Of a DNA stretch of 64,000 nucleotides, positions 1 to 64,000 are shown piece by piece. The number at the start of each line of letters is the position of its first letter. The first letter of the stretch is position 1. Position numbers and translations under genes: made by a program. The DNA is from Saprospiraceae bacterium (GTDB lineage Bacteria > Bacteroidota > Bacteroidia > Chitinophagales > Saprospiraceae): NCBI GenBank assembly GCA_029262995.1, contig JAJCYH010000023.1:62001-126000 (forward strand), in the 5' to 3' direction. The notes under the pieces are model-generated. The model saw only the letters and a program-made list of their open reading frames with translations, did not search any database and was not told the DNA's origin.

Positions 1-1080
1 ACTGATTGTTTCATAATCATTACCAATACTAGCGCTAATAATATTTTCACCAGGAGCTCCTAAATCTACTGAAATAGGTCCGAATGCTGCATCCAGTACC
101 TTTTTATCTGCTATATTGGTATTAGTTACAGTTAGTAAATAGTCACTATCGCATAATGTAGGCATATCGCCTTCCTCTTCAACATTGTAATTCACATTTG
201 CTACAGCACTTACTGACAAAATCCCAACAGAGCCTAACAAATCATAAGCTTCACACCAAGAAGGAAAATCTGAAGGGAATATCCGGTTTAGGCCACCTGA
301 AAAATTATTGACAACAATATTGGCACCTTCTGTTCCTCCAGACATAATAAACTTCAACTTCAGTTGATATAGATAATCCATACCTTTTATAACTTCTGCA
401 ATATTAGAAACACCACTAATCAATAAAATTTTAGAATTCCAAACAATACCAGCAATTCCAATATCATTATCTCCTTTGGCGCACATGATTCCAGAAACTT
501 GAGTTCCATGTTTGACTCCTGCATGTATACCAGTCCCATTTTGTATGTTTACACCCAATACATCATCTATGTAACCGTTATTGTCATTATCAATGTTATC
601 CTCTGGTATTTCTTTAACATTAACCCAATAATTCTGCCGTAAATCTTCATGATACAAATCAAATCCATCGTCAAGAATTGCAATTACAATGTCATTTCCG
701 CTAAGATCAGTGCCTCCTGTTGTTTGATCCCATGCTAGATTAACAGCTATTCGCTTTAGATTCCATTGTTCATTATAGAAAAAATCATTAGGTTCTCTAG
801 TTCTTTTTTCCAGAGGAAGATTTGGTGAAATCGATTTGATGCTTTTGGAGTGTGATAATTTACTTTTCAATTCAAAATGAGAGCAATCAGCATTTGTTTG
901 AACTCTCCAAATGTTTAGATCATCACTTATTTTTTCCGCTGATTTAATAAAGGAATGATTTGACGCCTTTAAGTTTATAGATACGTGGCTTTTATATTGC
1001 ACCAACCAATCAGCATGTTGAGCATTAATTGCCGAAAAAGTCAAAGAGAGAATTAAGATTAAAATTTTATCCACTGGCAA
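1..1080 (-). CDS. Subtilisin-like S8 serine protease, 3' end beyond window
   Basis: About 360 codons are visible before the window edge. A hydrophobic signal peptide (about residues 4-21, ending NAQ) is followed by a short prodomain-like region and then the S8 catalytic fold: Asp box AILDDGFD (Asp137), a calcium-loop-like Asp/Asn-rich stretch (about 160-172), His box KHGTQVSG (His191) and the oxyanion Asn259 in NNFSGG. The catalytic Ser should lie past the edge. This is probably an exported protease; a T9SS tail may follow but cannot be seen. The start is uncertain: no ATG precedes the signal peptide, so TTG at 1080 or GTG at 1074 is used. It follows the PD40 protein and lepB on the same strand. 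Confidence 0.85.
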   Translation of the reverse strand, partial: MPVDKILILILSLTFSAINAQHADWLVQYKSHVSINLKASNHSFIKSAEKISDDLNIWRVQTNADCSHFELKSKLSHSKSIKSISPNLPLEKRTREPNDFFYNEQWNLKRIAVNLAWDQTTGGTDLSGNDIVIAILDDGFDLYHEDLRQNYWVNVKEIPEDNIDNDNNGYIDDVLGVNIQNGTGIHAGVKHGTQVSGIMCAKGDNDIGIAGIVWNSKILLISGVSNIAEVIKGMDYLYQLKLKFIMSGGTEGANIVVNNFSGGLNRIFPSDFPSWCEAYDLLGSVGILSVSAVANVNYNVEEEGDMPTLCDSDYLLTVTNTNIADKKVLDAAFGPISVDLGAPGENIISASIGNDYETIS

Positions 1081-1220
1081 TTTAATTGGTTGATAACTTA
1101 AAGGTATATAAAAGCAATATTGTAATCTGACTGTTAAAGTTAAAATTCCATATAAATAGAGACAAAGTAAATGAGTAGAATAAGAATTAACTACAAATGT
1201 CGCTACAAGCTACCATTTAG

Positions 1221-2102
1221 CTATTTAGCATTGACAACTAACAAATTACTTTTGTAGGCTACAATTCTAGTTATGTTGTTAATACCATAAGTTTTGAGAT
1301 TTGCCAACTCTTGCCAAGATGAACTGGATTCTGGGTCAAGAATGTATAATTTTGACCCTTTTCCGCTTAATAATTTTCCATCTGCTAAAAGTTCGAAATC
1401 TTCAACGCCATCTAAAGTCTTACCTATCAATCTGATTTTATTCTGCTTATTATTGAATGACTTTATTAGCCAGTCATCTTCTATAAATTTGTGGACAAAG
1501 AAAAGGATTTCATCATTGTCCACCTTTAGAGTTCTTCCAATTTTATCCAATATTATTTTCCTACGTTCACTGATTACTTCGGATATAGCCAATGAGTGCA
1601 ATTTTTCATCAATTAAAAATAAAGCGACAAGGTCCTCATTAATCCATCCATAGTATCCAATATTATTGGAGTTATTGACTATGCGTTTTGCAAAGCCAAT
1701 GCCATCTCTGGGATAGACGCTAAGACTCTGAGTTTTCTGATCAAGTTCTACTCTGACACAGGAAAAGCTTTCGCTTGCTGGAATAGGAATAGGGGAGTAC
1801 TCGCTTTCTTTTGTATAGGTAATTCTTCTAAGTGTATAGTCAAACAAGTCCATGCTTGCAATATCAGTCTGGTTTCCACCGTAATAATCAGTCGTAAAAT
1901 AGACTAATTGATCATCAAAAAAGTAGGGCTGATTGTTATATCCACTAATATTGAACTGGGTTAAAAACTTTGGCGACTTTATAGAATAATTATTCGAATG
2001 CTTGGTGAGATTAAAATGATAAATATTGCATGTAGGCAATTGTTCTTGAGCTGACAAGAAGCCTGATATAATAAGTAATATTGGTAATATTTTAATCAAC
2101 AT
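1221..2102 (-). CDS. Exported PD40/TolB-like beta-propeller protein
   Basis: I chose the ATG at 2102 over the in-frame one at 2153 because it opens directly with a signal peptide (MLIKILPILLI...SAQ). This start lies 11 bases inside the end of lepB, which suggests translational coupling. The mature part (about 270 residues) is rich in beta strands with recurring PD40-like patterns, for example FFDDQLVYFTTDYYGGNQTD followed by FDYTLRRITYT, as in TolB-type propellers that bind peptides or glycans. No catalytic motif is seen. It is shorter than a full six- or seven-blade propeller. Function is unknown; a periplasmic or surface binding role next to signal peptidase is only inferred. Confidence 0.7.
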   Translation of the reverse strand: MLIKILPILLIISGFLSAQEQLPTCNIYHFNLTKHSNNYSIKSPKFLTQFNISGYNNQPYFFDDQLVYFTTDYYGGNQTDIASMDLFDYTLRRITYTKESEYSPIPIPASESFSCVRVELDQKTQSLSVYPRDGIGFAKRIVNNSNNIGYYGWINEDLVALFLIDEKLHSLAISEVISERRKIILDKIGRTLKVDNDEILFFVHKFIEDDWLIKSFNNKQNKIRLIGKTLDGVEDFELLADGKLLSGKGSKLYILDPESSSSWQELANLKTYGINNITRIVAYKSNLLVVNAK

Positions 2103-3696
2103 CTGCAGATTTAAACATTCTATTAAATCGAATACCATCCTTGAGGGATGCATTTTTGGTTGAAAACCAAATAAATAGTGGCTTACCTACAATATGATCA
2201 AAAGGAACATAACCCCAAGCTCTTGAGTCTTCACTATTATGTCTATTATCACCCATTGCCCAATAGTAATCCTGCTTAAAAGTATAACTATTCGATTCTT
2301 CTCCATTGATGATAATTTTATTTCCTTTTACTTGAAGATTATTATTTTCATAAACATCAATAACTCTTCTAAACATAGACAAATTGGTTTTGTCCAGTTT
2401 TATTGTAGCTCCTTTCTTAGGAATCCAAACTGGACCATAATCATCAACTGTCCAAGATGGATAATTTTCTTGATCATGTGGAAATAATTGATTTCCTTGA
2501 GAGCTATGTGAAATTGGCAGAACTTCAATCCCGTCTCCTAGTGATTTTAATTCAGAGACCTGAATGCTATCAAGAAAATAAATGGCTTGACCTCTTCTGT
2601 CTTGACGAACATCAGCATAGGTGTCAGCAATTTTCCATTTTTTCAAAAATGCTGAAGAAATACCTGATTTTGGTGGTCTAATGAAATACCCAAACTGCAT
2701 TTCCTTGGGATTCTTAGCTATTTCTCCATTAACATATACTTGTCTGTTAATAATTTGAATCGAATCTCCAGGCAAAGCAACACAGCGTTTGATGTAATGG
2801 TCTTTTTTGTCAATTGGTCTTACTACAAATTCCTTTTTCTTAACCTTTTGCCATAGTTCTCTGTCGTCAATATTGCCTTTAGCTCTTCTTGCCTGATCTA
2901 CGGTATAAGAACGCTGGCTTGTAATATAAACACTATCACCAACAGGCCAATTAAAAACTATAGGTTTGTTTCTTTTAATATCTTCAAGACTAGGCAGTCT
3001 ATGATACTTTAGACTAGGTTTTTTAAAATATGATTCCCCTCCAATCACAGGAATTCTGTTATGAAGCAAAGGCAACATAGCAATAGTCATTGGTGTTCTG
3101 ATTCCATAGCTAGCTTTTGAAACGAACAAAAAATCACCTACCAATAATGAACCTTCCATTGACGGTGTTGGAATTACAAAAGCTTCAATTAGAAACATTC
3201 TAATAAAAGCAGCTGCAAAAACTGCAAAGACTATTGATTCTGTCCATTCTCTGAAAAAAGATTTCTTATAAGGACTTTTTTGCAGTAATCTCTCCACCTT
3301 ACGTTTATCTCCAGCCTTTTGAGCGGCTCTTAACTCTTCCAGATAGTCGTTTTCCTTGACAAAATTGGGACCGTCATATTTAGCATCATTATTCTTAGCA
3401 ATCCACATAAATGCAAAAGGAGCATAAATAACTGCCGCTGCGCTATGGATGAATCGGTATTGTCTAAATGATCTTACCATGTTAACAGCCATTCCAGCAA
3501 AAATGAAAATATTTACTATGGGTATTAACAAAAGTAAAGCCCACCATTTGGGACGTCCAATTATTGTACACCATTGCGTGAAATTTTTTCCAGGAATAAT
3601 CCCATCAATTGCTGGTAAGTCAGCTTTTGGGAATAGCATATATAGTGATATGCTTAAGAGAATATAGGATATAAAAAGAAATACAATTATTAACAC
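2092..3696 (-). CDS. lepB: Signal peptidase I
   Basis: This enzyme cleaves signal peptides from exported preproteins at the outer face of the inner membrane. The S26A boxes are all present: PTPSMEGSL with nucleophile Ser179, YIKRCVALPGD with general base Lys303, and MGDNRHNSEDSRAWG (about 481-495). Hydrophobic segments at about 1-22, 52-72, 86-100 and 153-172 precede the catalytic domain. At 534 residues it is much longer than the E. coli enzyme (324), owing to the multi-membrane N-terminal extension and a large insertion between the Lys box and the GDN box; long forms are usual in Bacteroidota. The ATG at 3696 starts a membrane segment. It overlaps the downstream PD40 gene by 11 bases. Confidence 0.97.
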   Translation of the reverse strand: MLIIVFLFISYILLSISLYMLFPKADLPAIDGIIPGKNFTQWCTIIGRPKWWALLLLIPIVNIFIFAGMAVNMVRSFRQYRFIHSAAAVIYAPFAFMWIAKNNDAKYDGPNFVKENDYLEELRAAQKAGDKRKVERLLQKSPYKKSFFREWTESIVFAVFAAAFIRMFLIEAFVIPTPSMEGSLLVGDFLFVSKASYGIRTPMTIAMLPLLHNRIPVIGGESYFKKPSLKYHRLPSLEDIKRNKPIVFNWPVGDSVYITSQRSYTVDQARRAKGNIDDRELWQKVKKKEFVVRPIDKKDHYIKRCVALPGDSIQIINRQVYVNGEIAKNPKEMQFGYFIRPPKSGISSAFLKKWKIADTYADVRQDRRGQAIYFLDSIQVSELKSLGDGIEVLPISHSSQGNQLFPHDQENYPSWTVDDYGPVWIPKKGATIKLDKTNLSMFRRVIDVYENNNLQVKGNKIIINGEESNSYTFKQDYYWAMGDNRHNSEDSRAWGYVPFDHIVGKPLFIWFSTKNASLKDGIRFNRMFKSADVD

Positions 3697-3804
3697 GATA
3701 TTTGTTTTGCGTAAAGATAATAAAGAATAAACCTTATGGATTTGTTAAAAAGGACTAGTGTTAAAAATTATCAGATAAAGGATCAACAATTTCGTACAAG
3801 GTGC

Positions 3805-4725
3805 TTAATCCATGTCAAAACGGTAGCCGATATAAAACTCAAATCCCGGTCCTGCAGAAAATACAGGCCCTGCATTAAAGCCTGCTAGAAAACCAAGACG
3901 TAATGAAGAATATCTGCCACCTACTTCGTTAAGGATTACACCACCAAAAAGGTTAATGTCATTTGTTGATGAATAATTTAGTCCAGCCCAGAATGTTTCT
4001 TCCATTTCATACTTTACTCCAAGTAAGATGTTAATTAATTCTGGGTTTACATAATTTACCTGTACACTTGGCTCGATGTAATAATCATAATTAAAGAACT
4101 TTGTCCCTACATTAAAAAAGTAATGTCTTTCTCGTGGAGCTGATCCAGACTCTAGTGCCAATTCAGATGGCAAAATTTGTAATGTAGATGCTCCAATATA
4201 AAAGATATTTTCTCGCCTGAATTCTTCCGTATAAGAAAAATAGGCAAATCCAAAACCTAAACTTGGATTGAATTTAGATTGTGTGCTACCATTTAACAAA
4301 GGATCATTTTGTTGATTTACCAATTCGTCCTTTGGATTGAATCTGTATTGATAAAAATATCCATTTATGCCAAAGGCTAGATGATCGTCATCTTTGAAAA
4401 TTTCTCGCAACTTATAGGAATAGTTCAACTGCAAACCCAACTTTGAAACAGGCCCTGTTTTATCGCTGATTATAATTGCTCCGGTACTCATATTCATATC
4501 AACAAAGGGATATTGCAATGATGCAAAAGCAGTGCTTGGCGCATTATCAAATCCTACCCATTGTTTCCTAAAATAACCCGTTGCTTCCAGATTAGTACCA
4601 GGCGCAGTAAACGCAGGATTCCACAAGTGTTGCAATTCTTGCAGCGGGGTTGTATGAGGTATTTGCTGACCAAAAATGGACCAGCTGCACAACATAAATA
4701 TAAATAGATAGAATAGCTTCTTCAT
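3805..4725 (-). CDS. PorP/SprF family T9SS outer-membrane protein
   Basis: The 306-residue protein has a signal peptide (MKKLFYLFIF...FGQQ) and then the family opening, WNPAFTAPGTN followed by RKQWVGFDNAPSTAFAS, and ends in alternating beta-strand sequence typical of a 14-stranded barrel (YIGYRFDMD). PorP/SprF proteins sit in the outer membrane and serve T9SS secretion or surface anchoring, usually of CHU_C-tailed (type B) cargo. It starts 2 bases after the stop of the giant CHU_C protease gene, so the pair is almost certainly co-transcribed and dedicated. This may be one of several PorP paralogues in the genome rather than the core gliding component, so no symbol is given. Confidence 0.93.
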   Translation of the reverse strand: MKKLFYLFIFMLCSWSIFGQQIPHTTPLQELQHLWNPAFTAPGTNLEATGYFRKQWVGFDNAPSTAFASLQYPFVDMNMSTGAIIISDKTGPVSKLGLQLNYSYKLREIFKDDDHLAFGINGYFYQYRFNPKDELVNQQNDPLLNGSTQSKFNPSLGFGFAYFSYTEEFRRENIFYIGASTLQILPSELALESGSAPRERHYFFNVGTKFFNYDYYIEPSVQVNYVNPELINILLGVKYEMEETFWAGLNYSSTNDINLFGGVILNEVGGRYSSLRLGFLAGFNAGPVFSAGPGFEFYIGYRFDMD

Positions 4726-4727
4726 AG

Positions 4728-7700
4728 TTAGTCTCTTAATAGAGTAATGCTTTTCTTAATTTTAAAACTTGAAAATTCTAGTATATAATAATAGGTGTCC
4801 GCAGGAAGTGCCTGTCCATCTCTTGTACCATCCCATCTAACCATATCGTTTTGATATCCTGTTTTCTTAAAAATGACATTTCCCCACCTATTGAATATTG
4901 TAAGCTTGTTTTCAGGAAATGCGTCAAGCCCTTTGAATTCCAATTGATCATTAATAAAGTCACCGTTAGGGGTTATTAAAGTTACAGCAGTTAAGACTTC
5001 TAATGGATCTTCTATTATGCAAACTGATACACTATCAACACCTCTACAACCATTTTGATCAATTGCTGTCACATTAAATACTGCAGGCAATTCCAGATTC
5101 ACTAAAATACTTGCTTGATTTGAAGAACCTATTATCAGATCTGAATTATCCCATATATATTGCACGCCACCAGTTGCAGTTAATTGCAATTCTACATTAT
5201 TCAATGTACATGTATCTCTACCAGCATCTACATTTGGATTCTCATTAACTGTTACATCTATATCAAAACTCGCAAAATTACTAGGGCAATTATCAGATAC
5301 GTTAACCGTGTATATCGTTGAAGAACTAGGACTTGCTACAGGATTTGGTATGTCGATTGCACTTAGGGTACCGCTTGGATCAATCCACTCATAAAACAAT
5401 CCGCCCAAAACCTCTAAATTGGCAGTTTGTCCTTCACATATATTAATTTTATCAGATATTACCTGGGCGTTTAGTTCGGGATTGAAAGTTATTTGAAATT
5501 GATCAATTGCTCTGCAGCCGTTAGCATCAATAACTTCCAGTGAAGCATTCGTGGTGGTGACATCATTAACAGGTTGATGTGTCAACGATAATTCATTTCC
5601 AGTGGCAGTTACTCCAGTCCAGATATATTCATCAAATTCACTAGACACACTGATGATTTGCATCTCACCTGGACAGAGTTCTACATCTTGAATTTCTATC
5701 TGAGGATTTGCATTTTCAACTACAGTGATTTGTCCTGCTGCGGAGCAACCATCACCTGAGGTGACTTCTATATCATATACTCCTGGAGAAGAAGCATCTA
5801 TTGACGTTACATTTTGTACTAAAGCTTGCCCGTTTAAAGACCATTGAATATCCGAAGCATTGGTTTGAATGCTTAATTCAACACTAGATCCCTCACAATA
5901 ACTTGTATTAGAGGATACACTAATGGTAGGGATTGCAAAAAACTGTACATTTTGTTCATCAGTAGAATTACATCCAAATTGATTGGTTGCTATTACTGAA
6001 TAATTTCCAGGCTCAGTAACTGTCAGTTCATTTGAATTTTGACCACTTATCGTTACCCCATCAAAAAACCATTCAAAGGAAGTATTGGCATTATCATCTG
6101 TAGTGATTAAAACAGTTTCTCCGTCACATGCATTAACCGCATTAGGCCCAAGATCAACAATTGGCAAAGTGTTAAAATTAATATTGAAATCAGTTTGAGT
6201 CGGACAACCCAAATTATTGAAACTTATAAATGAATAATCCCCTGATTCCTTAATCTCAAGTTGTAATCCTTCTTCACCTATAATGGTGTTGCCATTAAAT
6301 TGCCATTCAAAGGATTCTCCATCACTGGAAGCATTCATTACAAAAACATCACCTTCACACAGAATAGGAATCGATTCTAAGGTATTACTACTTAAACGCT
6401 CTACAGTAATCTCAAATGACTCTGTGTTGGCACATCCTGTTTGGCTTGTAACTAACACTGAATAGTTTCCTTCTTCATTTATTGTCAAAATATTTTGATT
6501 TTCTCCAGACAAGTCTTGACCATTCAACGCCCACTGAATTGATACATTAGCTTCAGTCGAAATCTCTAGTTCATATGGCAATGCATCAGCACATAATTCT
6601 GTATCACTCAAGAAATCTATGTTAGGAGCTGCAATTTCATTTACGGTTATGGTATCTCTATCTTCGCATTGTGTTCCTGGACCTACAATTGCAATATATT
6701 GACCAGGCTCAGTAACTACTAAAGTTGTTTGTACTTGACCAGAAATTACCGCACCATTAACATACCATTCAACTACTGTGACATTTGATGTTGCTTCAAT
6801 TGATAATTCCGTGCCTTCACAAAAGGATAATTCATCTTCCAACTCAACAATCGGAGCATCGATAAAAGTGATCTCAGCAGATTTAACAGAGGAGCAATTA
6901 TTTGCATCAATCGCTTCAACTGTGTAAATACCAGTTTCAGTAACCGTTAAGATACCTATATCACTTTCTTGTATAACTCCGCTTTCATCAGACCATATAT
7001 ATTGGAAGCTCCCGTCAGCTCCTGCAAAAAGGTCTACTGATTCTCCGCTACATGCAATCTGATCAGATAATTCATCAATCTCAGGTAATGCATTAAAACT
7101 TATTTCAACTTCATCACTTACCGAGCAATTTTGACCTGCAGATGCAATTATTAAATAAGTTCCAGATTGAGTAACCGTAAGCTCTTCGTTAGATTCGTTA
7201 TCTATAGTCATCCCGTCCAACTGCCATTCAATCTCAAAACCTCCAGCGTCAGCACTCAATATAAATTCATCTCCTTCACAGAGTGAAGAAATGTCTTCTC
7301 CTAAATCAAGAATTGGCAATTCTGTAAAAGTGATGACTACAGTATCAAAGCTAATGCAGTTTTGAGCATTTGTAACAACAACTGAGTATACGTCACTTTC
7401 TGTTACGCTAAGCGTATTTCCTGTTTCTCCCAATAGACCAAGACTTTCTGAAGTCCAAGCATAGGTATTGGTATTATCACCAGCAATAAGCTCTACAAGC
7501 TCATTAGGACAGGCTGCTCTATCATTTCCTAGATCTACTTCTGGAGCATCAAAAAAGTCAATTCTTATTTCATCTTCGATCGAACAATCATCATTTGCAG
7601 ATATTCGTACTGTATAGTTACCCGATTCTGGAATGGACAATGTTTCTTGAAGACCGCTAATGATTATTTCACCATTGAACAACCAATCAACAATAAACCC

Positions 7701-10700
7701 GTTAGACTCAACCTCAAGTGTCAATTCTTCACCACTACACAATTCTAAATCAGGACCTAAGTTTAGAGATGGAAGTTCTACAAATGAAATGCTGACAGTA
7801 TCTCTTGTAATACAATTGAACTCATTAATAACCTCTACATAAAAGGTATCAGACTCACTAACAGCAAGTTGATTTGAAGTTTCACTTAAAACGCCCGCCG
7901 AAGCTGAGGACCATGTAAAAGTATTTGTATTATCACCACCGTCAAGGAAAACAGCATCTCCAAGACAGGCTGCTCTATCTTCACCTAAATTTACTTCAGG
8001 TAAAGCATTAAATGTTATACTTATTTCATCCTCGATCGAACAATCTTCATTTGCAGATATTCGTACCGTATAATTACCCGATTCTGGAATGGACAATGTT
8101 TCTTGAAGGCCGCTAGTAATTATTTCACCATTGAACAACCAATCAACGGTAAACCCATTAGATTCAACCTCAAGTGTCAACTCTTCACCACTACACAATT
8201 CTAAATCAGGACCTAAGTCTAGAGATGGAAGTTCTGCAAATGAAATGCTGACAGTATCTCTTGTAATACAATTGAACTCATTAATAACCTCTACATAAAA
8301 GGTATCAGACTCACTAACAGCAAGTTGATTTGAAGTTTCACTTAAAACGCCTGCCGACGCTGAGGACCATGTAAAAGTATTTGTATTATCGCCACCGTCA
8401 AGGAAAACAGCATCTCCTGGACACGCTGCTCTATCTTCACCTAAATTTACTTCAGGTAAGGCATTAAATGTTATACTTATCTCATCTGTAACAGAGCAAT
8501 TATCATCTGCTGAAACGATGACACTATAATTTCCTGTTTCTTGTATATTAATATTTTCAGCTGTTGCTCCTGAAATGATATTACCATCTCTATACCATTC
8601 TATTTCAAATCCATTAGATATAATTGTCAGGTCTGTAGCTTCTCCTTCACACAGATTAAGCTCCGTTCCTAAATCTAATATAGGGAGATTAGCAAATGTG
8701 ATCGTCACAGTATCTCTTGTGATACAATTCGCTTCGTTGCTTACTTCAACATAATAAGTATTGCTTTCGGTTACTGTAAGTACATTGCTAGATTCACTTA
8801 AAATCCCTTGACTCTCCGTTGACCACACAAAGTTATAATTCATATCATCTAACTCAAGTACAATATTTTCTCCAGGGCATGCATCTTGGTTACCACCTAA
8901 TTCAATAACTGGGAATGGAAAATATTCTACGTTAATAGTGTCGCTAATTGAACAATTTTCTCCTGCATTGACACGAGCAATATATTCACCACTTTGATCT
9001 GCAATTATTTGGTCAGAAGAGTTGTTGATTATTAATTCTTGATTATAATACCATTCAACAGCAAATCCTCCTGCATTTGCAAAAATTGTGTAAATATCTC
9101 CTTCGCAATTTTTTACATCATCACCTAAATTTAATTCAGGTAACTCAGTAAAACTTACTTCAATTAAATCTGAAGTACTACAGTCACCACTGTTAGTGGC
9201 AGTAACAGAATATATACCACTGGTACTTACTTCAAGTGTATTCCCAGACTCAGAAAGATCTTGTCCATCCAATTGCCATATAAAACTGTTGGCTGGGTCA
9301 CCTGCATCAAGTACAACTGACTCATCTGGACAAGTAGATATATCATCTCCTAACTCAACTGTAGGAGAAACAGAAAAACTAACGATTATTTCATCTTCAC
9401 TTGAACATGCAACTCCTGATGTTATTGTCATGGAATATAGTCCGCTTTCTGTTACAGAAATTTCCTCTCCAATTTCATTTTCAATGATTTCTCCATCTTT
9501 AAACCATTCCGCTACAAATCCACTAGTTGGACTGCCGATTGTAACAACTTCGCCATCACAAGCATTAATATCAGGACCTAAATCAAGAGATGGTATATTT
9601 ATGAAGTTAACTTCAACGGTATCTCTTATAATGCAAAAAGTTGTGGTGCTTCTAGCTGAAAGATAATACGTATCTGCGGTAGCAACTACAAGTGTTCCAG
9701 AGGTCTCAGGCAATACGCCCATAGATTCTGAAGACCAGGTAAAAACAGCATTTGGGTCATCAACTACTAATTCAATTAGTTCTCCAGGACAAGCTGATAT
9801 CACTTCAGGCAAATCAACATTCGGAACTGACAAATATTCCACTTCGATTGTATCTGATTCAAAGCATTGACCATTATGTGAAATCTGACCAACATATTCA
9901 CCATTTTCTAATGCCGTATAGTTTATTTCATTTTCACCTGGAATAAGTTCACCATTTAGATACCATTCTATTTCAAAAGCCGATACCTCTGCTTCTATTG
10001 TATAAAAATTACCGAAACATCTTGTAACATCTCTTCCAAAATCAAATTCTGGTAGTGGTTTATAATCTACATTTATCGTATCAATACTTACACATCCATT
10101 TAAGTTTTCGACAATTACAGTATAGGTTCCAAAAGTTGTAATATCAATAGTCGATTCATCTCCTGATATTGGAAAAGCATTTCTTCGCCATTCAAAAGAT
10201 ATCCCTTCATCACCAGCGTCTAAAGTTGTAATAGCTCCAATACAATTTAAAATGTCAGGCCCTAAATCAGGATCAGGAGAATCTGCAAACTCCGCAGAGA
10301 CAGATGCAGTACTTATACAACTATTAGCTGTTTCCACCATTATCTCATAAATTCCAGTTTCAGTTACTTCTATACTTGAACCAGTATTGGGCAATAACTC
10401 ACCATCTTTGGTCCAGCTAATATCTCCTGTATTGTTCGAAATAAAAGCATTAACTACGACTAAATCTCCTTCACAGACAAGTACTATATTTTTGTCCAAG
10501 GTTATCTGAGCTAACAATTCGAATTGGATATTTGCTTCGTCCTCATTAATGCAGCCAGAACTGTGCTCAACCCGAGCAGAATAAACACCTGATGTACTTA
10601 CAGTTAAGAATCTACCGTTTTCCGATAATTGTTCATCGTCTTTAAACCATAAATAACTTACTGACTGATCACCAGCATCTAATTGAATTGTGTCTCCTTG

Positions 10701-13700
10701 ACAATATATTTGGTCTCCACCAAGGTCTATCTCTATAGGACAACAATTGGCGGCTGAAACAAAAATGTCTTCAAATACTTGATTACATCCTTCGTCATCT
10801 GAAAAGACAAACTCAAGATCAACAAAATTTCCATTGGCCACCAAATCTGTTAATGTTACAGTAAGTTCGTCACTATCAAGCATAAATGATTGACCATTTA
10901 TTTCAACAGAACCAGATGCAGGACCCATATCAACCTTAAAACTGATTGTTTGACTATAAGTATTTGATTCAGGAAGACAAGAAGTTTGATTACCTAATTC
11001 AATATCAAAAACAAAACAACTTTGAAGTACTGTCAATTGCTTAGAGTTGTCACTCATTCTAAAGCAATCTAAACTTCCAAGTAAATCATCTACAGTTTGA
11101 CCAATCCAATTATCGGGATCAACATCTGCTGGTGGTGCGGCACCACCAGCTTTGTAATAGGCGGAAACCACATAATACTCTCCAACTGGCAATAATCTAA
11201 AATCAGCATCAACACTTTGTTGTATTATTTCGTCGGTATTTACATTGACTGCTATAAATGTGCTTTCATAATCATCTGAATTATCAGATCTAATAACTTG
11301 TCCTGGACCAGTTATATTAGTAATCGCAAGATTTTGGGATGTCGTATTGGTTACGTGTGAAACAAGAATATACTCTTTACACGCCTCCAATTCAGCCGTA
11401 AGGTTTAAGATGAAAGTGTATGAATTTATAAATGTTGCATTGGACTCAATAAAAGATGAGCAAGCGTCTGTTGGATTAAAAGTTGAAGCATCAAAGATGG
11501 TGTATGCAGTAACATTATCATTTATATTATTGTCTATTGAAAAAACATATGTGCCTGATTCAGTAACAGAAAATCTGGTTTCAAGAAAGGGGTTGTTAGG
11601 AATCTGAGTAATTCTTGTGCAGGAACCGCTTGCATCATTAACAGCTGGTGACATTGATCCTGATCCAGATCCAATTGGGCCCAATAAAGAAGTCATACTT
11701 GTTCCTTGAATAGAGGCCAAATCTAAATTTAGACCTGGGTCACCAAAATCATGAACTTCATCTTCTGTATTGCACAATAGGTTTGCTGGAGCAAAGCAAT
11801 TTGATTCAATAGTGAAATCTGAATTTGACATGTCAAAAAATGCAAAACATTCATAATCATCACAGGCTACCATAATTCTGGCTGCTTCAGTATTAGGATA
11901 ACTTGCTGGAATATTAATCATGGCAGAACCAGCATCATAATCAACATCTTTTGCAAGTATCAGTGGAAAAGTTAGACCACCATCAGTGGATAGTTTAATC
12001 ACTGCTTTGTCACATAGATCTTCATTAAATCTTACGTTGGTGTTCCATGTAACCTCCATTACTGTCCCAGCTTGGACGATTTCTCCAGGTCCTGGTGTCA
12101 ATACTGAAAGTGGTCCAGAATTCATAGTGTTTAACTGAATCTGATCCCAATCAATCGCACCTCCGTTCGGATTATTGTCTCTTACTGTCAGTCTAAATTT
12201 TATGGATCTTTTCCTGTTAGTAAGAACCTCAAAAGGTGAATTGGTGTTATTTCTTATATCGTTTAAATTTGGGATGTATCGAACAGGGTTCGGCGTAGGT
12301 GGATATGATCTATATAATGGACAGATATTATTAGCTGCTGCTGCATTTCCGATTAGACCAATAGTTGATATTGAACTAGGTCCATCTTCATCATATTGTT
12401 CCCAGCAATAAGTCATATTGTCTCCATCAGGATCAAATCCTTCTCCTTTTAGCATAAATGGTGTCCTTTTAGGCATAACATATAAAGCACCACATGGATT
12501 TGCTGTAGCTTCTGGTTCTTGATTATTATCTTCAATCCAATTATCTGTATTGCATTCTGCAAAATTTTCCATAAATGAAACCATTCGATCAAGACTGTTA
12601 ACATGAAAATAGTTATCTGGAACACCGCTGGCTGGTATATTTTGTTCAGAATCACAAAGTCCATTATAAGACATGATGGTTGTGCCTGAACCAATTTCTA
12701 TATTTGAAACTGCCGAAATATTTGGTGTACAATTGGCATCACCACTCCCGTTGAAAGTGTGAGTGGCATTATACATATGACCAAATTCATGCGCTGCCAA
12801 TTGAATCCAACCATTGGTTGTGTTGTTAAATGAACCTGACCAACCTGAAGCCTTACCATTATCATTACAGATCGCTCCAAGTCGAGCAACACCACCTGTT
12901 GCCCATCCATCTCCCGTAGTATGATTATGAAAAACATGCCCTACATCATAATTCCTTTTATTAAATACTGCCGAAATTGCACTTTGTGCTTGAGATGTTC
13001 TTGATCCGCCATTTGGATCAAATGGATCGTTGTTTATGTCTGTTTGTAATCGAGGAGATCCATTGGCCATCACCATTTCAACTCCAATATCCTTTTCAAA
13101 AATGGCAGAGATATCATTAAGGTTAGATATAATTAAGTTTTGAATATTAAAGTTTCCACCTCCATTGTTGACAAAATATTCCCCTGTGCACATAATTGCA
13201 GCCCGATATATTCTTTTTGTAGATCCGTTTCTCTTTTGGGAAGATTTACGATCAGGAATTACATCTATAGTACTTGATTCTTCTTCTAGTCTTGAAAAGT
13301 CATCATGAGTTTGACAATTGTGCAATTGCTTATCATACGGATTAATGCCAATCTCCTGAACATATTCAATATTCTTGGTTTTCGATGGTTCAGGGTTATA
13401 AATCCTGATCATTTGGCCACCTGTCAAATAGATAATACTTATTCCCACAGGTCCTGCAGTAATTCTTCCTGTTAACCCAACGTTTTCATTATTGTAAATC
13501 TTGTATGTCTTAATTTCAGGAAATGGATTTTTATTGTTTCCATAAATTGAAAATTCCTTAAACTTAAAGTTTTTCACTGAAGACAAAAACGGAAGTTCTA
13601 TGGTTCCTGATTTATTATTTAATGACTTCACAATAGATTGGTCATCAATTTGAACAGGGTAGACTCCTGAGGTTGTCAATTGCTCTTCCATTGTCGGAAT

Positions 13701-13784
13701 TATGGAAGCCGAATTGTCTTGTGCAGTTATTATTACGCTTTGTATGCTTAATATCAGCATAATTAGAAATGATCCTCTCATCAT
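4728..13784 (-). CDS. Giant reprolysin-like metalloprotease with Ig-like array and CHU_C (T9SS type B) tail
   Basis: The 3,018-residue protein is secreted. Order: signal peptide (1-22); propeptide-like region to about 190; zinc metalloprotease domain about 190-410 with HEFGHMYNATH (His332, Glu333, His336, His342) and Met-turn IMSYNG (Met371); Ig/PKD-like spacers to about 1010; roughly 25 Ig-like modules of about 76 residues (about 1015-2925), most with two cysteines that could form a disulfide; and a CHU_C tail (about 2930-3018: TPNGDFINDQLEF, IFNRWGNVIFK, WDGTRDGQ, LPADTYYYIL). The tail marks T9SS export and cell-surface attachment. From about module 5 the modules alternate between two types, with one near-identical 152-residue tandem copy. 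The protease target is unknown. The first or second Met (13784 or 13781) may start it. Confidence 0.93.
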   Translation of the reverse strand: MMRGSFLIMLILSIQSVIITAQDNSASIIPTMEEQLTTSGVYPVQIDDQSIVKSLNNKSGTIELPFLSSVKNFKFKEFSIYGNNKNPFPEIKTYKIYNNENVGLTGRITAGPVGISIIYLTGGQMIRIYNPEPSKTKNIEYVQEIGINPYDKQLHNCQTHDDFSRLEEESSTIDVIPDRKSSQKRNGSTKRIYRAAIMCTGEYFVNNGGGNFNIQNLIISNLNDISAIFEKDIGVEMVMANGSPRLQTDINNDPFDPNGGSRTSQAQSAISAVFNKRNYDVGHVFHNHTTGDGWATGGVARLGAICNDNGKASGWSGSFNNTTNGWIQLAAHEFGHMYNATHTFNGSGDANCTPNISAVSNIEIGSGTTIMSYNGLCDSEQNIPASGVPDNYFHVNSLDRMVSFMENFAECNTDNWIEDNNQEPEATANPCGALYVMPKRTPFMLKGEGFDPDGDNMTYCWEQYDEDGPSSISTIGLIGNAAAANNICPLYRSYPPTPNPVRYIPNLNDIRNNTNSPFEVLTNRKRSIKFRLTVRDNNPNGGAIDWDQIQLNTMNSGPLSVLTPGPGEIVQAGTVMEVTWNTNVRFNEDLCDKAVIKLSTDGGLTFPLILAKDVDYDAGSAMINIPASYPNTEAARIMVACDDYECFAFFDMSNSDFTIESNCFAPANLLCNTEDEVHDFGDPGLNLDLASIQGTSMTSLLGPIGSGSGSMSPAVNDASGSCTRITQIPNNPFLETRFSVTESGTYVFSIDNNINDNVTAYTIFDASTFNPTDACSSFIESNATFINSYTFILNLTAELEACKEYILVSHVTNTTSQNLAITNITGPGQVIRSDNSDDYESTFIAVNVNTDEIIQQSVDADFRLLPVGEYYVVSAYYKAGGAAPPADVDPDNWIGQTVDDLLGSLDCFRMSDNSKQLTVLQSCFVFDIELGNQTSCLPESNTYSQTISFKVDMGPASGSVEINGQSFMLDSDELTVTLTDLVANGNFVDLEFVFSDDEGCNQVFEDIFVSAANCCPIEIDLGGDQIYCQGDTIQLDAGDQSVSYLWFKDDEQLSENGRFLTVSTSGVYSARVEHSSGCINEDEANIQFELLAQITLDKNIVLVCEGDLVVVNAFISNNTGDISWTKDGELLPNTGSSIEVTETGIYEIMVETANSCISTASVSAEFADSPDPDLGPDILNCIGAITTLDAGDEGISFEWRRNAFPISGDESTIDITTFGTYTVIVENLNGCVSIDTINVDYKPLPEFDFGRDVTRCFGNFYTIEAEVSAFEIEWYLNGELIPGENEINYTALENGEYVGQISHNGQCFESDTIEVEYLSVPNVDLPEVISACPGELIELVVDDPNAVFTWSSESMGVLPETSGTLVVATADTYYLSARSTTTFCIIRDTVEVNFINIPSLDLGPDINACDGEVVTIGSPTSGFVAEWFKDGEIIENEIGEEISVTESGLYSMTITSGVACSSEDEIIVSFSVSPTVELGDDISTCPDESVVLDAGDPANSFIWQLDGQDLSESGNTLEVSTSGIYSVTATNSGDCSTSDLIEVSFTELPELNLGDDVKNCEGDIYTIFANAGGFAVEWYYNQELIINNSSDQIIADQSGEYIARVNAGENCSISDTINVEYFPFPVIELGGNQDACPGENIVLELDDMNYNFVWSTESQGILSESSNVLTVTESNTYYVEVSNEANCITRDTVTITFANLPILDLGTELNLCEGEATDLTIISNGFEIEWYRDGNIISGATAENINIQETGNYSVIVSADDNCSVTDEISITFNALPEVNLGEDRAACPGDAVFLDGGDNTNTFTWSSASAGVLSETSNQLAVSESDTFYVEVINEFNCITRDTVSISFAELPSLDLGPDLELCSGEELTLEVESNGFTVDWLFNGEIITSGLQETLSIPESGNYTVRISANEDCSIEDEISITFNALPEVNLGEDRAACLGDAVFLDGGDNTNTFTWSSASAGVLSETSNQLAVSESDTFYVEVINEFNCITRDTVSISFVELPSLNLGPDLELCSGEELTLEVESNGFIVDWLFNGEIIISGLQETLSIPESGNYTVRISANDDCSIEDEIRIDFFDAPEVDLGNDRAACPNELVELIAGDNTNTYAWTSESLGLLGETGNTLSVTESDVYSVVVTNAQNCISFDTVVITFTELPILDLGEDISSLCEGDEFILSADAGGFEIEWQLDGMTIDNESNEELTVTQSGTYLIIASAGQNCSVSDEVEISFNALPEIDELSDQIACSGESVDLFAGADGSFQYIWSDESGVIQESDIGILTVTETGIYTVEAIDANNCSSVKSAEITFIDAPIVELEDELSFCEGTELSIEATSNVTVVEWYVNGAVISGQVQTTLVVTEPGQYIAIVGPGTQCEDRDTITVNEIAAPNIDFLSDTELCADALPYELEISTEANVSIQWALNGQDLSGENQNILTINEEGNYSVLVTSQTGCANTESFEITVERLSSNTLESIPILCEGDVFVMNASSDGESFEWQFNGNTIIGEEGLQLEIKESGDYSFISFNNLGCPTQTDFNINFNTLPIVDLGPNAVNACDGETVLITTDDNANTSFEWFFDGVTISGQNSNELTVTEPGNYSVIATNQFGCNSTDEQNVQFFAIPTISVSSNTSYCEGSSVELSIQTNASDIQWSLNGQALVQNVTSIDASSPGVYDIEVTSGDGCSAAGQITVVENANPQIEIQDVELCPGEMQIISVSSEFDEYIWTGVTATGNELSLTHQPVNDVTTTNASLEVIDANGCRAIDQFQITFNPELNAQVISDKINICEGQTANLEVLGGLFYEWIDPSGTLSAIDIPNPVASPSSSTIYTVNVSDNCPSNFASFDIDVTVNENPNVDAGRDTCTLNNVELQLTATGGVQYIWDNSDLIIGSSNQASILVNLELPAVFNVTAIDQNGCRGVDSVSVCIIEDPLEVLTAVTLITPNGDFINDQLEFKGLDAFPENKLTIFNRWGNVIFKKTGYQNDMVRWDGTRDGQALPADTYYYILEFSSFKIKKSITLLRD
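7567..8478 (-). repeat. Near-identical tandem duplication, two copies of 456 bp
   Basis: Within the giant protease gene, 8023-8478 and 7567-8022 are in-frame copies at an offset of exactly 456 bases (the Glu-Asp-Glu-Ile-rich end of the unit recurs at 7571 and 8027, and the Leu-Pro-Glu-Val-Asn-Leu opening at 7995 and 8451). Each copy encodes two Ig-like modules (152 residues). By eye about 9 of 152 residues differ. This is the youngest step in the growth of the array. Confidence 0.9.
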
Positions 13785-13966
13785 TAAATCTCAAGTTTAG
13801 TCCACTAATATACTAGTTCTTAATCTACTTTTATTTGCAGTTGGAACCAATATCTAAATAAAGCAAATACACTATTGTAATTTTATAAAATAATGAAATA
13901 ATAGTGTTCCTTCCTAAAACAAAACGAAATTAATATTCAATTTGTCCTTTAAAATATCATTAAACA

Positions 13967-14794
13967 TTAAGCCTTTGAATATTTTAAAGAAACAGAAGGC
14001 AGTACACCTAGTTGCATATTATATTGTGATCCACCTTCTATGATAATAATTGATGATACTTTATAAGCAAATCCAAAAGTAATTGCTCCAGGGTTTGTGT
14101 TAAATCCTCCTCTAATTATAATATTATCAAATACTTCATATTCAAAGCCAAACCTAATTGTAATTGATTCATCTATTAATTTTTCAACTTCAGCATGTAT
14201 GGTTGTTATATCAGACAATTGATATCTAAATCCAAACCGAATAAAGCCTCTTGCTTCAGAGTTTAAGGCAATTGTAATTTTCTCAAGATTATAAAACTGA
14301 AATGAATAAGCCAAATGGTCAGTAATTAAGCCAGATAAACCTAAACCAAATGCCATTCTATTTCTCCTTCCATAATCAGTAATTGAGAATGTATTTAAGT
14401 CAATATTGAGTGATATCGATAAATTTAAACTGACTTTTCTAGCGTAAGATAATCCATACTTTGCTTCATTAAAATCCTTAAAACCATATTTAGAAAAACT
14501 AAGACCGAAGGATCCATATCCTGGCCTTGAATAATGCATTCCTGCGAATATATTGCTTAGTTCTTTTAGATTATATCTTTGTTCAGAACCCAACAAATAA
14601 TGAATCTTATCAGTTGAAAAACTGATTTGCGAAAAGTTATGAATAATCGCATCAGCTCCATCTAAAGAGCTTTTGATGTTTCCCAATGCAATACTCCTAG
14701 CTCCAGAAAAGTTCTGAATGTTTCGTTGAGCTAAATTTATAAATGGGAGGATTACAATGAATACTAATAGCAAATAATTTTTTCTTAACCACAT
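13967..14794 (-). CDS. Putative outer-membrane beta-barrel protein (PorV/UPF0164-like)
   Basis: The 275-residue protein has a signal peptide (MWLRKNYLLLVFIVILPFINLAQ) and then GARSIALGNIKSSLDGADAI, which resembles the N-terminus of PorV/UPF0164-type barrels (usually GAR..GMGGAFTAL.DD...). The rest is alternating short beta strands such as RFGFRYQLSD, RFGFEYEVFD and TFGFAYKVSS, ending without a sorting tail. A role in the outer membrane is likely; a link to T9SS is suggested only by the neighbouring PorP and CHU_C genes. It lies 182 bases upstream of the giant gene on the same strand. It is shorter than PorV (about 390), so this may be a distinct small-barrel family. Confidence 0.6.
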   Translation of the reverse strand: MWLRKNYLLLVFIVILPFINLAQRNIQNFSGARSIALGNIKSSLDGADAIIHNFSQISFSTDKIHYLLGSEQRYNLKELSNIFAGMHYSRPGYGSFGLSFSKYGFKDFNEAKYGLSYARKVSLNLSISLNIDLNTFSITDYGRRNRMAFGLGLSGLITDHLAYSFQFYNLEKITIALNSEARGFIRFGFRYQLSDITTIHAEVEKLIDESITIRFGFEYEVFDNIIIRGGFNTNPGAITFGFAYKVSSIIIIEGGSQYNMQLGVLPSVSLKYSKA

Positions 14795-14825
14795 AATAAA
14801 ATTGCACTTTAGTTAATTTGAATTA

Positions 14826-14854
14826 TTGTCCTCCTTTATTACATGTTAAATTTG
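14826..14854 (+). promoter_or_regulatory. Candidate Bacteroidota-type promoter of the nuclease gene
   Basis: TTG (14826-14828), an 18-base spacer, then TAAATTTG (14847-14854), a full match to the TAnnTTTG -7 element with an acceptable TTG -33 element. It sits 18 bases ahead of the ATG at 14873. No transcript data support it. Confidence 0.45.
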
Positions 14855-14872
14855 CACCTCACTTTTTAAGCA

Positions 14873-15799
14873 ATGGCAAAATTTAGACAATCTCATCATT
14901 CAACTAATCGCAAACCAGGATATGTCATCAGGGGTCTCTTCATTGTCATTTTCTTAGTTGTCTTAATTGTCCTAGGAGGACAATTAATAATGAATTCTCC
15001 AGAAGAAAAGCAAACATCAAATGCTAATAAATTACAAAATGGCAAAATTGAAGAACACATAATTGAAGAGAGAAAATACATTCCCAAGTTTTATAAAGGT
15101 TCTCGTATTGACCATGTTCATTATTCACTAGGCTACGATGAAGATCTTGAAATAGCCTTTTGGGTTGCATACGAATTAACCAAACAGTCTCTACAAGCTC
15201 CTAATGTTAAAAGAACGAATTGGTACGGAGAAGACTTATTGGTCACAACTGGTTCTGCCAATTATTATGATTACAAAGGATATGATTATAGCAGAGGTCA
15301 TTTGGTTCCTGCAGCTGATATGGCATTTGATACGCTTGCTATGAGAGAAAGCTTCTACATGAGTAATATGGCCCCTCAGATTAGGTGTTTTAATGGAGGA
15401 GTATGGAATGAGCTAGAGCAAAATGTTAGGGACTGGGCATACAATAGAGAACTATTGGTAGTATGTACGGGACCTTATTTCTTTGACGATAAAATAGAAA
15501 GAATTGGCACAAATGGGGTTGGTGTTCCCCATGCATTTTATAAAGCCATACTTGATCCACTAAAAAATGAATCTATTGCTTTTTTGGTCTCCCATGAGAT
15601 TACCGATTTATCCCTATATCATTTTGCGCTAAGCATAGATGAATTAGAACAAGAATTACAAATGGACTTCTTTTCTGAGTATTATAAAAATAATAAGGAT
15701 GAAGATCAATGTGAAAGGCATTTTGATTCTTCATTGTGGCCAATTCCAGACGAAAGGTACCAAAAGAGAGTATTTTACTGGAATAAAGGAAAATATTAG
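14873..15799 (+). CDS. Membrane-anchored DNA/RNA non-specific endonuclease (beta-beta-alpha metal family)
   Basis: The 308-residue protein has one membrane segment near the N-terminus (about 20-40), a linker, and a NUC1/Endonuclease_NS domain. The active-site region YDYSRGHLVPAADM carries the general-base His143; the usual DRGH is SRGH here. MSNMAPQ (164-169) and FNGGVW followed by NELE supply the metal-binding Asn174 and the conserved helix. It would degrade DNA and RNA on the outer side of the inner membrane, for nutrient use or defence; which is unknown. No immunity-protein gene is adjacent, as expected for a periplasmic enzyme. The stop lies 1 base from the stop of the convergent thioredoxin-fold gene. 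Confidence 0.9.
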   Translation: MAKFRQSHHSTNRKPGYVIRGLFIVIFLVVLIVLGGQLIMNSPEEKQTSNANKLQNGKIEEHIIEERKYIPKFYKGSRIDHVHYSLGYDEDLEIAFWVAYELTKQSLQAPNVKRTNWYGEDLLVTTGSANYYDYKGYDYSRGHLVPAADMAFDTLAMRESFYMSNMAPQIRCFNGGVWNELEQNVRDWAYNRELLVVCTGPYFFDDKIERIGTNGVGVPHAFYKAILDPLKNESIAFLVSHEITDLSLYHFALSIDELEQELQMDFFSEYYKNNKDEDQCERHFDSSLWPIPDERYQKRVFYWNKGKY

Positions 15800-15800
15800 A

Positions 15801-16379
15801 TCAGTTCTTTACGGTTTGAACTTTAGGTTGAACTGACTTCGGATCGTTAGAATTGATTAGATTGCCTTTTTGAAAGGCAATTACAAACTTGTTCCATGGA
15901 ACAGTTTTGTAGTAGTTCTCAGCAAAAAAAATCATAATCATTTCAAATTTCAAGGCATCTTGAAATCCCGATATTGGCTGAATAACACTTAAGTTTTCAT
16001 CAATAAATACAGCGGTTGGATAGCTCAACTTACCTCGCATGATTTCAAATGCAAGTTCATGATAGCCTTTGCGACCAAAACTTCCAACGTACTTGTATAT
16101 CTTATTGTTAAAAATTATATCCTCTCTTTGCTCTGCATTAAATTTAACAGGATAATAATTTGCATTTACATACTCAGCGATTTTCTCATCAGAGAAAGTT
16201 GTTTTGTCCATTTTTTTGCACCACCCACACCAATTGGTGTACACATCTACCAATATCTTCCTTTTCTCCTTTTGATTACGTTGAAGTGCATCCTCCCAGC
16301 TTAGCCATTTCACATGTGCCTGTGAAGACAGAGTCATCACCATGAAACAACTAAATATCATCATTACAAAAATCCTCAT
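15801..16379 (-). CDS. Exported thioredoxin-fold protein (Thioredoxin_7-like)
   Basis: The protein has 192 residues. A signal peptide (MRIFVMMIFSCFMVMTLSSQA) is followed by VKWLSWEDALQR and the redox motif NWCGWCKKMDKTTF (Cys51, Cys54), with the cis-proline in SYPTAVFID (Pro121). The KKMDKTTFSD sequence after CxxC is typical of the DUF255/Thioredoxin_7 group found in Bacteroidota envelope proteins. It probably works as a periplasmic disulfide reductase or oxidase; its partner is unknown. It is not a full-length DsbD because the membrane domain is missing. It stands alone, with no gene within 110 bases upstream on its strand. Confidence 0.85.
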   Translation of the reverse strand: MRIFVMMIFSCFMVMTLSSQAHVKWLSWEDALQRNQKEKRKILVDVYTNWCGWCKKMDKTTFSDEKIAEYVNANYYPVKFNAEQREDIIFNNKIYKYVGSFGRKGYHELAFEIMRGKLSYPTAVFIDENLSVIQPISGFQDALKFEMIMIFFAENYYKTVPWNKFVIAFQKGNLINSNDPKSVQPKVQTVKN

Positions 16380-16480
16380 TCCACTTAATATTAAATATTA
16401 TACTCAAAGAAACAGTAATGTAACAACAATGTCAAAGATTCGTATGAGCTGAATTGAACAATTAAAATATCTTTAACATT

Positions 16481-16494
16481 TATAGCTAGCTATA
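16481..16494. other. 14-base perfect palindrome at the ribD stop codon
   Basis: TATAGCTAGCTATA reads the same on both strands and includes the ribD stop. It could be a protein-binding site or a weak hairpin, or chance in AT-rich DNA. No U-run follows on the ribD strand. Confidence 0.4.
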
Positions 16495-17533
16495 GCTGAT
16501 CATTGAAATGATAAGTAATTTTATTATTATGTGAAATCTCTTCTCTTTCAGGTACTTTTGTAATAAAAGGAGCTCTCACGCCACTGCCCATGATAATTGG
16601 CGTATGAATAATCCTCGTCTCATTCCAAAGCGATTTATTGATGAAACTTTTCAGTGTTTTCGCTCCACCTTCAACCATTAATCTATAAATGCCTATCTCA
16701 AAAAGTGATTTTAGTAGATTTTCCAAGAAATTTTCATCTGAATTCATCTGAATTAGCCTTTTAAGGCTATTATCCGACACATAATGATTGTCTTTATTGG
16801 TTATAAATAGGCATTGTTCTTGATCTGTCCATAAAGTATGTGTTCTGGGAAGTGAAAGGTCTTTGTCCAATATTACTCTTAGGGGATTATTCCCAGGCAC
16901 CAAACGAGTTGTTAAACTTGGATTATCAATTAATGCTGTGTTATAACCAATTAATATACCATCTACTTGAGATCTCCATAAATGCACTTTTGTATTTGCA
17001 ATGGCATTGCTCAACTGAATGCGTCTGTCCTCATTTCCGATGTATGCGTCGCTTGATTGAGCAAATTTCAATACAATATATGGCCTTCCCGTTAATTGAG
17101 TTTTGAACGGCTGGATAAGCCTTGTCCCTTGAATAGGAAGTATGTTTTCAATAACTTCGATTCCAGAATTTTTTAAATGACGCAATGACTTACCTTGCAT
17201 CTTAGGATTCGGATCAGAAACAGAAACAACTAATTTTTTAATACCCGATTTTATAATAAGGTCGCTACATGGAGGTGTTTTTGAATGAATCTGACAAGGC
17301 TCTAATGACACATATAAAGTTGAGTCTTTAATAAATTGTCTGTCGGAAACAGATACATTGTCAATAGCATTACGTTCTGCATGATTACCACCAAAACGCT
17401 CGTGATATCCCTCAGAAATAATATGATTATTATATACCAATAAAGCGCCAACATTTGGATTAGTCTTTACATTATTAGATGCTTGACGCGCAAGTTCAAA
17501 ACATCTTTTCATATATTTATGGTGCACTGCCAA
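16490..17533 (-). CDS. ribD: Bifunctional riboflavin biosynthesis deaminase/reductase RibD
   Basis: RibD deaminates the GTP-derived diaminopyrimidine and then reduces its ribosyl side chain in riboflavin synthesis. The N-terminal cytidine-deaminase-like domain shows TNPNVGALLV, HAERNAI (His51, Glu53) and EPCQIHSKTPPC (Cys80, Cys89) for zinc binding. The C-terminal reductase domain (about 148-347) has RPYIVLKFAQSSDAYIG and VEGGAKTL. Length (347) is normal. It begins 3 bases after the stop of the cysteine desulfurase gene, at the end of the run from glmM. The gene ends in a 14-base palindrome (16481-16494). Confidence 0.96.
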   Translation of the reverse strand: MAVHHKYMKRCFELARQASNNVKTNPNVGALLVYNNHIISEGYHERFGGNHAERNAIDNVSVSDRQFIKDSTLYVSLEPCQIHSKTPPCSDLIIKSGIKKLVVSVSDPNPKMQGKSLRHLKNSGIEVIENILPIQGTRLIQPFKTQLTGRPYIVLKFAQSSDAYIGNEDRRIQLSNAIANTKVHLWRSQVDGILIGYNTALIDNPSLTTRLVPGNNPLRVILDKDLSLPRTHTLWTDQEQCLFITNKDNHYVSDNSLKRLIQMNSDENFLENLLKSLFEIGIYRLMVEGGAKTLKSFINKSLWNETRIIHTPIIMGSGVRAPFITKVPEREEISHNNKITYHFNDQL

Positions 17534-17536
17534 AAA

Positions 17537-18670
17537 CTATTTTATAGGTGTTAATTTTTTAAGAACATCAATCAACTGATCAATTTCCAATTTACTATTT
17601 AGATGTGAAAAAGAAAATCGAATAGTTTTCCGTTCTGGTGGGTGACCTATAAAGTTTAAAACATGAGAATCATTCTCAACACCAGAGCTGCAAGCACTTC
17701 CAGATGAAGCACAGATGCCATTAATATCCAGATTCATCATTAACATATCAACTTTATCGGAAGGTGGAAATGAAACAGATAATATATTCGATAAATAATC
17801 TGTTGTCGATCCATTAATCGCTATGTCACTTAACTCGTCTTGCATGCGCTGAAGACAATAGTTTCTTAATTTAAGATTAATTTCATTTCTCGCATTCATG
17901 TTCTCTACTGCTGACTTAAATGCTGCCGCCATTCCTGAAATTCCATAAATATTCTCGGTTCCAGACCTTATCCCTCTTTCTTGATCTCCACCATGAAAAA
18001 GAGGTTTGATCATATTATTCAAATTGATGTAAACAAATCCTGACCCTTTAGGTCCGAAAAACTTATGAGCGGATCCGCTTAGGAAGGATATGTTAATTTC
18101 GCTTACATCAATAGCTTTTTTTCCAATTGTTTGTGCTGTATCGGTATGGAACAATACTTTGTAATCCTTACACAAATGGCTTAGTTTTTCAATATCATGA
18201 ATGGTTCCAATCTCATTATTAGCATGCATTAATGAAACCATAATTTTCTTATCAGACTTTGAAAGATAATTTTCAAGTTCATTATAATCAATATGTCCTT
18301 GATGGTCTACCTTTAGAAAATGCACTTCGGCAAGATTATTTTTCTGAATGTATTCTAAAGTGTGCAAGATACAATGGTGCTCTATAGGCGAAGAAATTAT
18401 TTTTTGAATACCGAGATCTCTAATAGAACATAATAAAGCCATATTATTAGATTCGGTGGCACCAGAAGTAAAGAAAATTTCTCCCGTCGATGCACATAGA
18501 CCTTTAGCAATAATGCTTCGTGAATCTTCAACTATTATTTTGGCTTGTCTGCCAAAATGATGTATTGACGAAGGGTTCCCAAAATTATCGCTAATAATAG
18601 AAATCATTTGGGCTTTCACTTCTTCGATCAAAGGCGTTGTGGAAGCATTGTCAAAATATATTCTTTTCAA
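17537..18670 (-). CDS. Cysteine desulfurase, IscS/NifS type
   Basis: This PLP enzyme takes sulfur from cysteine for Fe-S clusters and thiolated tRNA. Visible are FDNASTTP, NPSSIHHFGR, the PLP pocket TSGATESNN and ANNEIG, the PLP lysine in SGSAHKFFGPKG (Lys203) and the catalytic loop ASSGSACSSG (Cys327), which is the group I (IscS/NifS) form. At 377 residues it is slightly short, lacking the C-terminal extension of E. coli IscS (404). It overlaps the preceding class V aminotransferase gene by 4 bases. Ferredoxin, IscX and HscA genes lie 7-20 kb away, so it may be their sulfur donor, but a tRNA-thiolation role (a NifS paralogue) cannot be excluded. Confidence 0.92.
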   Translation of the reverse strand: MKRIYFDNASTTPLIEEVKAQMISIISDNFGNPSSIHHFGRQAKIIVEDSRSIIAKGLCASTGEIFFTSGATESNNMALLCSIRDLGIQKIISSPIEHHCILHTLEYIQKNNLAEVHFLKVDHQGHIDYNELENYLSKSDKKIMVSLMHANNEIGTIHDIEKLSHLCKDYKVLFHTDTAQTIGKKAIDVSEINISFLSGSAHKFFGPKGSGFVYINLNNMIKPLFHGGDQERGIRSGTENIYGISGMAAAFKSAVENMNARNEINLKLRNYCLQRMQDELSDIAINGSTTDYLSNILSVSFPPSDKVDMLMMNLDINGICASSGSACSSGVENDSHVLNFIGHPPERKTIRFSFSHLNSKLEIDQLIDVLKKLTPIK

Positions 18671-20172
18671 TCTTTAAAGTCTTTATTAAACCAATTTCCA
18701 ATAATTTCAGTTTCCATCACTCCACAATCTTTATGTACAAATTCATTAATTGAGTTATGATAAATGTAGTCTTGGGACCATTCCTTATGATTTTCACCAA
18801 TTTGTCTTAAAGCGTCTCCTATAAATAAAACTTCCTCATCTGACATTATTGGATGAAGAGAAAGACGGATCCAGCCTGGCTTCATTGTTAAATCTCCAGA
18901 ATTTATCTTATGGGTTATTGTTTTAGATAGTTCTTCAGAAACTTTAAGGAGGTAATGTCCATATGTTCCTGCACAAGAACAACCTCCTCTTGTTTGAATT
19001 CCAAACCTGTCATTTAACAATTTAACGACAAGATTAAAATGTATATCCTGAAAGTAAAATGATATAACAGATAACCGCTCCTTTACATTATTAGCTAAAA
19101 TCTCTAGCTTCGGAATCGCAGAAAGCTTAGGCCAAATAAGATCTAGCATTTGCTTTTCTCTCGCCTTGATATTGTCAACACCGATTTGATCTTTCAACTG
19201 AATGGCAAATGCTACTCTCATTGTCTGAAGAAAAGCAGGCGTGCCTCCATCTTCTCTTGCTTCTATTTTATCATAATATTTATGCTCTCCCCAAGGATTT
19301 GTCCAATCTACAGTTCCTCCCCCGGGGTTGTCAGGGATTCGATTTTCGTAAAGAACTTTATTAAATAGAAGAATTCCAGCACTACCTGGTCCACCTAGAA
19401 ATTTATGAGGAGAAAAGTAAATTGCATCCAGATTTGCATTTGGCCTATCACTTGGATGCATATCAATATCTATGTATGGTGCTGAACATGCAAAATCAAC
19501 AAAACAATATCCTCCATATTGATGTACAAGTTCTGCCATCTCATAGTAAGGTGTAAAGACACCTGTAACATTGGAACATGAGGTAACAGCAGCAATGATT
19601 AACTTTCGATGTTTGTTTGCTTCTAGAATCCGCTCAAGACTTTCACAACTAACCATTCCTAAAGGACAAGGCTCGATTACTCGAACATCGGCAATTGTTT
19701 CCAACCAGCTTGTTTGGTTACTATGATGTTCCATATGTGTACATATAACCAATGGTTTGTCTTCAATCGTAATCTTATCTTTGAACTTTTCATGCAAACG
19801 TAGTCCTAATATACGTTGTAATTTATTTACAACACCTGTCATGCCTGAATTAGAGGAGATCAAAACATCATCGTCATTAGCATTGACATGCTTTTTAATA
19901 ATTTCTCTAGATCTCATATAAGCTAATGTCATGCAACATCCTGAGCTTGTAGTTTCTGTGTGGGTATTAGCAACAAATGGTGCCACTTCATTAACAAACA
20001 AGTCTTCAATTGGTCTATACATTCTTCCACTAGCAACCCAATCAGCATATATCATGCGCTTTTGACCATAGGGCGTATTAAAGATAAGGTCTTCACCAAT
20101 AACCTTATTCTTAAATGACTTAAAATATTCTTCAAGAGAATTTCCTTGCTTCTTTAAAGATTCCTCCAACAT
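18667..20172 (-). CDS. Class V aminotransferase-fold PLP enzyme (cysteine desulfurase-like)
   Basis: The 501-residue protein has the class V fold: IYADWVASGRMYRPIE, THMEHHSNQTSW, VDFACSAPY, the PLP lysine in YFSPHKFLGGPGSAG (Lys257) and TRGGCSCAGTYGH (Cys398, Cys400) at the position of the desulfurase catalytic loop. It is about 90 residues longer than SufS, with extra sequence at both ends. It could be a desulfurase, a selenocysteine lyase or a related C-S lyase; substrate unknown. Its ATG overlaps the last base of the glmM stop (TAATG), and its end overlaps the next desulfurase by 4 bases, so the three are very likely translated together. Confidence 0.8.
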   Translation of the reverse strand: MLEESLKKQGNSLEEYFKSFKNKVIGEDLIFNTPYGQKRMIYADWVASGRMYRPIEDLFVNEVAPFVANTHTETTSSGCCMTLAYMRSREIIKKHVNANDDDVLISSNSGMTGVVNKLQRILGLRLHEKFKDKITIEDKPLVICTHMEHHSNQTSWLETIADVRVIEPCPLGMVSCESLERILEANKHRKLIIAAVTSCSNVTGVFTPYYEMAELVHQYGGYCFVDFACSAPYIDIDMHPSDRPNANLDAIYFSPHKFLGGPGSAGILLFNKVLYENRIPDNPGGGTVDWTNPWGEHKYYDKIEAREDGGTPAFLQTMRVAFAIQLKDQIGVDNIKAREKQMLDLIWPKLSAIPKLEILANNVKERLSVISFYFQDIHFNLVVKLLNDRFGIQTRGGCSCAGTYGHYLLKVSEELSKTITHKINSGDLTMKPGWIRLSLHPIMSDEEVLFIGDALRQIGENHKEWSQDYIYHNSINEFVHKDCGVMETEIIGNWFNKDFKD

Positions 20173-21545
20173 TACAAGCTATTAATTTGATGATTAAATT
20201 CTTCAATAATACTTTCAGCTTTCTCAGTGGTTAATGCTTCTGCAATTAACCTAATTACAGGTTCTGTATTTGATTTCCTAAGATGTACCCAGGAATTCTC
20301 AAAATCTATTCTAAGCCCATCTTCTTCATTGATCTTGAATTGAAGATAGTTATTCTTTATTTTATTCAATAGATTATCTATTTCTAGATCAGGATCTATT
20401 TCAAACTTTCTTTTAATGATTTTATAACTGGGATAAGTAGCCTTTAACTGAGACATTGTAGTTTTCCTTTCAGCCAAAAGGTTCAAAACTAATACAATAC
20501 CCACAAGTGCATCTCTACCGTAGTGCAGATCAGGAATAATTACTCCACCGTTACCTTCTCCACCAATGGTGGCATTCACCGATTTCATTTTTTCAACCAC
20601 ATTAACTTCTCCTACCGCAGAAGCAAAATGTTCTTGCTTGTATTTATGGGCTATATCAGCTAAGGCTCGGCTAGAGGACATATTGGAAACTGTTGGGCCT
20701 GGTTTTTTAGACAATAAGAAGTCAGCAGCGGCAACTATGGTATATTCCTCACCAAACATAGTACCATCCTCGCACACAAAAACCAGACGATCAACATCTG
20801 GATCTACTGCGATTCCAAGGTCTGCGGATTGAAGCTTTACATTTTCTGAAAGTTGCCTTAAGTTTTCAGGAAGTGGCTCAGGGTCATGATTGAAGTCACC
20901 TGACATTTCAGCATTGATTAATACATATTCACAATTCAACAAATCTAAAAGTGGTGGTATAGATAAGGCGCCAGTAGAATTGATACAATCAACAACAATC
21001 TTAAAATGACAGTCTTTAATCTTAGCAATATCTAGAAATTGCAATTCAAGAATCTTTGAAATATGCTTCTGCAGTAATCCTTTATTTGAAGCGTATGAAC
21101 CAAGGTTTTCAACATTAGAGAATATGTAAGATCTTTCTTCAGCAATTTTTAAAAGCCTTATGCCATCTGCTTCTGAAATAAATTCACCATTCTCATTCAA
21201 AAGCTTTAAGGCATTCCATTCTTTTGGGTTGTGACTAGCAGTAAAGATTATCCCACCTGCTGCATTCTCAAATAAAACAGCCATTTCTACAGTTGGTGTC
21301 GTAGATAATCCTAGGTCTATTACATCAAACCCCATGGATTGTAATGTAGCAATGGCCAAACTGCTTACAATTGAGCCAGATATTCTAGCATCTCGACCAA
21401 CAACTACCTTTTTATTCAACTTTTTCTGATGCAACATGGCACCATAGGCTGCAGTCATTTCTACTACATCAACGGGTGTTAAAGCAGTACCTGCTTTCCC
21501 TCCAATGGTACCTCTGATACCAGATATCTTTTTTAATAAAGTCAA
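20172..21545 (-). CDS. glmM: Phosphoglucosamine mutase (GlmM-type phosphohexomutase)
   Basis: This enzyme interconverts glucosamine-6-phosphate and glucosamine-1-phosphate for peptidoglycan and LPS precursors. Seen: ISGIRGTIGG at the N-terminus, the phosphoserine loop IFTASHNPKEWN (Ser104), the metal loop VDPDVDRL (Asp248, Asp250, Asp252), the sugar loop GGEGNGGVI and the phosphate loop RKSNTEPVIR near the C-terminus. Length (457) fits GlmM; the WNALK after the Ser loop and the overall form match the Bacteroidota proteins annotated GlmM, though phosphomannomutase activity is possible. It leads the minus-strand run to ribD. Confidence 0.9.
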   Translation of the reverse strand: MTLLKKISGIRGTIGGKAGTALTPVDVVEMTAAYGAMLHQKKLNKKVVVGRDARISGSIVSSLAIATLQSMGFDVIDLGLSTTPTVEMAVLFENAAGGIIFTASHNPKEWNALKLLNENGEFISEADGIRLLKIAEERSYIFSNVENLGSYASNKGLLQKHISKILELQFLDIAKIKDCHFKIVVDCINSTGALSIPPLLDLLNCEYVLINAEMSGDFNHDPEPLPENLRQLSENVKLQSADLGIAVDPDVDRLVFVCEDGTMFGEEYTIVAAADFLLSKKPGPTVSNMSSSRALADIAHKYKQEHFASAVGEVNVVEKMKSVNATIGGEGNGGVIIPDLHYGRDALVGIVLVLNLLAERKTTMSQLKATYPSYKIIKRKFEIDPDLEIDNLLNKIKNNYLQFKINEEDGLRIDFENSWVHLRKSNTEPVIRLIAEALTTEKAESIIEEFNHQINSL

Positions 21546-21559
21546 TGGATATTTTTTTA

Positions 21560-21567
21560 CAAAACTA
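21560..21567 (-). promoter_or_regulatory. Candidate -7 element upstream of glmM
   Basis: On the minus strand this reads TAGTTTTG, a full TAnnTTTG match 14 bases ahead of the glmM ATG. No TTG -33 element is at a good distance (the nearest leaves a 12-base spacer), so the call is weak. Confidence 0.25.
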
Positions 21568-21722
21568 AAATTCTATTGTCAATTAAAAATATTCGAATTT
21601 TACTCAATATTAGTGCTTTCCAGAAGCAAATTATCAAAGCGAATAATATTGTTTAACTTCTCAATGCATAATTTGGTGAAAACAATGATTTCAATTTACT
21701 TTGGCGTCACAAATTCTAATCC

Positions 21723-22301
21723 TTGGAAACATTATTAAATATTGATGAATCGCTCTTTAAAGCCATCAATATAGGTTTATCATCCGGATTCTTGGATAAT
21801 ACCTTAATCCCTTTAAGACACAAGTTGTTCTGGGTGCCTGTCTACTTATTTCTCCTTCTTTTTATCTATTCAAATTTCAATAAAAGCAAGTGGCTAATAT
21901 TCATTTCATTAGGATTATCAGTTGGACTATCAGATTTTACATCTAGTAATCTAATTAAAAACAGCATTCAAAGAGAAAGACCATGCCATATTGAACATTT
22001 AAATGCGGTTGCTAGAATTCCATGCTCTAATGGCTTTAGCTTTACATCATCTCATGCAACGAACCACTTTGCTATATCAGCATTTTTATTTATGCTTTTT
22101 CCGTTTTGGGATTACCGGTGGTTGTTATTTTTTTGGGCTGGGATTATTGGCTTTGCACAAATATATGTTGGCGTACATTACCCTTCGGATATTCTGGCAG
22201 GAAGTATTTTGGGAAATATCATCGGGTGGATGAGTTTCCAATTTTATTGCTGGATGTATAATATGTATTATAATCAAAAAAATCTTGAGAATGTCATATA
22301 A
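21723..22301 (+). CDS. PAP2-family membrane phosphatase
   Basis: The 192-residue protein has about five to six membrane segments. The three PAP2 phosphatase motifs are present: KNSIQRERPCH, SFTSSHATNHF and VGVHYPSDILAG, holding the catalytic His residues and Asp. Such enzymes remove phosphate from lipid pyrophosphates such as undecaprenyl pyrophosphate, or from phosphatidate or lipid A; which one is not shown. The start is TTG at 21723: a stop codon lies two codons upstream and no in-frame ATG occurs until the C-terminal half. Its last 11 bases overlap the folD start, which indicates coupled translation. Confidence 0.9.
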   Translation: METLLNIDESLFKAINIGLSSGFLDNTLIPLRHKLFWVPVYLFLLLFIYSNFNKSKWLIFISLGLSVGLSDFTSSNLIKNSIQRERPCHIEHLNAVARIPCSNGFSFTSSHATNHFAISAFLFMLFPFWDYRWLLFFWAGIIGFAQIYVGVHYPSDILAGSILGNIIGWMSFQFYCWMYNMYYNQKNLENVI

Positions 22302-23181
22302 GTTATTAGATGGTAAAGCTTTATCCACTGAAATAAAACTGGAAATAAAAGCAGAGGTTGATCAGCTACTTAGCAAGGGCTTCAGAGCTCCACATTTGTC
22401 TGCAATTCTTGTTGGTAACAATCCTGCAAGTGAAGCTTATATGAAGAATAAGGTAAGATCATGTGAACAAGTAGGATTTAGTTCAGACCTTATCCGAAGA
22501 CCCGTTGAAGCAAGTGAAGAAGAAATTTTGGACTTAGTAAATCAACTCAATAACGATGATCACATCGATGGCTTTATCGTACAATTGCCTCTACCTGATC
22601 ACATAGATGATAACAAGGTACTTTTAAAAATAGACCCTAAAAAAGACGTTGATGGATTTCACCCCTTCAATTTCGGAAGTATGGCTCAAGGTTTAGATGC
22701 TTTTTTACCAGCGACACCTTATGGGATAATGTTGATACTTGAGCGCTATAATATTGATACTTCTGGAAAGAAAGTTCTGGTACTAGGAAGAAGCAATATC
22801 GTTGGAACACCAATCAGCATTTTGTTAAGTAGAAAATCAAATCCTGGAAATTCTACTGTCACGCTTGCACATTCCAGGACATCAAACATTAAAGAAATTT
22901 GTAAGCAATCTGATATTGTGATTTCTGCATTGGGCAAACCATTTTTCATCACTGCAGATATGGTTAAACAGGGAGCAGTAGTCATTGATGTTGGTATTAA
23001 CCGTATTGATGACCTATCAAAAAAATCTGGATCTAGATTAGTGGGAGACGTTGACTTTAATGGTGTAGCTCCGTTGTGTTCCTATATTACGCCAGTACCA
23101 GGGGGAGTTGGACCAATGACGGTTTGTAGTCTTATGCTCAACACTTTAAAAGCCTTTAAGAAATATCGAATGCCTTCCTAA
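22291..23181 (+). CDS. folD: Methylenetetrahydrofolate dehydrogenase/cyclohydrolase FolD
   Basis: FolD oxidises 5,10-methylene-THF and hydrolyses the product to 10-formyl-THF. ATG at 22291 gives the normal 296-residue protein MSYKLLDGK; an upstream TTG at 22285 is less likely. Catalytic Tyr50 and Lys54 lie in SEAYMKNKVRSCEQVG, followed by GFIVQLPLP, KDVDGFHPFN, the nucleotide loop GRSNIVGTP and the C-terminal signature PVPGGVGPMT. It overlaps the PAP2 gene by 11 bases and shares one base with the prmA start (TAATG). Confidence 0.97.
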   Translation: MSYKLLDGKALSTEIKLEIKAEVDQLLSKGFRAPHLSAILVGNNPASEAYMKNKVRSCEQVGFSSDLIRRPVEASEEEILDLVNQLNNDDHIDGFIVQLPLPDHIDDNKVLLKIDPKKDVDGFHPFNFGSMAQGLDAFLPATPYGIMLILERYNIDTSGKKVLVLGRSNIVGTPISILLSRKSNPGNSTVTLAHSRTSNIKEICKQSDIVISALGKPFFITADMVKQGAVVIDVGINRIDDLSKKSGSRLVGDVDFNGVAPLCSYITPVPGGVGPMTVCSLMLNTLKAFKKYRMPS

Positions 23182-23996
23182 TGAATTGGAGCAGAATGGT
23201 TATTGATAATATTAATATCAGGGATAAAGAAATTTTATGTGCTTGGCTTCATTTTGCTGGTGTAGATTCCATAGTTGAAAATGTCCTAGATATTGAAGCT
23301 TATTTTCTGACAGCCAAGCAAACAGAAATCGTTCAAGTGCTTTTGGAGAAAGTTCCTGAACTACGCTATTCAATATTTGAAGTACCAAATCAAAATTGGA
23401 ATGCATTATGGGAATCCAGCTTTTCTCCTATCCACATTGATGACATCTATATTCGTGCATCTTTTCATCCGAAGATTAAAGACCTAACAGAAATAGTAAT
23501 AAGCCCTAAAATGGCATTTGGAACAGGTCATCATGAAACAACGAGTATGATGATTTCTTACTTACAGTCACAAAACTTGAGCGGCAAAAATATTCTCGAT
23601 TATGGATGTGGCACAGGAATTCTTTGCATTATGTCCTTTTTAAAAGGCGCGAGCAAAGTAGTCGGTATCGACATTCAGTTGGAAGCGATTGAGAATACCT
23701 TGGAACATTTGGAGATAAATCTGATGAAGGATCGCAACTATACTATACTACAAGGCGATCTTGATGTTTTAACACTATTGAACTATGATGTAATTATCGC
23801 AAACATTAACAGAAATATATTAAGCTTAAATCATAATAAACTATATAATCTTCTAGATAAAAAAGGAACTCTGCTTATCTCTGGTATTATGCAAATGGAC
23901 AGAGAATTAATTGTAAATCTATATGAGGAAACAGGATTTACACTAATCGAAGAAAGAACAAAAGGGGAGTGGTGCCTATTTATTTTTAATAAATAA
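23181..23996 (+). CDS. prmA: Ribosomal protein L11 methyltransferase PrmA
   Basis: PrmA methylates ribosomal protein L11 using S-adenosylmethionine. The 271-residue protein has an N-terminal substrate-binding part with WNALWESSFSPI, then the methyltransferase domain: SPKMAFGTGHHETT, the SAM loop LDYGCGTGIL (about 136-145), GIDIQ at the end of strand 2 and the catalytic-site motif ANINRNIL. The length is a little under the E. coli enzyme (293). It is translated from the TAATG junction with folD. Its last 21 bases overlap the end of the convergent maf gene. Confidence 0.95.
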   Translation: MNWSRMVIDNINIRDKEILCAWLHFAGVDSIVENVLDIEAYFLTAKQTEIVQVLLEKVPELRYSIFEVPNQNWNALWESSFSPIHIDDIYIRASFHPKIKDLTEIVISPKMAFGTGHHETTSMMISYLQSQNLSGKNILDYGCGTGILCIMSFLKGASKVVGIDIQLEAIENTLEHLEINLMKDRNYTILQGDLDVLTLLNYDVIIANINRNILSLNHNKLYNLLDKKGTLLISGIMQMDRELIVNLYEETGFTLIEERTKGEWCLFIFNK

Positions 23997-24560
23997 ATTC
24001 AATTGTTCAAGTGTTTGTGCTAATGGCAATCCAAGAATATTAGTGTAGGATCCATTAATCGATTCAACTTTACACATTCCTATCCAGTCTTGAATTCCAT
24101 ATGAACCCGCCTTGTCCATTGGGTTATTAGTGTCAAAATACCATTCGGCTTCTTTCTTGTCAATAGTTGAAAACTTTACGATGCTTTGGCAAGTGAAACT
24201 ATTCTTGTAATTTACTGAACGCAAACAAACACCAGTAAAAACATTATGGACTTTATTGCTTAACTTCATTAACATTTCAATACAGTCCTCTTTAGATTCT
24301 GGCTTTCCGTACTCTTTGCCTTCTAACTCAACAATAGTATCTGCCGTAATTAGAATTTCATTTTTATCATTATCCAGTTTAAAGGCCAAAGACTTTTTAA
24401 CCGCAAGAAATTCAGCAACTTTATTCACCGATAAATCTTTAGGATAGGATTCTTCAACATCATTTTTAACTACAGTAAAATTTAGACCTGCTAATTTTAA
24501 GAGCTCTTTCCTTCTTGGCGATCCTGAAGCTAACAGTATATCGTATTCTTCTAAATCCAT
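23976..24560 (-). CDS. maf: Maf-family nucleoside triphosphate pyrophosphatase
   Basis: Maf proteins hydrolyse dTTP, UTP or modified nucleotides to monophosphates. The family motifs are ASGSPRRKELL (11-21), the general-base Asp in ITADTIVELEG (Asp74) with YGKP after it, and the C-terminal DKAGSYGIQDW. Length (194) is standard and the sequence is nearest the YhdE-type dTTP/UTP pyrophosphatase. Its start lies 10 bases inside the end of the prenyltransferase gene, as the last gene of the fdx-iscX-prenyltransferase-maf run. Confidence 0.94.
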   Translation of the reverse strand: MDLEEYDILLASGSPRRKELLKLAGLNFTVVKNDVEESYPKDLSVNKVAEFLAVKKSLAFKLDNDKNEILITADTIVELEGKEYGKPESKEDCIEMLMKLSNKVHNVFTGVCLRSVNYKNSFTCQSIVKFSTIDKKEAEWYFDTNNPMDKAGSYGIQDWIGMCKVESINGSYTNILGLPLAQTLEQLNLFIKNK

Positions 24561-25465
24561 TTATATAGTACTATGAACAACAAACCTGTAAACATATAAA
24601 CTTTTGATAAAATTGAAATAGTCTGATAATCTTTTTGATCGCTGGCAGTATATAACTTTGCACACATTATTAAATTAGGGATTAAAAGGAGTACCATTCC
24701 AATCAGTTTATTCAATAAACTTGAATCAAGAATAGTGACAAGCCAGTATGTAACCAAACTTGCTATAAGCAAAAGTATCAGGAATAAAATTGACTTTATA
24801 CCCTTTAATGAACAGTTAGTAGCTAATGTAATTATATTGAAATTACAATCATTTTCTTGATCCTCAACATCCTTAACGATTTCTCGAAACACATTGACTA
24901 ATAATGCAAAAATGGCATAAAAGGAAAATATTGATAATAACTCCGTTTGTCCTGATGAATCCAACTCTCCTAATTCCCCAATTGCCTTATATTCAGCCAG
25001 CAATAAAATCAATACTACTCCAGAAGTAAACAAACCGATAACAATGTTACCAATTAAAACAGTTGATTTGAGCCATGATGAATAGAGGAACAAAACGATA
25101 AAGGCGAAAATATAGATGAAAATAAAGTTAAATTGCCCAATATAGTTAGCCAAATAATAAGACATAAAGAGTCCAATTATAAATAGTGCATAATATAAAA
25201 TGAGGTAATGAACCCTTGACTTTAATTGACTTTTTTTAAGCGTATGAGAATCCAAGGCAAAATCAAAATAATCATTGATTAGATATCCTGCAGAACATAT
25301 AATTATGGTTACAAGACTAAGAAGAAAAAAATGCCCATTTGCAAATTGCAATTTGATTGTTGTATAAGCAAATACTGGATAGAGTACAAAGAAATATAAA
25401 ACGAGTTGAGATAATAATATCAATAAGAGGTTTAATGGTCTTAATGCAGAAAAGATGGGAGACAT
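24551..25465 (-). CDS. UbiA-family membrane prenyltransferase
   Basis: The 304-residue protein has about eight to nine membrane helices. Two Asp-rich motifs of the family are visible: INDYFDFALDSHT (first, NDxxD) and REIVKDVEDQENDCN (second, DxxxD). UbiA enzymes attach a polyprenyl chain to an aromatic or glycerol-phosphate acceptor. The substrate is not decidable here; in Bacteroidota a maf-adjacent gene of this type is often named geranylgeranylglycerol-phosphate geranylgeranyltransferase. It begins 1 base into the iscX stop and overlaps maf by 10 bases. Confidence 0.85.
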   Translation of the reverse strand: MSPIFSALRPLNLLLILLSQLVLYFFVLYPVFAYTTIKLQFANGHFFLLSLVTIIICSAGYLINDYFDFALDSHTLKKSQLKSRVHYLILYYALFIIGLFMSYYLANYIGQFNFIFIYIFAFIVLFLYSSWLKSTVLIGNIVIGLFTSGVVLILLLAEYKAIGELGELDSSGQTELLSIFSFYAIFALLVNVFREIVKDVEDQENDCNFNIITLATNCSLKGIKSILFLILLLIASLVTYWLVTILDSSLLNKLIGMVLLLIPNLIMCAKLYTASDQKDYQTISILSKVYMFTGLLFIVLYKWI

Positions 25466-25713
25466 TACTTGTTATTGTCTCGCCATTCATAGACCCATTT
25501 GGCTTGGATCATTTCAAGATGACCTTCACTGCAATCCTCTCTTTTACCTTCAAAGTTAGGCAAGTCCAAAACCCATTCTATCAAATCGGTAAAACGGATA
25601 CGATATATCTTGCTTTCACCAAATTCATCACCAAATTTGTCATATAGTCCTATAGCAATATCTTCATGGTCATTCCAGGCAATAGGTAAGTTGTCAATAT
25701 CCTTAAAATTCAT
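25465..25713 (-). CDS. iscX: Fe-S cluster assembly protein IscX
   Basis: IscX (YfhJ) is a small acidic partner of IscS and IscU that modulates cluster assembly. The 82-residue protein matches the family in length and pattern: IAIGLYDKFGDE, the RIRFTDLIEWVLDLPNF core, and the C-terminal LEMIQAKWVYEW. It lies between ferredoxin (9 bases upstream) and a prenyltransferase gene. The link to ferredoxin repeats the fdx-iscX order of the classic isc operon, but iscU, iscA and hscB are not nearby. Confidence 0.93.
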   Translation of the reverse strand: MNFKDIDNLPIAWNDHEDIAIGLYDKFGDEFGESKIYRIRFTDLIEWVLDLPNFEGKREDCSEGHLEMIQAKWVYEWRDNNK

Positions 25714-25722
25714 TTTCTATAT

Positions 25723-26064
25723 TTAATGTTCGTGACCAATTATTAATTTTTGATCTGGTATTATCACTTCCAATTCCGCATCCTCTTTTAAGATAACACA
25801 TTGGCAACCAAGTCTTGACTCAATTCTAGGATTAATGGCACGATCAATGAAATCTTCCTCCCTATCAGAGATTTCCTTTAGGAATTCCTCACCCTTTTCA
25901 ACATAGACATGACATGTTGAACATGCACATACACAGCCACAGTTATGGTTTAGATGAATATCGTTATCTTCAGTAACTTCCTGAATAGTAAAACCTGCCG
26001 ATACATCGTCAATTACTTTATCCTTTATATCTTTATCTTCAAACCTGAAGGTTATTTTAGCCAT
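25723..26064 (-). CDS. fdx: ISC-type 2Fe-2S ferredoxin
   Basis: Adrenodoxin-type ferredoxin that feeds electrons to Fe-S cluster assembly. The 113-residue protein has the cluster ligands in the order C-x5-C-x2-C...C: Cys42, Cys48, Cys51 (HNCGCVCACSTCHVYV) and Cys87 in LGCQCV, with extra cysteines at 44, 46 and 89 in the same region. The spacing and the LGCQ ending match ISC ferredoxin rather than plant-type ferredoxin. It is the first gene of a four-gene minus-strand run. Confidence 0.94.
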   Translation of the reverse strand: MAKITFRFEDKDIKDKVIDDVSAGFTIQEVTEDNDIHLNHNCGCVCACSTCHVYVEKGEEFLKEISDREEDFIDRAINPRIESRLGCQCVILKEDAELEVIIPDQKLIIGHEH

Positions 26065-26286
26065 TATAGTTTTAATTCTTACAATTCAATAAAACAATAC
26101 CATTTATCATCAGCTTTGGTTCAATCAGAATCGGTATTATTTTAAAATAACTGCTTTCAAATGAGCATGCAAAAATAGAAAGCTTATTGGATTTAAGTAA
26201 TATTCCTTTAATTGCTCTGGTTATTATGATAAATTTCATTAAATTTCAAATTAAGATTCCAGTCGATTGCTGTTATAAAATTTCAA

Positions 26287-28908
26287 ATGGACAAGACACC
26301 ACTAGATCTCAATCCCACGAATTACAACTTTAAAGAGCTTAACATTTATTCTTCGACAGAATGGTTGGCAAATAATTCCAAACGCTACAGACAGGTTTTC
26401 TATTCTGAGGAAACAAGCTATATCTATGCTGAATTATCCTTTTATAATAAGAAATATGACGAAGCAAACTGGACGATAAATGTTAAGTTAAATTGCTTTG
26501 AATCATTAAAAAGGAAGAAAGTATGCTCATTAGAGTTCAATAAAAAGGTTAGCAAGAACGATAACGTCGCCTATATCAGAGAAGGCTGGGGCAATAAAAA
26601 GGAAGGTTCTTTCTGGAAAAAAGGGACTTATTACTGGGAAGCATGGATAGATGATATAAAAATTACCACCAAATACTTCTATGTTGAAGATTATAGCTCA
26701 GATCCAGAAAGTTTTGAAGAGGAAAGAATGTCACTTTTGTCCATGAAACTATATGAATCTTCCTTTGAAGATGAAGAATTAGACAAAAGAATATACCTCA
26801 AGACCTTTAGTGCTCAAGAAACCAGATACATCTACTCTGAACTAATATTTAAGAATAATGACAGGAAGCAAGATTTCAATGTTGAATTATTCCTTAAATT
26901 CTATAATCAGGCTCGTGAACTGAAGGGCGAAGTTTCTAAAATCATTAATCTTAAAAGCGGAGAAGAGACTCTAACCGTCAGTGCTGGTTGGGGCAGCAAC
27001 ATTAAAGGCTCTTGGAGAGTTGGCAAATATACAGCAGAACTCATAGTCTTAGATAAACTCTTGGCTACACTGCCATTTGAATTAGAATACGAAAATATTG
27101 AGGGTACTGAAAATCTCCAGTTGTTTAAAAGTTCTGGACCCATATTTATTGATCCAGATTTATCCATAGAACAGAGTAATGATACCGTATTGGAAAACTT
27201 CAGTAGTCTTATCGGTTTAGACTCAATAAAGAGACAAATAGATGAACATTCTAGATATATAAAATACCTGCAATTAAGAAAAAAAAGAGGTCTTAAAGAA
27301 GAAGACGAAATTAACATCCATTCAGTGTTTACAGGAAATCCGGGAACAGGTAAAACCACCGTCGCTAAAATGATGGGTGCTATATATAAAAACATGGGGC
27401 TTTTGAGCAAAGGACATGTTCATGAGGTAGACAGAAGTGATATTGTTGGAGAGTATATTGGTCAGACGGCTCCTAAAGTTAAAAAAGCCATTGCAAAAGC
27501 ACAAGGAGGTGTTTTATTTATCGATGAAGCGTATGCATTAGCAAGAACAAACGATGACAGTAAGGATTTTGGTAGAGAGGCCATTGAAATTCTTGTAAAA
27601 GAAATGTCAAGTAAAAAAGGTGACTTAGCTATTATCGTTGCAGGTTACCCAAAAGAAATGGATCATTTCATCAATTCAAATCCTGGTCTTAAATCCAGAT
27701 TTAAGCATTTCTTTGAATTTCCTGATTATTTGCCACAAGAGTTAATTGAAATTGCAAACTATGCTTCCAAGCAATACGGTGTTTATCTAACCAAAGCAGC
27801 CAAGCTCAAACTGAATGAATTGATTGTGGAAGCATTCCGTAGTAGGGGAACCAACTTCGGAAATGCAAGATTCGTATTTGACTTGGTAGAAAAGGCAAAA
27901 GTTAACTTAGGTCTACGCGTAATGAATCTTGAAGAACCCTTTAACCTGCCTGACCGTATGCTTAATCAAATTATTCTAGATGATGTAAATGAGATTAATT
28001 TACGCGATAAAAAAAGTAAACCATTTATACCTATAGATAAAATATTACTGGCAAATTCATTGGCTGAATTGGATCAATTGATCGGTATGGATAATATTAA
28101 AAAGGAGATTCATGAACTGGTGGATATTGTTAATTTTCATACAACCACAGGCAAAGATGTCTTGAATAACTTCTTCCTTCATACATTATTTATTGGCAAT
28201 CCAGGAACAGGCAAAACTACAGTAGCCAGAATTCTGGCTAAAATATACAAGGCACTTGGCTTACTTGAAAGAGGGCATATCGTAGAAACAGATAGACAAG
28301 GACTGGTAGCTGGTTATCTAGGACAAACAGCTATTAAAACCAACGAAAGAATCAATGAGGCCTATGGTGGCGTTTTGTTTATTGACGAGGCTTATGCACT
28401 TAGTAATTTTAATGGAGCGCAAGGTGATTATGGCAATGAATCCATTCAAACGATATTGAAAAGGATGGAAGATGACCGAGGCGAATTTTTTGTGTTTGCA
28501 GCAGGTTATCCTGACAATATGGAAATATTCCTAAAGGCCAACCCTGGATTAAGGTCTAGATTTGATAAGGTATTAAACTTCAAAGACTATTCTGTGCAAG
28601 AACTTTTGAACATTGCTGAATCTATGGTAATGCAAAATGGTTATCGATTAAGTAAGAAAGCACTTGATGAATTGTTTGATGTAATTACAGATTTGCATTC
28701 AGGAAGAAATAAATATTTTGGAAATGCTCGAGAAGTAAGGAAAATTGTTCTTGATATTATCAAAAACCAAAACTTACGCTTAGCTCACAATACAAATCAT
28801 CCAATAAGCGAATCAAAGCTATTAGAAGTAGAAGACCTCAGGCATCTATCAGCAAACAGTGATTCTGACCTTTTCAGAAAAGAAAGCATTGGTTTTAAAA
28901 ATTCTTAA
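26287..28908 (+). CDS. Double AAA+ ATPase (CbxX/CfqX-type) with duplicated N-terminal beta domain
   Basis: The 873-residue protein has two CbxX/CfqX (SpoVK-like) AAA+ modules. The first has Walker A GNPGTGKT (350-357) and Walker B LFIDEAYAL (about 410-418); the second has GNPGTGKT (637-644) and LFIDEAYAL (about 697-705). Each has the pore-region GEYIGQTAPK or AGYLGQTAIK and arginine fingers in NPGLKSRF and NPGLRSRF. The first 270 residues hold two related beta-rich units (about 45-135 and 180-268), both with IYAEL or IYSEL and a GWG(N/S)xxxGS(F/W) motif. No signal or membrane segment is seen, so it is probably a cytoplasmic remodelling ATPase. Substrate unknown; there is no Rubisco gene nearby. 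It has no same-strand neighbour. Its stop shares TTAA with the convergent barrel gene. Confidence 0.85.
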   Translation: MDKTPLDLNPTNYNFKELNIYSSTEWLANNSKRYRQVFYSEETSYIYAELSFYNKKYDEANWTINVKLNCFESLKRKKVCSLEFNKKVSKNDNVAYIREGWGNKKEGSFWKKGTYYWEAWIDDIKITTKYFYVEDYSSDPESFEEERMSLLSMKLYESSFEDEELDKRIYLKTFSAQETRYIYSELIFKNNDRKQDFNVELFLKFYNQARELKGEVSKIINLKSGEETLTVSAGWGSNIKGSWRVGKYTAELIVLDKLLATLPFELEYENIEGTENLQLFKSSGPIFIDPDLSIEQSNDTVLENFSSLIGLDSIKRQIDEHSRYIKYLQLRKKRGLKEEDEINIHSVFTGNPGTGKTTVAKMMGAIYKNMGLLSKGHVHEVDRSDIVGEYIGQTAPKVKKAIAKAQGGVLFIDEAYALARTNDDSKDFGREAIEILVKEMSSKKGDLAIIVAGYPKEMDHFINSNPGLKSRFKHFFEFPDYLPQELIEIANYASKQYGVYLTKAAKLKLNELIVEAFRSRGTNFGNARFVFDLVEKAKVNLGLRVMNLEEPFNLPDRMLNQIILDDVNEINLRDKKSKPFIPIDKILLANSLAELDQLIGMDNIKKEIHELVDIVNFHTTTGKDVLNNFFLHTLFIGNPGTGKTTVARILAKIYKALGLLERGHIVETDRQGLVAGYLGQTAIKTNERINEAYGGVLFIDEAYALSNFNGAQGDYGNESIQTILKRMEDDRGEFFVFAAGYPDNMEIFLKANPGLRSRFDKVLNFKDYSVQELLNIAESMVMQNGYRLSKKALDELFDVITDLHSGRNKYFGNAREVRKIVLDIIKNQNLRLAHNTNHPISESKLLEVEDLRHLSANSDSDLFRKESIGFKNS

Positions 28909-30527
28909 ATATTAATCTTTAATCCTGCCCATATTTGTCTTTCAAATACCGGATGATTAAACCAGTATTGATATTCATTTCCTAAGACATTACTAGCTTT
29001 TGCATATAGAATAATGCTTTTGCTCAAATTAAGATCAACGCCCAAACTTAAATCCAGATAAGAATCCAACATTCTATCATCATCACTTAAGTGAGTATGT
29101 CTTCGAGCTGAAGCGTATGACAACTCCTGTGTAAATTTTATATTGCTGTTAAAGATGCGCTGGCTTCCAATGGCCACAAATCTTGATTTAGGTCTGTACA
29201 ATAATGCTGTCTTATTATCGCCTAAAAAGATATTGTATTCATATTGTAGCAATAGATCAAAATTAGAATTTTTATATTTTATTGAAGGTGTTAAACGCCA
29301 TTCAGACCTGTCAATAGAATTAACGATTGCTCTATTTGTATCTGCTCTGTCCAAATGTAGATCATCACCTTCATAATCATTATAAGACAAGTCTAAATTA
29401 ACAATAAAATTCCTATACGGCATTTCAAACTGTATGGCATAGCTTCTAAGATAATTAACAGATAACTGAGTCAAATCTGTCCTATAATAAGGATTGATGC
29501 CTGATAAATAATGCATACTGTTCCTATCATAGCTACTTTTTGTATAAAAGCGAAGTTTAAAATCATGATACAAGTTTTTAATTACCAAATCAACAATCGG
29601 AAAAATAAAATTAGTTGTATCTGCTTTAATATACTCAACACCCACACGAGCGGAAAAAGACTCTTGGCTAAATCTTATTTGTGGACGAAATAAAAGGTCG
29701 TTAAAACTAATATCTGCTAAATCATTTACATCAAATTTAGTTCTATGATATTCAAAAGGTATTTCCAAACTTAAGTGATCCGAAATTCGCTTAATCCCAT
29801 TTAATTCAACCTTCATCAACGTCTCGTTAGTAGAATCTGCACTTTGTTCAAGTTTATCAAAACTAAATCTTGATCTTAAAGAGATGCCTGCACTTTCAAA
29901 AGCCGTACTTGAAAGAGATAATGTACCTCCAATAGAGTTAAAAGCTTGTTCCGTTGCTATAAGACTATCTTGATTAATCAATAAAGGAGAGTAATGATCA
30001 AATCTACTGTAGTTAACTTCTGCTCCAGCCTTCGTGTGTTTACTAAGAAAATACGAAGCATAAAACTTTGCATTTGTTCTGTTGTATTTCTGATGGGGCA
30101 GAGTGTCATCACTTGCAGAAAAGTGATCGATCTTAAAGCCTGCATCTAGCCAATCTTCAATATAATAATGATATGCCGCACCTAAGCTTAAAGTCTTATA
30201 ATTTCCATAAGAGCCATAAATTTGACCATCCTTAAGATCGGTGGAAGTTTGTTTTTCTTCTGTAAAACTCAGCGGTCTGATTATTTCTTTCGGCCTGTCA
30301 AAATCAAGGTCAACTTTTGTTTGTAAGTCATAATTGTAGTTAATTTTAACTTGCTCTTTTACGATACCGTTAATCGGAATTTTCTTGATAGAAGCTTGCT
30401 GTATAATTGCTTCATAGTTTTTTATAACTTCCACTTTTTCGGTGGCAATTGAAGTTGTATCCTGTGCCGAAACCAGAATGGAAGAAGCAAGGAAAACGAT
30501 GGTTAATATATGTGTATAGATTTTCAT
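28905..30527 (-). CDS. Outer-membrane beta-barrel protein paired with a large TPR protein
   Basis: The 540-residue protein has a signal peptide (MKIYTHILTIVFLASSILVSAQ), a short periplasmic-like segment (about 25-90), and a long series of amphipathic beta strands such as LSLEIPFEYHRTKF, NFDLLLQYEYNIF and the closing QIWAGLKINI. It resembles the barrel of TonB-dependent receptors, but the plug domain is missing or very reduced, so I leave it as a barrel of unknown function. It starts 3 bases after the TPR gene, as a two-gene unit, and ends sharing TTAA with the AAA+ gene. Confidence 0.7.
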   Translation of the reverse strand: MKIYTHILTIVFLASSILVSAQDTTSIATEKVEVIKNYEAIIQQASIKKIPINGIVKEQVKINYNYDLQTKVDLDFDRPKEIIRPLSFTEEKQTSTDLKDGQIYGSYGNYKTLSLGAAYHYYIEDWLDAGFKIDHFSASDDTLPHQKYNRTNAKFYASYFLSKHTKAGAEVNYSRFDHYSPLLINQDSLIATEQAFNSIGGTLSLSSTAFESAGISLRSRFSFDKLEQSADSTNETLMKVELNGIKRISDHLSLEIPFEYHRTKFDVNDLADISFNDLLFRPQIRFSQESFSARVGVEYIKADTTNFIFPIVDLVIKNLYHDFKLRFYTKSSYDRNSMHYLSGINPYYRTDLTQLSVNYLRSYAIQFEMPYRNFIVNLDLSYNDYEGDDLHLDRADTNRAIVNSIDRSEWRLTPSIKYKNSNFDLLLQYEYNIFLGDNKTALLYRPKSRFVAIGSQRIFNSNIKFTQELSYASARRHTHLSDDDRMLDSYLDLSLGVDLNLSKSIILYAKASNVLGNEYQYWFNHPVFERQIWAGLKINI

Positions 30528-30530
30528 TTC

Positions 30531-33500
30531 CTATTTGTTTTGCGATGTTGAATCAATTGGAATAAACTCAAGATCATTTTCGTCTGAAATTCTACTTTCA
30601 GTCTTAATAAGTTTTTCCAAGTCAGCTAATTTATTTTTTGCTTCACGCAAAATGTCTTCATTTTCCTTAAAATTTTCAATGACAGATTCATAGGCTGCAG
30701 TAGCATTTAGATAATCTTTCTTAAGAACGTAGATGTCAGCAATTAGCATAATGCTTTTAGAAACCCAAATGGCATAATTAGATCCTTCAGTAGCTGTTAA
30801 AAAAGCTTGTTTTTCTGCCTTTTGAAGATTGTTTTGATCAAAGTGAATCTTTGCCATATAGTATGAAGACTCCGCTGCTTGATTATTTTTAGACAGTCGA
30901 CTTACGCGTTCAAATTGATTGTAGGCACTATCAAGTTCCTTCCTCTGGTAAAATACTTTTGCCATATAGAAATGCGCAGCAGATTTAGACTCGATCGATA
31001 CAGAACTATGATTTGAAACCAACTCTCCATATTTTAAGACAGCATTCTTATTCTCAATAATAAAAGCAGAATACAATGCCGCTTCAAGATTTTCCAAGGA
31101 AGGATTGGTATTCTGCATATCAATCAGTTTGTCATACAATTCAAAGCTGGTCTTAAAATCTTGAGCATAGTTATATGATATTACAGCAGATTTCTTTAGT
31201 GCAGATTCATAATATTTACCATTTTCTTCTTTTAATACCTTTTTATAGTATTCTAGAGCCTTGGAATAAGATTTTAATACGAGATAGGATTCTGCTAAAT
31301 AATAATTGGCGTCCAAAACATAAAAACCATGAGAATAGGACTTAAGGTATTCTTCAAATTTGGTAATCGCTTTTTCATACTCTGCATTTTTGTAAACATC
31401 ACTGGCGATTGCAAATACAATAGAATCTTTCTCAATATCACCTATTTGCACACCTGTAAGAGACTCTTGATATTTGAAAAAATCATTGGCTTCATTTAAG
31501 TCATACAGATATATATCTTCAACAGCCTTTAGAGCTCTTCGCTTCTCATCCTTATCTTGGCAAATATCAATTCCTTGTTTGTATGAATTTAGTGCTGCAT
31601 ATAGATCTCCTTGATTGTAGCTGATCAGTCCTTGCCTCATATAACTGATAGCACTATATTCTGAGGCATTTCCAAATTCAATTATTATAGTATTGTAAAC
31701 TTGATAAGCTTGGTTGTTCTTACCCAACTGAACGAGTGTTTCTGCAAGTTGAAATAAAGCATCATCCCTATAATTTGATTTAGGATAATGCTTTAGCAAT
31801 TTCTCTAGACTGGTAAGCTTTTCTATGATTTGATTATTTACACCATAGATCATTGACTTTTGATACAATATATAATCAGACTCCTCAGCATTATTCCTAA
31901 TTGCTAATTCATAATATTCCAAGGCAGATGCATAATTATTATTTACCAACTCCAAATCGGCGAGCCTGACCAAAACATCATCAAATAAGTTCTTTTGATC
32001 TTCCTCGATATTAAAGTTTTCCAGAGCATTCTCCAGCTGTCCAATAGCTTTCGAATAATTTTGATCTTCCATCTCAATATAAGAAAGGGCATAATGACTT
32101 TCAAAGCGGTGTTCATGATCATCATTTTCGAGATATGACTCATACCACTTCCTACTTGTGTTGATATCACCTTTGGCTTGAAAGGACTGAGCTAGCCTAA
32201 ATTGAATTTCGGAGTTAGGAATGCTTTTACTATTTGTGTTTAGGGCTTTTTCAAATTGCCGAATAGCTATTTCTACATCTCCATCCTTAAGCTTTTGCAA
32301 TCCATTCTCATAGGTTAATACTTTGTACGTATTATTAATTTCCTGTGATTTAAGTTCAATATTTTCAATCACATTGATTGAGTTTTCGGTATCGGTGGAA
32401 TTGATTAGTAGTTGAGAAAGCAACTGCTGAGAAGCTGAATAATAAATTGAATTACTATTTATTCCAGACAATCCATTAATAGCTATACGTTCATCTCCAA
32501 GATCAGCAGAAACTTTATAGTATAGATAGTTAGATTCTTCCTTAATATCCAGAAAATAATCCAATTTGCCTGCTTGTTTAAAAGCAGATTGTGCATTTTT
32601 CTTTTCTCCTTTTTCAATACTTGTGGAAGCAAGTAAAAAGTTGCTCATTTGACCAATCGGCGATTCTTGGTAACTTAATTCTTTAAAGTACTCCTGTGCT
32701 TTTGAATATTGTCCTAATTTATAGTGTGCAATTCCTATTTGATAGGCATCATTTTCTGTTAGTTTATCTGCTGAAGCTGCATAATTTTCTAAATGTGGTA
32801 AAGCCTTATTATAATCTTCTAAAGCTACATAGGACATACCCAGGATACGTTCAAGAAGATATTTATTTGACCCAGCATTAGAGATTCTACTCTGAGCATA
32901 TTTTATAGCCTCAATATAATCCTCATCTTTAAAATAAATTTGTGATAGATAGAAAGGAACTAAATTGTTGTACTTACGATGATTTTCTACCTTCTTAAAA
33001 GACACAAGTGCTTTGTCACGATCCCCAAGATAAAATGCACAAATGCCTGCATAATAACTAGCATGGGGGGATAAGATATTATTGGTATTTTCTACACTCT
33101 GAAAAAGACCGAAAGCAGTCTGAAAGTCTTTTTCAACAAGATAACAGTATGCTAGTTTGAATTGCATTTCAGCTCTACGTTCAAGACTTAGGTCAAAAGT
33201 TTCAATTTCTTTCCAATAAGACTTTGATGTACTATAATCACGTTTGTCAAAATATTTGCTTGCTATAGCAAAATAAACTTCCGAATCTTGAGAATCATCA
33301 ACACTTCTAGCAATCGTTTCTAATAATAAATCAATGGATCTGGTTTCATCTAATACAAAAGAATTTTGAGCTTGAAGATTAATGACATCATCTTCAAATG
33401 GCAGTGCTTCCGATTGATTAAGTGAAATACCATAAAGTTCAATTTCATTGTAATCCTTAGGTCCAGGAAAATGATAATTATTGTTTATTATATATTGACT

Positions 33501-33575
33501 TTCTTGACCACAGAGTGGGACAAGAACGATCAGCATGTAAATTGCTGGTAATAGAACAAATTTCGATATACTCAT
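30531..33575 (-). CDS. Large exported tetratricopeptide-repeat protein
   Basis: The 1,014-residue protein has a signal peptide (to about residue 22, ending LVPLCGQ) and is then almost all TPR helices. Repeat signatures recur along its length, for example ESYLVLKSYSKALEYYKKVL, YKNAEYEKAITKFEEYL and YDLYAALNSYKQGI-like segments. No enzymatic motif is seen. It is probably periplasmic or outer-membrane-bound and serves as a scaffold. It is the first gene of a two-gene unit with the barrel gene 3 bases downstream, which suggests they form a complex across the periplasm and outer membrane. A role in T9SS or gliding is possible but not shown. Confidence 0.8.
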   Translation of the reverse strand: MSISKFVLLPAIYMLIVLVPLCGQESQYIINNNYHFPGPKDYNEIELYGISLNQSEALPFEDDVINLQAQNSFVLDETRSIDLLLETIARSVDDSQDSEVYFAIASKYFDKRDYSTSKSYWKEIETFDLSLERRAEMQFKLAYCYLVEKDFQTAFGLFQSVENTNNILSPHASYYAGICAFYLGDRDKALVSFKKVENHRKYNNLVPFYLSQIYFKDEDYIEAIKYAQSRISNAGSNKYLLERILGMSYVALEDYNKALPHLENYAASADKLTENDAYQIGIAHYKLGQYSKAQEYFKELSYQESPIGQMSNFLLASTSIEKGEKKNAQSAFKQAGKLDYFLDIKEESNYLYYKVSADLGDERIAINGLSGINSNSIYYSASQQLLSQLLINSTDTENSINVIENIELKSQEINNTYKVLTYENGLQKLKDGDVEIAIRQFEKALNTNSKSIPNSEIQFRLAQSFQAKGDINTSRKWYESYLENDDHEHRFESHYALSYIEMEDQNYSKAIGQLENALENFNIEEDQKNLFDDVLVRLADLELVNNNYASALEYYELAIRNNAEESDYILYQKSMIYGVNNQIIEKLTSLEKLLKHYPKSNYRDDALFQLAETLVQLGKNNQAYQVYNTIIIEFGNASEYSAISYMRQGLISYNQGDLYAALNSYKQGIDICQDKDEKRRALKAVEDIYLYDLNEANDFFKYQESLTGVQIGDIEKDSIVFAIASDVYKNAEYEKAITKFEEYLKSYSHGFYVLDANYYLAESYLVLKSYSKALEYYKKVLKEENGKYYESALKKSAVISYNYAQDFKTSFELYDKLIDMQNTNPSLENLEAALYSAFIIENKNAVLKYGELVSNHSSVSIESKSAAHFYMAKVFYQRKELDSAYNQFERVSRLSKNNQAAESSYYMAKIHFDQNNLQKAEKQAFLTATEGSNYAIWVSKSIMLIADIYVLKKDYLNATAAYESVIENFKENEDILREAKNKLADLEKLIKTESRISDENDLEFIPIDSTSQNK

Positions 33576-33713
33576 AAGCTAATTTAATAATGCGTAAGTC
33601 CTTGTAAATATTACACTTAAACTAAGTATAACGCAATGATATTAAATAAATTTTACATATGAGAATAAAAGAAACCTATATTCTTATGAATATCCTATAG
33701 CTTCTTTTTAAGT

Positions 33714-34988
33714 TTATAATTCAAAATCCAATATTGTTTTTTCGATAATATTACAACACTCATGAAGTTGTTCCAAATTTATGACTAATGGTGGCGCAAA
33801 CCTAATGATATTGCCATGCGTGGGTTTTGCTAAAAGTCCATTTTCCTTTAAAGCAATACAAATATTCCATGCCGTTTTACTGTTTTCAACGTCATTGATT
33901 ACAATAGCATTTAACAAACCTTTACCTCTTACCAAAGAAATCAAGTCTGACTTATCAACAAGGTTTTGCATTTTCTGGCGGAATATTATACCCATTTTCT
34001 CAGCATTTTCGGAAAGGTTTTCATCTTCTACCACTTCAAGTGCTGCAATAGCAACAGCACATGCTAAAGGATTACCTCCAAAAGTACTACCGTGTTCACC
34101 AGGCTTAATACAAAGCATGATTTCGTCGTTCGCAAGCACTGCCGAAACAGGGAATACTCCTCCTGACATTGCTTTGCCAAGTATCAGAATATCAGGCTTA
34201 ACTTCAGGAGTATTCATACATCTTGAACCGCAATCGCAATCCCCACAAGTTGCCAACAGTCTTCCCGTTCTGGCGATACCTGTTTGCACTTCATCAGCAA
34301 TAAAAAGACAGTTGTACTTTTCACAAAGTGCTTTAGCCCCTTTTAAGTATCCCTCATCTGGTACTATAACACCGGCTTCACCTTGTATAGGTTCAACAAT
34401 AAAACCTGCAATATTTTCATCATTCAATGCTTTTTCAAGAGCTTCAAGATTATTGTAATCAACAACCTCAAACCCTGGCATATACGGTCCATAACCGACT
34501 CGACTATCTGGATCTACAGAGGCAGAAATAACAGCTAGTGTTCTTCCATGAAAATTTCCTGAAGCAAATACAATTTTAGCTTTATTGGTTTCAATCCCTT
34601 TTATGACATATGCCCATTTGCGACAAAGCTTTAACGCAGTTTCAACCGCCTCAACGCCTGTATTCATTGGAAGCACTTTGTCATAATGAAAATATTCAGT
34701 AATAAATTTTTCATAAGGACCCAACATATCATTATAGAAGGCTCTAGATGTTAGTGTCAATTTCTCTGATTGCTCTTTAAGGGCATTTATGATATGTGGA
34801 TGACAATGCCCTTGATTCACTGCAGAATAGGCACTCAAAAAATCATAATACATCTTTCCTTCAACGTCCCAAACAAAAACGCCTTCTCCTCTTGACAGTA
34901 CCACAGGTAAAGGATGATAGTTATGTGCTCCATACTTATCTTCCAAATTCATTAATTCTGTTGAATTTAACATAGTATCTACTGTCAT
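33714..34988 (-). CDS. rocD: Ornithine aminotransferase
   Basis: This PLP enzyme converts ornithine and 2-oxoglutarate to glutamate semialdehyde and glutamate in arginine breakdown or proline synthesis. The class III features are [36 protein letters not shown], the PLP Asp in FIADEVQTG and the PLP lysine in [11 protein letters not shown] (Lys272). Length (424) fits. Between TGRLLA and PEVKPD is a Cys-rich insertion with Cys248, Cys251, Cys253 and Cys257, absent from the Bacillus and human enzymes; I recall similar insertions in other Bacteroidota. The stop of coaE is 4 bases downstream-side of the start. A citrulline hydrolase lies about 4 kb away. Confidence 0.95.
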
Positions 34989-34992
34989 GATC

Positions 34993-35583
34993 TTAATTTC
35001 TAAGGTTTAAAATTTTATTATGGACCTCATTAACTTGTTTGATTAAACTAATGCTGCCATCGTTCAAAATTATAAAATCTGCTCGTTTTGATTTGATTCT
35101 GTCAGAAATTTGATTCGTTATTCTTTCTTTAATACTTTTCTCATCAAGGGCATCTCTTTTTTTAACTCTTTCAATTCTAAGCTTTTCATCAGCTATGATC
35201 AAAATTACTGCATCGAAGTAAGATTCCAAGCCAGCTTCATAGACAATTGCAGATTCTTCTAACACATAAGGAGCATCTTGATTGCTTGCCCATAATTCAA
35301 AGTGATTCCTAACTGCAGGATGAATCAAGGCATTCATTTTCTTCAATAAGCTCTTCTTGTTAAAGATTTTATGCGCAATATAGTCTCTATTGGGTCTGCC
35401 ATTCTTATAATAACTTTCATCACCCAACAAGTTTTTAATTCCCTTTTTTAACTGCTTGTCAACTAACATTAATCTTTTAGCATTGGAGTCCGCTGAATAA
35501 ACTGGAATCCCAATGCATTTAAATAGTTCAGATACAAAAGTCTTACCCGACCCAATCCCTCCAGTAATAGCTATTTTTTTCAA
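34993..35583 (-). CDS. coaE: Dephospho-CoA kinase
   Basis: CoaE phosphorylates dephospho-CoA in the last step of CoA synthesis. The 196-residue protein starts [15 protein letters not shown] with the P-loop at 8-15, has [28 protein letters not shown] and the LID-region [19 protein letters not shown]. Length and motifs match the family. It lies 4 bases before rocD on the same strand, so the two are probably co-transcribed, though no pathway link is known. Confidence 0.95.
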
Positions 35584-35666
35584 TAATTTCTTCTTTAATA
35601 AGCTGAGGAGAAAGATAAAGCTTAAAGCTGTTAATCATAAACTTAAACTCGACAATCCACTGAATT

Positions 35667-36329
35667 ATGTATAACTTTGTAAAAAATTTAGGAATGAATG
35701 TAATAATGCCAGAAGGTCACGAAATTATTTCGACAAAAGATGAATCAGTACCTTTATTTAAGTCCAAATTATTAGATATATTCTCTAGAGTCTATTGGTT
35801 TGTTCCACTTATCTTTTTTGTTCCCGTAGTAGCTTATTTTACATACTCCAGTATTGTAAATTTCGGATTTTCAATATCATCGACTATAGGCTATTTTATT
35901 GGTGGCTTAGCTATATGGACTGTTGTTGAGTACTTATTCCATAGGTTTATCTTTCATTATGAGCCAAGCAGTAAATTGGGTAAGAAATTGCATTTTATGA
36001 TGCATGGCGTCCATCATGCTTATCCAAATGACTCATTAAGACTGGTTATGCCTCCTGCCTTAAGTTTTCCACTATCAACTGGCTTTTTTATCTTCTTTTA
36101 TTTTGCTTTTGGGCAGTATCATGCCCCATTGTTTGCTGGCTTTATTTTTGGTTATTTATGCTATGATATGCTACATTATGCAACACATCATGCTCATTTC
36201 ATTAAAACAGAGTGGTTTACTAAGCTTAAACAACACCATATGCGTCACCATTTTCAAGATCCTGACAATGGCTATGGCGTTAGTTCTGCAATCTGGGATA
36301 AAATTTTTCGCACTGAATTTAAAAAATAA
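35667..36329 (+). CDS. Fatty acid hydroxylase/sterol desaturase family protein
   Basis: The 220-residue integral membrane protein has the histidine boxes of the di-iron hydroxylase superfamily: HRFIFH (92-97), HFMMHGVHH (109-117), then HYATHHAH (170-177) and QHHMRHHF (189-196). The pattern and PNDSLRLVMPP after the second box are like fatty acid 2-hydroxylases (Scs7/FA2H). It may hydroxylate the fatty acyl chain of sphingolipids, ornithine lipids or LPS; the substrate is not shown. Start choice is open: ATG 35667 is kept, but a TAACTTTG element at 35672-35679 inside the first codons suggests a start at ATG 35694 or 35706. The next gene follows with no gap. Confidence 0.85.
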   Translation: MYNFVKNLGMNVIMPEGHEIISTKDESVPLFKSKLLDIFSRVYWFVPLIFFVPVVAYFTYSSIVNFGFSISSTIGYFIGGLAIWTVVEYLFHRFIFHYEPSSKLGKKLHFMMHGVHHAYPNDSLRLVMPPALSFPLSTGFFIFFYFAFGQYHAPLFAGFIFGYLCYDMLHYATHHAHFIKTEWFTKLKQHHMRHHFQDPDNGYGVSSAIWDKIFRTEFKK

Positions 36330-36599
36330 TTGAAAGCAACCGCTGAATTAAGTTTATATCCACTTACTGAAGACTTCGAAAACAATGTCTTCCTATTTAT
36401 TGACAAACTAAAGGAAAACAAGGCATTAGAAGTCTATACACATAGCATGAGCACTTTTATTAAAGGTGAACATGATTTGATATTAAATGCTATATCAGTC
36501 GCATTGGACGCTGTAAATCAAAAAGCAGAAACAATCTCACTAGTCATTAAACTTATCAACAGAGACCTTCCTGTAGAAAAAGGCTTCTTAAACTTATAG
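36330..36599 (+). CDS. YkoF/MTH1187-like putative thiamine (HMP)-binding domain protein
   Basis: The small protein (89 residues) resembles the ferredoxin-like fold of YkoF/thiamine-binding proteins: an opening strand AELSLYPL, a helix [29 protein letters not shown] and [14 protein letters not shown]. No ligand is shown. The start is TTG at 36330 directly after the hydroxylase TAA, with no in-frame ATG nearby, so translation is likely coupled to the upstream gene. Its TAG stop overlaps the convergent hscA stop by 6 bases (TTATAG). The family call is moderate; the reading frame is firmer. Confidence 0.6.
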
Positions 36600-38432
36600 C
36601 TTATTACCAGAAAGTGCTTTAGCTATATTATGATCCATTGCTCTTTCTGCAAGGGGTCTTGAAAATTCATTTAATTTTTGGATGGCTGTGTTTATGTTAT
36701 CCTTATCTTTCAGATCTACTGCTGTTACTAAATCAGATTTTAAATTTATTAGCATTGCACTTTCTTCAGCATTTAATATTTCCTTATTCTGAGTAATAAA
36801 TTTATCTGTCGATAGAATAATAGAGTTTGCTTCATTGGTTGCTTCCAACAGTGACTTTACCGCCATATCACTTTCAGCATTTTTTATCGACTCCAATAAC
36901 ATTTTACCCATTTCTTTTTCAGAAATTCCATACTGAGATTTAATTCTAATTTCTGTTGACTTCCCAGATCTAAGTTCTTTTGCTCGGACACTTAATATTC
37001 CATCTGCATCGATTACAAATTGTACTTCTATTTTTGGCATTCCAGCAGCCATCGGTGGTATATCTGATAAAACAAACTCACCCAATTTTCTATTGTATTC
37101 CACTAATTCTCTTTCTCCTTGATAAACAGAAATCTTTAAATTCTTCTGTCCATCTACAGAGGTCGTATATTGACGTCCAGCGCCCATTGGTACTTTAGAA
37201 TTTCTTGGTATAATCACATCCATCAATCCACCGACTGTCTCTATGCCAAGAGATAAGGGCGTTACATCAATCAAAAGATATTCAGTTGTATTACCTGCAA
37301 GAATATCTGCTTGGATAGAAGCACCTAGTGCAACTACTTCATCAGGATCAATGTCATTCATGATTGGCCCATCAAACAAGTGCTCAAGTTCACTTTTGAC
37401 CATTGGAACGCGTGTTGAACCACCAACAAGTAATACTTTGTCAATTTGACTGCTTAACAAATTCGCATCTTTTAATGCCTCTTCAACTAAGCTTATTGTT
37501 TGCTGAATAAAAGGACGGATCAAATCATTAAACTCTAATCTGCTTATCGCAAAACTACCATCCTCAGAAATGTATTCTTCCTGAACAGAAAGAATTTTCT
37601 TGGCATCTTCTGCACGTAATCGAAGCATCTGTTTCATCGATTGACTAAACACCTCACCATTTAAATCATATTTTTTTATCCAAAAGTCTCTGATCGCTTT
37701 ATCAAAATCATCTCCTCCCAAAAAAGTATCCCCTTTGGTGGCAAGCACATCAAATATTCCACCTTCAATTCTCAATATTGAAACATCGAAAGTTCCTCCA
37801 CCCAAGTCATAGACGGCTACGTTCTCTGGCTTTTCTTGTTTTTTACCAAACCCATATGCCAACGCCGCTGCAGTTGGTTCGTTTACAATCCTCAACACAT
37901 CTAATCCAGCCAATTTGCCCGCGTCTCTAGTAGCTTGTCTTTGCGCATCATTGAAATATGCAGGAACAGTTATTACCGCTTTTGAAATGGATTTTCCCAC
38001 ATGATTTTCAATACGATTTTTTAGATATTTTAAAATCTCTGCCGACAGGCTAATTGGAGAATAAAACTTGTCGCCAATTTGAACCTTCACCAGCTGATCC
38101 TCTTCATCAATGATCTTATAAGCCAGCTGATCAGAATATGCGGATAGATCTTCATAGGATTTTCCAAGTAGCCTTTTCACACTATATATTGTTCGATTAG
38201 CTTCGCTAACAAGATGGTCCTTTGCTACATTACCGACGATAATTTCATCCTTATCTCCAAAATATACAATTGAAGGTACAAGGCTATGTTTTCCAGTTTC
38301 GTCACGAACAATTATTGGCTTGCCATCATTAAGGTAGGCGACAAGACTATTGGTAGTCCCTAAATCAATGCCGACGATAATTTCATTAGCTTCTAGCTCT
38401 CCTGACTTAATGTTAATTGATATCTTCGCCAT
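36594..38432 (-). CDS. hscA: Fe-S assembly Hsp70 chaperone HscA
   Basis: HscA is the Hsp70 that helps transfer clusters from IscU. I take the ATG at 38432 (612 residues) rather than one 20 codons upstream, because [11 protein letters not shown] leads into the ATPase domain [50 protein letters not shown] and [11 protein letters not shown] are present. HscA-like rather than DnaK-like features include [26 protein letters not shown] and VYQGERELV, and the short C-terminal tail lacks a DnaK-type acidic end. No hscB or iscU neighbours are seen. It is divergent from the YhhQ-like gene with a 52-base gap. Confidence 0.9.
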
Positions 38433-38484
38433 AGATTTTTTATATTTTGCAATCTCTTTCTTTGATAAAGAAATAGTCCAATAA

Positions 38485-39258
38485 ATGTTCAAAAATAAGA
38501 CGCTTATATTATTTCTAGTACTTGGAGGCTTCTTTGTTACAAATGCCTTAGTAGCTCAAATGATAGGCACTAAAATATTCTCTTTAGAAGCGACTCTTGG
38601 TTTTAATGAATTAAACTGGACACTCTTTGGCGTTGAGGGATTAGGCTTTAATCTTACTGCAGGCGTCTTGCTATGGCCCGTTGTTTTCGTCATGACAGAC
38701 ATTATCAATGAATATTATGGACAGAAGGGCGTTCGCTATCTAAGCTACATGACCGTATTCTTAATATTGTATGCGATGTTAATGATTTCTCTGGCCATCA
38801 TACTCGTTCCAAATGAATGGTGGGCCTTTCAGAGTGGCCAACATGATAATACTGAGATGTCTCTAAGCAATATGAATTTGGCTTTTAAAAGAATTTTTGG
38901 ACAAGGCCTATGGATAATTGTAGGATCATTAATAGCATTCATGGTATCACAATTACTTGATGTATTGATCTTCCATAAAATTAGAGAATGGACTGGCGAA
39001 AAGAAAGTATGGCTAAGAGCTACGGGATCAACCGTAGTCTCCCAATTTATCGATTCCTATTTAGTATTAATTATTGCTTTTTATGTTGGTTCCGATTGGG
39101 AATTGGTTCGAGTTCTTGCTATTGGAAGTGTTAATTATATCTACAAGTTTATTATGGCATTGGCCCTTACGCCAGTAATCTATCTTGCACACTATCTTAT
39201 TGACAATTACCTCGGAGAGAAGTTGGCAGATCAATTAAAAGAAGAAGCCGCCATTTAA
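38485..39258 (+). CDS. Queuosine precursor transporter (YhhQ/VUT family)
   Basis: The 257-residue protein has about six membrane helices and the VUT/YhhQ signature: [16 protein letters not shown], a segment [19 protein letters not shown] near the middle, and [20 protein letters not shown]. YhhQ imports 7-cyano-7-deazaguanine or a related base for queuosine in tRNA. No preQ or tgt gene is in this window. ATG at 38485 is the first in frame. The citrulline hydrolase gene follows after 14 bases, so they are probably one transcript. Confidence 0.9.
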
Positions 39259-39272
39259 TATTATTAAAATTT

Positions 39273-40196
39273 ATGAAAAGAAATTTTACAGATACTGTAA
39301 TGATGATCAGACCCAAAAATTTTGGGTTTAACCCAGACACAGCCATAAATAATCATTTTCAAAAGCCAAGTCTAGAATTATCACAAGAAGATATCCAAGA
39401 ACTGGCTATTAAAGAATTCAATAATATGGCCGAAACCCTTAGGATAAATGATATAGAGGTACTCATTGTAGAAGATACTGAGTATCCTCCTAAATACGAT
39501 GCTGTATTCTCTAACAACTGGTTGAGTACTCATTCCGAAGGCAGTCTTACAACATATCCCTTATTTTCACCAAACCGAAGACTAGAAAGGCGTGTTGATA
39601 TTCTTGATCTTTTAACAGAAAAATATGGTTTTGACAAGCGGTATGGATTTGAATATCTGGAAGAGAATAATCAATTTCTTGAAAGTACTGGTAGCATGGT
39701 TTTGGACCGCATTAATAAGGTAGCCTTTTCTTGTCTTGGGCCTCGAACTAATATTCAGGTTATGGATAAATTTGCAGTGTTAATGGGTTATATGAAGATA
39801 ATATTCTACGCTTTCGATTCTAACAATAGAGCAATATATCACACAAATGTAATGATGGCATTAGGTGATGGTTTCGCCATATTATGTCTTGAAAGTGTTC
39901 CTAATGATACCGAACGGAGTAATATAAAAAGCACATTGAATAAAAATGGCTTTGAGATTATAGAAATTGATATGATTCAGATGGAACATTTTGCAGGAAA
40001 CATGCTTCAATTGACCGATAAATCTGGCAAAAATGTTACGATATTGTCCGAAACAGCTTTAAAAAGTCTAAATGGTTACCAACTCGATGCCATAGGACAA
40101 TACAGCAAACTTTTACCTATAAACATACCTGTAATAGAAGGAATTGGAGGAGGAAGTGTACGATGTATGCTTACAGAAATATTCAAACCGATGTAA
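39273..40196 (+). CDS. ctlX: Citrulline utilisation hydrolase-like amidinotransferase
   Basis: The 307-residue protein belongs to the guanidino-group-modifying (GME) superfamily with arginine deiminase and DDAH. Visible are DAVFSNNWLSTHSEG, ESTGSMVLDR (Glu137), the catalytic His in IYHTNVMMALG (His190) and catalytic Cys in GIGGGSVRCMLTE (Cys298). Sequence and length match CtlX-type proteins, which act on citrulline; direct activity is not proven here. Ornithine aminotransferase about 4 kb away would use the downstream ornithine. It likely shares a transcript with the upstream transporter. Confidence 0.85.
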   Translation: MKRNFTDTVMMIRPKNFGFNPDTAINNHFQKPSLELSQEDIQELAIKEFNNMAETLRINDIEVLIVEDTEYPPKYDAVFSNNWLSTHSEGSLTTYPLFSPNRRLERRVDILDLLTEKYGFDKRYGFEYLEENNQFLESTGSMVLDRINKVAFSCLGPRTNIQVMDKFAVLMGYMKIIFYAFDSNNRAIYHTNVMMALGDGFAILCLESVPNDTERSNIKSTLNKNGFEIIEIDMIQMEHFAGNMLQLTDKSGKNVTILSETALKSLNGYQLDAIGQYSKLLPINIPVIEGIGGGSVRCMLTEIFKPM

Positions 40197-40279
40197 GTTC
40201 TGCATACTTATTCACATTCTGTACGCAAATTGTTTAAATTAAATTAATATATATCCATTAATAATATATATATAAAACT

Positions 40280-40287
40280 TACATTTG
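40280..40287 (+). promoter_or_regulatory. Candidate -7 element of the TonB-dependent receptor gene
   Basis: TACATTTG is a full TAnnTTTG match, about 78 bases upstream of the receptor ATG, in a very AT-rich leader (40,225-40,290). No good TTG -33 element is visible. The long leader leaves room for post-transcriptional control, but no structure is evident. Confidence 0.35.
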
Positions 40288-40364
40288 TTTCGGAATTTTA
40301 ATATTTGCTTAACAACCTAATTGAAATAGCAGTGATGCTACTCAATTACAAAATCAACCTTATT

Positions 40365-43001
40365 ATGAAAAATCTAGTACTAATCTTTGCTGTACTATTC
40401 ACCGCTAACCTAATGGCCCAGAGTTCGGTTTCAGGAAAGCTGGTAGATAGTTCAAATGGAGATGCGTTAATCGGTGCCTCTATATCTGTTAAAGGAACAG
40501 CAAAAGGAGCTCTATCTGATATAGATGGGAACTTCAAACTCGAAGGCCTTGCTGAAGGTTCTTACAAATTAATGGCCTCTTATGTTGGATATGAGGACAA
40601 AGAAATTAGAGTAACCACAACTGCAGGAAATGTAGATTTAGGTGAAATTTCAATGAATGTCGGTGGAATTAATCTTGAATCTGTTGTTATAACAGGTACA
40701 ATGGATATTGTAAAAGACAGAAGGACTCCTGTCGCAGTATCGACTATTGGCGTAAGAGAAATTCAAGCACATTCTGGTAATGTGGAATTTCCAGAATTAA
40801 TGAAAAACACACCATCAATTTATGTAGCTAATCAATCAGGTGGATATGGTGATTCTCAAGTATTTACGAGAGGATTTGATCAAACTAACACTGCATTTTT
40901 ATTGAATGGCCAACCTATCAACGGTATGGAAGATGGTAAGATGTATTGGTCTAACTGGTCTGGAATGACTGATGTGGCTACCGCTGTACAAATACAAAGA
41001 GGATTAGGTTCTTCTAAATTGGCCATTTCTTCAGTTGGAGGTACGGTTAACGTAATTATGAGACCTACTGCTCAAAAGCAAGGCGGTTACGTTAGTTTCC
41101 TTAGAGGAAATGACAACTACAACAAAGCAACAGTAATGTACAATACAGGAATGGGAGATAGCAATTTCGGCCTTTCTGTTTTGATGACTCACTGGCAAGG
41201 TGATGGTTGGGCCAAAGGAACCAAAGGTCAAGGTCAGAGTTATTTTATTTCTGCTGGTTGGAAACCAAATGACAATCACGAAATAAATTTTTTAGTCACA
41301 GGAGCACCACAATGGCATGATCAAAACTTCTCAAAGAGAATTAGTGATCATTTCCAAAGTGGAGAATTTGATATCAAGTTTAACAATAACTATGGTACAC
41401 TTAATGGTGAATATTTCACAGAAAGAAGAAATTACTACCACAAACCTGTTGCTAACATCAACTGGGATTTCACCATTAATGAATCAACTAAATTATCAAC
41501 TGTTCTTTACGCTTCTTGGGGTAGAGGTGGTGGAACCGGAGGTTTGGGAAGCTTCAGCAACAGACCAAGAACAGAAGAAGGTTTAATCGACTTTGATGCT
41601 GCTGTTGCAAATAATATAGCAAACGAAACAGGTCCAGGTAGAAATGTTTATGTAAGAAGAGCATCTGTTAACAATCACCAATGGTTTGGAATCGTTTCTA
41701 ACTTAGAAAAAAGTCTTTCTGACAACGTTACAGTAAGCTTTGGTTTTGACGGAAGAAGATATACTGGATCTCACTTTAGACAAATTACAGATCTATTAGG
41801 TGCATCAGGTTACGCACAAAGCGGACGTGACAGATTCCCTAGCGGTTATCTTGTAACAAATACATTTGACCCTAACCCATGGAAGGCAGTAAACGATTTC
41901 GCTGGCGAAGCTCCTGCTGGTGAAAGAGTTGCATATAACAATGATGAGACGATTACTTATAGTGGTGTATTTGGTCAATTAGAGTATTCTAATGATAATA
42001 TCTCAACTTATTTCCAAGGTTCTGTTTCTAACCAAGGTAGTGTAAGATATGAACTTTTCAATGAGACTGAAGCGAACAAAGAGTCTGAAAAAATTAATGA
42101 ACTAGGATATAACATTAAAGCAGGTTTATCTTACTTGATTGATAATAACCATAGTGTATTTTTCAATACAGGTTACTATCAAAGACAACCATTCTTTGAT
42201 AACCAATTCTTGAATTTCAGCAATACAATTAACCCAGTGACAGTGCCAGAGGACATTTTAGGTCTTGAGCTAGGTTATAAATACCAAGGAAGAAACTTTG
42301 TTGCAAACCTTAACCTCTATAGAACATCTTGGAAAGGTCGTGTAACGACTTCTTCAATTGAGCCAGGTGAAGAAGTAACAATTAATGGAGTTCCAACAAT
42401 TTTAGCTGCTGGAGGTTTCATCAATAACGCTGGATTGAATCAATTACATTCTGGAGTCGAATTAGATTTTGCTTATAAAGTAAACAGTGACTTTTCAATC
42501 AAAGGTTATACTTCAATCGGAGATTGGGTGTATGAAGGCATAGTTACAAGGGATGTTTATGAAGATAATGTTGAAAGAACTTTATTGGATTCTTCTCCTG
42601 ACATAGACATTGATGGTGTAAAAGTAGGAGGTGCAGCACAAACCTCATTCGGATTAGGTGTAGATTATACACTTATAGATAACCTTAGATTAGATATTAA
42701 CTACAACTACTATGCAAATCTTTACTCTAACTTAGGAGCTAATACAGAGGAGTTAAAGTTACCTTCCTTTGGATTGCTTGATCTAGGATTGAATTATGTT
42801 TTCAATCTTTCAAATGGTCAATTACTAACATTAAGAGCTAATGTTTATAACATACTTGGAGAAGAATATATTTCTTCAGCTTCTACATCAGATGAAGCAA
42901 GTGCTACTGCAGACGAAAACTGGAATGGTATTAACAAATCCAACAGAGTTCAGTTTGGTAAAACAAGAACTTGGAATTTATCTGCTAGATACTCGTTCTA
43001 A
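40365..43001 (+). CDS. TonB-dependent receptor with N-terminal CarboxypepD_reg-like domain
   Basis: The ATG at 40365 starts a clean signal peptide (MKNLVLIFAVLFTANLMAQ) and gives 878 residues; an in-frame ATG at 40305 adds 20 unrelated residues. Next come the carboxypeptidase-regulatory-like domain VSGKLVDSSNGDALIGASISVKG, a TonB-box-like LESVVITG, a plug with GGYGDSQVFTRGFDQTN and IQRGLGSSKLAISSVGG, and a 22-strand barrel ending RTWNLSARYSF. It imports an unknown ligand using TonB energy. No SusD-like partner is adjacent; the next gene is a secreted OB-like protein. Barrel features such as the LRANVYNILGEEY strand recur across the family. Confidence 0.95.
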   Translation: MKNLVLIFAVLFTANLMAQSSVSGKLVDSSNGDALIGASISVKGTAKGALSDIDGNFKLEGLAEGSYKLMASYVGYEDKEIRVTTTAGNVDLGEISMNVGGINLESVVITGTMDIVKDRRTPVAVSTIGVREIQAHSGNVEFPELMKNTPSIYVANQSGGYGDSQVFTRGFDQTNTAFLLNGQPINGMEDGKMYWSNWSGMTDVATAVQIQRGLGSSKLAISSVGGTVNVIMRPTAQKQGGYVSFLRGNDNYNKATVMYNTGMGDSNFGLSVLMTHWQGDGWAKGTKGQGQSYFISAGWKPNDNHEINFLVTGAPQWHDQNFSKRISDHFQSGEFDIKFNNNYGTLNGEYFTERRNYYHKPVANINWDFTINESTKLSTVLYASWGRGGGTGGLGSFSNRPRTEEGLIDFDAAVANNIANETGPGRNVYVRRASVNNHQWFGIVSNLEKSLSDNVTVSFGFDGRRYTGSHFRQITDLLGASGYAQSGRDRFPSGYLVTNTFDPNPWKAVNDFAGEAPAGERVAYNNDETITYSGVFGQLEYSNDNISTYFQGSVSNQGSVRYELFNETEANKESEKINELGYNIKAGLSYLIDNNHSVFFNTGYYQRQPFFDNQFLNFSNTINPVTVPEDILGLELGYKYQGRNFVANLNLYRTSWKGRVTTSSIEPGEEVTINGVPTILAAGGFINNAGLNQLHSGVELDFAYKVNSDFSIKGYTSIGDWVYEGIVTRDVYEDNVERTLLDSSPDIDIDGVKVGGAAQTSFGLGVDYTLIDNLRLDINYNYYANLYSNLGANTEELKLPSFGLLDLGLNYVFNLSNGQLLTLRANVYNILGEEYISSASTSDEASATADENWNGINKSNRVQFGKTRTWNLSARYSF

Positions 43002-43030
43002 TTAATCGATATTTCTAAAAATAATAAATT

Positions 43031-43065
43031 GAAGCCTTGATAATTTATCGGGGCTTCTTTTTTTT
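43031..43065 (+). terminator. Rho-independent terminator after the TonB-dependent receptor
   Basis: GAAGCCTTGATAA pairs with TTATCGGGGCTTC (two G-T pairs in the middle of the stem), followed by an eight-T run. It sits 30 bases after the receptor stop and 33 bases before the next ATG, so it separates the two genes. Confidence 0.85.
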
Positions 43066-43097
43066 GTACCATTTTCTTATTTTTAAAGAAAAACAAC

Positions 43098-44645
43098 ATG
43101 AAAAAATATCTACACTATCCCTTACTATTTTTAGCATTGATTTTCTCTACTTCAATTATTGGACAAGATGTCATTACAATTACTGAAGCTCGTGAAATAG
43201 ATGCAGAAGGATCTCTAACCAGACTGGGAGCAAATGTTGAGTTAACAGGAATCGCTATTGGACCTAACTTTAGGTCTGGAGGACAAACATGGGTTCTATA
43301 CGACACAAGTGCTAACCTTGGAATTACTGTATTCGCCTTCAATAATGATGTTGGCTATTCTGTTACCGATGGAGATGAATTAAAAGTAATCGGTGAATTA
43401 GACGAATTTAACGGACTAGCGGAAATCATTCCTGAATCTATTGAAATTTTAAGTACTGGAAATCCAATACCAGAGCCTTTAACAGTTACAGAAATGGGTG
43501 AAATGACCGAAGCAAATCTGTTCAAAATAGAAAATGTTAGTCTTGTTGATGAATCACAATGGGGAGCTGCCAATTTCAATGTTGATATTACCAATGGTAT
43601 CACTGTGTTCCAGATGAGAATCGATGGTGATACAGATATCGCAGGAATGCCTGCACCTAAAGGCGTATTTTCCGTCGTTGGTATTGGCGGTCAATTTGAC
43701 AACAGCGCACCTTATACTTCAGGCTACCAAATTTTTCCGCGTTCAGTTATGGATATAGATCCCTATGATACGGGTGGCAATACAGGAATTGACTACGAAG
43801 CTATAACATTGGAGCAAGCAAGAGAAGTAGATGAAAATGGAAATGCTGTCAGATTAGATGACAATGTAGAAGTATCTGGAATTACACATGGCATAAATTT
43901 TAGACCTTCTGGCCTTCAATTTACCATTATAAATGAAAACAATGTTGGCCTTGCCATTTTTAGCACATCGAATGCCTTTAACTATAATTTTGCGGCAGGA
44001 GACGAACTTATCATAAAAGGAAAAATAGGTCAATTCAACGGATTGACCCAAATTAATCCTGATAGTTTGTTCGTTATATCTCAAGGCAATACTCTTGTTA
44101 TTCCTAAGCAAATTGAAATGATGGAAGAATCTAATGAAGGTTCTCTTGTAATGATGCAAATGACAGGATGGGTTGATGAATCTGATTGGTCCGCAGGTGG
44201 AAGTGGTTTTAATATCGACTTTCTTAATGTAAATGGGGTAGAACAGACTATTAGAATTGATGCTGATACCGAACTATTCAATGCTTCTATCCCTGATGGT
44301 TTTTCATTTGTTACAGGAATCGTTGGCCAGTTCGATAGTTCAGAACCTCGAGATGAAGGCTATCAATTATTCCCAGTTAGAGTTGAAGATTTTGATCCTT
44401 ACTTAGGCGTAAATCAACTATTAAAACCATATTTTACCATTTACCCTAATCCAGTAAGTGACATTATTAACATCGACACTGAACTTAAAATTAACTCAGT
44501 GCAAATATTCAACGTAAATGGACAACTGTTGAAGGTGGAAAAATCGAACGATACAATTAATCTTCAAGATTTACATCAAGGGATTTATTATATCCAGATC
44601 AATTCAGAAGAGGGCCTTTACGTAGAAAAAATACTGAAACAATAA
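43098..44645 (+). CDS. Secreted duplicated OB-like (DUF5689-like) protein with T9SS type A tail
   Basis: The 515-residue protein has a signal peptide (to about residue 22), two tandem copies of a roughly 200-residue unit and a T9SS type A tail (about 438-515: YFTIYPNPVSDIINID, VQIFNVNGQLL, LHQGIYYIQI). Each unit opens with ITxxxAREVDxxG or AREIDAEGSLTRL, contains a GxNFR(S/P)xG core (IGPNFRSGG, HGINFRPSG), GDELKVIGELDEFNGL or GDELIIKGKIGQFNGL, and ends ...GYQIFPRSVMDIDPY or GYQLFPVRVEDFDPY. These resemble OB-fold nucleic-acid or sugar-binding domains. No catalytic motif is seen. It is exported to the surface by T9SS; the ligand is unknown. Separated from the receptor by a terminator. Confidence 0.8.
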   Translation: MKKYLHYPLLFLALIFSTSIIGQDVITITEAREIDAEGSLTRLGANVELTGIAIGPNFRSGGQTWVLYDTSANLGITVFAFNNDVGYSVTDGDELKVIGELDEFNGLAEIIPESIEILSTGNPIPEPLTVTEMGEMTEANLFKIENVSLVDESQWGAANFNVDITNGITVFQMRIDGDTDIAGMPAPKGVFSVVGIGGQFDNSAPYTSGYQIFPRSVMDIDPYDTGGNTGIDYEAITLEQAREVDENGNAVRLDDNVEVSGITHGINFRPSGLQFTIINENNVGLAIFSTSNAFNYNFAAGDELIIKGKIGQFNGLTQINPDSLFVISQGNTLVIPKQIEMMEESNEGSLVMMQMTGWVDESDWSAGGSGFNIDFLNVNGVEQTIRIDADTELFNASIPDGFSFVTGIVGQFDSSEPRDEGYQLFPVRVEDFDPYLGVNQLLKPYFTIYPNPVSDIINIDTELKINSVQIFNVNGQLLKVEKSNDTINLQDLHQGIYYIQINSEEGLYVEKILKQ

Positions 44646-44651
44646 GATTTA

Positions 44652-45146
44652 TTACTCCAGGAAAACAGACTTCTGGGTTTTCTTTAACAAGTCAACCCGG
44701 ATGTTTTCTTTGAGTGTTGTAGCCAATGATAATCCTACATAATCAACTTTTATTGGAAAACTCTTGTGCTTTCTATCAATAAGAACCGCAGCTTCTACTT
44801 TTTTTGGTAAAATCTCCATCAAAGGTTTAGTAGCATAAAATATAGTTCTACCAGTATTTGCAACATCGTCTACAACAATTACTGATGCATTGGTTAACCT
44901 TTTCAAAGGAATATCTATGCTTACCTCATCTTTTACAGGGTTGGCAGCATTAAGCATAATATTTCCTAATTCAGCAGACTGTGAAGTGAGCTTGGTATAC
45001 GTTGTCAGCAGGTATTTGGCAAACCTAAGTCCGTTTTTATTTATGCCTAAAAAGAAGATATTATCTTCTTCAAGATTGTTTTCCAATATTTGATACGCTA
45101 ATCGCTCAAGTTTTTGATCCAGTTGTTTGTTATCCAGTATTTTCAT
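44652..45146 (-). CDS. Phosphoribosyltransferase-fold protein (PyrR-like)
   Basis: The 164-residue protein has the type I PRTase core: LGINKNGLRFAKYL and the PRPP-binding loop VIVVDDVANTGRT (about 89-101). It resembles PyrR, the uracil phosphoribosyltransferase/attenuation regulator, and other Bacteroidota phosphoribosyltransferase-family proteins. PyrR-type RNA regulation cannot be judged from sequence alone and no pyr genes are adjacent. It ends 6 bases from the convergent OB-like gene and has no same-strand partner. Confidence 0.8.
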   Translation of the reverse strand: MKILDNKQLDQKLERLAYQILENNLEEDNIFFLGINKNGLRFAKYLLTTYTKLTSQSAELGNIMLNAANPVKDEVSIDIPLKRLTNASVIVVDDVANTGRTIFYATKPLMEILPKKVEAAVLIDRKHKSFPIKVDYVGLSLATTLKENIRVDLLKKTQKSVFLE

Positions 45147-45230
45147 TTCTTACTATAGAATGATAAATATAAGAATTGAACAGTAGATTCGCTTCATATT
45201 CATTAAATTTACCCAGTACAAAATGAATTC

Positions 45231-46550
45231 ATGGCCATTCAACAAATTGCATTTATATTACTGTTTGCCCTGGTTTCCTACCTTGCTTACAAGTCTTATT
45301 CTAAAATATACAAGACAATCATGCTTGGTAAGACCATTGATCTTAAAGCCGATAGGCCGCAAAGATTAAAGAATGTTTTATTGGTTGCCTTTGGGCAAAA
45401 GAAAATGTTTAAAAGACTTATTCCAGCATTTCTTCACCTTAGCATCTATATCGCATTTCTATTTACTCAAGTGGAATTGATTGAAATCATTATTGATGGG
45501 ATAACTGGAACACACAGAATATTTGCTGATAAAATTGGTCTGCTTTATCCTCTGATCATCAATACAATTGAGTTCCTATCCCTTTTCGCTTTTGTTTCAA
45601 CAATTATCTTTCTGTGGAGAAGAAATCTTTTAAAGATACCAAGATTTCAAAGTTCCGAAATGAACGGCTGGCCAAAACTTGATGCCAATTATATTCTACT
45701 AGGTGAATTAATTCTGATTATAGGAATTTTTTCGTTTAATAGTGCTGATACATTGTTGCAATCCTTAGATTCTAGTCATTACCCCGATACCGGCACTCTT
45801 TTAATCAGTGGCTGGATTGGTGAGCAATTCCTTAGTGGCATGTCAGTATCATCACTCTATATACTTGAACGTTTTGGATGGTGGCTTCACTTATGTGTTG
45901 TGTTTGGGTTCTTATTATATCTTCCGATATCTAAACATTTACACATCATGCTTGCATTTCCAAATGTCTATTTCGCAAGACTTAAACCAAGTGGAGAAAT
46001 CGATAACATGCCAGTAATTACAAATGAAGTCAAATCTATGATGGGTCTTGAAACAAATACTGAATCTGACGATAATGGTGAAATACCTGAATTTGGAGCC
46101 AATGACATCGGTGATTTATATTGGAAAAACATCCTTGATGCATTCAGTTGCACCGAGTGTGGGAGATGTACTTCCGTCTGCCCAGCAAACATGACCGGTA
46201 AGAAATTATCTCCTCGTAAAATCATGATGGATATAAGGGACAGAGCAACTGAGGTACAGGAAGGTATTATCAAAAACGGAACTGATCATGATGACGGCAA
46301 AAGTTTGTTCGACTATATTTCCGAAGAAGAAATATTTGCCTGCACAAGTTGCAATGCTTGCGTTGAAGCTTGTCCGATTATGATTAACCCTTTAGAGCCT
46401 ATAATTGAATTAAGAAGGTACAAATTATTGACTGAATCCAAAGGTCCATCGGAATGGATGCCAATGTTTAACGCCTTAGAAAACAATGGCGCAGTGTGGC
46501 AAATGCCAGGACAACGTTTTGATTGGGCAAAGGAATTATCTGATAACTAG
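45231..46550 (+). CDS. Membrane-bound 4Fe-4S electron-transfer protein
   Basis: The 439-residue protein has several membrane helices in the first 250 residues, similar to HdrE/NarI-like membrane subunits with histidines for haem (HLHIM, HLCV), then two 4Fe-4S motifs: SCTECGRCTSVCPA (about 306-319) and ACTSCNACVEACPI (about 371-384). It should pass electrons between a soluble donor and the menaquinone pool. The next gene, 11 bases downstream, encodes a CCG-domain protein, the usual partner in heterodisulfide-reductase-like or fatty-acid-oxidation (ETF-linked) units. The donor is unknown. Confidence 0.9.
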   Translation: MAIQQIAFILLFALVSYLAYKSYSKIYKTIMLGKTIDLKADRPQRLKNVLLVAFGQKKMFKRLIPAFLHLSIYIAFLFTQVELIEIIIDGITGTHRIFADKIGLLYPLIINTIEFLSLFAFVSTIIFLWRRNLLKIPRFQSSEMNGWPKLDANYILLGELILIIGIFSFNSADTLLQSLDSSHYPDTGTLLISGWIGEQFLSGMSVSSLYILERFGWWLHLCVVFGFLLYLPISKHLHIMLAFPNVYFARLKPSGEIDNMPVITNEVKSMMGLETNTESDDNGEIPEFGANDIGDLYWKNILDAFSCTECGRCTSVCPANMTGKKLSPRKIMMDIRDRATEVQEGIIKNGTDHDDGKSLFDYISEEEIFACTSCNACVEACPIMINPLEPIIELRRYKLLTESKGPSEWMPMFNALENNGAVWQMPGQRFDWAKELSDN

Positions 46551-46561
46551 AAAACAGAATT

Positions 46562-47344
46562 GTGAAAATATATACTATCGAAGAATTCAAATCATCACAA
46601 GGCAAAGATCCAGAAATTGTATTTTGGGTGGGTTGTGCCGGAAGCTTTGATTCGCGAGCTCAAAAGATCACTTTGGCTTTAGCAAAGATTCTTCATCATG
46701 CGAAAATTGGATTTGCTGTTCTAGGTAACGACGAAACATGCACAGGCGATCCAGCTCGGCGCTCAGGAAACGAATTTGTTTTCCAATTGTTAGCCCTTCA
46801 AAACATTGAAACATTCAAAATGCATAACATAAAGAAAATGGTTACTGCATGCCCTCATTGCTTCAATACCTTGAAAAACGAATATCCTGCCCTTGGTGGC
46901 AATTATGACATTGTGCATCACACTCAATTGATTCAAAGCCTAATTCAAGAAAAACGAATAAGCATAGAAGGAGGTGCTTTTAATGGTAAAAAGATTGCTT
47001 ATCATGACTCTTGTTATCTAGGAAGAATGAATGGTGTATATGAAGCCCCTCGAAATATTCTTAATCAATTGGACGCTGAAATTTCTGAACCTAGAAGGAA
47101 TCGCAATAATGGCCTTTGCTGCGGTGCGGGCGGCGCTCAAATGTTTAAAGAGGAAGAACCTGGAGATAAAAAGGTAAATGTCGAAAGGGTAGAAGAGCTT
47201 CTAGAATCCTCCCCTGATATCATTGCCGTTAATTGCCCATTTTGCACTTTAATGATGGATGATGGTTTAAAGAACAAAGAGCAAGATGAAAATGTTAAAG
47301 TCTATGATATATCTGAATTGATCATACAAGCAAACAATTGGTAA
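46562..47344 (+). CDS. CCG-domain (Fe-S)-binding protein, HdrB/GlpC/LutA-like
   Basis: The 260-residue protein has two CCG-type cluster motifs: GCAGSFDSRAQK with ACPHCFNT in the first half and DSCYLGRMNGVY, GLCCGAGGAQMF and NCPFCTLMM in the second. It probably binds a non-cubane Fe-S cluster like HdrB and works as an electron-transfer partner of the upstream membrane Fe-S protein. The start is GTG at 46562. It ends 1 base before the next ATG, so the three genes from 45231 probably form one operon. Confidence 0.9.
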   Translation: MKIYTIEEFKSSQGKDPEIVFWVGCAGSFDSRAQKITLALAKILHHAKIGFAVLGNDETCTGDPARRSGNEFVFQLLALQNIETFKMHNIKKMVTACPHCFNTLKNEYPALGGNYDIVHHTQLIQSLIQEKRISIEGGAFNGKKIAYHDSCYLGRMNGVYEAPRNILNQLDAEISEPRRNRNNGLCCGAGGAQMFKEEEPGDKKVNVERVEELLESSPDIIAVNCPFCTLMMDDGLKNKEQDENVKVYDISELIIQANNW

Positions 47345-47345
47345 T

Positions 47346-47840
47346 ATGCGTAGAGACCTTATAGCCCTTCCTGATCATTCTAAAGTATGGATATATCAAT
47401 CCACAATTAGAATTTCTGATCATTTGTTAGCTGACATTCAAAACGAAGTCATCGGGTTTACTAAAGAATGGACCTCTCACGGTAGAGCTGTTGAATCTTA
47501 TGGACATATCTTTCATCACCGCTTTTTAGTGTTTGTTGCTGATGAGACAAACCATGTCAGTGGCTGTTCTATCGACTCAAGCGTACGTTTTATCCAAAAC
47601 CTGGGTACTAAATACAATCTAGACTTTTTTGATAGGCTTAACTTCCTTTACTTTAATAATGAAAATATAGAAAGCATTCATCATTCAGATTTTGCGAAAG
47701 CAATAGAAACAGAAGTTATCAATGAAGATTATTTGATCTTTAACAATTTGGTTAAAACCAAAAAAGAGTTTATTCAGCATTGGATTGTGCCGATCAAATT
47801 CAGTTGGCATAAAAAATACTTACCCGTTACAGCTTCTTAG
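47346..47840 (+). CDS. Conserved Bacteroidota protein, often mislabelled ABC transporter ATPase
   Basis: The 164-residue protein has the marks of a family I recognise from Bacteroidota: LPDHSKVWIYQSTIRISD, EWTSHGRAVESY, SGCSIDSSVRFIQNLGTKY and FNNLVKTKKEF. No Walker A or ABC signature is present, so the common name ABC transporter ATPase is unsupported. Function unknown. It starts 1 base after the CCG-domain gene and 31 bases before the next gene, so it is part of that transcript and may aid the Fe-S unit, but this is inference. Confidence 0.8.
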   Translation: MRRDLIALPDHSKVWIYQSTIRISDHLLADIQNEVIGFTKEWTSHGRAVESYGHIFHHRFLVFVADETNHVSGCSIDSSVRFIQNLGTKYNLDFFDRLNFLYFNNENIESIHHSDFAKAIETEVINEDYLIFNNLVKTKKEFIQHWIVPIKFSWHKKYLPVTAS

Positions 47841-47871
47841 AGTCTGATGCATAAATCATCATATAAAAACT

Positions 47872-48336
47872 ATGTTCAAAAAAATAAAAGACATATTGGG
47901 TATTGAGGGTGTCAAATTGGAGATCATCCTAGAAGAAAGGTATGAGCTTAAATCTAAAGTCGTATCTGGGAAAATAATTCTATCTTCTCAGTCAGAACAA
48001 TTTGTCGAAAGACTACAAATCTGCCTCTATGAAAAATACAAACGAGGTAGAGGTGAAGAAACTCTTATCAATGAATACCTATTGGGCTCTCTAGATCTTC
48101 AATTAGATCTTGATTTAGTAAGTGGACAAACAAAGGAATTAGAATTTGATTTGGTTTTTGAAGAAATGAAATCCGATATAGACAAATTGGAAGAAGCCAA
48201 CATATTCAGCAGGCCATTTATTTGGATTGCCAAAAAAATTAAAAGAGTAGATTCAAGCTATAGACTTGAAGCAACTGCTTTTATCCGAGGAACCAAATTG
48301 CACCCTATCTTCAAATCGGAAATATTATTCTCTTAA
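47872..48336 (+). CDS. Spo0M-like arrestin-fold protein
   Basis: The 154-residue protein opens MFKKIKDILGIEGVKLEIIL, as Spo0M-type proteins do, then VVSGKIILSSQSEQFVERLQICLYEK, typical of the arrestin-like beta sandwich, and ends in beta-rich sequence (SSYRLEATAFIRGTK). No enzyme motif is present. Such proteins bind partners but no partner is known here. The fold call is by pattern only. Last gene of the possible 45231-48336 operon. Its stop shares TTAA with the convergent TPR lipoprotein gene. Confidence 0.45.
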   Translation: MFKKIKDILGIEGVKLEIILEERYELKSKVVSGKIILSSQSEQFVERLQICLYEKYKRGRGEETLINEYLLGSLDLQLDLDLVSGQTKELEFDLVFEEMKSDIDKLEEANIFSRPFIWIAKKIKRVDSSYRLEATAFIRGTKLHPIFKSEILFS

Positions 48337-49280
48337 CTGTCTGCTTCCTGGTTTTCTTTCCTTCGTTGCTCTATCATCTGAAGGATTTCTTCATCTGTTT
48401 TACCTAGATTTTCAATTAAAAACTGAACATCATCCGCCAACTCATGCTGAGGATACTTGGCAATAAAGTCATTATAAATTTCTCTAGCCTTTTCGTCATC
48501 ACCAATGTTATTTTCTATTATAAAACCTTTTAGAAACAATGCCGTTGGAGCTTTCTCATAGCTAGGATATTTTTCAATAACCCAATCATAAAGACTCAAA
48601 GACTTAGTGTATGTCCTTAATGATTTAGCGACTTCCGCAGCTTTAAACAAATTATCAGCAGTATTTTCATCCTGTGGAAAACCTAAGGCATAAGCTTCGC
48701 ATGCATCTACATAGGCCAAAGAAGCCTTCCTGTTAATTCCTGTGTTGCCTGGATTGTCAAATATTAAAGTTCCCAATTGCTTTACATAAGCATCTACATT
48801 AGGTACACCCTCTGGCAATGGGTAATTCAGATTTGATAGTTTTTCATAAGTAGGAAAACTCTGTTGCAAACCTTGAGATAAAATGATAGCAACGGATTCC
48901 TTTTTTAATTTGCCCATGATTTCAATAAGCTGATAAATCCGATCCGGCGTAGATGGGTTATCATAATCCTCTTTGATCAAAGGAAATAAGAAACTCGCCA
49001 TCCGACTGGTCATATTCTGATTCGAAGCAACCTCATAGCCATAAGTGAGAAATGGAATCATTTGATCCTCTTCTAATTGTGGGTTGGACAGCGCTGTCTG
49101 CAGTCCTCGAAGAAGCTCATTGGCAGATTGAACATCCTGCTTTTCATCATACATCGACTTTAATGTATCTAATTGTGGATGATTCACAAATATGGATTTC
49201 TCACCACTGTCTGTTTTACATGCATTAAACAACACAGCAGTTGCTAATCCGAATGCTAATATCAATTGACTAAACTTCAT
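48333..49280 (-). CDS. TPR-repeat lipoprotein
   Basis: The 315-residue protein has a lipoprotein signal peptide with lipobox LFNACK (Cys21), then helical repeats, including TPR-like LYDWVIEKYPSYEKAPTALF and DEKAREIYNDFIAKYPQHEL near the C-terminus. It resembles BamD-like or YbgF-like outer-membrane TPR lipoproteins in length and layout, but does not show BamD-specific motifs I can confirm. It is probably anchored to the outer membrane. Function unknown. Its gene shares TTAA with the convergent Spo0M-like gene. Confidence 0.8.
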   Translation of the reverse strand: MKFSQLILAFGLATAVLFNACKTDSGEKSIFVNHPQLDTLKSMYDEKQDVQSANELLRGLQTALSNPQLEEDQMIPFLTYGYEVASNQNMTSRMASFLFPLIKEDYDNPSTPDRIYQLIEIMGKLKKESVAIILSQGLQQSFPTYEKLSNLNYPLPEGVPNVDAYVKQLGTLIFDNPGNTGINRKASLAYVDACEAYALGFPQDENTADNLFKAAEVAKSLRTYTKSLSLYDWVIEKYPSYEKAPTALFLKGFIIENNIGDDEKAREIYNDFIAKYPQHELADDVQFLIENLGKTDEEILQMIEQRRKENQEADS

Positions 49281-49389
49281 AAGGTGTATTTTTCAAATTT
49301 TAAACAAATGAAAATAAGACTGCAAAAATAAGAACATATTGTAAACATTTGCCCTGAGATTTTGCTTTAGTTTCTATATAGCTTTATAA

Positions 49390-50727
49390 ATGACATCAAA
49401 GAAGAAAATAAGCCTATTTTGGTTTAGAAGAGATCTTAGATTAGAAGATAATTCTGCACTTTATCATGCTTTGAAAGAAAACAAGGCAGTACAGTGCATT
49501 TTCATCTTTGATCGAGAAATACTTGACAAATTGAGTGATCATAGGGATGCACGTGTCAGTTTCATTTATGACGCTATATCTACCCTAAAAAAACAACTCA
49601 ACGAGATGGGAAGTGACCTTTGGGTCCTATATGGGAAGCCAAAGCAAATATGGAAGGATCTCATCGAGACAAATAACATTGACAATATTTATTTCAATAG
49701 AGATTATGAATCCTATGCCCTTGAAAGGGATACATGGTTAAAAGAATACGCTAATACCAAATCTATAGAATTAAGGACTTTTAAAGATCATGTCATCTTT
49801 GAAAAAGATGAAATACTTAAATCAGATGGCACACCTTATACCGTTTTTACGCCTTATAAAATGAAATGGCTAGAAAAGCTACATTCATCCAAACTCGAAA
49901 AGCACTATTATCTAAAAAGCTATCCAACAGAAAAGTATTTCAGTAATTTAAATTCTAAAACATCAATTAGCTATGGTTTATTGTCTTTAGAAAAGATGGG
50001 GTTTAAACGTAGCAATATTGTCATCCCCACTAGGAAAGTTACTCAGAAAACGATCAAAGAATATAGCGAAAAAAGAAATTATCCAGCCATTGAAGGTAGT
50101 TCTAGATTAGGCATTCATTTTAGGTTTGGTACAATATCAATTAGAAAGAAAGCAAGAATGAGCATGAAGCTCTCCGATGTGTTTTTGTCTGAATTGATAT
50201 GGAGAGATTTCTACAGTCAGATTTTAGCGCATTTTCCTTATGTTGAAAAATCATCCTTCAGGTCCAAGTATGACAGGATAGAATGGAGAAACAATGAGGA
50301 CGAATTTGATGCTTGGCGCAAAGGCATAACGGGATACCCAATGGTTGATGCAGGAATGAGAGAATTGAATACCACAGGTTTCATGCACAATAGAATAAGG
50401 ATGATCACCGCAAGTTTTTTAACCAAACACTTACTTATTGATTGGAGATGGGGAGAAGCTTATTTCGCTGAAAAATTATTGGACTACGATCTCTCTAGCA
50501 ATAATGGAGGCTGGCAATGGGCTGCCGGATCAGGAACAGATGCGGCACCATATTTTAGAATATTTAATCCAACATCCCAGCAGGTTAAATTTGATAAAGA
50601 GTTCCAATACATCAAAGAGTGGATTCCTGAGTGGGGCAGTGACAAATACCCTTCCCCGATAGTGGATCATAAAGAAGCCAGGGAGCGTTGCTTAAGCACA
50701 TACAAAATGGCAGTAAATGAATTTTAA
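49390..50727 (+). CDS. phrB: Cryptochrome/DNA photolyase, class I type
   Basis: The 445-residue protein has the photolyase N-terminal domain (KKISLFWFRRDLRLEDNSAL) and the FAD-binding C-terminal domain with DAGMRELNTTGFMHNR, LLIDWRWGEAYF, SNNGGWQWAAGSGTDAAPYF and RIFNPTSQQVKFD. A bacterial CPD photolyase of this type uses blue light to split pyrimidine dimers, with an antenna cofactor that cannot be judged here. Length is normal. It has no same-strand partner, and its TAA is shared (TTAA) with the convergent helical-protein gene. A cryptochrome role is possible. Confidence 0.92.
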   Translation: MTSKKKISLFWFRRDLRLEDNSALYHALKENKAVQCIFIFDREILDKLSDHRDARVSFIYDAISTLKKQLNEMGSDLWVLYGKPKQIWKDLIETNNIDNIYFNRDYESYALERDTWLKEYANTKSIELRTFKDHVIFEKDEILKSDGTPYTVFTPYKMKWLEKLHSSKLEKHYYLKSYPTEKYFSNLNSKTSISYGLLSLEKMGFKRSNIVIPTRKVTQKTIKEYSEKRNYPAIEGSSRLGIHFRFGTISIRKKARMSMKLSDVFLSELIWRDFYSQILAHFPYVEKSSFRSKYDRIEWRNNEDEFDAWRKGITGYPMVDAGMRELNTTGFMHNRIRMITASFLTKHLLIDWRWGEAYFAEKLLDYDLSSNNGGWQWAAGSGTDAAPYFRIFNPTSQQVKFDKEFQYIKEWIPEWGSDKYPSPIVDHKEARERCLSTYKMAVNEF

Positions 50728-52157
50728 GTCAGCTCATCTATCTTCTCAAGTAGCCAATCTTTACTAGTAACTTCTTTATCTTTTATGATTTCTTCTTTAA
50801 GCTGAATCATCTGGTTTTTGTTATCTGGATTATTAACAATTTTTTTCAAGTAACTAATAAATTGGAAATGCCTTTTCTTACGCTTACTATCTAATGATTT
50901 CTCACGTCTTAGGAATGCGGTATAACTATCCATTAAAGAGTACAATGGATCAATTTCATCCAATTCGTAGTAGGAAGCCAGAAGCATAATCTTGGAATTG
51001 ATATTGTACCATACATCATCGTAATTGACTTGATTAAGATAAGTTAAAACATTATCAAAATCCTTCTTATACCATGCCACCCTGGCCTTATTAAAACTGA
51101 GAGCATTTTCTTGTCTAAACCCCTCTAGCAAATTAATATGTTTTTCAATGTATTCTTCTACTCTTTTATATTCTCCTAAACGCAATCCTGCAAACACATA
51201 GTTTCTAAAAGAAGTAGGAGAAAGTACTCCATTCTTAAGTATAAATTCCTCCTGAATGCCCCATTCATGTAAATCCATATATTCATTTTGAAACTCAGTA
51301 CTGCCCTCATTTCCTTTTCTTACGCAATAGCTAAATAACGCATCAAAGATTTCAGCCTGCTCGACTTTTGGAAAGGAATTTATTTCTTTACGAGCCAGTT
51401 CTTTTAATTCATAATACAGGTTTTTGCTTTCATCAATTGTTAAAATTTGAAAAATCAGCCAATATACTTTTACAGATACAATGCTGCTAATTCTTTCTTC
51501 ATTTAATAGACCTTGTGCCATTCCTAAATCTATGTTTATGCTCATTTTATATTGTTTGCTCCAGGTTATTACATCAATCGCTTGTCTCAGTTTTTCGATG
51601 ACATAATAGGCATCCAATTGTGTAGATAGATTTTGATAAGAGGCGTCATTTATGAAGTTTTTAATGTCTTCTTTCTTCTCATAGTTGGATTTTAGGTTTT
51701 GCAAAGTCTTATCATGTAGATATTTCTGTAAAAAATAATCAGAAGAATGATCTGGACTTCTTTCAAAGACAGTACTCGCTTTTTGGATATGTTTTTCGAT
51801 TAACTCTTCATTGTCAGAAGATTTAACAGCATTTACCAACAGGTTTGATAAAAGCAATTTGTCTTCTTGCATATACTCCACCGCAATGAATCTTTCGTAA
51901 CGTTCGACTAGGTCATTGCATAGCTTCCTGAACTTCAAATCATTGTATTCATCTTCAAAGCCTGAAATTTGCCATAATTCCTCTTTAGACGGAGCAGCGT
52001 TTCCTTGTCTTATATCGTTATGCAGTTGATCGAATAATTGAGATATTTTCGTATTTTTGTTGAAATATGGCGAATGAATGAATTTTGAAAAACGATTTAG
52101 TTTGATCGTTTCAAGATTTTTCATTAACTTGAAAATTCTAGTGTTTTCAAAAGACAT
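50724..52157 (-). CDS. Conserved helical protein of unknown function
   Basis: The 477-residue protein is nearly all alpha-helical by sequence, with polar, Leu-rich and TPR-like segments such as YKKDFDNVLTYLNQVNYDD. No signal peptide, membrane segment or catalytic motif is visible. I recall a similar helical protein across Bacteroidota, but cannot name it. Its N-terminal LNRFSKFIHSPYFNKN is characteristic of the family. It would be cytoplasmic and may bind a partner. Gene ends in TTAA shared with the photolyase stop. Confidence 0.6.
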   Translation of the reverse strand: MSFENTRIFKLMKNLETIKLNRFSKFIHSPYFNKNTKISQLFDQLHNDIRQGNAAPSKEELWQISGFEDEYNDLKFRKLCNDLVERYERFIAVEYMQEDKLLLSNLLVNAVKSSDNEELIEKHIQKASTVFERSPDHSSDYFLQKYLHDKTLQNLKSNYEKKEDIKNFINDASYQNLSTQLDAYYVIEKLRQAIDVITWSKQYKMSINIDLGMAQGLLNEERISSIVSVKVYWLIFQILTIDESKNLYYELKELARKEINSFPKVEQAEIFDALFSYCVRKGNEGSTEFQNEYMDLHEWGIQEEFILKNGVLSPTSFRNYVFAGLRLGEYKRVEEYIEKHINLLEGFRQENALSFNKARVAWYKKDFDNVLTYLNQVNYDDVWYNINSKIMLLASYYELDEIDPLYSLMDSYTAFLRREKSLDSKRKKRHFQFISYLKKIVNNPDNKNQMIQLKEEIIKDKEVTSKDWLLEKIDELT

Positions 52158-52347
52158 ATTATAAAGTTTATCGAGTATATATAACTTATAGATTTATAAT
52201 TGTTTATAAAACTAAGAATTTTATATATCTTTGTTTTTATTATTCCTGCAAATTACACCCAATCCCCTGACATACAATTACTTAGTCAATTACGCATAGC
52301 ATCGAAAAATATGTGTTTATTAAAATGCAATTTTTAGCTATTTGAGA

Positions 52348-52355
52348 TATATTTG
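52348..52355 (+). promoter_or_regulatory. Candidate -7 element of the dockerin-bearing gene
   Basis: TATATTTG, a full TAnnTTTG match, lies 27 bases before the GTG start at 52383. No clear TTG -33 element is at the right distance. Confidence 0.3.
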
Positions 52356-52382
52356 TAAACGACCAAAACTTAGATTTACATA

Positions 52383-54833
52383 GTGAGAATTTTACTAGCC
52401 TTAATTTTTCTTTTCTTATCTGTTGGGATGAGCGCACAGCTTAACCCTAAGGACATATATATCAACGGCAAGCAAAGCGAAGCTGTTACAATTGAACTAT
52501 CTTCTCAAGGATTTACGGGCCCTTCAGTTGTCGTATTTCCTAGTTCCTATGATTCCTTAGGTTTTGCACCTTTGGGTGGAGGTCTATATGAATTTACCTT
52601 TGTTCCTGTAGTTGATTTTAGAAGTGATACCAAATTAACCATACAATATTATCAAGCGACTTCCATTCCAGGCTTCAATCTACCCAATTATACAACTTTA
52701 CATTATCGAATTGAGGATTCAAAACTGGATTGCTCAGAAGACTTTGCTTTAATTGATTCAGGTACTACCATAGAAGTAGATGTCTTAGCAAATGATAGTA
52801 CAACCGATGATACACTATCTGTAGTAAGAATTGCTTATACAGAAGGTGGAACAGCAAGTATTGGCAACAACAAAATCTCATTTACGCCAGATGCCAGTGC
52901 CACTTCAGGCTATGTAAGATATTTTACCAGTGATACAACATCCAATATTGAAGCGTCTAGCTTGTATTTGACCTATGAAGATGATCAATTGGTTGAAGAC
53001 CGAATTTTATATTTGGATCAGTTAAGTGATATCAATTTGTATTTGAATTCACTAAACTATCAAGTCAGTCAGCTTCCTTCAAGTGGTGCTCTTAGTCAAA
53101 ATGGACATATTTGGACATACGTCCCAAATGCTGGTTTTACGGGCATTGATAATATAACATTTACAAGCCCCAATGGGGGGTCTATCTCATACACAATTAA
53201 TGTCTTAAATAAAATGGACAACCGCTCTTTTGTGGTTGATGATAAATATTTTTTAGCAACCAATGGAAGTATTGCGTTTAATGTTTTTGATAATGATTAT
53301 TTAGACAACTTCAACATTATAGATTATTCTTCTGAACTAACTTATCTGGGAAATGGTGATTTTCAATTTGATGCACCAGCAGATTTCACCGGAGATTTGG
53401 TTTACTTCTATAAAATATATGCTGGATTTCAGTTTCATACCGGTGACATCATCATTCATGTTGATGATTTCGCACCTTCAGACAATTATAACTATAGCTT
53501 CACTATCCTAAATAATCACGATCTGGTTATTCAACATGAAGCACCTATAAGTGATTATTACTTTAATCTATCCCTTGCCCCACAGAATGGAGTAGTCATC
53601 GTAATAGATGATACAGGTTCTCAAACACTTGCTTGTGATGTCATTTCTGGAAATCATAGTGTCATTTATATTCCTGACACAGATTTTAGTGGTGCAGATC
53701 AGTTTGATATTGAATTTTGTACCACAACAGGAATTTGTGAAACTCTAGGCATTAATGTTGATGTTCTTAGTTCTAACTACACAGATTGTTTGTGTCTGTC
53801 CAACTGTGTTTATGAAGGTGACATCAACAACGACGGCGTTGTCAATAATAAAGACGCATTAGATTTAGCGCTAAACCTTGGTGAAGGCGGCCTTATAAGA
53901 CAAAATGATTTTGATCTTTTCTGGACAGGACAAGAAAGTACGGATTGGGACTATTACCAACTGAACAGCTTAAAGGATCTTAAATCTACTGATGCTGATG
54001 GCAATGGCTATATAGACTATGAAGATTTTATTGAACTGGAAGAAAATTATGGCAAGGTGCACAACTTTGTTCCAAATGAAGTAGGAACATTATCCATAGT
54101 ACCGATTACTTTCGTACCGCAAAGTACAGAGCTTGATTCTGGAGAATGGCTATTTATAGATATATATGCTGGTAATGCAAGTCAAGCAGCATTGGATATG
54201 TATGGGCTTGCATTGAGCTTTAATATCAATCCTGATATCATGGATTCTGCTTCAGTAGAATTCGTATTGTCAGAAGACAGTTGGTTGGCTTACAACAGTC
54301 CATTATATGATCTTACAGTTGTGCCTACTGATGGAAAGGTAGATTTAGCTGTATCTCGTATTAACAATCAATCCACAGATGGTATAGGTATCATTGGAAC
54401 CTTAGGCTTCATTGTAGAAGATGAATTTGATGGTCTTAAAGAGCAAGGTCTTTCCGGTTATGTTGCACAGCAGATTACAATGAATAATATTATTTCTGTC
54501 AATGAATATGGTGAATTTAAGAAGCATCCAGATCAAGTTGCTGAGATTAATGTAGCTGTTGAAAACACGATCAAGGAAGATTTCAACCTGGCAGATCAGA
54601 TAACGATATTCCCTAATCCTAGTTCTGATTTCATAAAGATTCAGTCAGAAAGATTTAGTATTGATCGCGTTGAAATCTATGATGCACTGGGCAGAGCTGT
54701 TGCTTTAGATAAACCTTATTTAGACTATCAAACAGACATCGATCTTAGTTCTCTGCAACAAGGCATTTATTTTATCAGAGTGCATGTCAATGGGAAGGTC
54801 TTCACTGAGAAAGTCCAAAAGCTAGACTACTAA
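52383..54833 (+). CDS. Secreted Ig/cadherin-like protein with dockerin-type Ca loops and T9SS type A tail
   Basis: The start is GTG at 52383, followed by the signal peptide (MRILLALIFLFLSVGMSAQ). The 816-residue protein has cadherin-like spacers with VLANDSTTDD and FDNDYLDNF motifs, a C-rich segment CLCLSNCVYEGD, two dockerin type I-like calcium loops, DINNDGVVNNKDALDL (about 480-495) and DADGNGYIDYEDFIEL (about 536-551), and a T9SS type A tail (about 740-816: ITIFPNPSSDFIKIQ, VEIYDALGRAV, LQQGIYFIRVHVNG). It is exported to the surface. Dockerins usually bind cohesins; none is seen nearby, so the loops may only bind calcium. Function unknown. Confidence 0.8.
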   Translation: MRILLALIFLFLSVGMSAQLNPKDIYINGKQSEAVTIELSSQGFTGPSVVVFPSSYDSLGFAPLGGGLYEFTFVPVVDFRSDTKLTIQYYQATSIPGFNLPNYTTLHYRIEDSKLDCSEDFALIDSGTTIEVDVLANDSTTDDTLSVVRIAYTEGGTASIGNNKISFTPDASATSGYVRYFTSDTTSNIEASSLYLTYEDDQLVEDRILYLDQLSDINLYLNSLNYQVSQLPSSGALSQNGHIWTYVPNAGFTGIDNITFTSPNGGSISYTINVLNKMDNRSFVVDDKYFLATNGSIAFNVFDNDYLDNFNIIDYSSELTYLGNGDFQFDAPADFTGDLVYFYKIYAGFQFHTGDIIIHVDDFAPSDNYNYSFTILNNHDLVIQHEAPISDYYFNLSLAPQNGVVIVIDDTGSQTLACDVISGNHSVIYIPDTDFSGADQFDIEFCTTTGICETLGINVDVLSSNYTDCLCLSNCVYEGDINNDGVVNNKDALDLALNLGEGGLIRQNDFDLFWTGQESTDWDYYQLNSLKDLKSTDADGNGYIDYEDFIELEENYGKVHNFVPNEVGTLSIVPITFVPQSTELDSGEWLFIDIYAGNASQAALDMYGLALSFNINPDIMDSASVEFVLSEDSWLAYNSPLYDLTVVPTDGKVDLAVSRINNQSTDGIGIIGTLGFIVEDEFDGLKEQGLSGYVAQQITMNNIISVNEYGEFKKHPDQVAEINVAVENTIKEDFNLADQITIFPNPSSDFIKIQSERFSIDRVEIYDALGRAVALDKPYLDYQTDIDLSSLQQGIYFIRVHVNGKVFTEKVQKLDY

Positions 54834-54853
54834 ATTCTGGCAAGATTATCTTT

Positions 54854-54869
54854 AGTGGGTATTCCTACT
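54854..54869. terminator. Weak hairpin between convergent genes
   Basis: AGTGGG and CCTACT pair over a four-base loop (one G-T pair) in the 41-base gap between two convergent genes. No T-run follows on either strand, so termination here is doubtful. Confidence 0.3.
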
Positions 54870-54874
54870 TCTAT

Positions 54875-55741
54875 TCAGTTATGAAAATTTTCTTTAATTC
54901 TTGAGACACATCTCTTGGCTTGGTCTAGGTATGACAAGCCAAAAATATTAAGGTGTACCAAAAGGTAGTACAACTGGAAGACATCAATTCTTTCGCGCCA
55001 AGATTTATCCAGTGGGAATTTGATTAAATAAATCTCGAAGACCTCTTTGGGAAAACCACCAAACAACAACATCATAGCTAAATCCATTTCACGACAGCCA
55101 TACTGTATACTTGCATCTATAAGATAAGAATTTCCATCATTGTCCTCGAGGTGATTCCCAGACCAAAGATCTCCATGAATTAAGCATGCTTTAGATTTCG
55201 GAAATTGACTCAAAATCTGCTTTATAAAATAGAAATGGTCAATATCATCTAACAACCTAGTGTAAACAGCCAATTCCAATTGAGGCAATAATCTAGATTC
55301 CCAGTAGTACTCAGAAAAATCATCATACCAACCATTGTTCTGTATTAGGCTACCGATATAATTATTTATTCCCCAGCCGTATTTGTCATGGGCAATAGAA
55401 TGCAGTTTGACAAGATTATCTGCAAAAGCATGAATACTCTGGCTCGTCCAACTTTCGGTTGCATTGATGTGCTCTGTAACCAAAAGTGAGAATTGCTTTT
55501 GGTAGTCATAGAAAATGAGCTTTGGCACTTTAATGCCATTGTATATAAAGCATTCTATAGCTTCAACTTCTGCATTTATAATCTCAGGGTGAGATGAACT
55601 TGTATTTAGCTTCATAAACCAAAAAGCTGAACCAATATTTAGTTTATAACAAGATTGCGTAGCTCCTGTTGAAAGACATTCATAGCTGGAAACAGATACA
55701 TTATTGGTTTTTTCGATTAAGCTAATGGCTTCATCAATCAC
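54875..55741 (-). CDS. Fructosamine/ketosamine-3-kinase family protein
   Basis: The 288-residue protein has the FN3K kinase-like fold: GATQSCYKL and FWFMKLN near the ATP site, LIHGDLWSGNHLED (His189, Asp191 as catalytic base) and the metal-binding Asp in LIDASIQYGCREMDLAMM (Asp209). FN3K enzymes phosphorylate sugars attached to protein amines by glycation, which leads to repair of the protein. It starts 9 bases after the LytTR regulator gene and so is the third gene of the LytS-LytR operon; the regulatory link is not obvious. Length is normal. Confidence 0.9.
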   Translation of the reverse strand: MIDEAISLIEKTNNVSVSSYECLSTGATQSCYKLNIGSAFWFMKLNTSSSHPEIINAEVEAIECFIYNGIKVPKLIFYDYQKQFSLLVTEHINATESWTSQSIHAFADNLVKLHSIAHDKYGWGINNYIGSLIQNNGWYDDFSEYYWESRLLPQLELAVYTRLLDDIDHFYFIKQILSQFPKSKACLIHGDLWSGNHLEDNDGNSYLIDASIQYGCREMDLAMMLLFGGFPKEVFEIYLIKFPLDKSWRERIDVFQLYYLLVHLNIFGLSYLDQAKRCVSRIKENFHN

Positions 55742-55750
55742 AGCAACATA

Positions 55751-56464
55751 TTATAGCTTATTGCTTTCCACTATAGCCAATAGGTCATCTTTGTAGTTTT
55801 TGCCAATAGGGATATGTTTGGATTGTCCGCTTTCCGTAATTTCAATGGCATTGCCAACTACCGCCTTTATTTTATTAATATTTACGATATAAGAGCGATG
55901 TACTCGCATAAACATATTAGAAGGTAACTTGCTTTCCAAACTCTTCATTGTTTGTAAGGCTATAACTCTACCAACTTCTTTTTTGATGATAACATAATCC
56001 TTAAGACCTTCGATGTATAAAATTTCGTTGAAATGGATCTTAATAAGTTTCTTATCTGCTTTAACAAAAAAGAAATCATCAGCGTTGGCGTTGCTATGAT
56101 TGGATTTTGAATCCTTGGATTCTTTGTATTTGTTTACAGCTTTAAGAAAGCGATCAAAAGCTATTGGCTTTAACAGATAATCTAACGCTGCTAGCTCAAA
56201 CCCATCCAGAGCATATTCAGCAAAAGCCGTAGTGAACACAAATTTGGGTGGTGATGGCAAGGATTTAATCAATTCAATCCCTGTCATTTGTGGCATTTGA
56301 ATGTCTAGAAATACGAGATCTGGTTGCTCCTTTTGTATAATTTCATTGGCATCGATAGCATTATCACATTTTGCGATAAGCTCAAGATCAGGAACTCTGT
56401 CGATATAGTTTTCCAATATATCTAATGCCAAAGGCTCATCATCAATGATTAGTACTCGAATCAT
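55751..56464 (-). CDS. LytTR-family response regulator
   Basis: The 237-residue protein has a receiver domain (MIRVLIIDDEP, phosphorylated Asp54 in VFLDIQMPQMTG, Lys99 in DYLLKPI) and a LytTR DNA-binding domain (about 133-235: KIHFNEILYIEGLKDYVIIK, RVHRSYIVNINKI). It should bind LytTR repeats near target promoters on phosphorylation by the histidine kinase gene 1 base upstream. Its own targets are not visible. It forms the centre of the operon kinase - regulator - FN3K. Confidence 0.95.
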   Translation of the reverse strand: MIRVLIIDDEPLALDILENYIDRVPDLELIAKCDNAIDANEIIQKEQPDLVFLDIQMPQMTGIELIKSLPSPPKFVFTTAFAEYALDGFELAALDYLLKPIAFDRFLKAVNKYKESKDSKSNHSNANADDFFFVKADKKLIKIHFNEILYIEGLKDYVIIKKEVGRVIALQTMKSLESKLPSNMFMRVHRSYIVNINKIKAVVGNAIEITESGQSKHIPIGKNYKDDLLAIVESNKL

Positions 56465-56465
56465 T

Positions 56466-57515
56466 TTAGTTTAGTTTTATGTTTAAAAATACTCTAAATG
56501 AGTGTGGTTTTTCAATAATTTGCAATTTGTGTTTTTTTGGATAGATCAACTTAAGCCGTCTTTTAACATTTTCAAGGCCTATTCCTCCTGACTTTTTATC
56601 TGATTTCTTGATCGGAATTGAAGGTGGTTTCGAATTTTCAATAACCAACTCAATAAATTCATCTTGAAGATTAAGATCTATATTAACAAATCCCGATTTA
56701 ATCTGATTATCTAGACCATGCTTGAAGCTATTCTCTAGAAAAGGGATAAACATCAAAGGAGCAATTTTTTGATCGCCAAGATTTCCTTTAATATTAAAAT
56801 CAATTTTGAATTTTTCGCCCTGACGAAGTTTTTCCAACTCTAGATAGTTCTTTACATAATTAATTTCCTTTTCAAGGGGAACCATCTTTTCGTTGCTTTC
56901 ATAAAGCATATAACGCATCATCTCTGACAATCGCAATACGATCTCAGGAGCCAAATCTGACTTTTTGAGTGTAAGTGCATAAAGATTATTAAGCGTGTTA
57001 AAGAAAAAGTGAGGATTGATTTGTGATTTTAAAAACTTTAATTCAGACTGAAGATTTTGGCTTTGAAGAGCCATTTTTTCATTTTGATGAATCAGCCAAT
57101 CCGTTAGTATCTTATATAATGTTGATGCAAGTGCAACAAACAGGTTGATCAAACTAATAATTTCTTTATTGTTTAAAATGTATTCTGCATCGTCAGGTCT
57201 TTGCTTAAAGATCATCAATAAAGAAAACACATGAATTGGGCTTAATAGAAGAACAAACAATCCTAATGCCAATAGATAAGCAATTGGTTTTTTGCGTTGT
57301 AGATAAGTTGGGATTAAATAAAGAATATTAAAGTAGACGATAATCACATAGAAACTGAGATCTATAAGGTGTCTCAGCATGATAAACCAGGTAGGGTAAT
57401 CCCATTTATCGATTAACACGAGAAAGAAATACAACAACAGCCAAAAGCTGAAATGCAAAAAGCCTTTGGATTTTACTAGATCCCGGTTCATGTTCTTAAA
57501 ATCTACCAAATTCAC
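56466..57515 (-). CDS. LytS-type sensor histidine kinase
   Basis: The 349-residue protein has about four membrane helices in its first 145 residues and then a His_kinase/HATPase_c pair: the phosphorylated His169 in KSQINPHFFFNTLNNLY, the N-box PFLENSFKHG (Asn262) and the G-box GGIGLENVKRRL (about 307). No periplasmic sensor domain is seen, so it probably senses a membrane or lipid signal. The ATG at 57515 or the one at 57491 can start it. It pairs with the LytTR regulator 1 base downstream. Confidence 0.95.
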   Translation of the reverse strand: MNLVDFKNMNRDLVKSKGFLHFSFWLLLYFFLVLIDKWDYPTWFIMLRHLIDLSFYVIIVYFNILYLIPTYLQRKKPIAYLLALGLFVLLLSPIHVFSLLMIFKQRPDDAEYILNNKEIISLINLFVALASTLYKILTDWLIHQNEKMALQSQNLQSELKFLKSQINPHFFFNTLNNLYALTLKKSDLAPEIVLRLSEMMRYMLYESNEKMVPLEKEINYVKNYLELEKLRQGEKFKIDFNIKGNLGDQKIAPLMFIPFLENSFKHGLDNQIKSGFVNIDLNLQDEFIELVIENSKPPSIPIKKSDKKSGGIGLENVKRRLKLIYPKKHKLQIIEKPHSFRVFLNIKLN

Positions 57516-57546
57516 TATGTAAATGTAGTATTTATACCTTCGTTAA

Positions 57547-57562
57547 GTCTAGTCGTTTAGAC
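57547..57562. other. Short inverted repeat in the lytS-folE divergent gap
   Basis: GTCTA and TAGAC flank a six-base loop, 32 bases upstream of the kinase start. It could be a regulator-binding site for either gene, but the stem is short and no LytTR-type repeats are clear. Confidence 0.25.
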
Positions 57563-57614
57563 AAAACCATATATAGCTTAGACCATAGCCATTTTTATTA
57601 TCATTGATGCTATG

Positions 57615-57648
57615 TTGAACTATAATAGATATTATTGGTTTAATTTTG
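57615..57648 (+). promoter_or_regulatory. Candidate folE promoter
   Basis: TTG (57615-57617), a 23-base spacer, then TAATTTTG (57641-57648), a full TAnnTTTG match. It lies 28 bases before the folE ATG at 57677. The spacer is at the long end of the usual range. Confidence 0.35.
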
Positions 57649-57676
57649 GTGTTACATTCAATCATAATATTTGCAA

Positions 57677-58264
57677 ATGGTATTCAAGAGAACAGAATCT
57701 TACCAAGAGGAAACAACTGAAACAATCAAGAATAACTACGAATCGATTTTATCTACGATAGGAGAAGATGTTAAACGCGAAGGTTTGCTTAAAACCCCTG
57801 AAAGAGCATCAAAGGCGTTGCAATTCCTTACGCAGGGGTATCAGATGGACGCTGAAAAGATACTTAAGTCAGCCATGTTCAAGGAAGATACAAGCAATAT
57901 GGTATTGGTTAAAAACATTGAACTTTACTCCTTGTGCGAACATCATATTCTACCTTTCTATGGAAAAGTTCATGTAGCTTATATCCCTGATGGCTATATT
58001 ATTGGTTTAAGTAAAATACCAAGAGTCGTTGATGTATTTGCCCGAAGATTGCAGGTACAAGAAAGGCTTACAAGCCAAATCCTCAATGCTATAAATGACG
58101 CAATAAATCCAATGGGCGTAGCTGTAGTTATTGAAGCAGCGCATATGTGTATGATGATGCGAGGTGTTGAAAAGCAAAACTCTATGACAACCACATCTGC
58201 ATTTACCGGTGTTTTTAAAGAAATGGAAACTAGAAGCGAATTTCTGAGGCTAATAGGACATTAA
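57677..58264 (+). CDS. folE: GTP cyclohydrolase I
   Basis: FolE converts GTP to dihydroneopterin triphosphate in folate synthesis. The ATG at 57677 gives 195 residues; an upstream TTG at 57671 is in frame but not needed. The zinc ligands are in [10 protein letters not shown] (Cys87, His90) and [13 protein letters not shown] (Cys158). Further matches are [13 protein letters not shown] and [20 protein letters not shown]. Length is normal for a bacterial type I enzyme. No other folate genes are adjacent; folD is 34 kb away. Divergent from the LytS operon. Confidence 0.97.
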
Positions 58265-58308
58265 TCCAAGCACATTTGTACCTTTATCATTCAATTAATT
58301 AATCCAAG
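58261..58308 (+). repeat. 10-base direct repeat in the folE-fabD gap
   Basis: TTAATCCAAG occurs at 58261-58270 (overlapping the folE stop) and 58299-58308, 38 bases apart. It is short and may be chance, or a site controlling fabD. Confidence 0.3.
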
Positions 58309-58317
58309 TACTTTTAA

Positions 58318-59190
58318 ATGGCTGTATTATTATTTCCCGGTCAAGGATCCCAATATGTAGGGATGGGAAAACAAATTTACGACAATCAACCTGTTTCTCA
58401 CCAATGGTTTTCTCAAGCTGATGAAATTCTGGGTTTTAGTCTGTCAAAAATAATGTTTGAAGGCACTGAGGACGACCTCAAAAAAACAAGTGTTACTCAA
58501 CCAGCAGTTTTCCTTAATGCCTATGTGAATTTTAAAATCAACGAATCTAAAGTAGAAATGTCTGCTGTTGCAGGACATTCACTAGGTGAATTTACTGCGC
58601 TTATCGCAAATGGTGTATTGAAGTTCGAAGATGGCATTTCCTTGGTTTATAAAAGGGCAATGGCCATGCAAGAAGCCTGCAACAATACACAAGGAACTAT
58701 GGCCGCCATTCTTGGCTTAGAGGATAATATAGTTGAAGACTTGTGTGAATCTTCAGAAGGAATTGTAGTTGCCGCCAATTACAATTGTCCAGGCCAACTT
58801 GTCGTATCAGGAGAAATTTCAGCAGTAGAGTCTTTGGTTGAAAGGGCTAAAGAAGCAGGAGCAAGGAGAGCATTGGTTTTAAATGTCGATGGCGCTTTTC
58901 ATTCACCACTGATGGCTTCAGCTCAAGATAGCCTGCGTGAAGCGATAATGAATACGCCATTTCATACACCTCATGTCCCCATTTATCAGAATATAAGTGC
59001 GAAAGCTGAGAATGATGCAGAAATCATTAAGCAAAACTTGGTTAAACAATTAACAAGTTCTGTACGTTGGACACAATCAATGCATTCTATGGTAGAAGAT
59101 GGCCATAAGAGCTATGCTGAATTTGGTGCCAAAGTGCTAAGTGGATTTATCAAACGTTATGACCGTTCACTAGAAACTCAAAATTTCTGA
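58318..59190 (+). CDS. fabD: Malonyl-CoA:ACP transacylase
   Basis: FabD loads malonyl groups on acyl carrier protein for fatty acid synthesis. The 290-residue protein has LLFPGQGSQYVGMG at the start, the active-site serine in VAGHSLGEFTAL (Ser88), KRAMAMQEA with the conserved Arg, VSGEISAVESLV and GAFHSPLM with the catalytic His. It ends 8 bases before yqgE. Other fab genes are not in the window. Length is about 20 below E. coli FabD (309). Confidence 0.96.
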   Translation: MAVLLFPGQGSQYVGMGKQIYDNQPVSHQWFSQADEILGFSLSKIMFEGTEDDLKKTSVTQPAVFLNAYVNFKINESKVEMSAVAGHSLGEFTALIANGVLKFEDGISLVYKRAMAMQEACNNTQGTMAAILGLEDNIVEDLCESSEGIVVAANYNCPGQLVVSGEISAVESLVERAKEAGARRALVLNVDGAFHSPLMASAQDSLREAIMNTPFHTPHVPIYQNISAKAENDAEIIKQNLVKQLTSSVRWTQSMHSMVEDGHKSYAEFGAKVLSGFIKRYDRSLETQNF

Positions 59191-59198
59191 ACAACTGT

Positions 59199-59753
59199 AT
59201 GAAGCTTAAAAAAGGAAATATTCTTATCGCTGAACCATTTATGGAAGATGGTAACTTCAAAAGGAGTGTGATCTGCATATGTGACCACCATAAAGTAGAT
59301 GGCACCGTAGGCTTTATCTTAAACCGAAAAATGAACACCAGACTTTCTGAGTTAATTCAAGAAATTAGTACAGAAGAAGTCTTTGATATTTATTATGGTG
59401 GACCAGTCGCCGTGGATACTATACATTACATCCATAACGTTGGTGATCTGATAGAAGACAGTATTCAAGTTAGTAGAGGAGTTTTCTGGGGTGGTGATTT
59501 TGAAAAGCTAAAATTCCTTATTAACTCTGAAATGATCAAACCAAGTAATATCAGATTCTACATAGGCTATACAGGATGGAGCGCAGGGCAGCTAGAAGAA
59601 GAACTCAAAACAGGAAGTTGGGTCGTTTCAAAAATTGATCCCAATTATATATTCAAATCTCCATCTAGACAGCTTTGGAAACAAACAATGACCAATAAAG
59701 GTGACAGGTATTCTGTTATTGCACAAATGCCAAACTCAATAAGCTTAAATTAA
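59199..59753 (+). CDS. yqgE: YqgE/AlgH family protein
   Basis: The 184-residue protein matches YqgE/AlgH: KLKKGNILIAEPFMED, GTVGFILNR, YYGGPVAVDTIHYIHN and YIGYTGWSAGQLEEEL. Its role is not settled in the family (linked to stress or regulation in Pseudomonas, AlgH). It starts 8 bases after fabD and ends directly before the TTG of the ABC-F gene. No catalytic residues can be assigned. Confidence 0.93.
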   Translation: MKLKKGNILIAEPFMEDGNFKRSVICICDHHKVDGTVGFILNRKMNTRLSELIQEISTEEVFDIYYGGPVAVDTIHYIHNVGDLIEDSIQVSRGVFWGGDFEKLKFLINSEMIKPSNIRFYIGYTGWSAGQLEEELKTGSWVVSKIDPNYIFKSPSRQLWKQTMTNKGDRYSVIAQMPNSISLN

Positions 59754-61655
59754 TTGGTCAGTCTTCAAAATATCAATCTTTACTTTGGTAGTAATCATTT
59801 GCTTGATTCTATCAACTTTGTAATTTCTCCAGGAGAAAAGATTGCCCTAATTGGTAAAAACGGAGCAGGGAAAACCACTTTGTTTAAAATCATAACCAAT
59901 GAGATTTCTCCAGATTCAGGGCAAATAGCCATACCCGGAGATTTTAAAATTGGTTACCTTTCTCAGCACTTTGATTTTGATGATACAAAGGGCTTACAGG
60001 AAATATGCATGGAAGTATTCAAGGAATACTTTGATATGGAAGATATGGTCATTAAATTATCAGAAGAACTTGGCCATAACCCTAGTGAGAAAAGGATGAT
60101 AGAGATCCTAGAGAAACTTGATGAGCTAAATATTAAAATCCAGGCCGCAGTAGGAACAAACCCTCTTGCCGATATTGCAAAGATCCTTAAAGGATTAGGA
60201 TTTACAGAAGACCAATTCGACAAACCGGTCACCGATCTATCTGGAGGCTGGAAGATGCGTGTACAAATAGCCAAACTCTTACTTCTTAAACCAGATCTTC
60301 TTTTGTTGGATGAACCAGACAATCACTTGGATATCGAAGCTTTAATTTGGTTTGAAAAATATATCATCAATTATCCAGGAGCTGTATTGTTTATATCTCA
60401 TGATGTAGAATTCATGTCCAATACGGCCAACAGAATTCTGGAATTATCCAATAGAAAGATTTCCGACTACAAAAGTAATTACAGAAAGTACCTTGAATCA
60501 AAGGCACTTAGATTGGAAAAAGAAGAACAGGCATTTACCAATCAACAAAAGGAAATAAAGCAAAAGGAAAAAACTATTAATCGTTTCATGGCCAAAGCGA
60601 CCAAGACAAAGATGGCACAATCCATGAAAAAACAACTGGATAAGGTTGAAAGAATTGAGTTAGAATCAGAAGATATAACAAATATTAATATTCAATTTCC
60701 GCCAACACCACAAAGCGGTAAGCGTGTATTGAATGTGAAATCTTTATATAAATCTTTCGGTGACAAAAATGTCATTGCCGACCTTAATATGGAAATCGAA
60801 CGAGATTTAAAAATTGCTTTTGTAGGTCAAAATGGGCAAGGCAAATCAACATTGGTCAAATTAATAGCAGACAAACTAAAAGCGGACTCCGGAATAATTG
60901 AACTAGGGCACAACGTTATCGTTTCCTATTTTGCCCAGAATCAATCAGAAATATTTGACAACAAACTGGATGTATTAGAATCCCTTGAACTGCATGCAGA
61001 TGTTGAATTTGCTCCCTATGCCAGAAAAACACTTGGTGCTTTTGCTTTTTCAGGAGAAGATGTTTACAAGAAAGTATCTGTTCTTAGCGGGGGAGAAAAG
61101 TCTAGGTTGGCAATGGCTTGTATGGTTTCTCAAAAATCAAACTTCCTTTTATTAGATGAACCGACCAATCATTTGGACATCCAATCCAAAGCTAGATTGA
61201 AGCAGGCAATAGCCAATTACCCTGGCACTCTGATCATCGTATCACACGATAGAGATATATTAAGAGGTATTATTGATATTACCTATGAATTTAAAGAGGG
61301 TGAAATTCACCAACATTTAGGTGATTTGGATTATGTTTTAAATAAAAGAAAACAAGATGATATAAGAAGTTTTGAAACGCATAGTCTTGCAGTTAAATCT
61401 AATGCACAGACAAACAATGATTCTAAACTATCCTATCAAGAACAGAAGCAACTTAACCGTCAATTATCAAATACTGAAAAGAGAATTGAAGATATAGAAG
61501 CTAAAATAAAATCCATTCAAGAAAAACTTTACGACCCAGAATTCTTCAATTCAGATGATGGTCCGAAAGCCGTTAAAGAATTAAAACAACTTGAGGAATC
61601 CTTGACCAAGCAAAATACCAAATGGGACCAGTTGGTTATTAATCTAGAACAATAA
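59754..61655 (+). CDS. ABC-F family ATPase
   Basis: The 633-residue protein has two ABC domains in one chain and no membrane segment. First: Walker A GKNGAGKT (34-41), signature LSGGWKMRV, Walker B LLLLDEPDNHLD. Second: GQNGQGKST (about 358), LSGGEKSRLA, FLLLDEPTNHLD. The ABC-F linker lies between them and a coiled coil at the C-terminus (about 560-633). Members such as Uup and EttA act on ribosomes; this one is most like Uup/YdiF but the exact role is unknown. The start is TTG at 59754, right after the yqgE TAA. The last 12 bases overlap the convergent pseudouridine synthase gene. Confidence 0.94.
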   Translation: MVSLQNINLYFGSNHLLDSINFVISPGEKIALIGKNGAGKTTLFKIITNEISPDSGQIAIPGDFKIGYLSQHFDFDDTKGLQEICMEVFKEYFDMEDMVIKLSEELGHNPSEKRMIEILEKLDELNIKIQAAVGTNPLADIAKILKGLGFTEDQFDKPVTDLSGGWKMRVQIAKLLLLKPDLLLLDEPDNHLDIEALIWFEKYIINYPGAVLFISHDVEFMSNTANRILELSNRKISDYKSNYRKYLESKALRLEKEEQAFTNQQKEIKQKEKTINRFMAKATKTKMAQSMKKQLDKVERIELESEDITNINIQFPPTPQSGKRVLNVKSLYKSFGDKNVIADLNMEIERDLKIAFVGQNGQGKSTLVKLIADKLKADSGIIELGHNVIVSYFAQNQSEIFDNKLDVLESLELHADVEFAPYARKTLGAFAFSGEDVYKKVSVLSGGEKSRLAMACMVSQKSNFLLLDEPTNHLDIQSKARLKQAIANYPGTLIIVSHDRDILRGIIDITYEFKEGEIHQHLGDLDYVLNKRKQDDIRSFETHSLAVKSNAQTNNDSKLSYQEQKQLNRQLSNTEKRIEDIEAKIKSIQEKLYDPEFFNSDDGPKAVKELKQLEESLTKQNTKWDQLVINLEQ

Positions 61656-62372
61656 ATTTTTATCCATTTGATTTATCGATGCTCTCATATCTTTGGGCAT
61701 CTCTGTTTCCAACAATACCTTTTCTCCTGTGAAAGCATGTTCGAAATGTAGCTGAGCAGCATGCAGTGCCTGCCTGTTTAATAATGGTCGCTCTTCTTGA
61801 TTATTATTTCTTCTGTATTTTTTCTTAAAACTAGATAAATAGAATGGTTCACCGTTTCCATATAATGTATCGCATATTACTGGACAGTTAATAGCTTTCA
61901 TATGCACTCTAATCTGATGCATCCTACCTGTAATCAACTTAACTTCAACCAAAGAAAACTGGTGCCAGGTCTTTACAATCCTGTACTTACTTATGGCTTG
62001 TTTTCCCTCATGATCAATCAGCATGCCTTTTGACTTGGACTTAGCTTGAGCTAAATTCAATTCAATCAATCCAACATCTTCAATAGGCTTATTGTGAACC
62101 AAAGCGAAGTAATGCTTGTCAATTTTCCTGTTTTCAAACATTCTAGAGAACCGCTTATGCGCTTCTTCACTTTTTGTAAATAACATAATACCACTAGTGT
62201 CCTTATCCAGTCTGTGATTCACAAAAATCTCATCTCTATAGGCACTTAAAGAAGTATACATGTTTGGAATTGTCTCATCATAACGATCTGGGATGGAGAG
62301 GTATCCAGCAGGTTTGTCGACTACTATGATATAGTCATCTTCAAAAATGATTTTCCAACGAAGAGGTTTCAT
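61644..62372 (-). CDS. RluA-family pseudouridine synthase
   Basis: The enzyme isomerises uridine to pseudouridine in rRNA or tRNA. The 242-residue protein has IIVVDKPAGYLSIPDR, the catalytic-Asp motif VNHRLDKDTSGIML (Asp56), and VKLITGRMHQIRVHM near the C-terminal half, with no S4 domain. The absence of S4 and the length point to an RluA/TruC-type member; the exact site is unknown. It starts at the last base of the RibF-glycosyltransferase stop, so it is co-translated with that gene. Confidence 0.92.
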   Translation of the reverse strand: MKPLRWKIIFEDDYIIVVDKPAGYLSIPDRYDETIPNMYTSLSAYRDEIFVNHRLDKDTSGIMLFTKSEEAHKRFSRMFENRKIDKHYFALVHNKPIEDVGLIELNLAQAKSKSKGMLIDHEGKQAISKYRIVKTWHQFSLVEVKLITGRMHQIRVHMKAINCPVICDTLYGNGEPFYLSSFKKKYRRNNNQEERPLLNRQALHAAQLHFEHAFTGEKVLLETEMPKDMRASINQMDKNLLF

Positions 62373-64000
62373 TATTTAGGGAATGATAGTTGAGAAAATC
62401 TTTTTTTACAAAGTATAAAATATTGGAACACAATAGATCCTTGGAATCGACCTTCTAAATTAGGTTCATAGATTCTATATTTATTAATAACCGAAGTAGT
62501 GATTCTTCTTTTATTGATCAACTTGAATATATTTTTGTAAAATGAGAAGTGAGCCAATAATATCGCTAATACACCATTAAACTTCAGTTGAAACATAAAG
62601 TTTAGTCCAGCAATACCATCCATAACTAATCTTGAAGGAAGTTTCCATAGCAATGAGAAAAAGCTTTCGTTCTTAAAAAGAGTAAATAGGTTATTGCGAA
62701 AGTTTAAGTATATTTTTCGTTTGTTGTCATATTCCAATGTGCCTCCACCTAGATGATACACTACAGATTCTGGAATAACCGCAATTCTATAGCCTGCATT
62801 TCGAAGTCTCCAGCAAAGATCAATCTCTTCATGATGCGCAAAGAAATCATTATCGAATCCTCCCATTTCAACATACAATTCTTTCCTAATTACAAATGCT
62901 GCTCCAGTGGCCCAAAAAACAGACTCAACAGAATCATACTGTCCTTCATCTTGTTCTACGGTGTCAAATATTCTTCCTCTGCAGAACGGATATGCCAAAG
63001 CATCTATATAACCACCACTGGCACCAGCATACTCAAAAGAATCTTGTTCTTCATAGGATAAAACCTTAGGCATTGCGACGGCATAATCTTTATTTTCTTC
63101 AAGAAATTTGGTAATAGGATCTAACCAATTTTCGTTTACCATAACATCAGAATTTAACATCACAATGTATTCTGAATTGATCATATCCATCGCACGATTA
63201 TATGCTTCTGCAAATCCATAGTTTTTAGACATCTGAATGACCTTGATTTCAGGAAACCATTTATTCACGTACTCCACAGAATGATCAGAACTGGCATTGT
63301 CTATTAATACAACATCAAATTCTTCATCACTACTGTAACTTATGGAAGGAAGAAAATCTTCAAGCAAATGCTGTGTATTGTAATTAAGGATGGCAATGCA
63401 AACTTTCGCCTTGGGTCTTTGTGCACAATCACTAAAATATTCCAATGCAGAATCTCTATCCTTATGCAATTGCTGCTTCAATGATTCAATGCCATCAAAC
63501 TTTTGCTCATGCCTGATAAAATGGAGTATTTCTACAGATATACGTTCATCATATATATCATCATTAAAATCAAATATATTTATCTCTATGGATTTTCGAT
63601 GGTCAAGCCCAACTGTTGGAACGTCACCTATATAGAGCATTCCATTATATTCTCCCTTGTTTGTGTTTACCTTACAAGCATAAATACCATCCATTGGAAC
63701 CAGCTTTTTGGAATCTTCAAGTTCCAAATTGGCAGTTGGGAAACCTATTTCAGTTCCTAATTTTCGACCTCTTATAACCTTACCAGAAATTTGATACGGA
63801 TGGTTTAATAAATTATTGGCTTGGTACAAATCACCATTTTGCAATGCTAATCTAATTTTTGAAGAGCTTATCGTTAACTCATCCATTTCTTGTGCAGGTA
63901 TCTCAACTATATTAAAGTTGTAAGTATCCTTAACCTGTCTCAGCAAATTAATATCCCCTGTTCTGTTAATTCCAAATCGATGATCATATCCTATGACAAG
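62372..64000 (-). CDS. ribF: RibF (riboflavin kinase/FAD synthetase) fused to family 2 glycosyltransferase, 5' end beyond window
   Basis: An uninterrupted frame of 542 visible codons enters from the window edge. It opens within the RibF adenylyltransferase domain (VIGYDHRFGINRTGDIN), continues through SSSKIRLAL and the riboflavin kinase domain (GRKLGTEIGFPTANLEL, DGIYACKV, FDGIESLKQQLHKD), and then, after a short linker (SDCAQRPKAK, about residue 190), runs into a GT-A glycosyltransferase: VCIAILNYNTQ, VVLIDNASSDHS, MSKNYGFAEAYNRAM, the DxD-like MLNSDVMV, GAAFVIRKELYVEMGGFD and FFAHHEEIDLCWR. The C-terminus has hydrophobic helices that could touch the membrane. No ATG, GTG or TTG occurs close to the GT start, so a separate GT gene is unlikely. 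The GT acceptor is unknown. Confidence 0.85.
   Translation of the reverse strand, partial: LVIGYDHRFGINRTGDINLLRQVKDTYNFNIVEIPAQEMDELTISSSKIRLALQNGDLYQANNLLNHPYQISGKVIRGRKLGTEIGFPTANLELEDSKKLVPMDGIYACKVNTNKGEYNGMLYIGDVPTVGLDHRKSIEINIFDFNDDIYDERISVEILHFIRHEQKFDGIESLKQQLHKDRDSALEYFSDCAQRPKAKVCIAILNYNTQHLLEDFLPSISYSSDEEFDVVLIDNASSDHSVEYVNKWFPEIKVIQMSKNYGFAEAYNRAMDMINSEYIVMLNSDVMVNENWLDPITKFLEENKDYAVAMPKVLSYEEQDSFEYAGASGGYIDALAYPFCRGRIFDTVEQDEGQYDSVESVFWATGAAFVIRKELYVEMGGFDNDFFAHHEEIDLCWRLRNAGYRIAVIPESVVYHLGGGTLEYDNKRKIYLNFRNNLFTLFKNESFFSLLWKLPSRLVMDGIAGLNFMFQLKFNGVLAILLAHFSFYKNIFKLINKRRITTSVINKYRIYEPNLEGRFQGSIVFQYFILCKKRFSQLSFPK

Follow-up and report, generated by a model that had tools for sequence, protein, structure and literature searches.

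A FAD synthetase fused in frame to a family 2 glycosyltransferase as a family trait in Saprospiraceae, with an excess of A-tracts at the joint

We analysed a 64,000-nucleotide stretch of a contig from a Saprospiraceae bacterium (hereafter the window) and identified at its end a minus-strand gene in which the FAD synthetase RibF is fused to a family 2 glycosyltransferase (GT2). In the window, the frame ran from position 64000 to a stop codon at 62372-62374, 542 codons with no stop inside. Read on the same contig, the whole gene starts with ATG and encodes 661 amino acids (G000:C23:124375-126357, without the stop codon); the window covers residues 120-661 and the stop (62372..64000), and residues 1-119 lie past its end. 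All parts are on the minus strand. The RibF half (63428..64000, residues 120-310) comprises the rest of the FAD synthetase domain, the riboflavin kinase domain and a C-terminal helix, as placed by PF06574, PF01687, the model of a fused relative (L075) and PDB matches over the RibF length. It is followed by a linker of approximately residues 311-316 (63410..63427), located by the junction reading and by residues 313-316 of the L075 model, where pLDDT was below 50; no A-tract was present, the longest A run at the joint being three. The GT2 half (62375..63409, residues 317-661), delimited by PF00535 and a model with pLDDT 95.1, contains the motifs IDNASSD, NSDV and HHEEIDLCWR and ends in a basic, helical C-terminus. 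Pfam searches of the 661-residue protein placed FAD_syn at 14-166, Flavokinase at 184-308 and Glycos_transf_2 from residue 320, all above their cut-offs. An earlier note on this DNA had described a FAD synthetase fused in frame to a GT2 enzyme, and the open frame and the three domains bear this out; the ten-residue linker that it gave is close to the 11-residue gap between the Pfam domains, and the two motifs that it assigned to the glycosyltransferase (GT), IDNASSD and NSDV, are both present in the GT half.

A profile search of the source genome detected one PF06574 match, the fused gene itself. The adjoining gene encodes an RluA-type pseudouridine synthase (61644..62372, minus strand), assigned from the open reading frame list, the neighbour clusters and PF00849 for a cluster member in locus L049. 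Its start codon shares one base with the stop codon of the fused gene, and because of this overlap the two genes probably form one operon; the RluA-type gene was also a recurrent next neighbour of the fused gene across the family.

We then checked the occurrence of the fusion in other genomes. Among 14 genomes of the same genus, including the source, 13 had a match, and all 13 readable loci were fused. In the family, 289 of 398 genomes had a whole-protein, one-frame match at E≤1e-130 and 358 of 398 had a RibF match at 1e-25; the figure of 289 is inexact, as it includes at least five loci in which a stop interrupts the joint (L025, L242, L244, L245 and L246) and omits six long-linker fusions below the threshold (L156-L159, L161 and L162). 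In total, 220 distinct fused junctions were read in the family, and named records contributed 15 fused loci, one of them (L133) from Neolewinella persica DSM 23188. No fusion was seen outside the Saprospiraceae-type family (f1) at thresholds that divergent fusions could escape: the phylum draw contained 5 spanning genomes among 395 and the order draw 34 matching genomes among 198, all of them from f1. One candidate from the phylum draw (G571), with a match over part of RibF and an internal stop, was rejected, as its locus (L068) encodes a separate 328-residue GT with no RibF hit. The fusion is a trait of the family, present in most of its sampled genomes. The earlier note had left room for an assembly or sequencing error that deleted a stop between two genes, and RibF and GT genes are indeed separate in other families and in some genera of this one, where relatives with a stop and a start at the joint were found. 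However, such an arrangement occurred in none of the 13 same-genus loci. Because the joint was open in all of these, in the 220 family junctions and in the record of the named N. persica strain, which together supply the many independent genomes that the note had sought, we regard an error of this kind as excluded for practical purposes, and the fusion, as read from the sequence, as real. In genus g62, three loci (L156, L157 and L162) had in-frame linkers of 41 to 77 residues with repeat-like sequence.

Both halves look like working enzymes, judging from motifs and models. The window's protein scored 160.3 bits with PF06574 (cut-off 27), 139.4 bits with PF01687 (cut-off 19.6) and 271.8 bits with TIGR00083 (cut-off 184.35); of six narrower PRK05627 models, NF004162 was over its cut-off and the other five were under theirs. 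Across 28 fused proteins, most residues of the RibF motifs GSFDGVHxGH, ISSSKIR and GFPTAN, which we take to be the nucleotide- and flavin-site motifs, were invariant or nearly so, and this was also the case for the GT motif residues. The RibF half would thus be expected to make FMN and FAD. An AlphaFold model of the fused relative L075 had a mean pLDDT of 89.7, with values below 50 at the joint and a pTM of 0.59, and predicts two well-folded parts whose mutual orientation is unsure. In structure searches, the RibF part of this model matched solved FAD synthetases across their length.

The GT half scored 73.2 bits with PF00535 (cut-off 23.3), and an AlphaFold model of the window's GT alone gave, beside the pLDDT cited above, a pTM of 0.93. 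Foldseek assigned it to the GT-A fold; the best-ranked solved structures were polypeptide GalNAc transferases at 14-20% identity, and GlfT2 was among the GT matches of the fused-relative model. Four acidic residues of the GT half (D91, E197, E198 and D200) were invariant in 40 sequences; NSDV and EEID are presumably the acid motifs of GT2 enzymes. The basic, helical last 116 residues carry a net charge of +16. Kyte-Doolittle analysis revealed no clear membrane helix (best 19-residue hydrophobic window, 1.49). This charge together with the lack of a clear span suggests loose membrane binding. Such a GT-A-fold enzyme would transfer a sugar, probably at the inner membrane, and its basic C-terminus would hold the whole protein, RibF included, close to the membrane.

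GT orthologs were present across named Bacteroidota records. In 13 of 65 named unfused loci, a gene of an acyltransferase cluster lay directly upstream of the GT, and these 13 are from outside the family (L099, L101, L102, L104, L105, L109, L115, L116, L127, L134, L146, L150 and L152); the one cluster member scanned, that of L116, was PF03279. A similar-looking cluster (c14, named by eye) was upstream of the GT in 3 of 20 loci outside the family, and no acyltransferase was found beside the GT in the family loci looked at. The adjoining acyltransferase cluster in unfused loci hints that the GT may act on an envelope lipid, which would be its acceptor. In L099, L102, L104 and L116, genes of an inositol monophosphatase cluster and a UPF0004/radical-SAM cluster were also present upstream. 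Another arrangement was observed in 16 named loci, mostly of Flavobacteriaceae (L085, L100, L117, L120, L123-L125, L129, L130, L136, L137, L142, L144, L145, L151 and L153), in which the GT ortholog followed closely behind an opposite-strand gene and a gene on its own strand that belongs to an HSDR_N_2 cluster (one cluster member scanned); the opposite-strand gene appears, in our judgment, to resemble DNA polymerase III delta.

To trace how the fusion arose, we read 123 family loci, in part picked as separate, of which 83 were fused and 40 separate. In 12 of the 40 separate pairs, the two genes overlapped by 1, 4, 8, 32, 35 or 44 nt (counted to the first in-frame GT ATG); other pairs lay 5 to 462 nt apart, while in L182, an early branch, the gap reached 1359 nt. 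In the early branches of an LG tree, RibF and GT genes were separate but adjacent. Fused and separate states occurred together within genera g17, g62, g85, g109 and g128. Outside the family, the GT was not found beside RibF in any of 18 RibF loci read for 1.6-3.4 kb on each side, and in L062 it was 9.6 kb from RibF. At equal costs, parsimony favored a separate root (9 versus 12 changes), with eight fusions and one split, whereas weighting a fusion two or three times a split made one fusion and ten splits the cheapest history; two quick trees of 141 rows required 9 or 10 changes. Forcing the 83 fused rows into one clade cost only 9.8 log units (AU p 0.454), so a single fused clade is acceptable and several independent fusions are not claimed. 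As some genera keep adjacent, partly overlapping genes, it is likely that the two genes were neighbours first and were fused later through loss of the intervening stop; the order of events is not certain and depends on the cost ratio of fusions to splits. In genus g57 (L050, L160, L178 and L183), the distance from the RibF stop to the first GT ATG was 25-462 nt; a tandem TTGAATGG repeat directly followed the RibF stop in L050, and a shorter related repeat was present in L183. In L038, a CTG that may serve as the GT start overlaps the stop codon of RibF (CTGA, by eye), and neither ATG, GTG or TTG nor an A-tract was detected there.

Co-production of RibF and GT from one frame follows from the sequence, and the fusion would fix co-production rather than pass a metabolite. 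The earlier note had offered co-expression and a functional link among its explanations. That one frame gives both enzymes stands; co-expression as the reason for the fusion, and a direct link of FAD synthesis to the glycosyltransferase, we take as no more than possibilities. It had also reported no start codon near the junction from which the GT could be made alone. We found no ATG or GTG there, but three in-frame TTG codons (63443-63445, 63467-63469 and 63479-63481), read by eye as the sole standard starts near the joint, are present in the stretch of the RibF C-terminal helix at 63443..63481 (minus strand). No conserved internal start was detected in the 83 fused loci, as ATG occurred in 19 of 83 junction windows against 25.4 expected; since starts were no commoner at the joint than elsewhere in these genes, the three TTG codons look like chance.

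A feature that is missing from the window's gene occurred elsewhere in the family, namely runs of nine or more A at the joint, defined as the region between RibF residue 300 and the GT core. The 266 junctions compared were a non-random set: separate loci were included deliberately, 24 junctions were removed as identical, and loci whose tblastn match ended short of the joint were excluded. For counts per group, 15 named records were treated as their own groups, giving 121 groups with 106 coded genera. Such tracts were found in 37 of 266 junctions: 32 of 220 fused, 5 of 37 out-of-frame and none of nine in-frame-stop loci. Same-length windows in the bodies of fused genes had only 4 in 6230 (Fisher test, 6e-44, with rows not independent). 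The fused loci had A9 (13 loci) or A10 (19 loci) and none longer. Codon resampling with the same amino acids predicted 12.2 loci, and with one locus per group (n=103) 16.4 were observed, where the amino acids and codon use would give 6.4 (sd 1.9); this control omits replication slippage. Of 24 Lys-Lys-Lys triplets at the joint, 16 were encoded entirely by AAA, compared with none of 28 in gene bodies and 1 of 25 in flanking genes. Tracts were also present in 10 of 45 fused loci with GC >0.5. Outside the family, they were found in none of 19 RibF ends and none of 86 GT starts, and within it none occurred among the named records. That A-tracts are in excess at the joint is statistically solid for these genomes. 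By genus, at least one locus with a tract was present in 23 of 106 coded genera. Of these, 16 were sampled at more than one locus: six (g16, g17, g21, g80, g90 and g101; RibF DNA identity 60-85%) had a tract in all loci and ten in only some, such as g120 with five of six.

An A9-A11 tract would let slippage yield both free RibF and RibF-GT. We suggest that in part of the Saprospiraceae the joint may be a programmed slippage switch, which would make free FAD synthetase and a membrane-directed fusion in a ratio set by slippage, from in-frame (32 loci) or out-of-frame (5 loci) tracts; we hold this as a hypothesis that falls just short of an even chance. In the five out-of-frame loci (L041, L043, L047, L165 and L252), which have an A10/A11 tract, the RibF frame and the GT frame are one base apart; lengthening the tract by a single base, or a ribosomal shift of -1, brings the two into one frame. 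None of these five has a GT ATG, and three lack any standard start, a pattern to be expected of slippage-dependent expression; in 41 tract-less separate loci, the GT start was ATG in 30, GTG or TTG in 10 and none in one. The common direction of the five was considered as evidence and rejected, because 23 of 32 tract-less out-of-frame loci have the same offset. A stop in the alternative frame within one codon after the tract was found in 13 of 32 loci against 27% in the control (p 0.07, rows not independent), a difference that did not reach significance. Against the switch count these non-significant stops, the patchy occurrence within genera and the absence of a tract from 188 of 220 fused genes, the window's among them.

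The same three observations agree with a somewhat less probable but still weighty alternative, that the tracts are neutral: a freely drifting linker would let homopolymers survive or expand, with the slippage unused. The linker sequence is not conserved, slippage at the joint would cost only the GT, and the codon-resampling control contains no model of replication slippage. However, drift of this kind fits poorly with the per-group excess (over twice the expectation), with the presence of the tract in all four g17 loci at 60-66% RibF DNA identity, and with the density and strand of the runs. The joint has 2.16 A≥9 per kb, whereas A-or-T runs of nine occur at 0.19 per kb in intergenic sequence (and 0.011 per kb in coding sequence) of 34 family loci, and T≥9 was seen once at the joint versus 33 times for A≥9. 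Phase variation of surface-sugar genes occurs in other bacteria, and replication slippage in the A-tract could similarly toggle the GT half between cells, since the homopolymer sits between an essential enzyme and a GT, and the g17 loci, with A9 or A10 in all four, are in frame in three and out in one. This we consider improbable: the frame is kept in 32 of 37 tract loci, where random switching predicts about one third, no fused locus reaches A11, and one genome per species was sampled. Equally doubtful is an additional production of the GT half by itself through initiation within the joint, with the A-rich stretch serving as an initiation region of the kind used in Bacteroidota. The tract runs directly into an ATG in four loci (L020, L021, L312 and L269) and ends a median of 11 nt upstream of the GT core; but in-frame ATG was not above expectation at the joint, the ATG of L269 in g120 is ATA in L196, L300, L316 and L326, which keep the tract (by eye), and A≥9 was absent from the starts of all 30 separate GT genes with ATG as well as from those outside the family.

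Taken together, we have considerable confidence in an overall reading of the gene as one polypeptide with two complete enzymes, which would have arisen from neighbours that later fused, with an envelope-lipid GT near the membrane, fixed co-production and, in some genera, the tract-based slippage graded on its own above. RibF is an essential enzyme and its tie to sugar transfer was unexpected; because the fusion is present in most of the family, its cells would make FAD with a glycosyltransferase-bearing enzyme. The family also offers a natural series for the study of gene fusion, with separate, overlapping, tract-joined and fused genes, in which the tracts may be stepping stones or regulators. 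If the slippage switch is true, coupled neighbours, slippage-joined genes and the permanent fusion seen in the window would form a continuum, with the fused state at one end. Annotation of ribF may conceal a conserved GT in these genomes or split it, and the genes of the five out-of-frame tract loci would probably be annotated as split or broken.

No earlier report of a RibF-GT2 fusion was recognised in the literature as judged by titles and the beginnings of abstracts, and no title pointed to an A-tract at a RibF gene. A catalogue of riboflavin-gene fusions (PMC4921024, with its figure and tables) may already list RibF-GT2, and in the covered part of PMC3711429 no mention of ribF or riboflavin was found. 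The portions covered of two papers on lipooligosaccharide (LOS) of Bacteroides and Capnocytophaga (PMC5850320 and PMC5156936) tied no gene to this GT. The RibF of Corynebacterium ammoniagenes (2x0k) aligned to the RibF half of the fused model with a TM-score of 0.80 by target length; compared with known RibF proteins (TIGR00083), the protein described here has a GT2 enzyme of approximately 345 residues attached at its C-terminus. The GT half shares the common GT-A fold of GT2 enzymes (PF00535) and falls in an ortholog group of Bacteroidota characterised by the EEID motif and by a C-terminus that is basic and helical. Another fusion involves the FAD synthetase of higher plants, which, according to the abstracted part of PMC9678776, is joined to an inactivated FAD pyrophosphatase. 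Both are FAD synthetases with an extra domain; however, the plant partner is an inactive enzyme of flavin metabolism, whereas the partner here is a glycosyltransferase with intact motifs. As for the tracts, runs of nine A are known to slip, and many bacteria avoid them in their coding sequences (PMC1088944); ribosomes slide on AAA repeats (PMC4363877). Slippage brings two overlapping frames together in Shigella flexneri mxiE (PMC1088944). This resembles L041, L043, L047, L165 and L252, where one base more in the tract is predicted from the sequence to join the RibF and GT frames. A parallel to the tracts described above is dnaX of Thermus thermophilus, in which transcriptional slippage on A9 gives two products from one gene (PMC1088944); here, likewise, about nine A's in a coding sequence could give a long and a short product. 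In contrast to dnaX, the tract lies at the joint of two enzymes, is confined to some members of the family and missing from the window's gene, and its slippage is putative.
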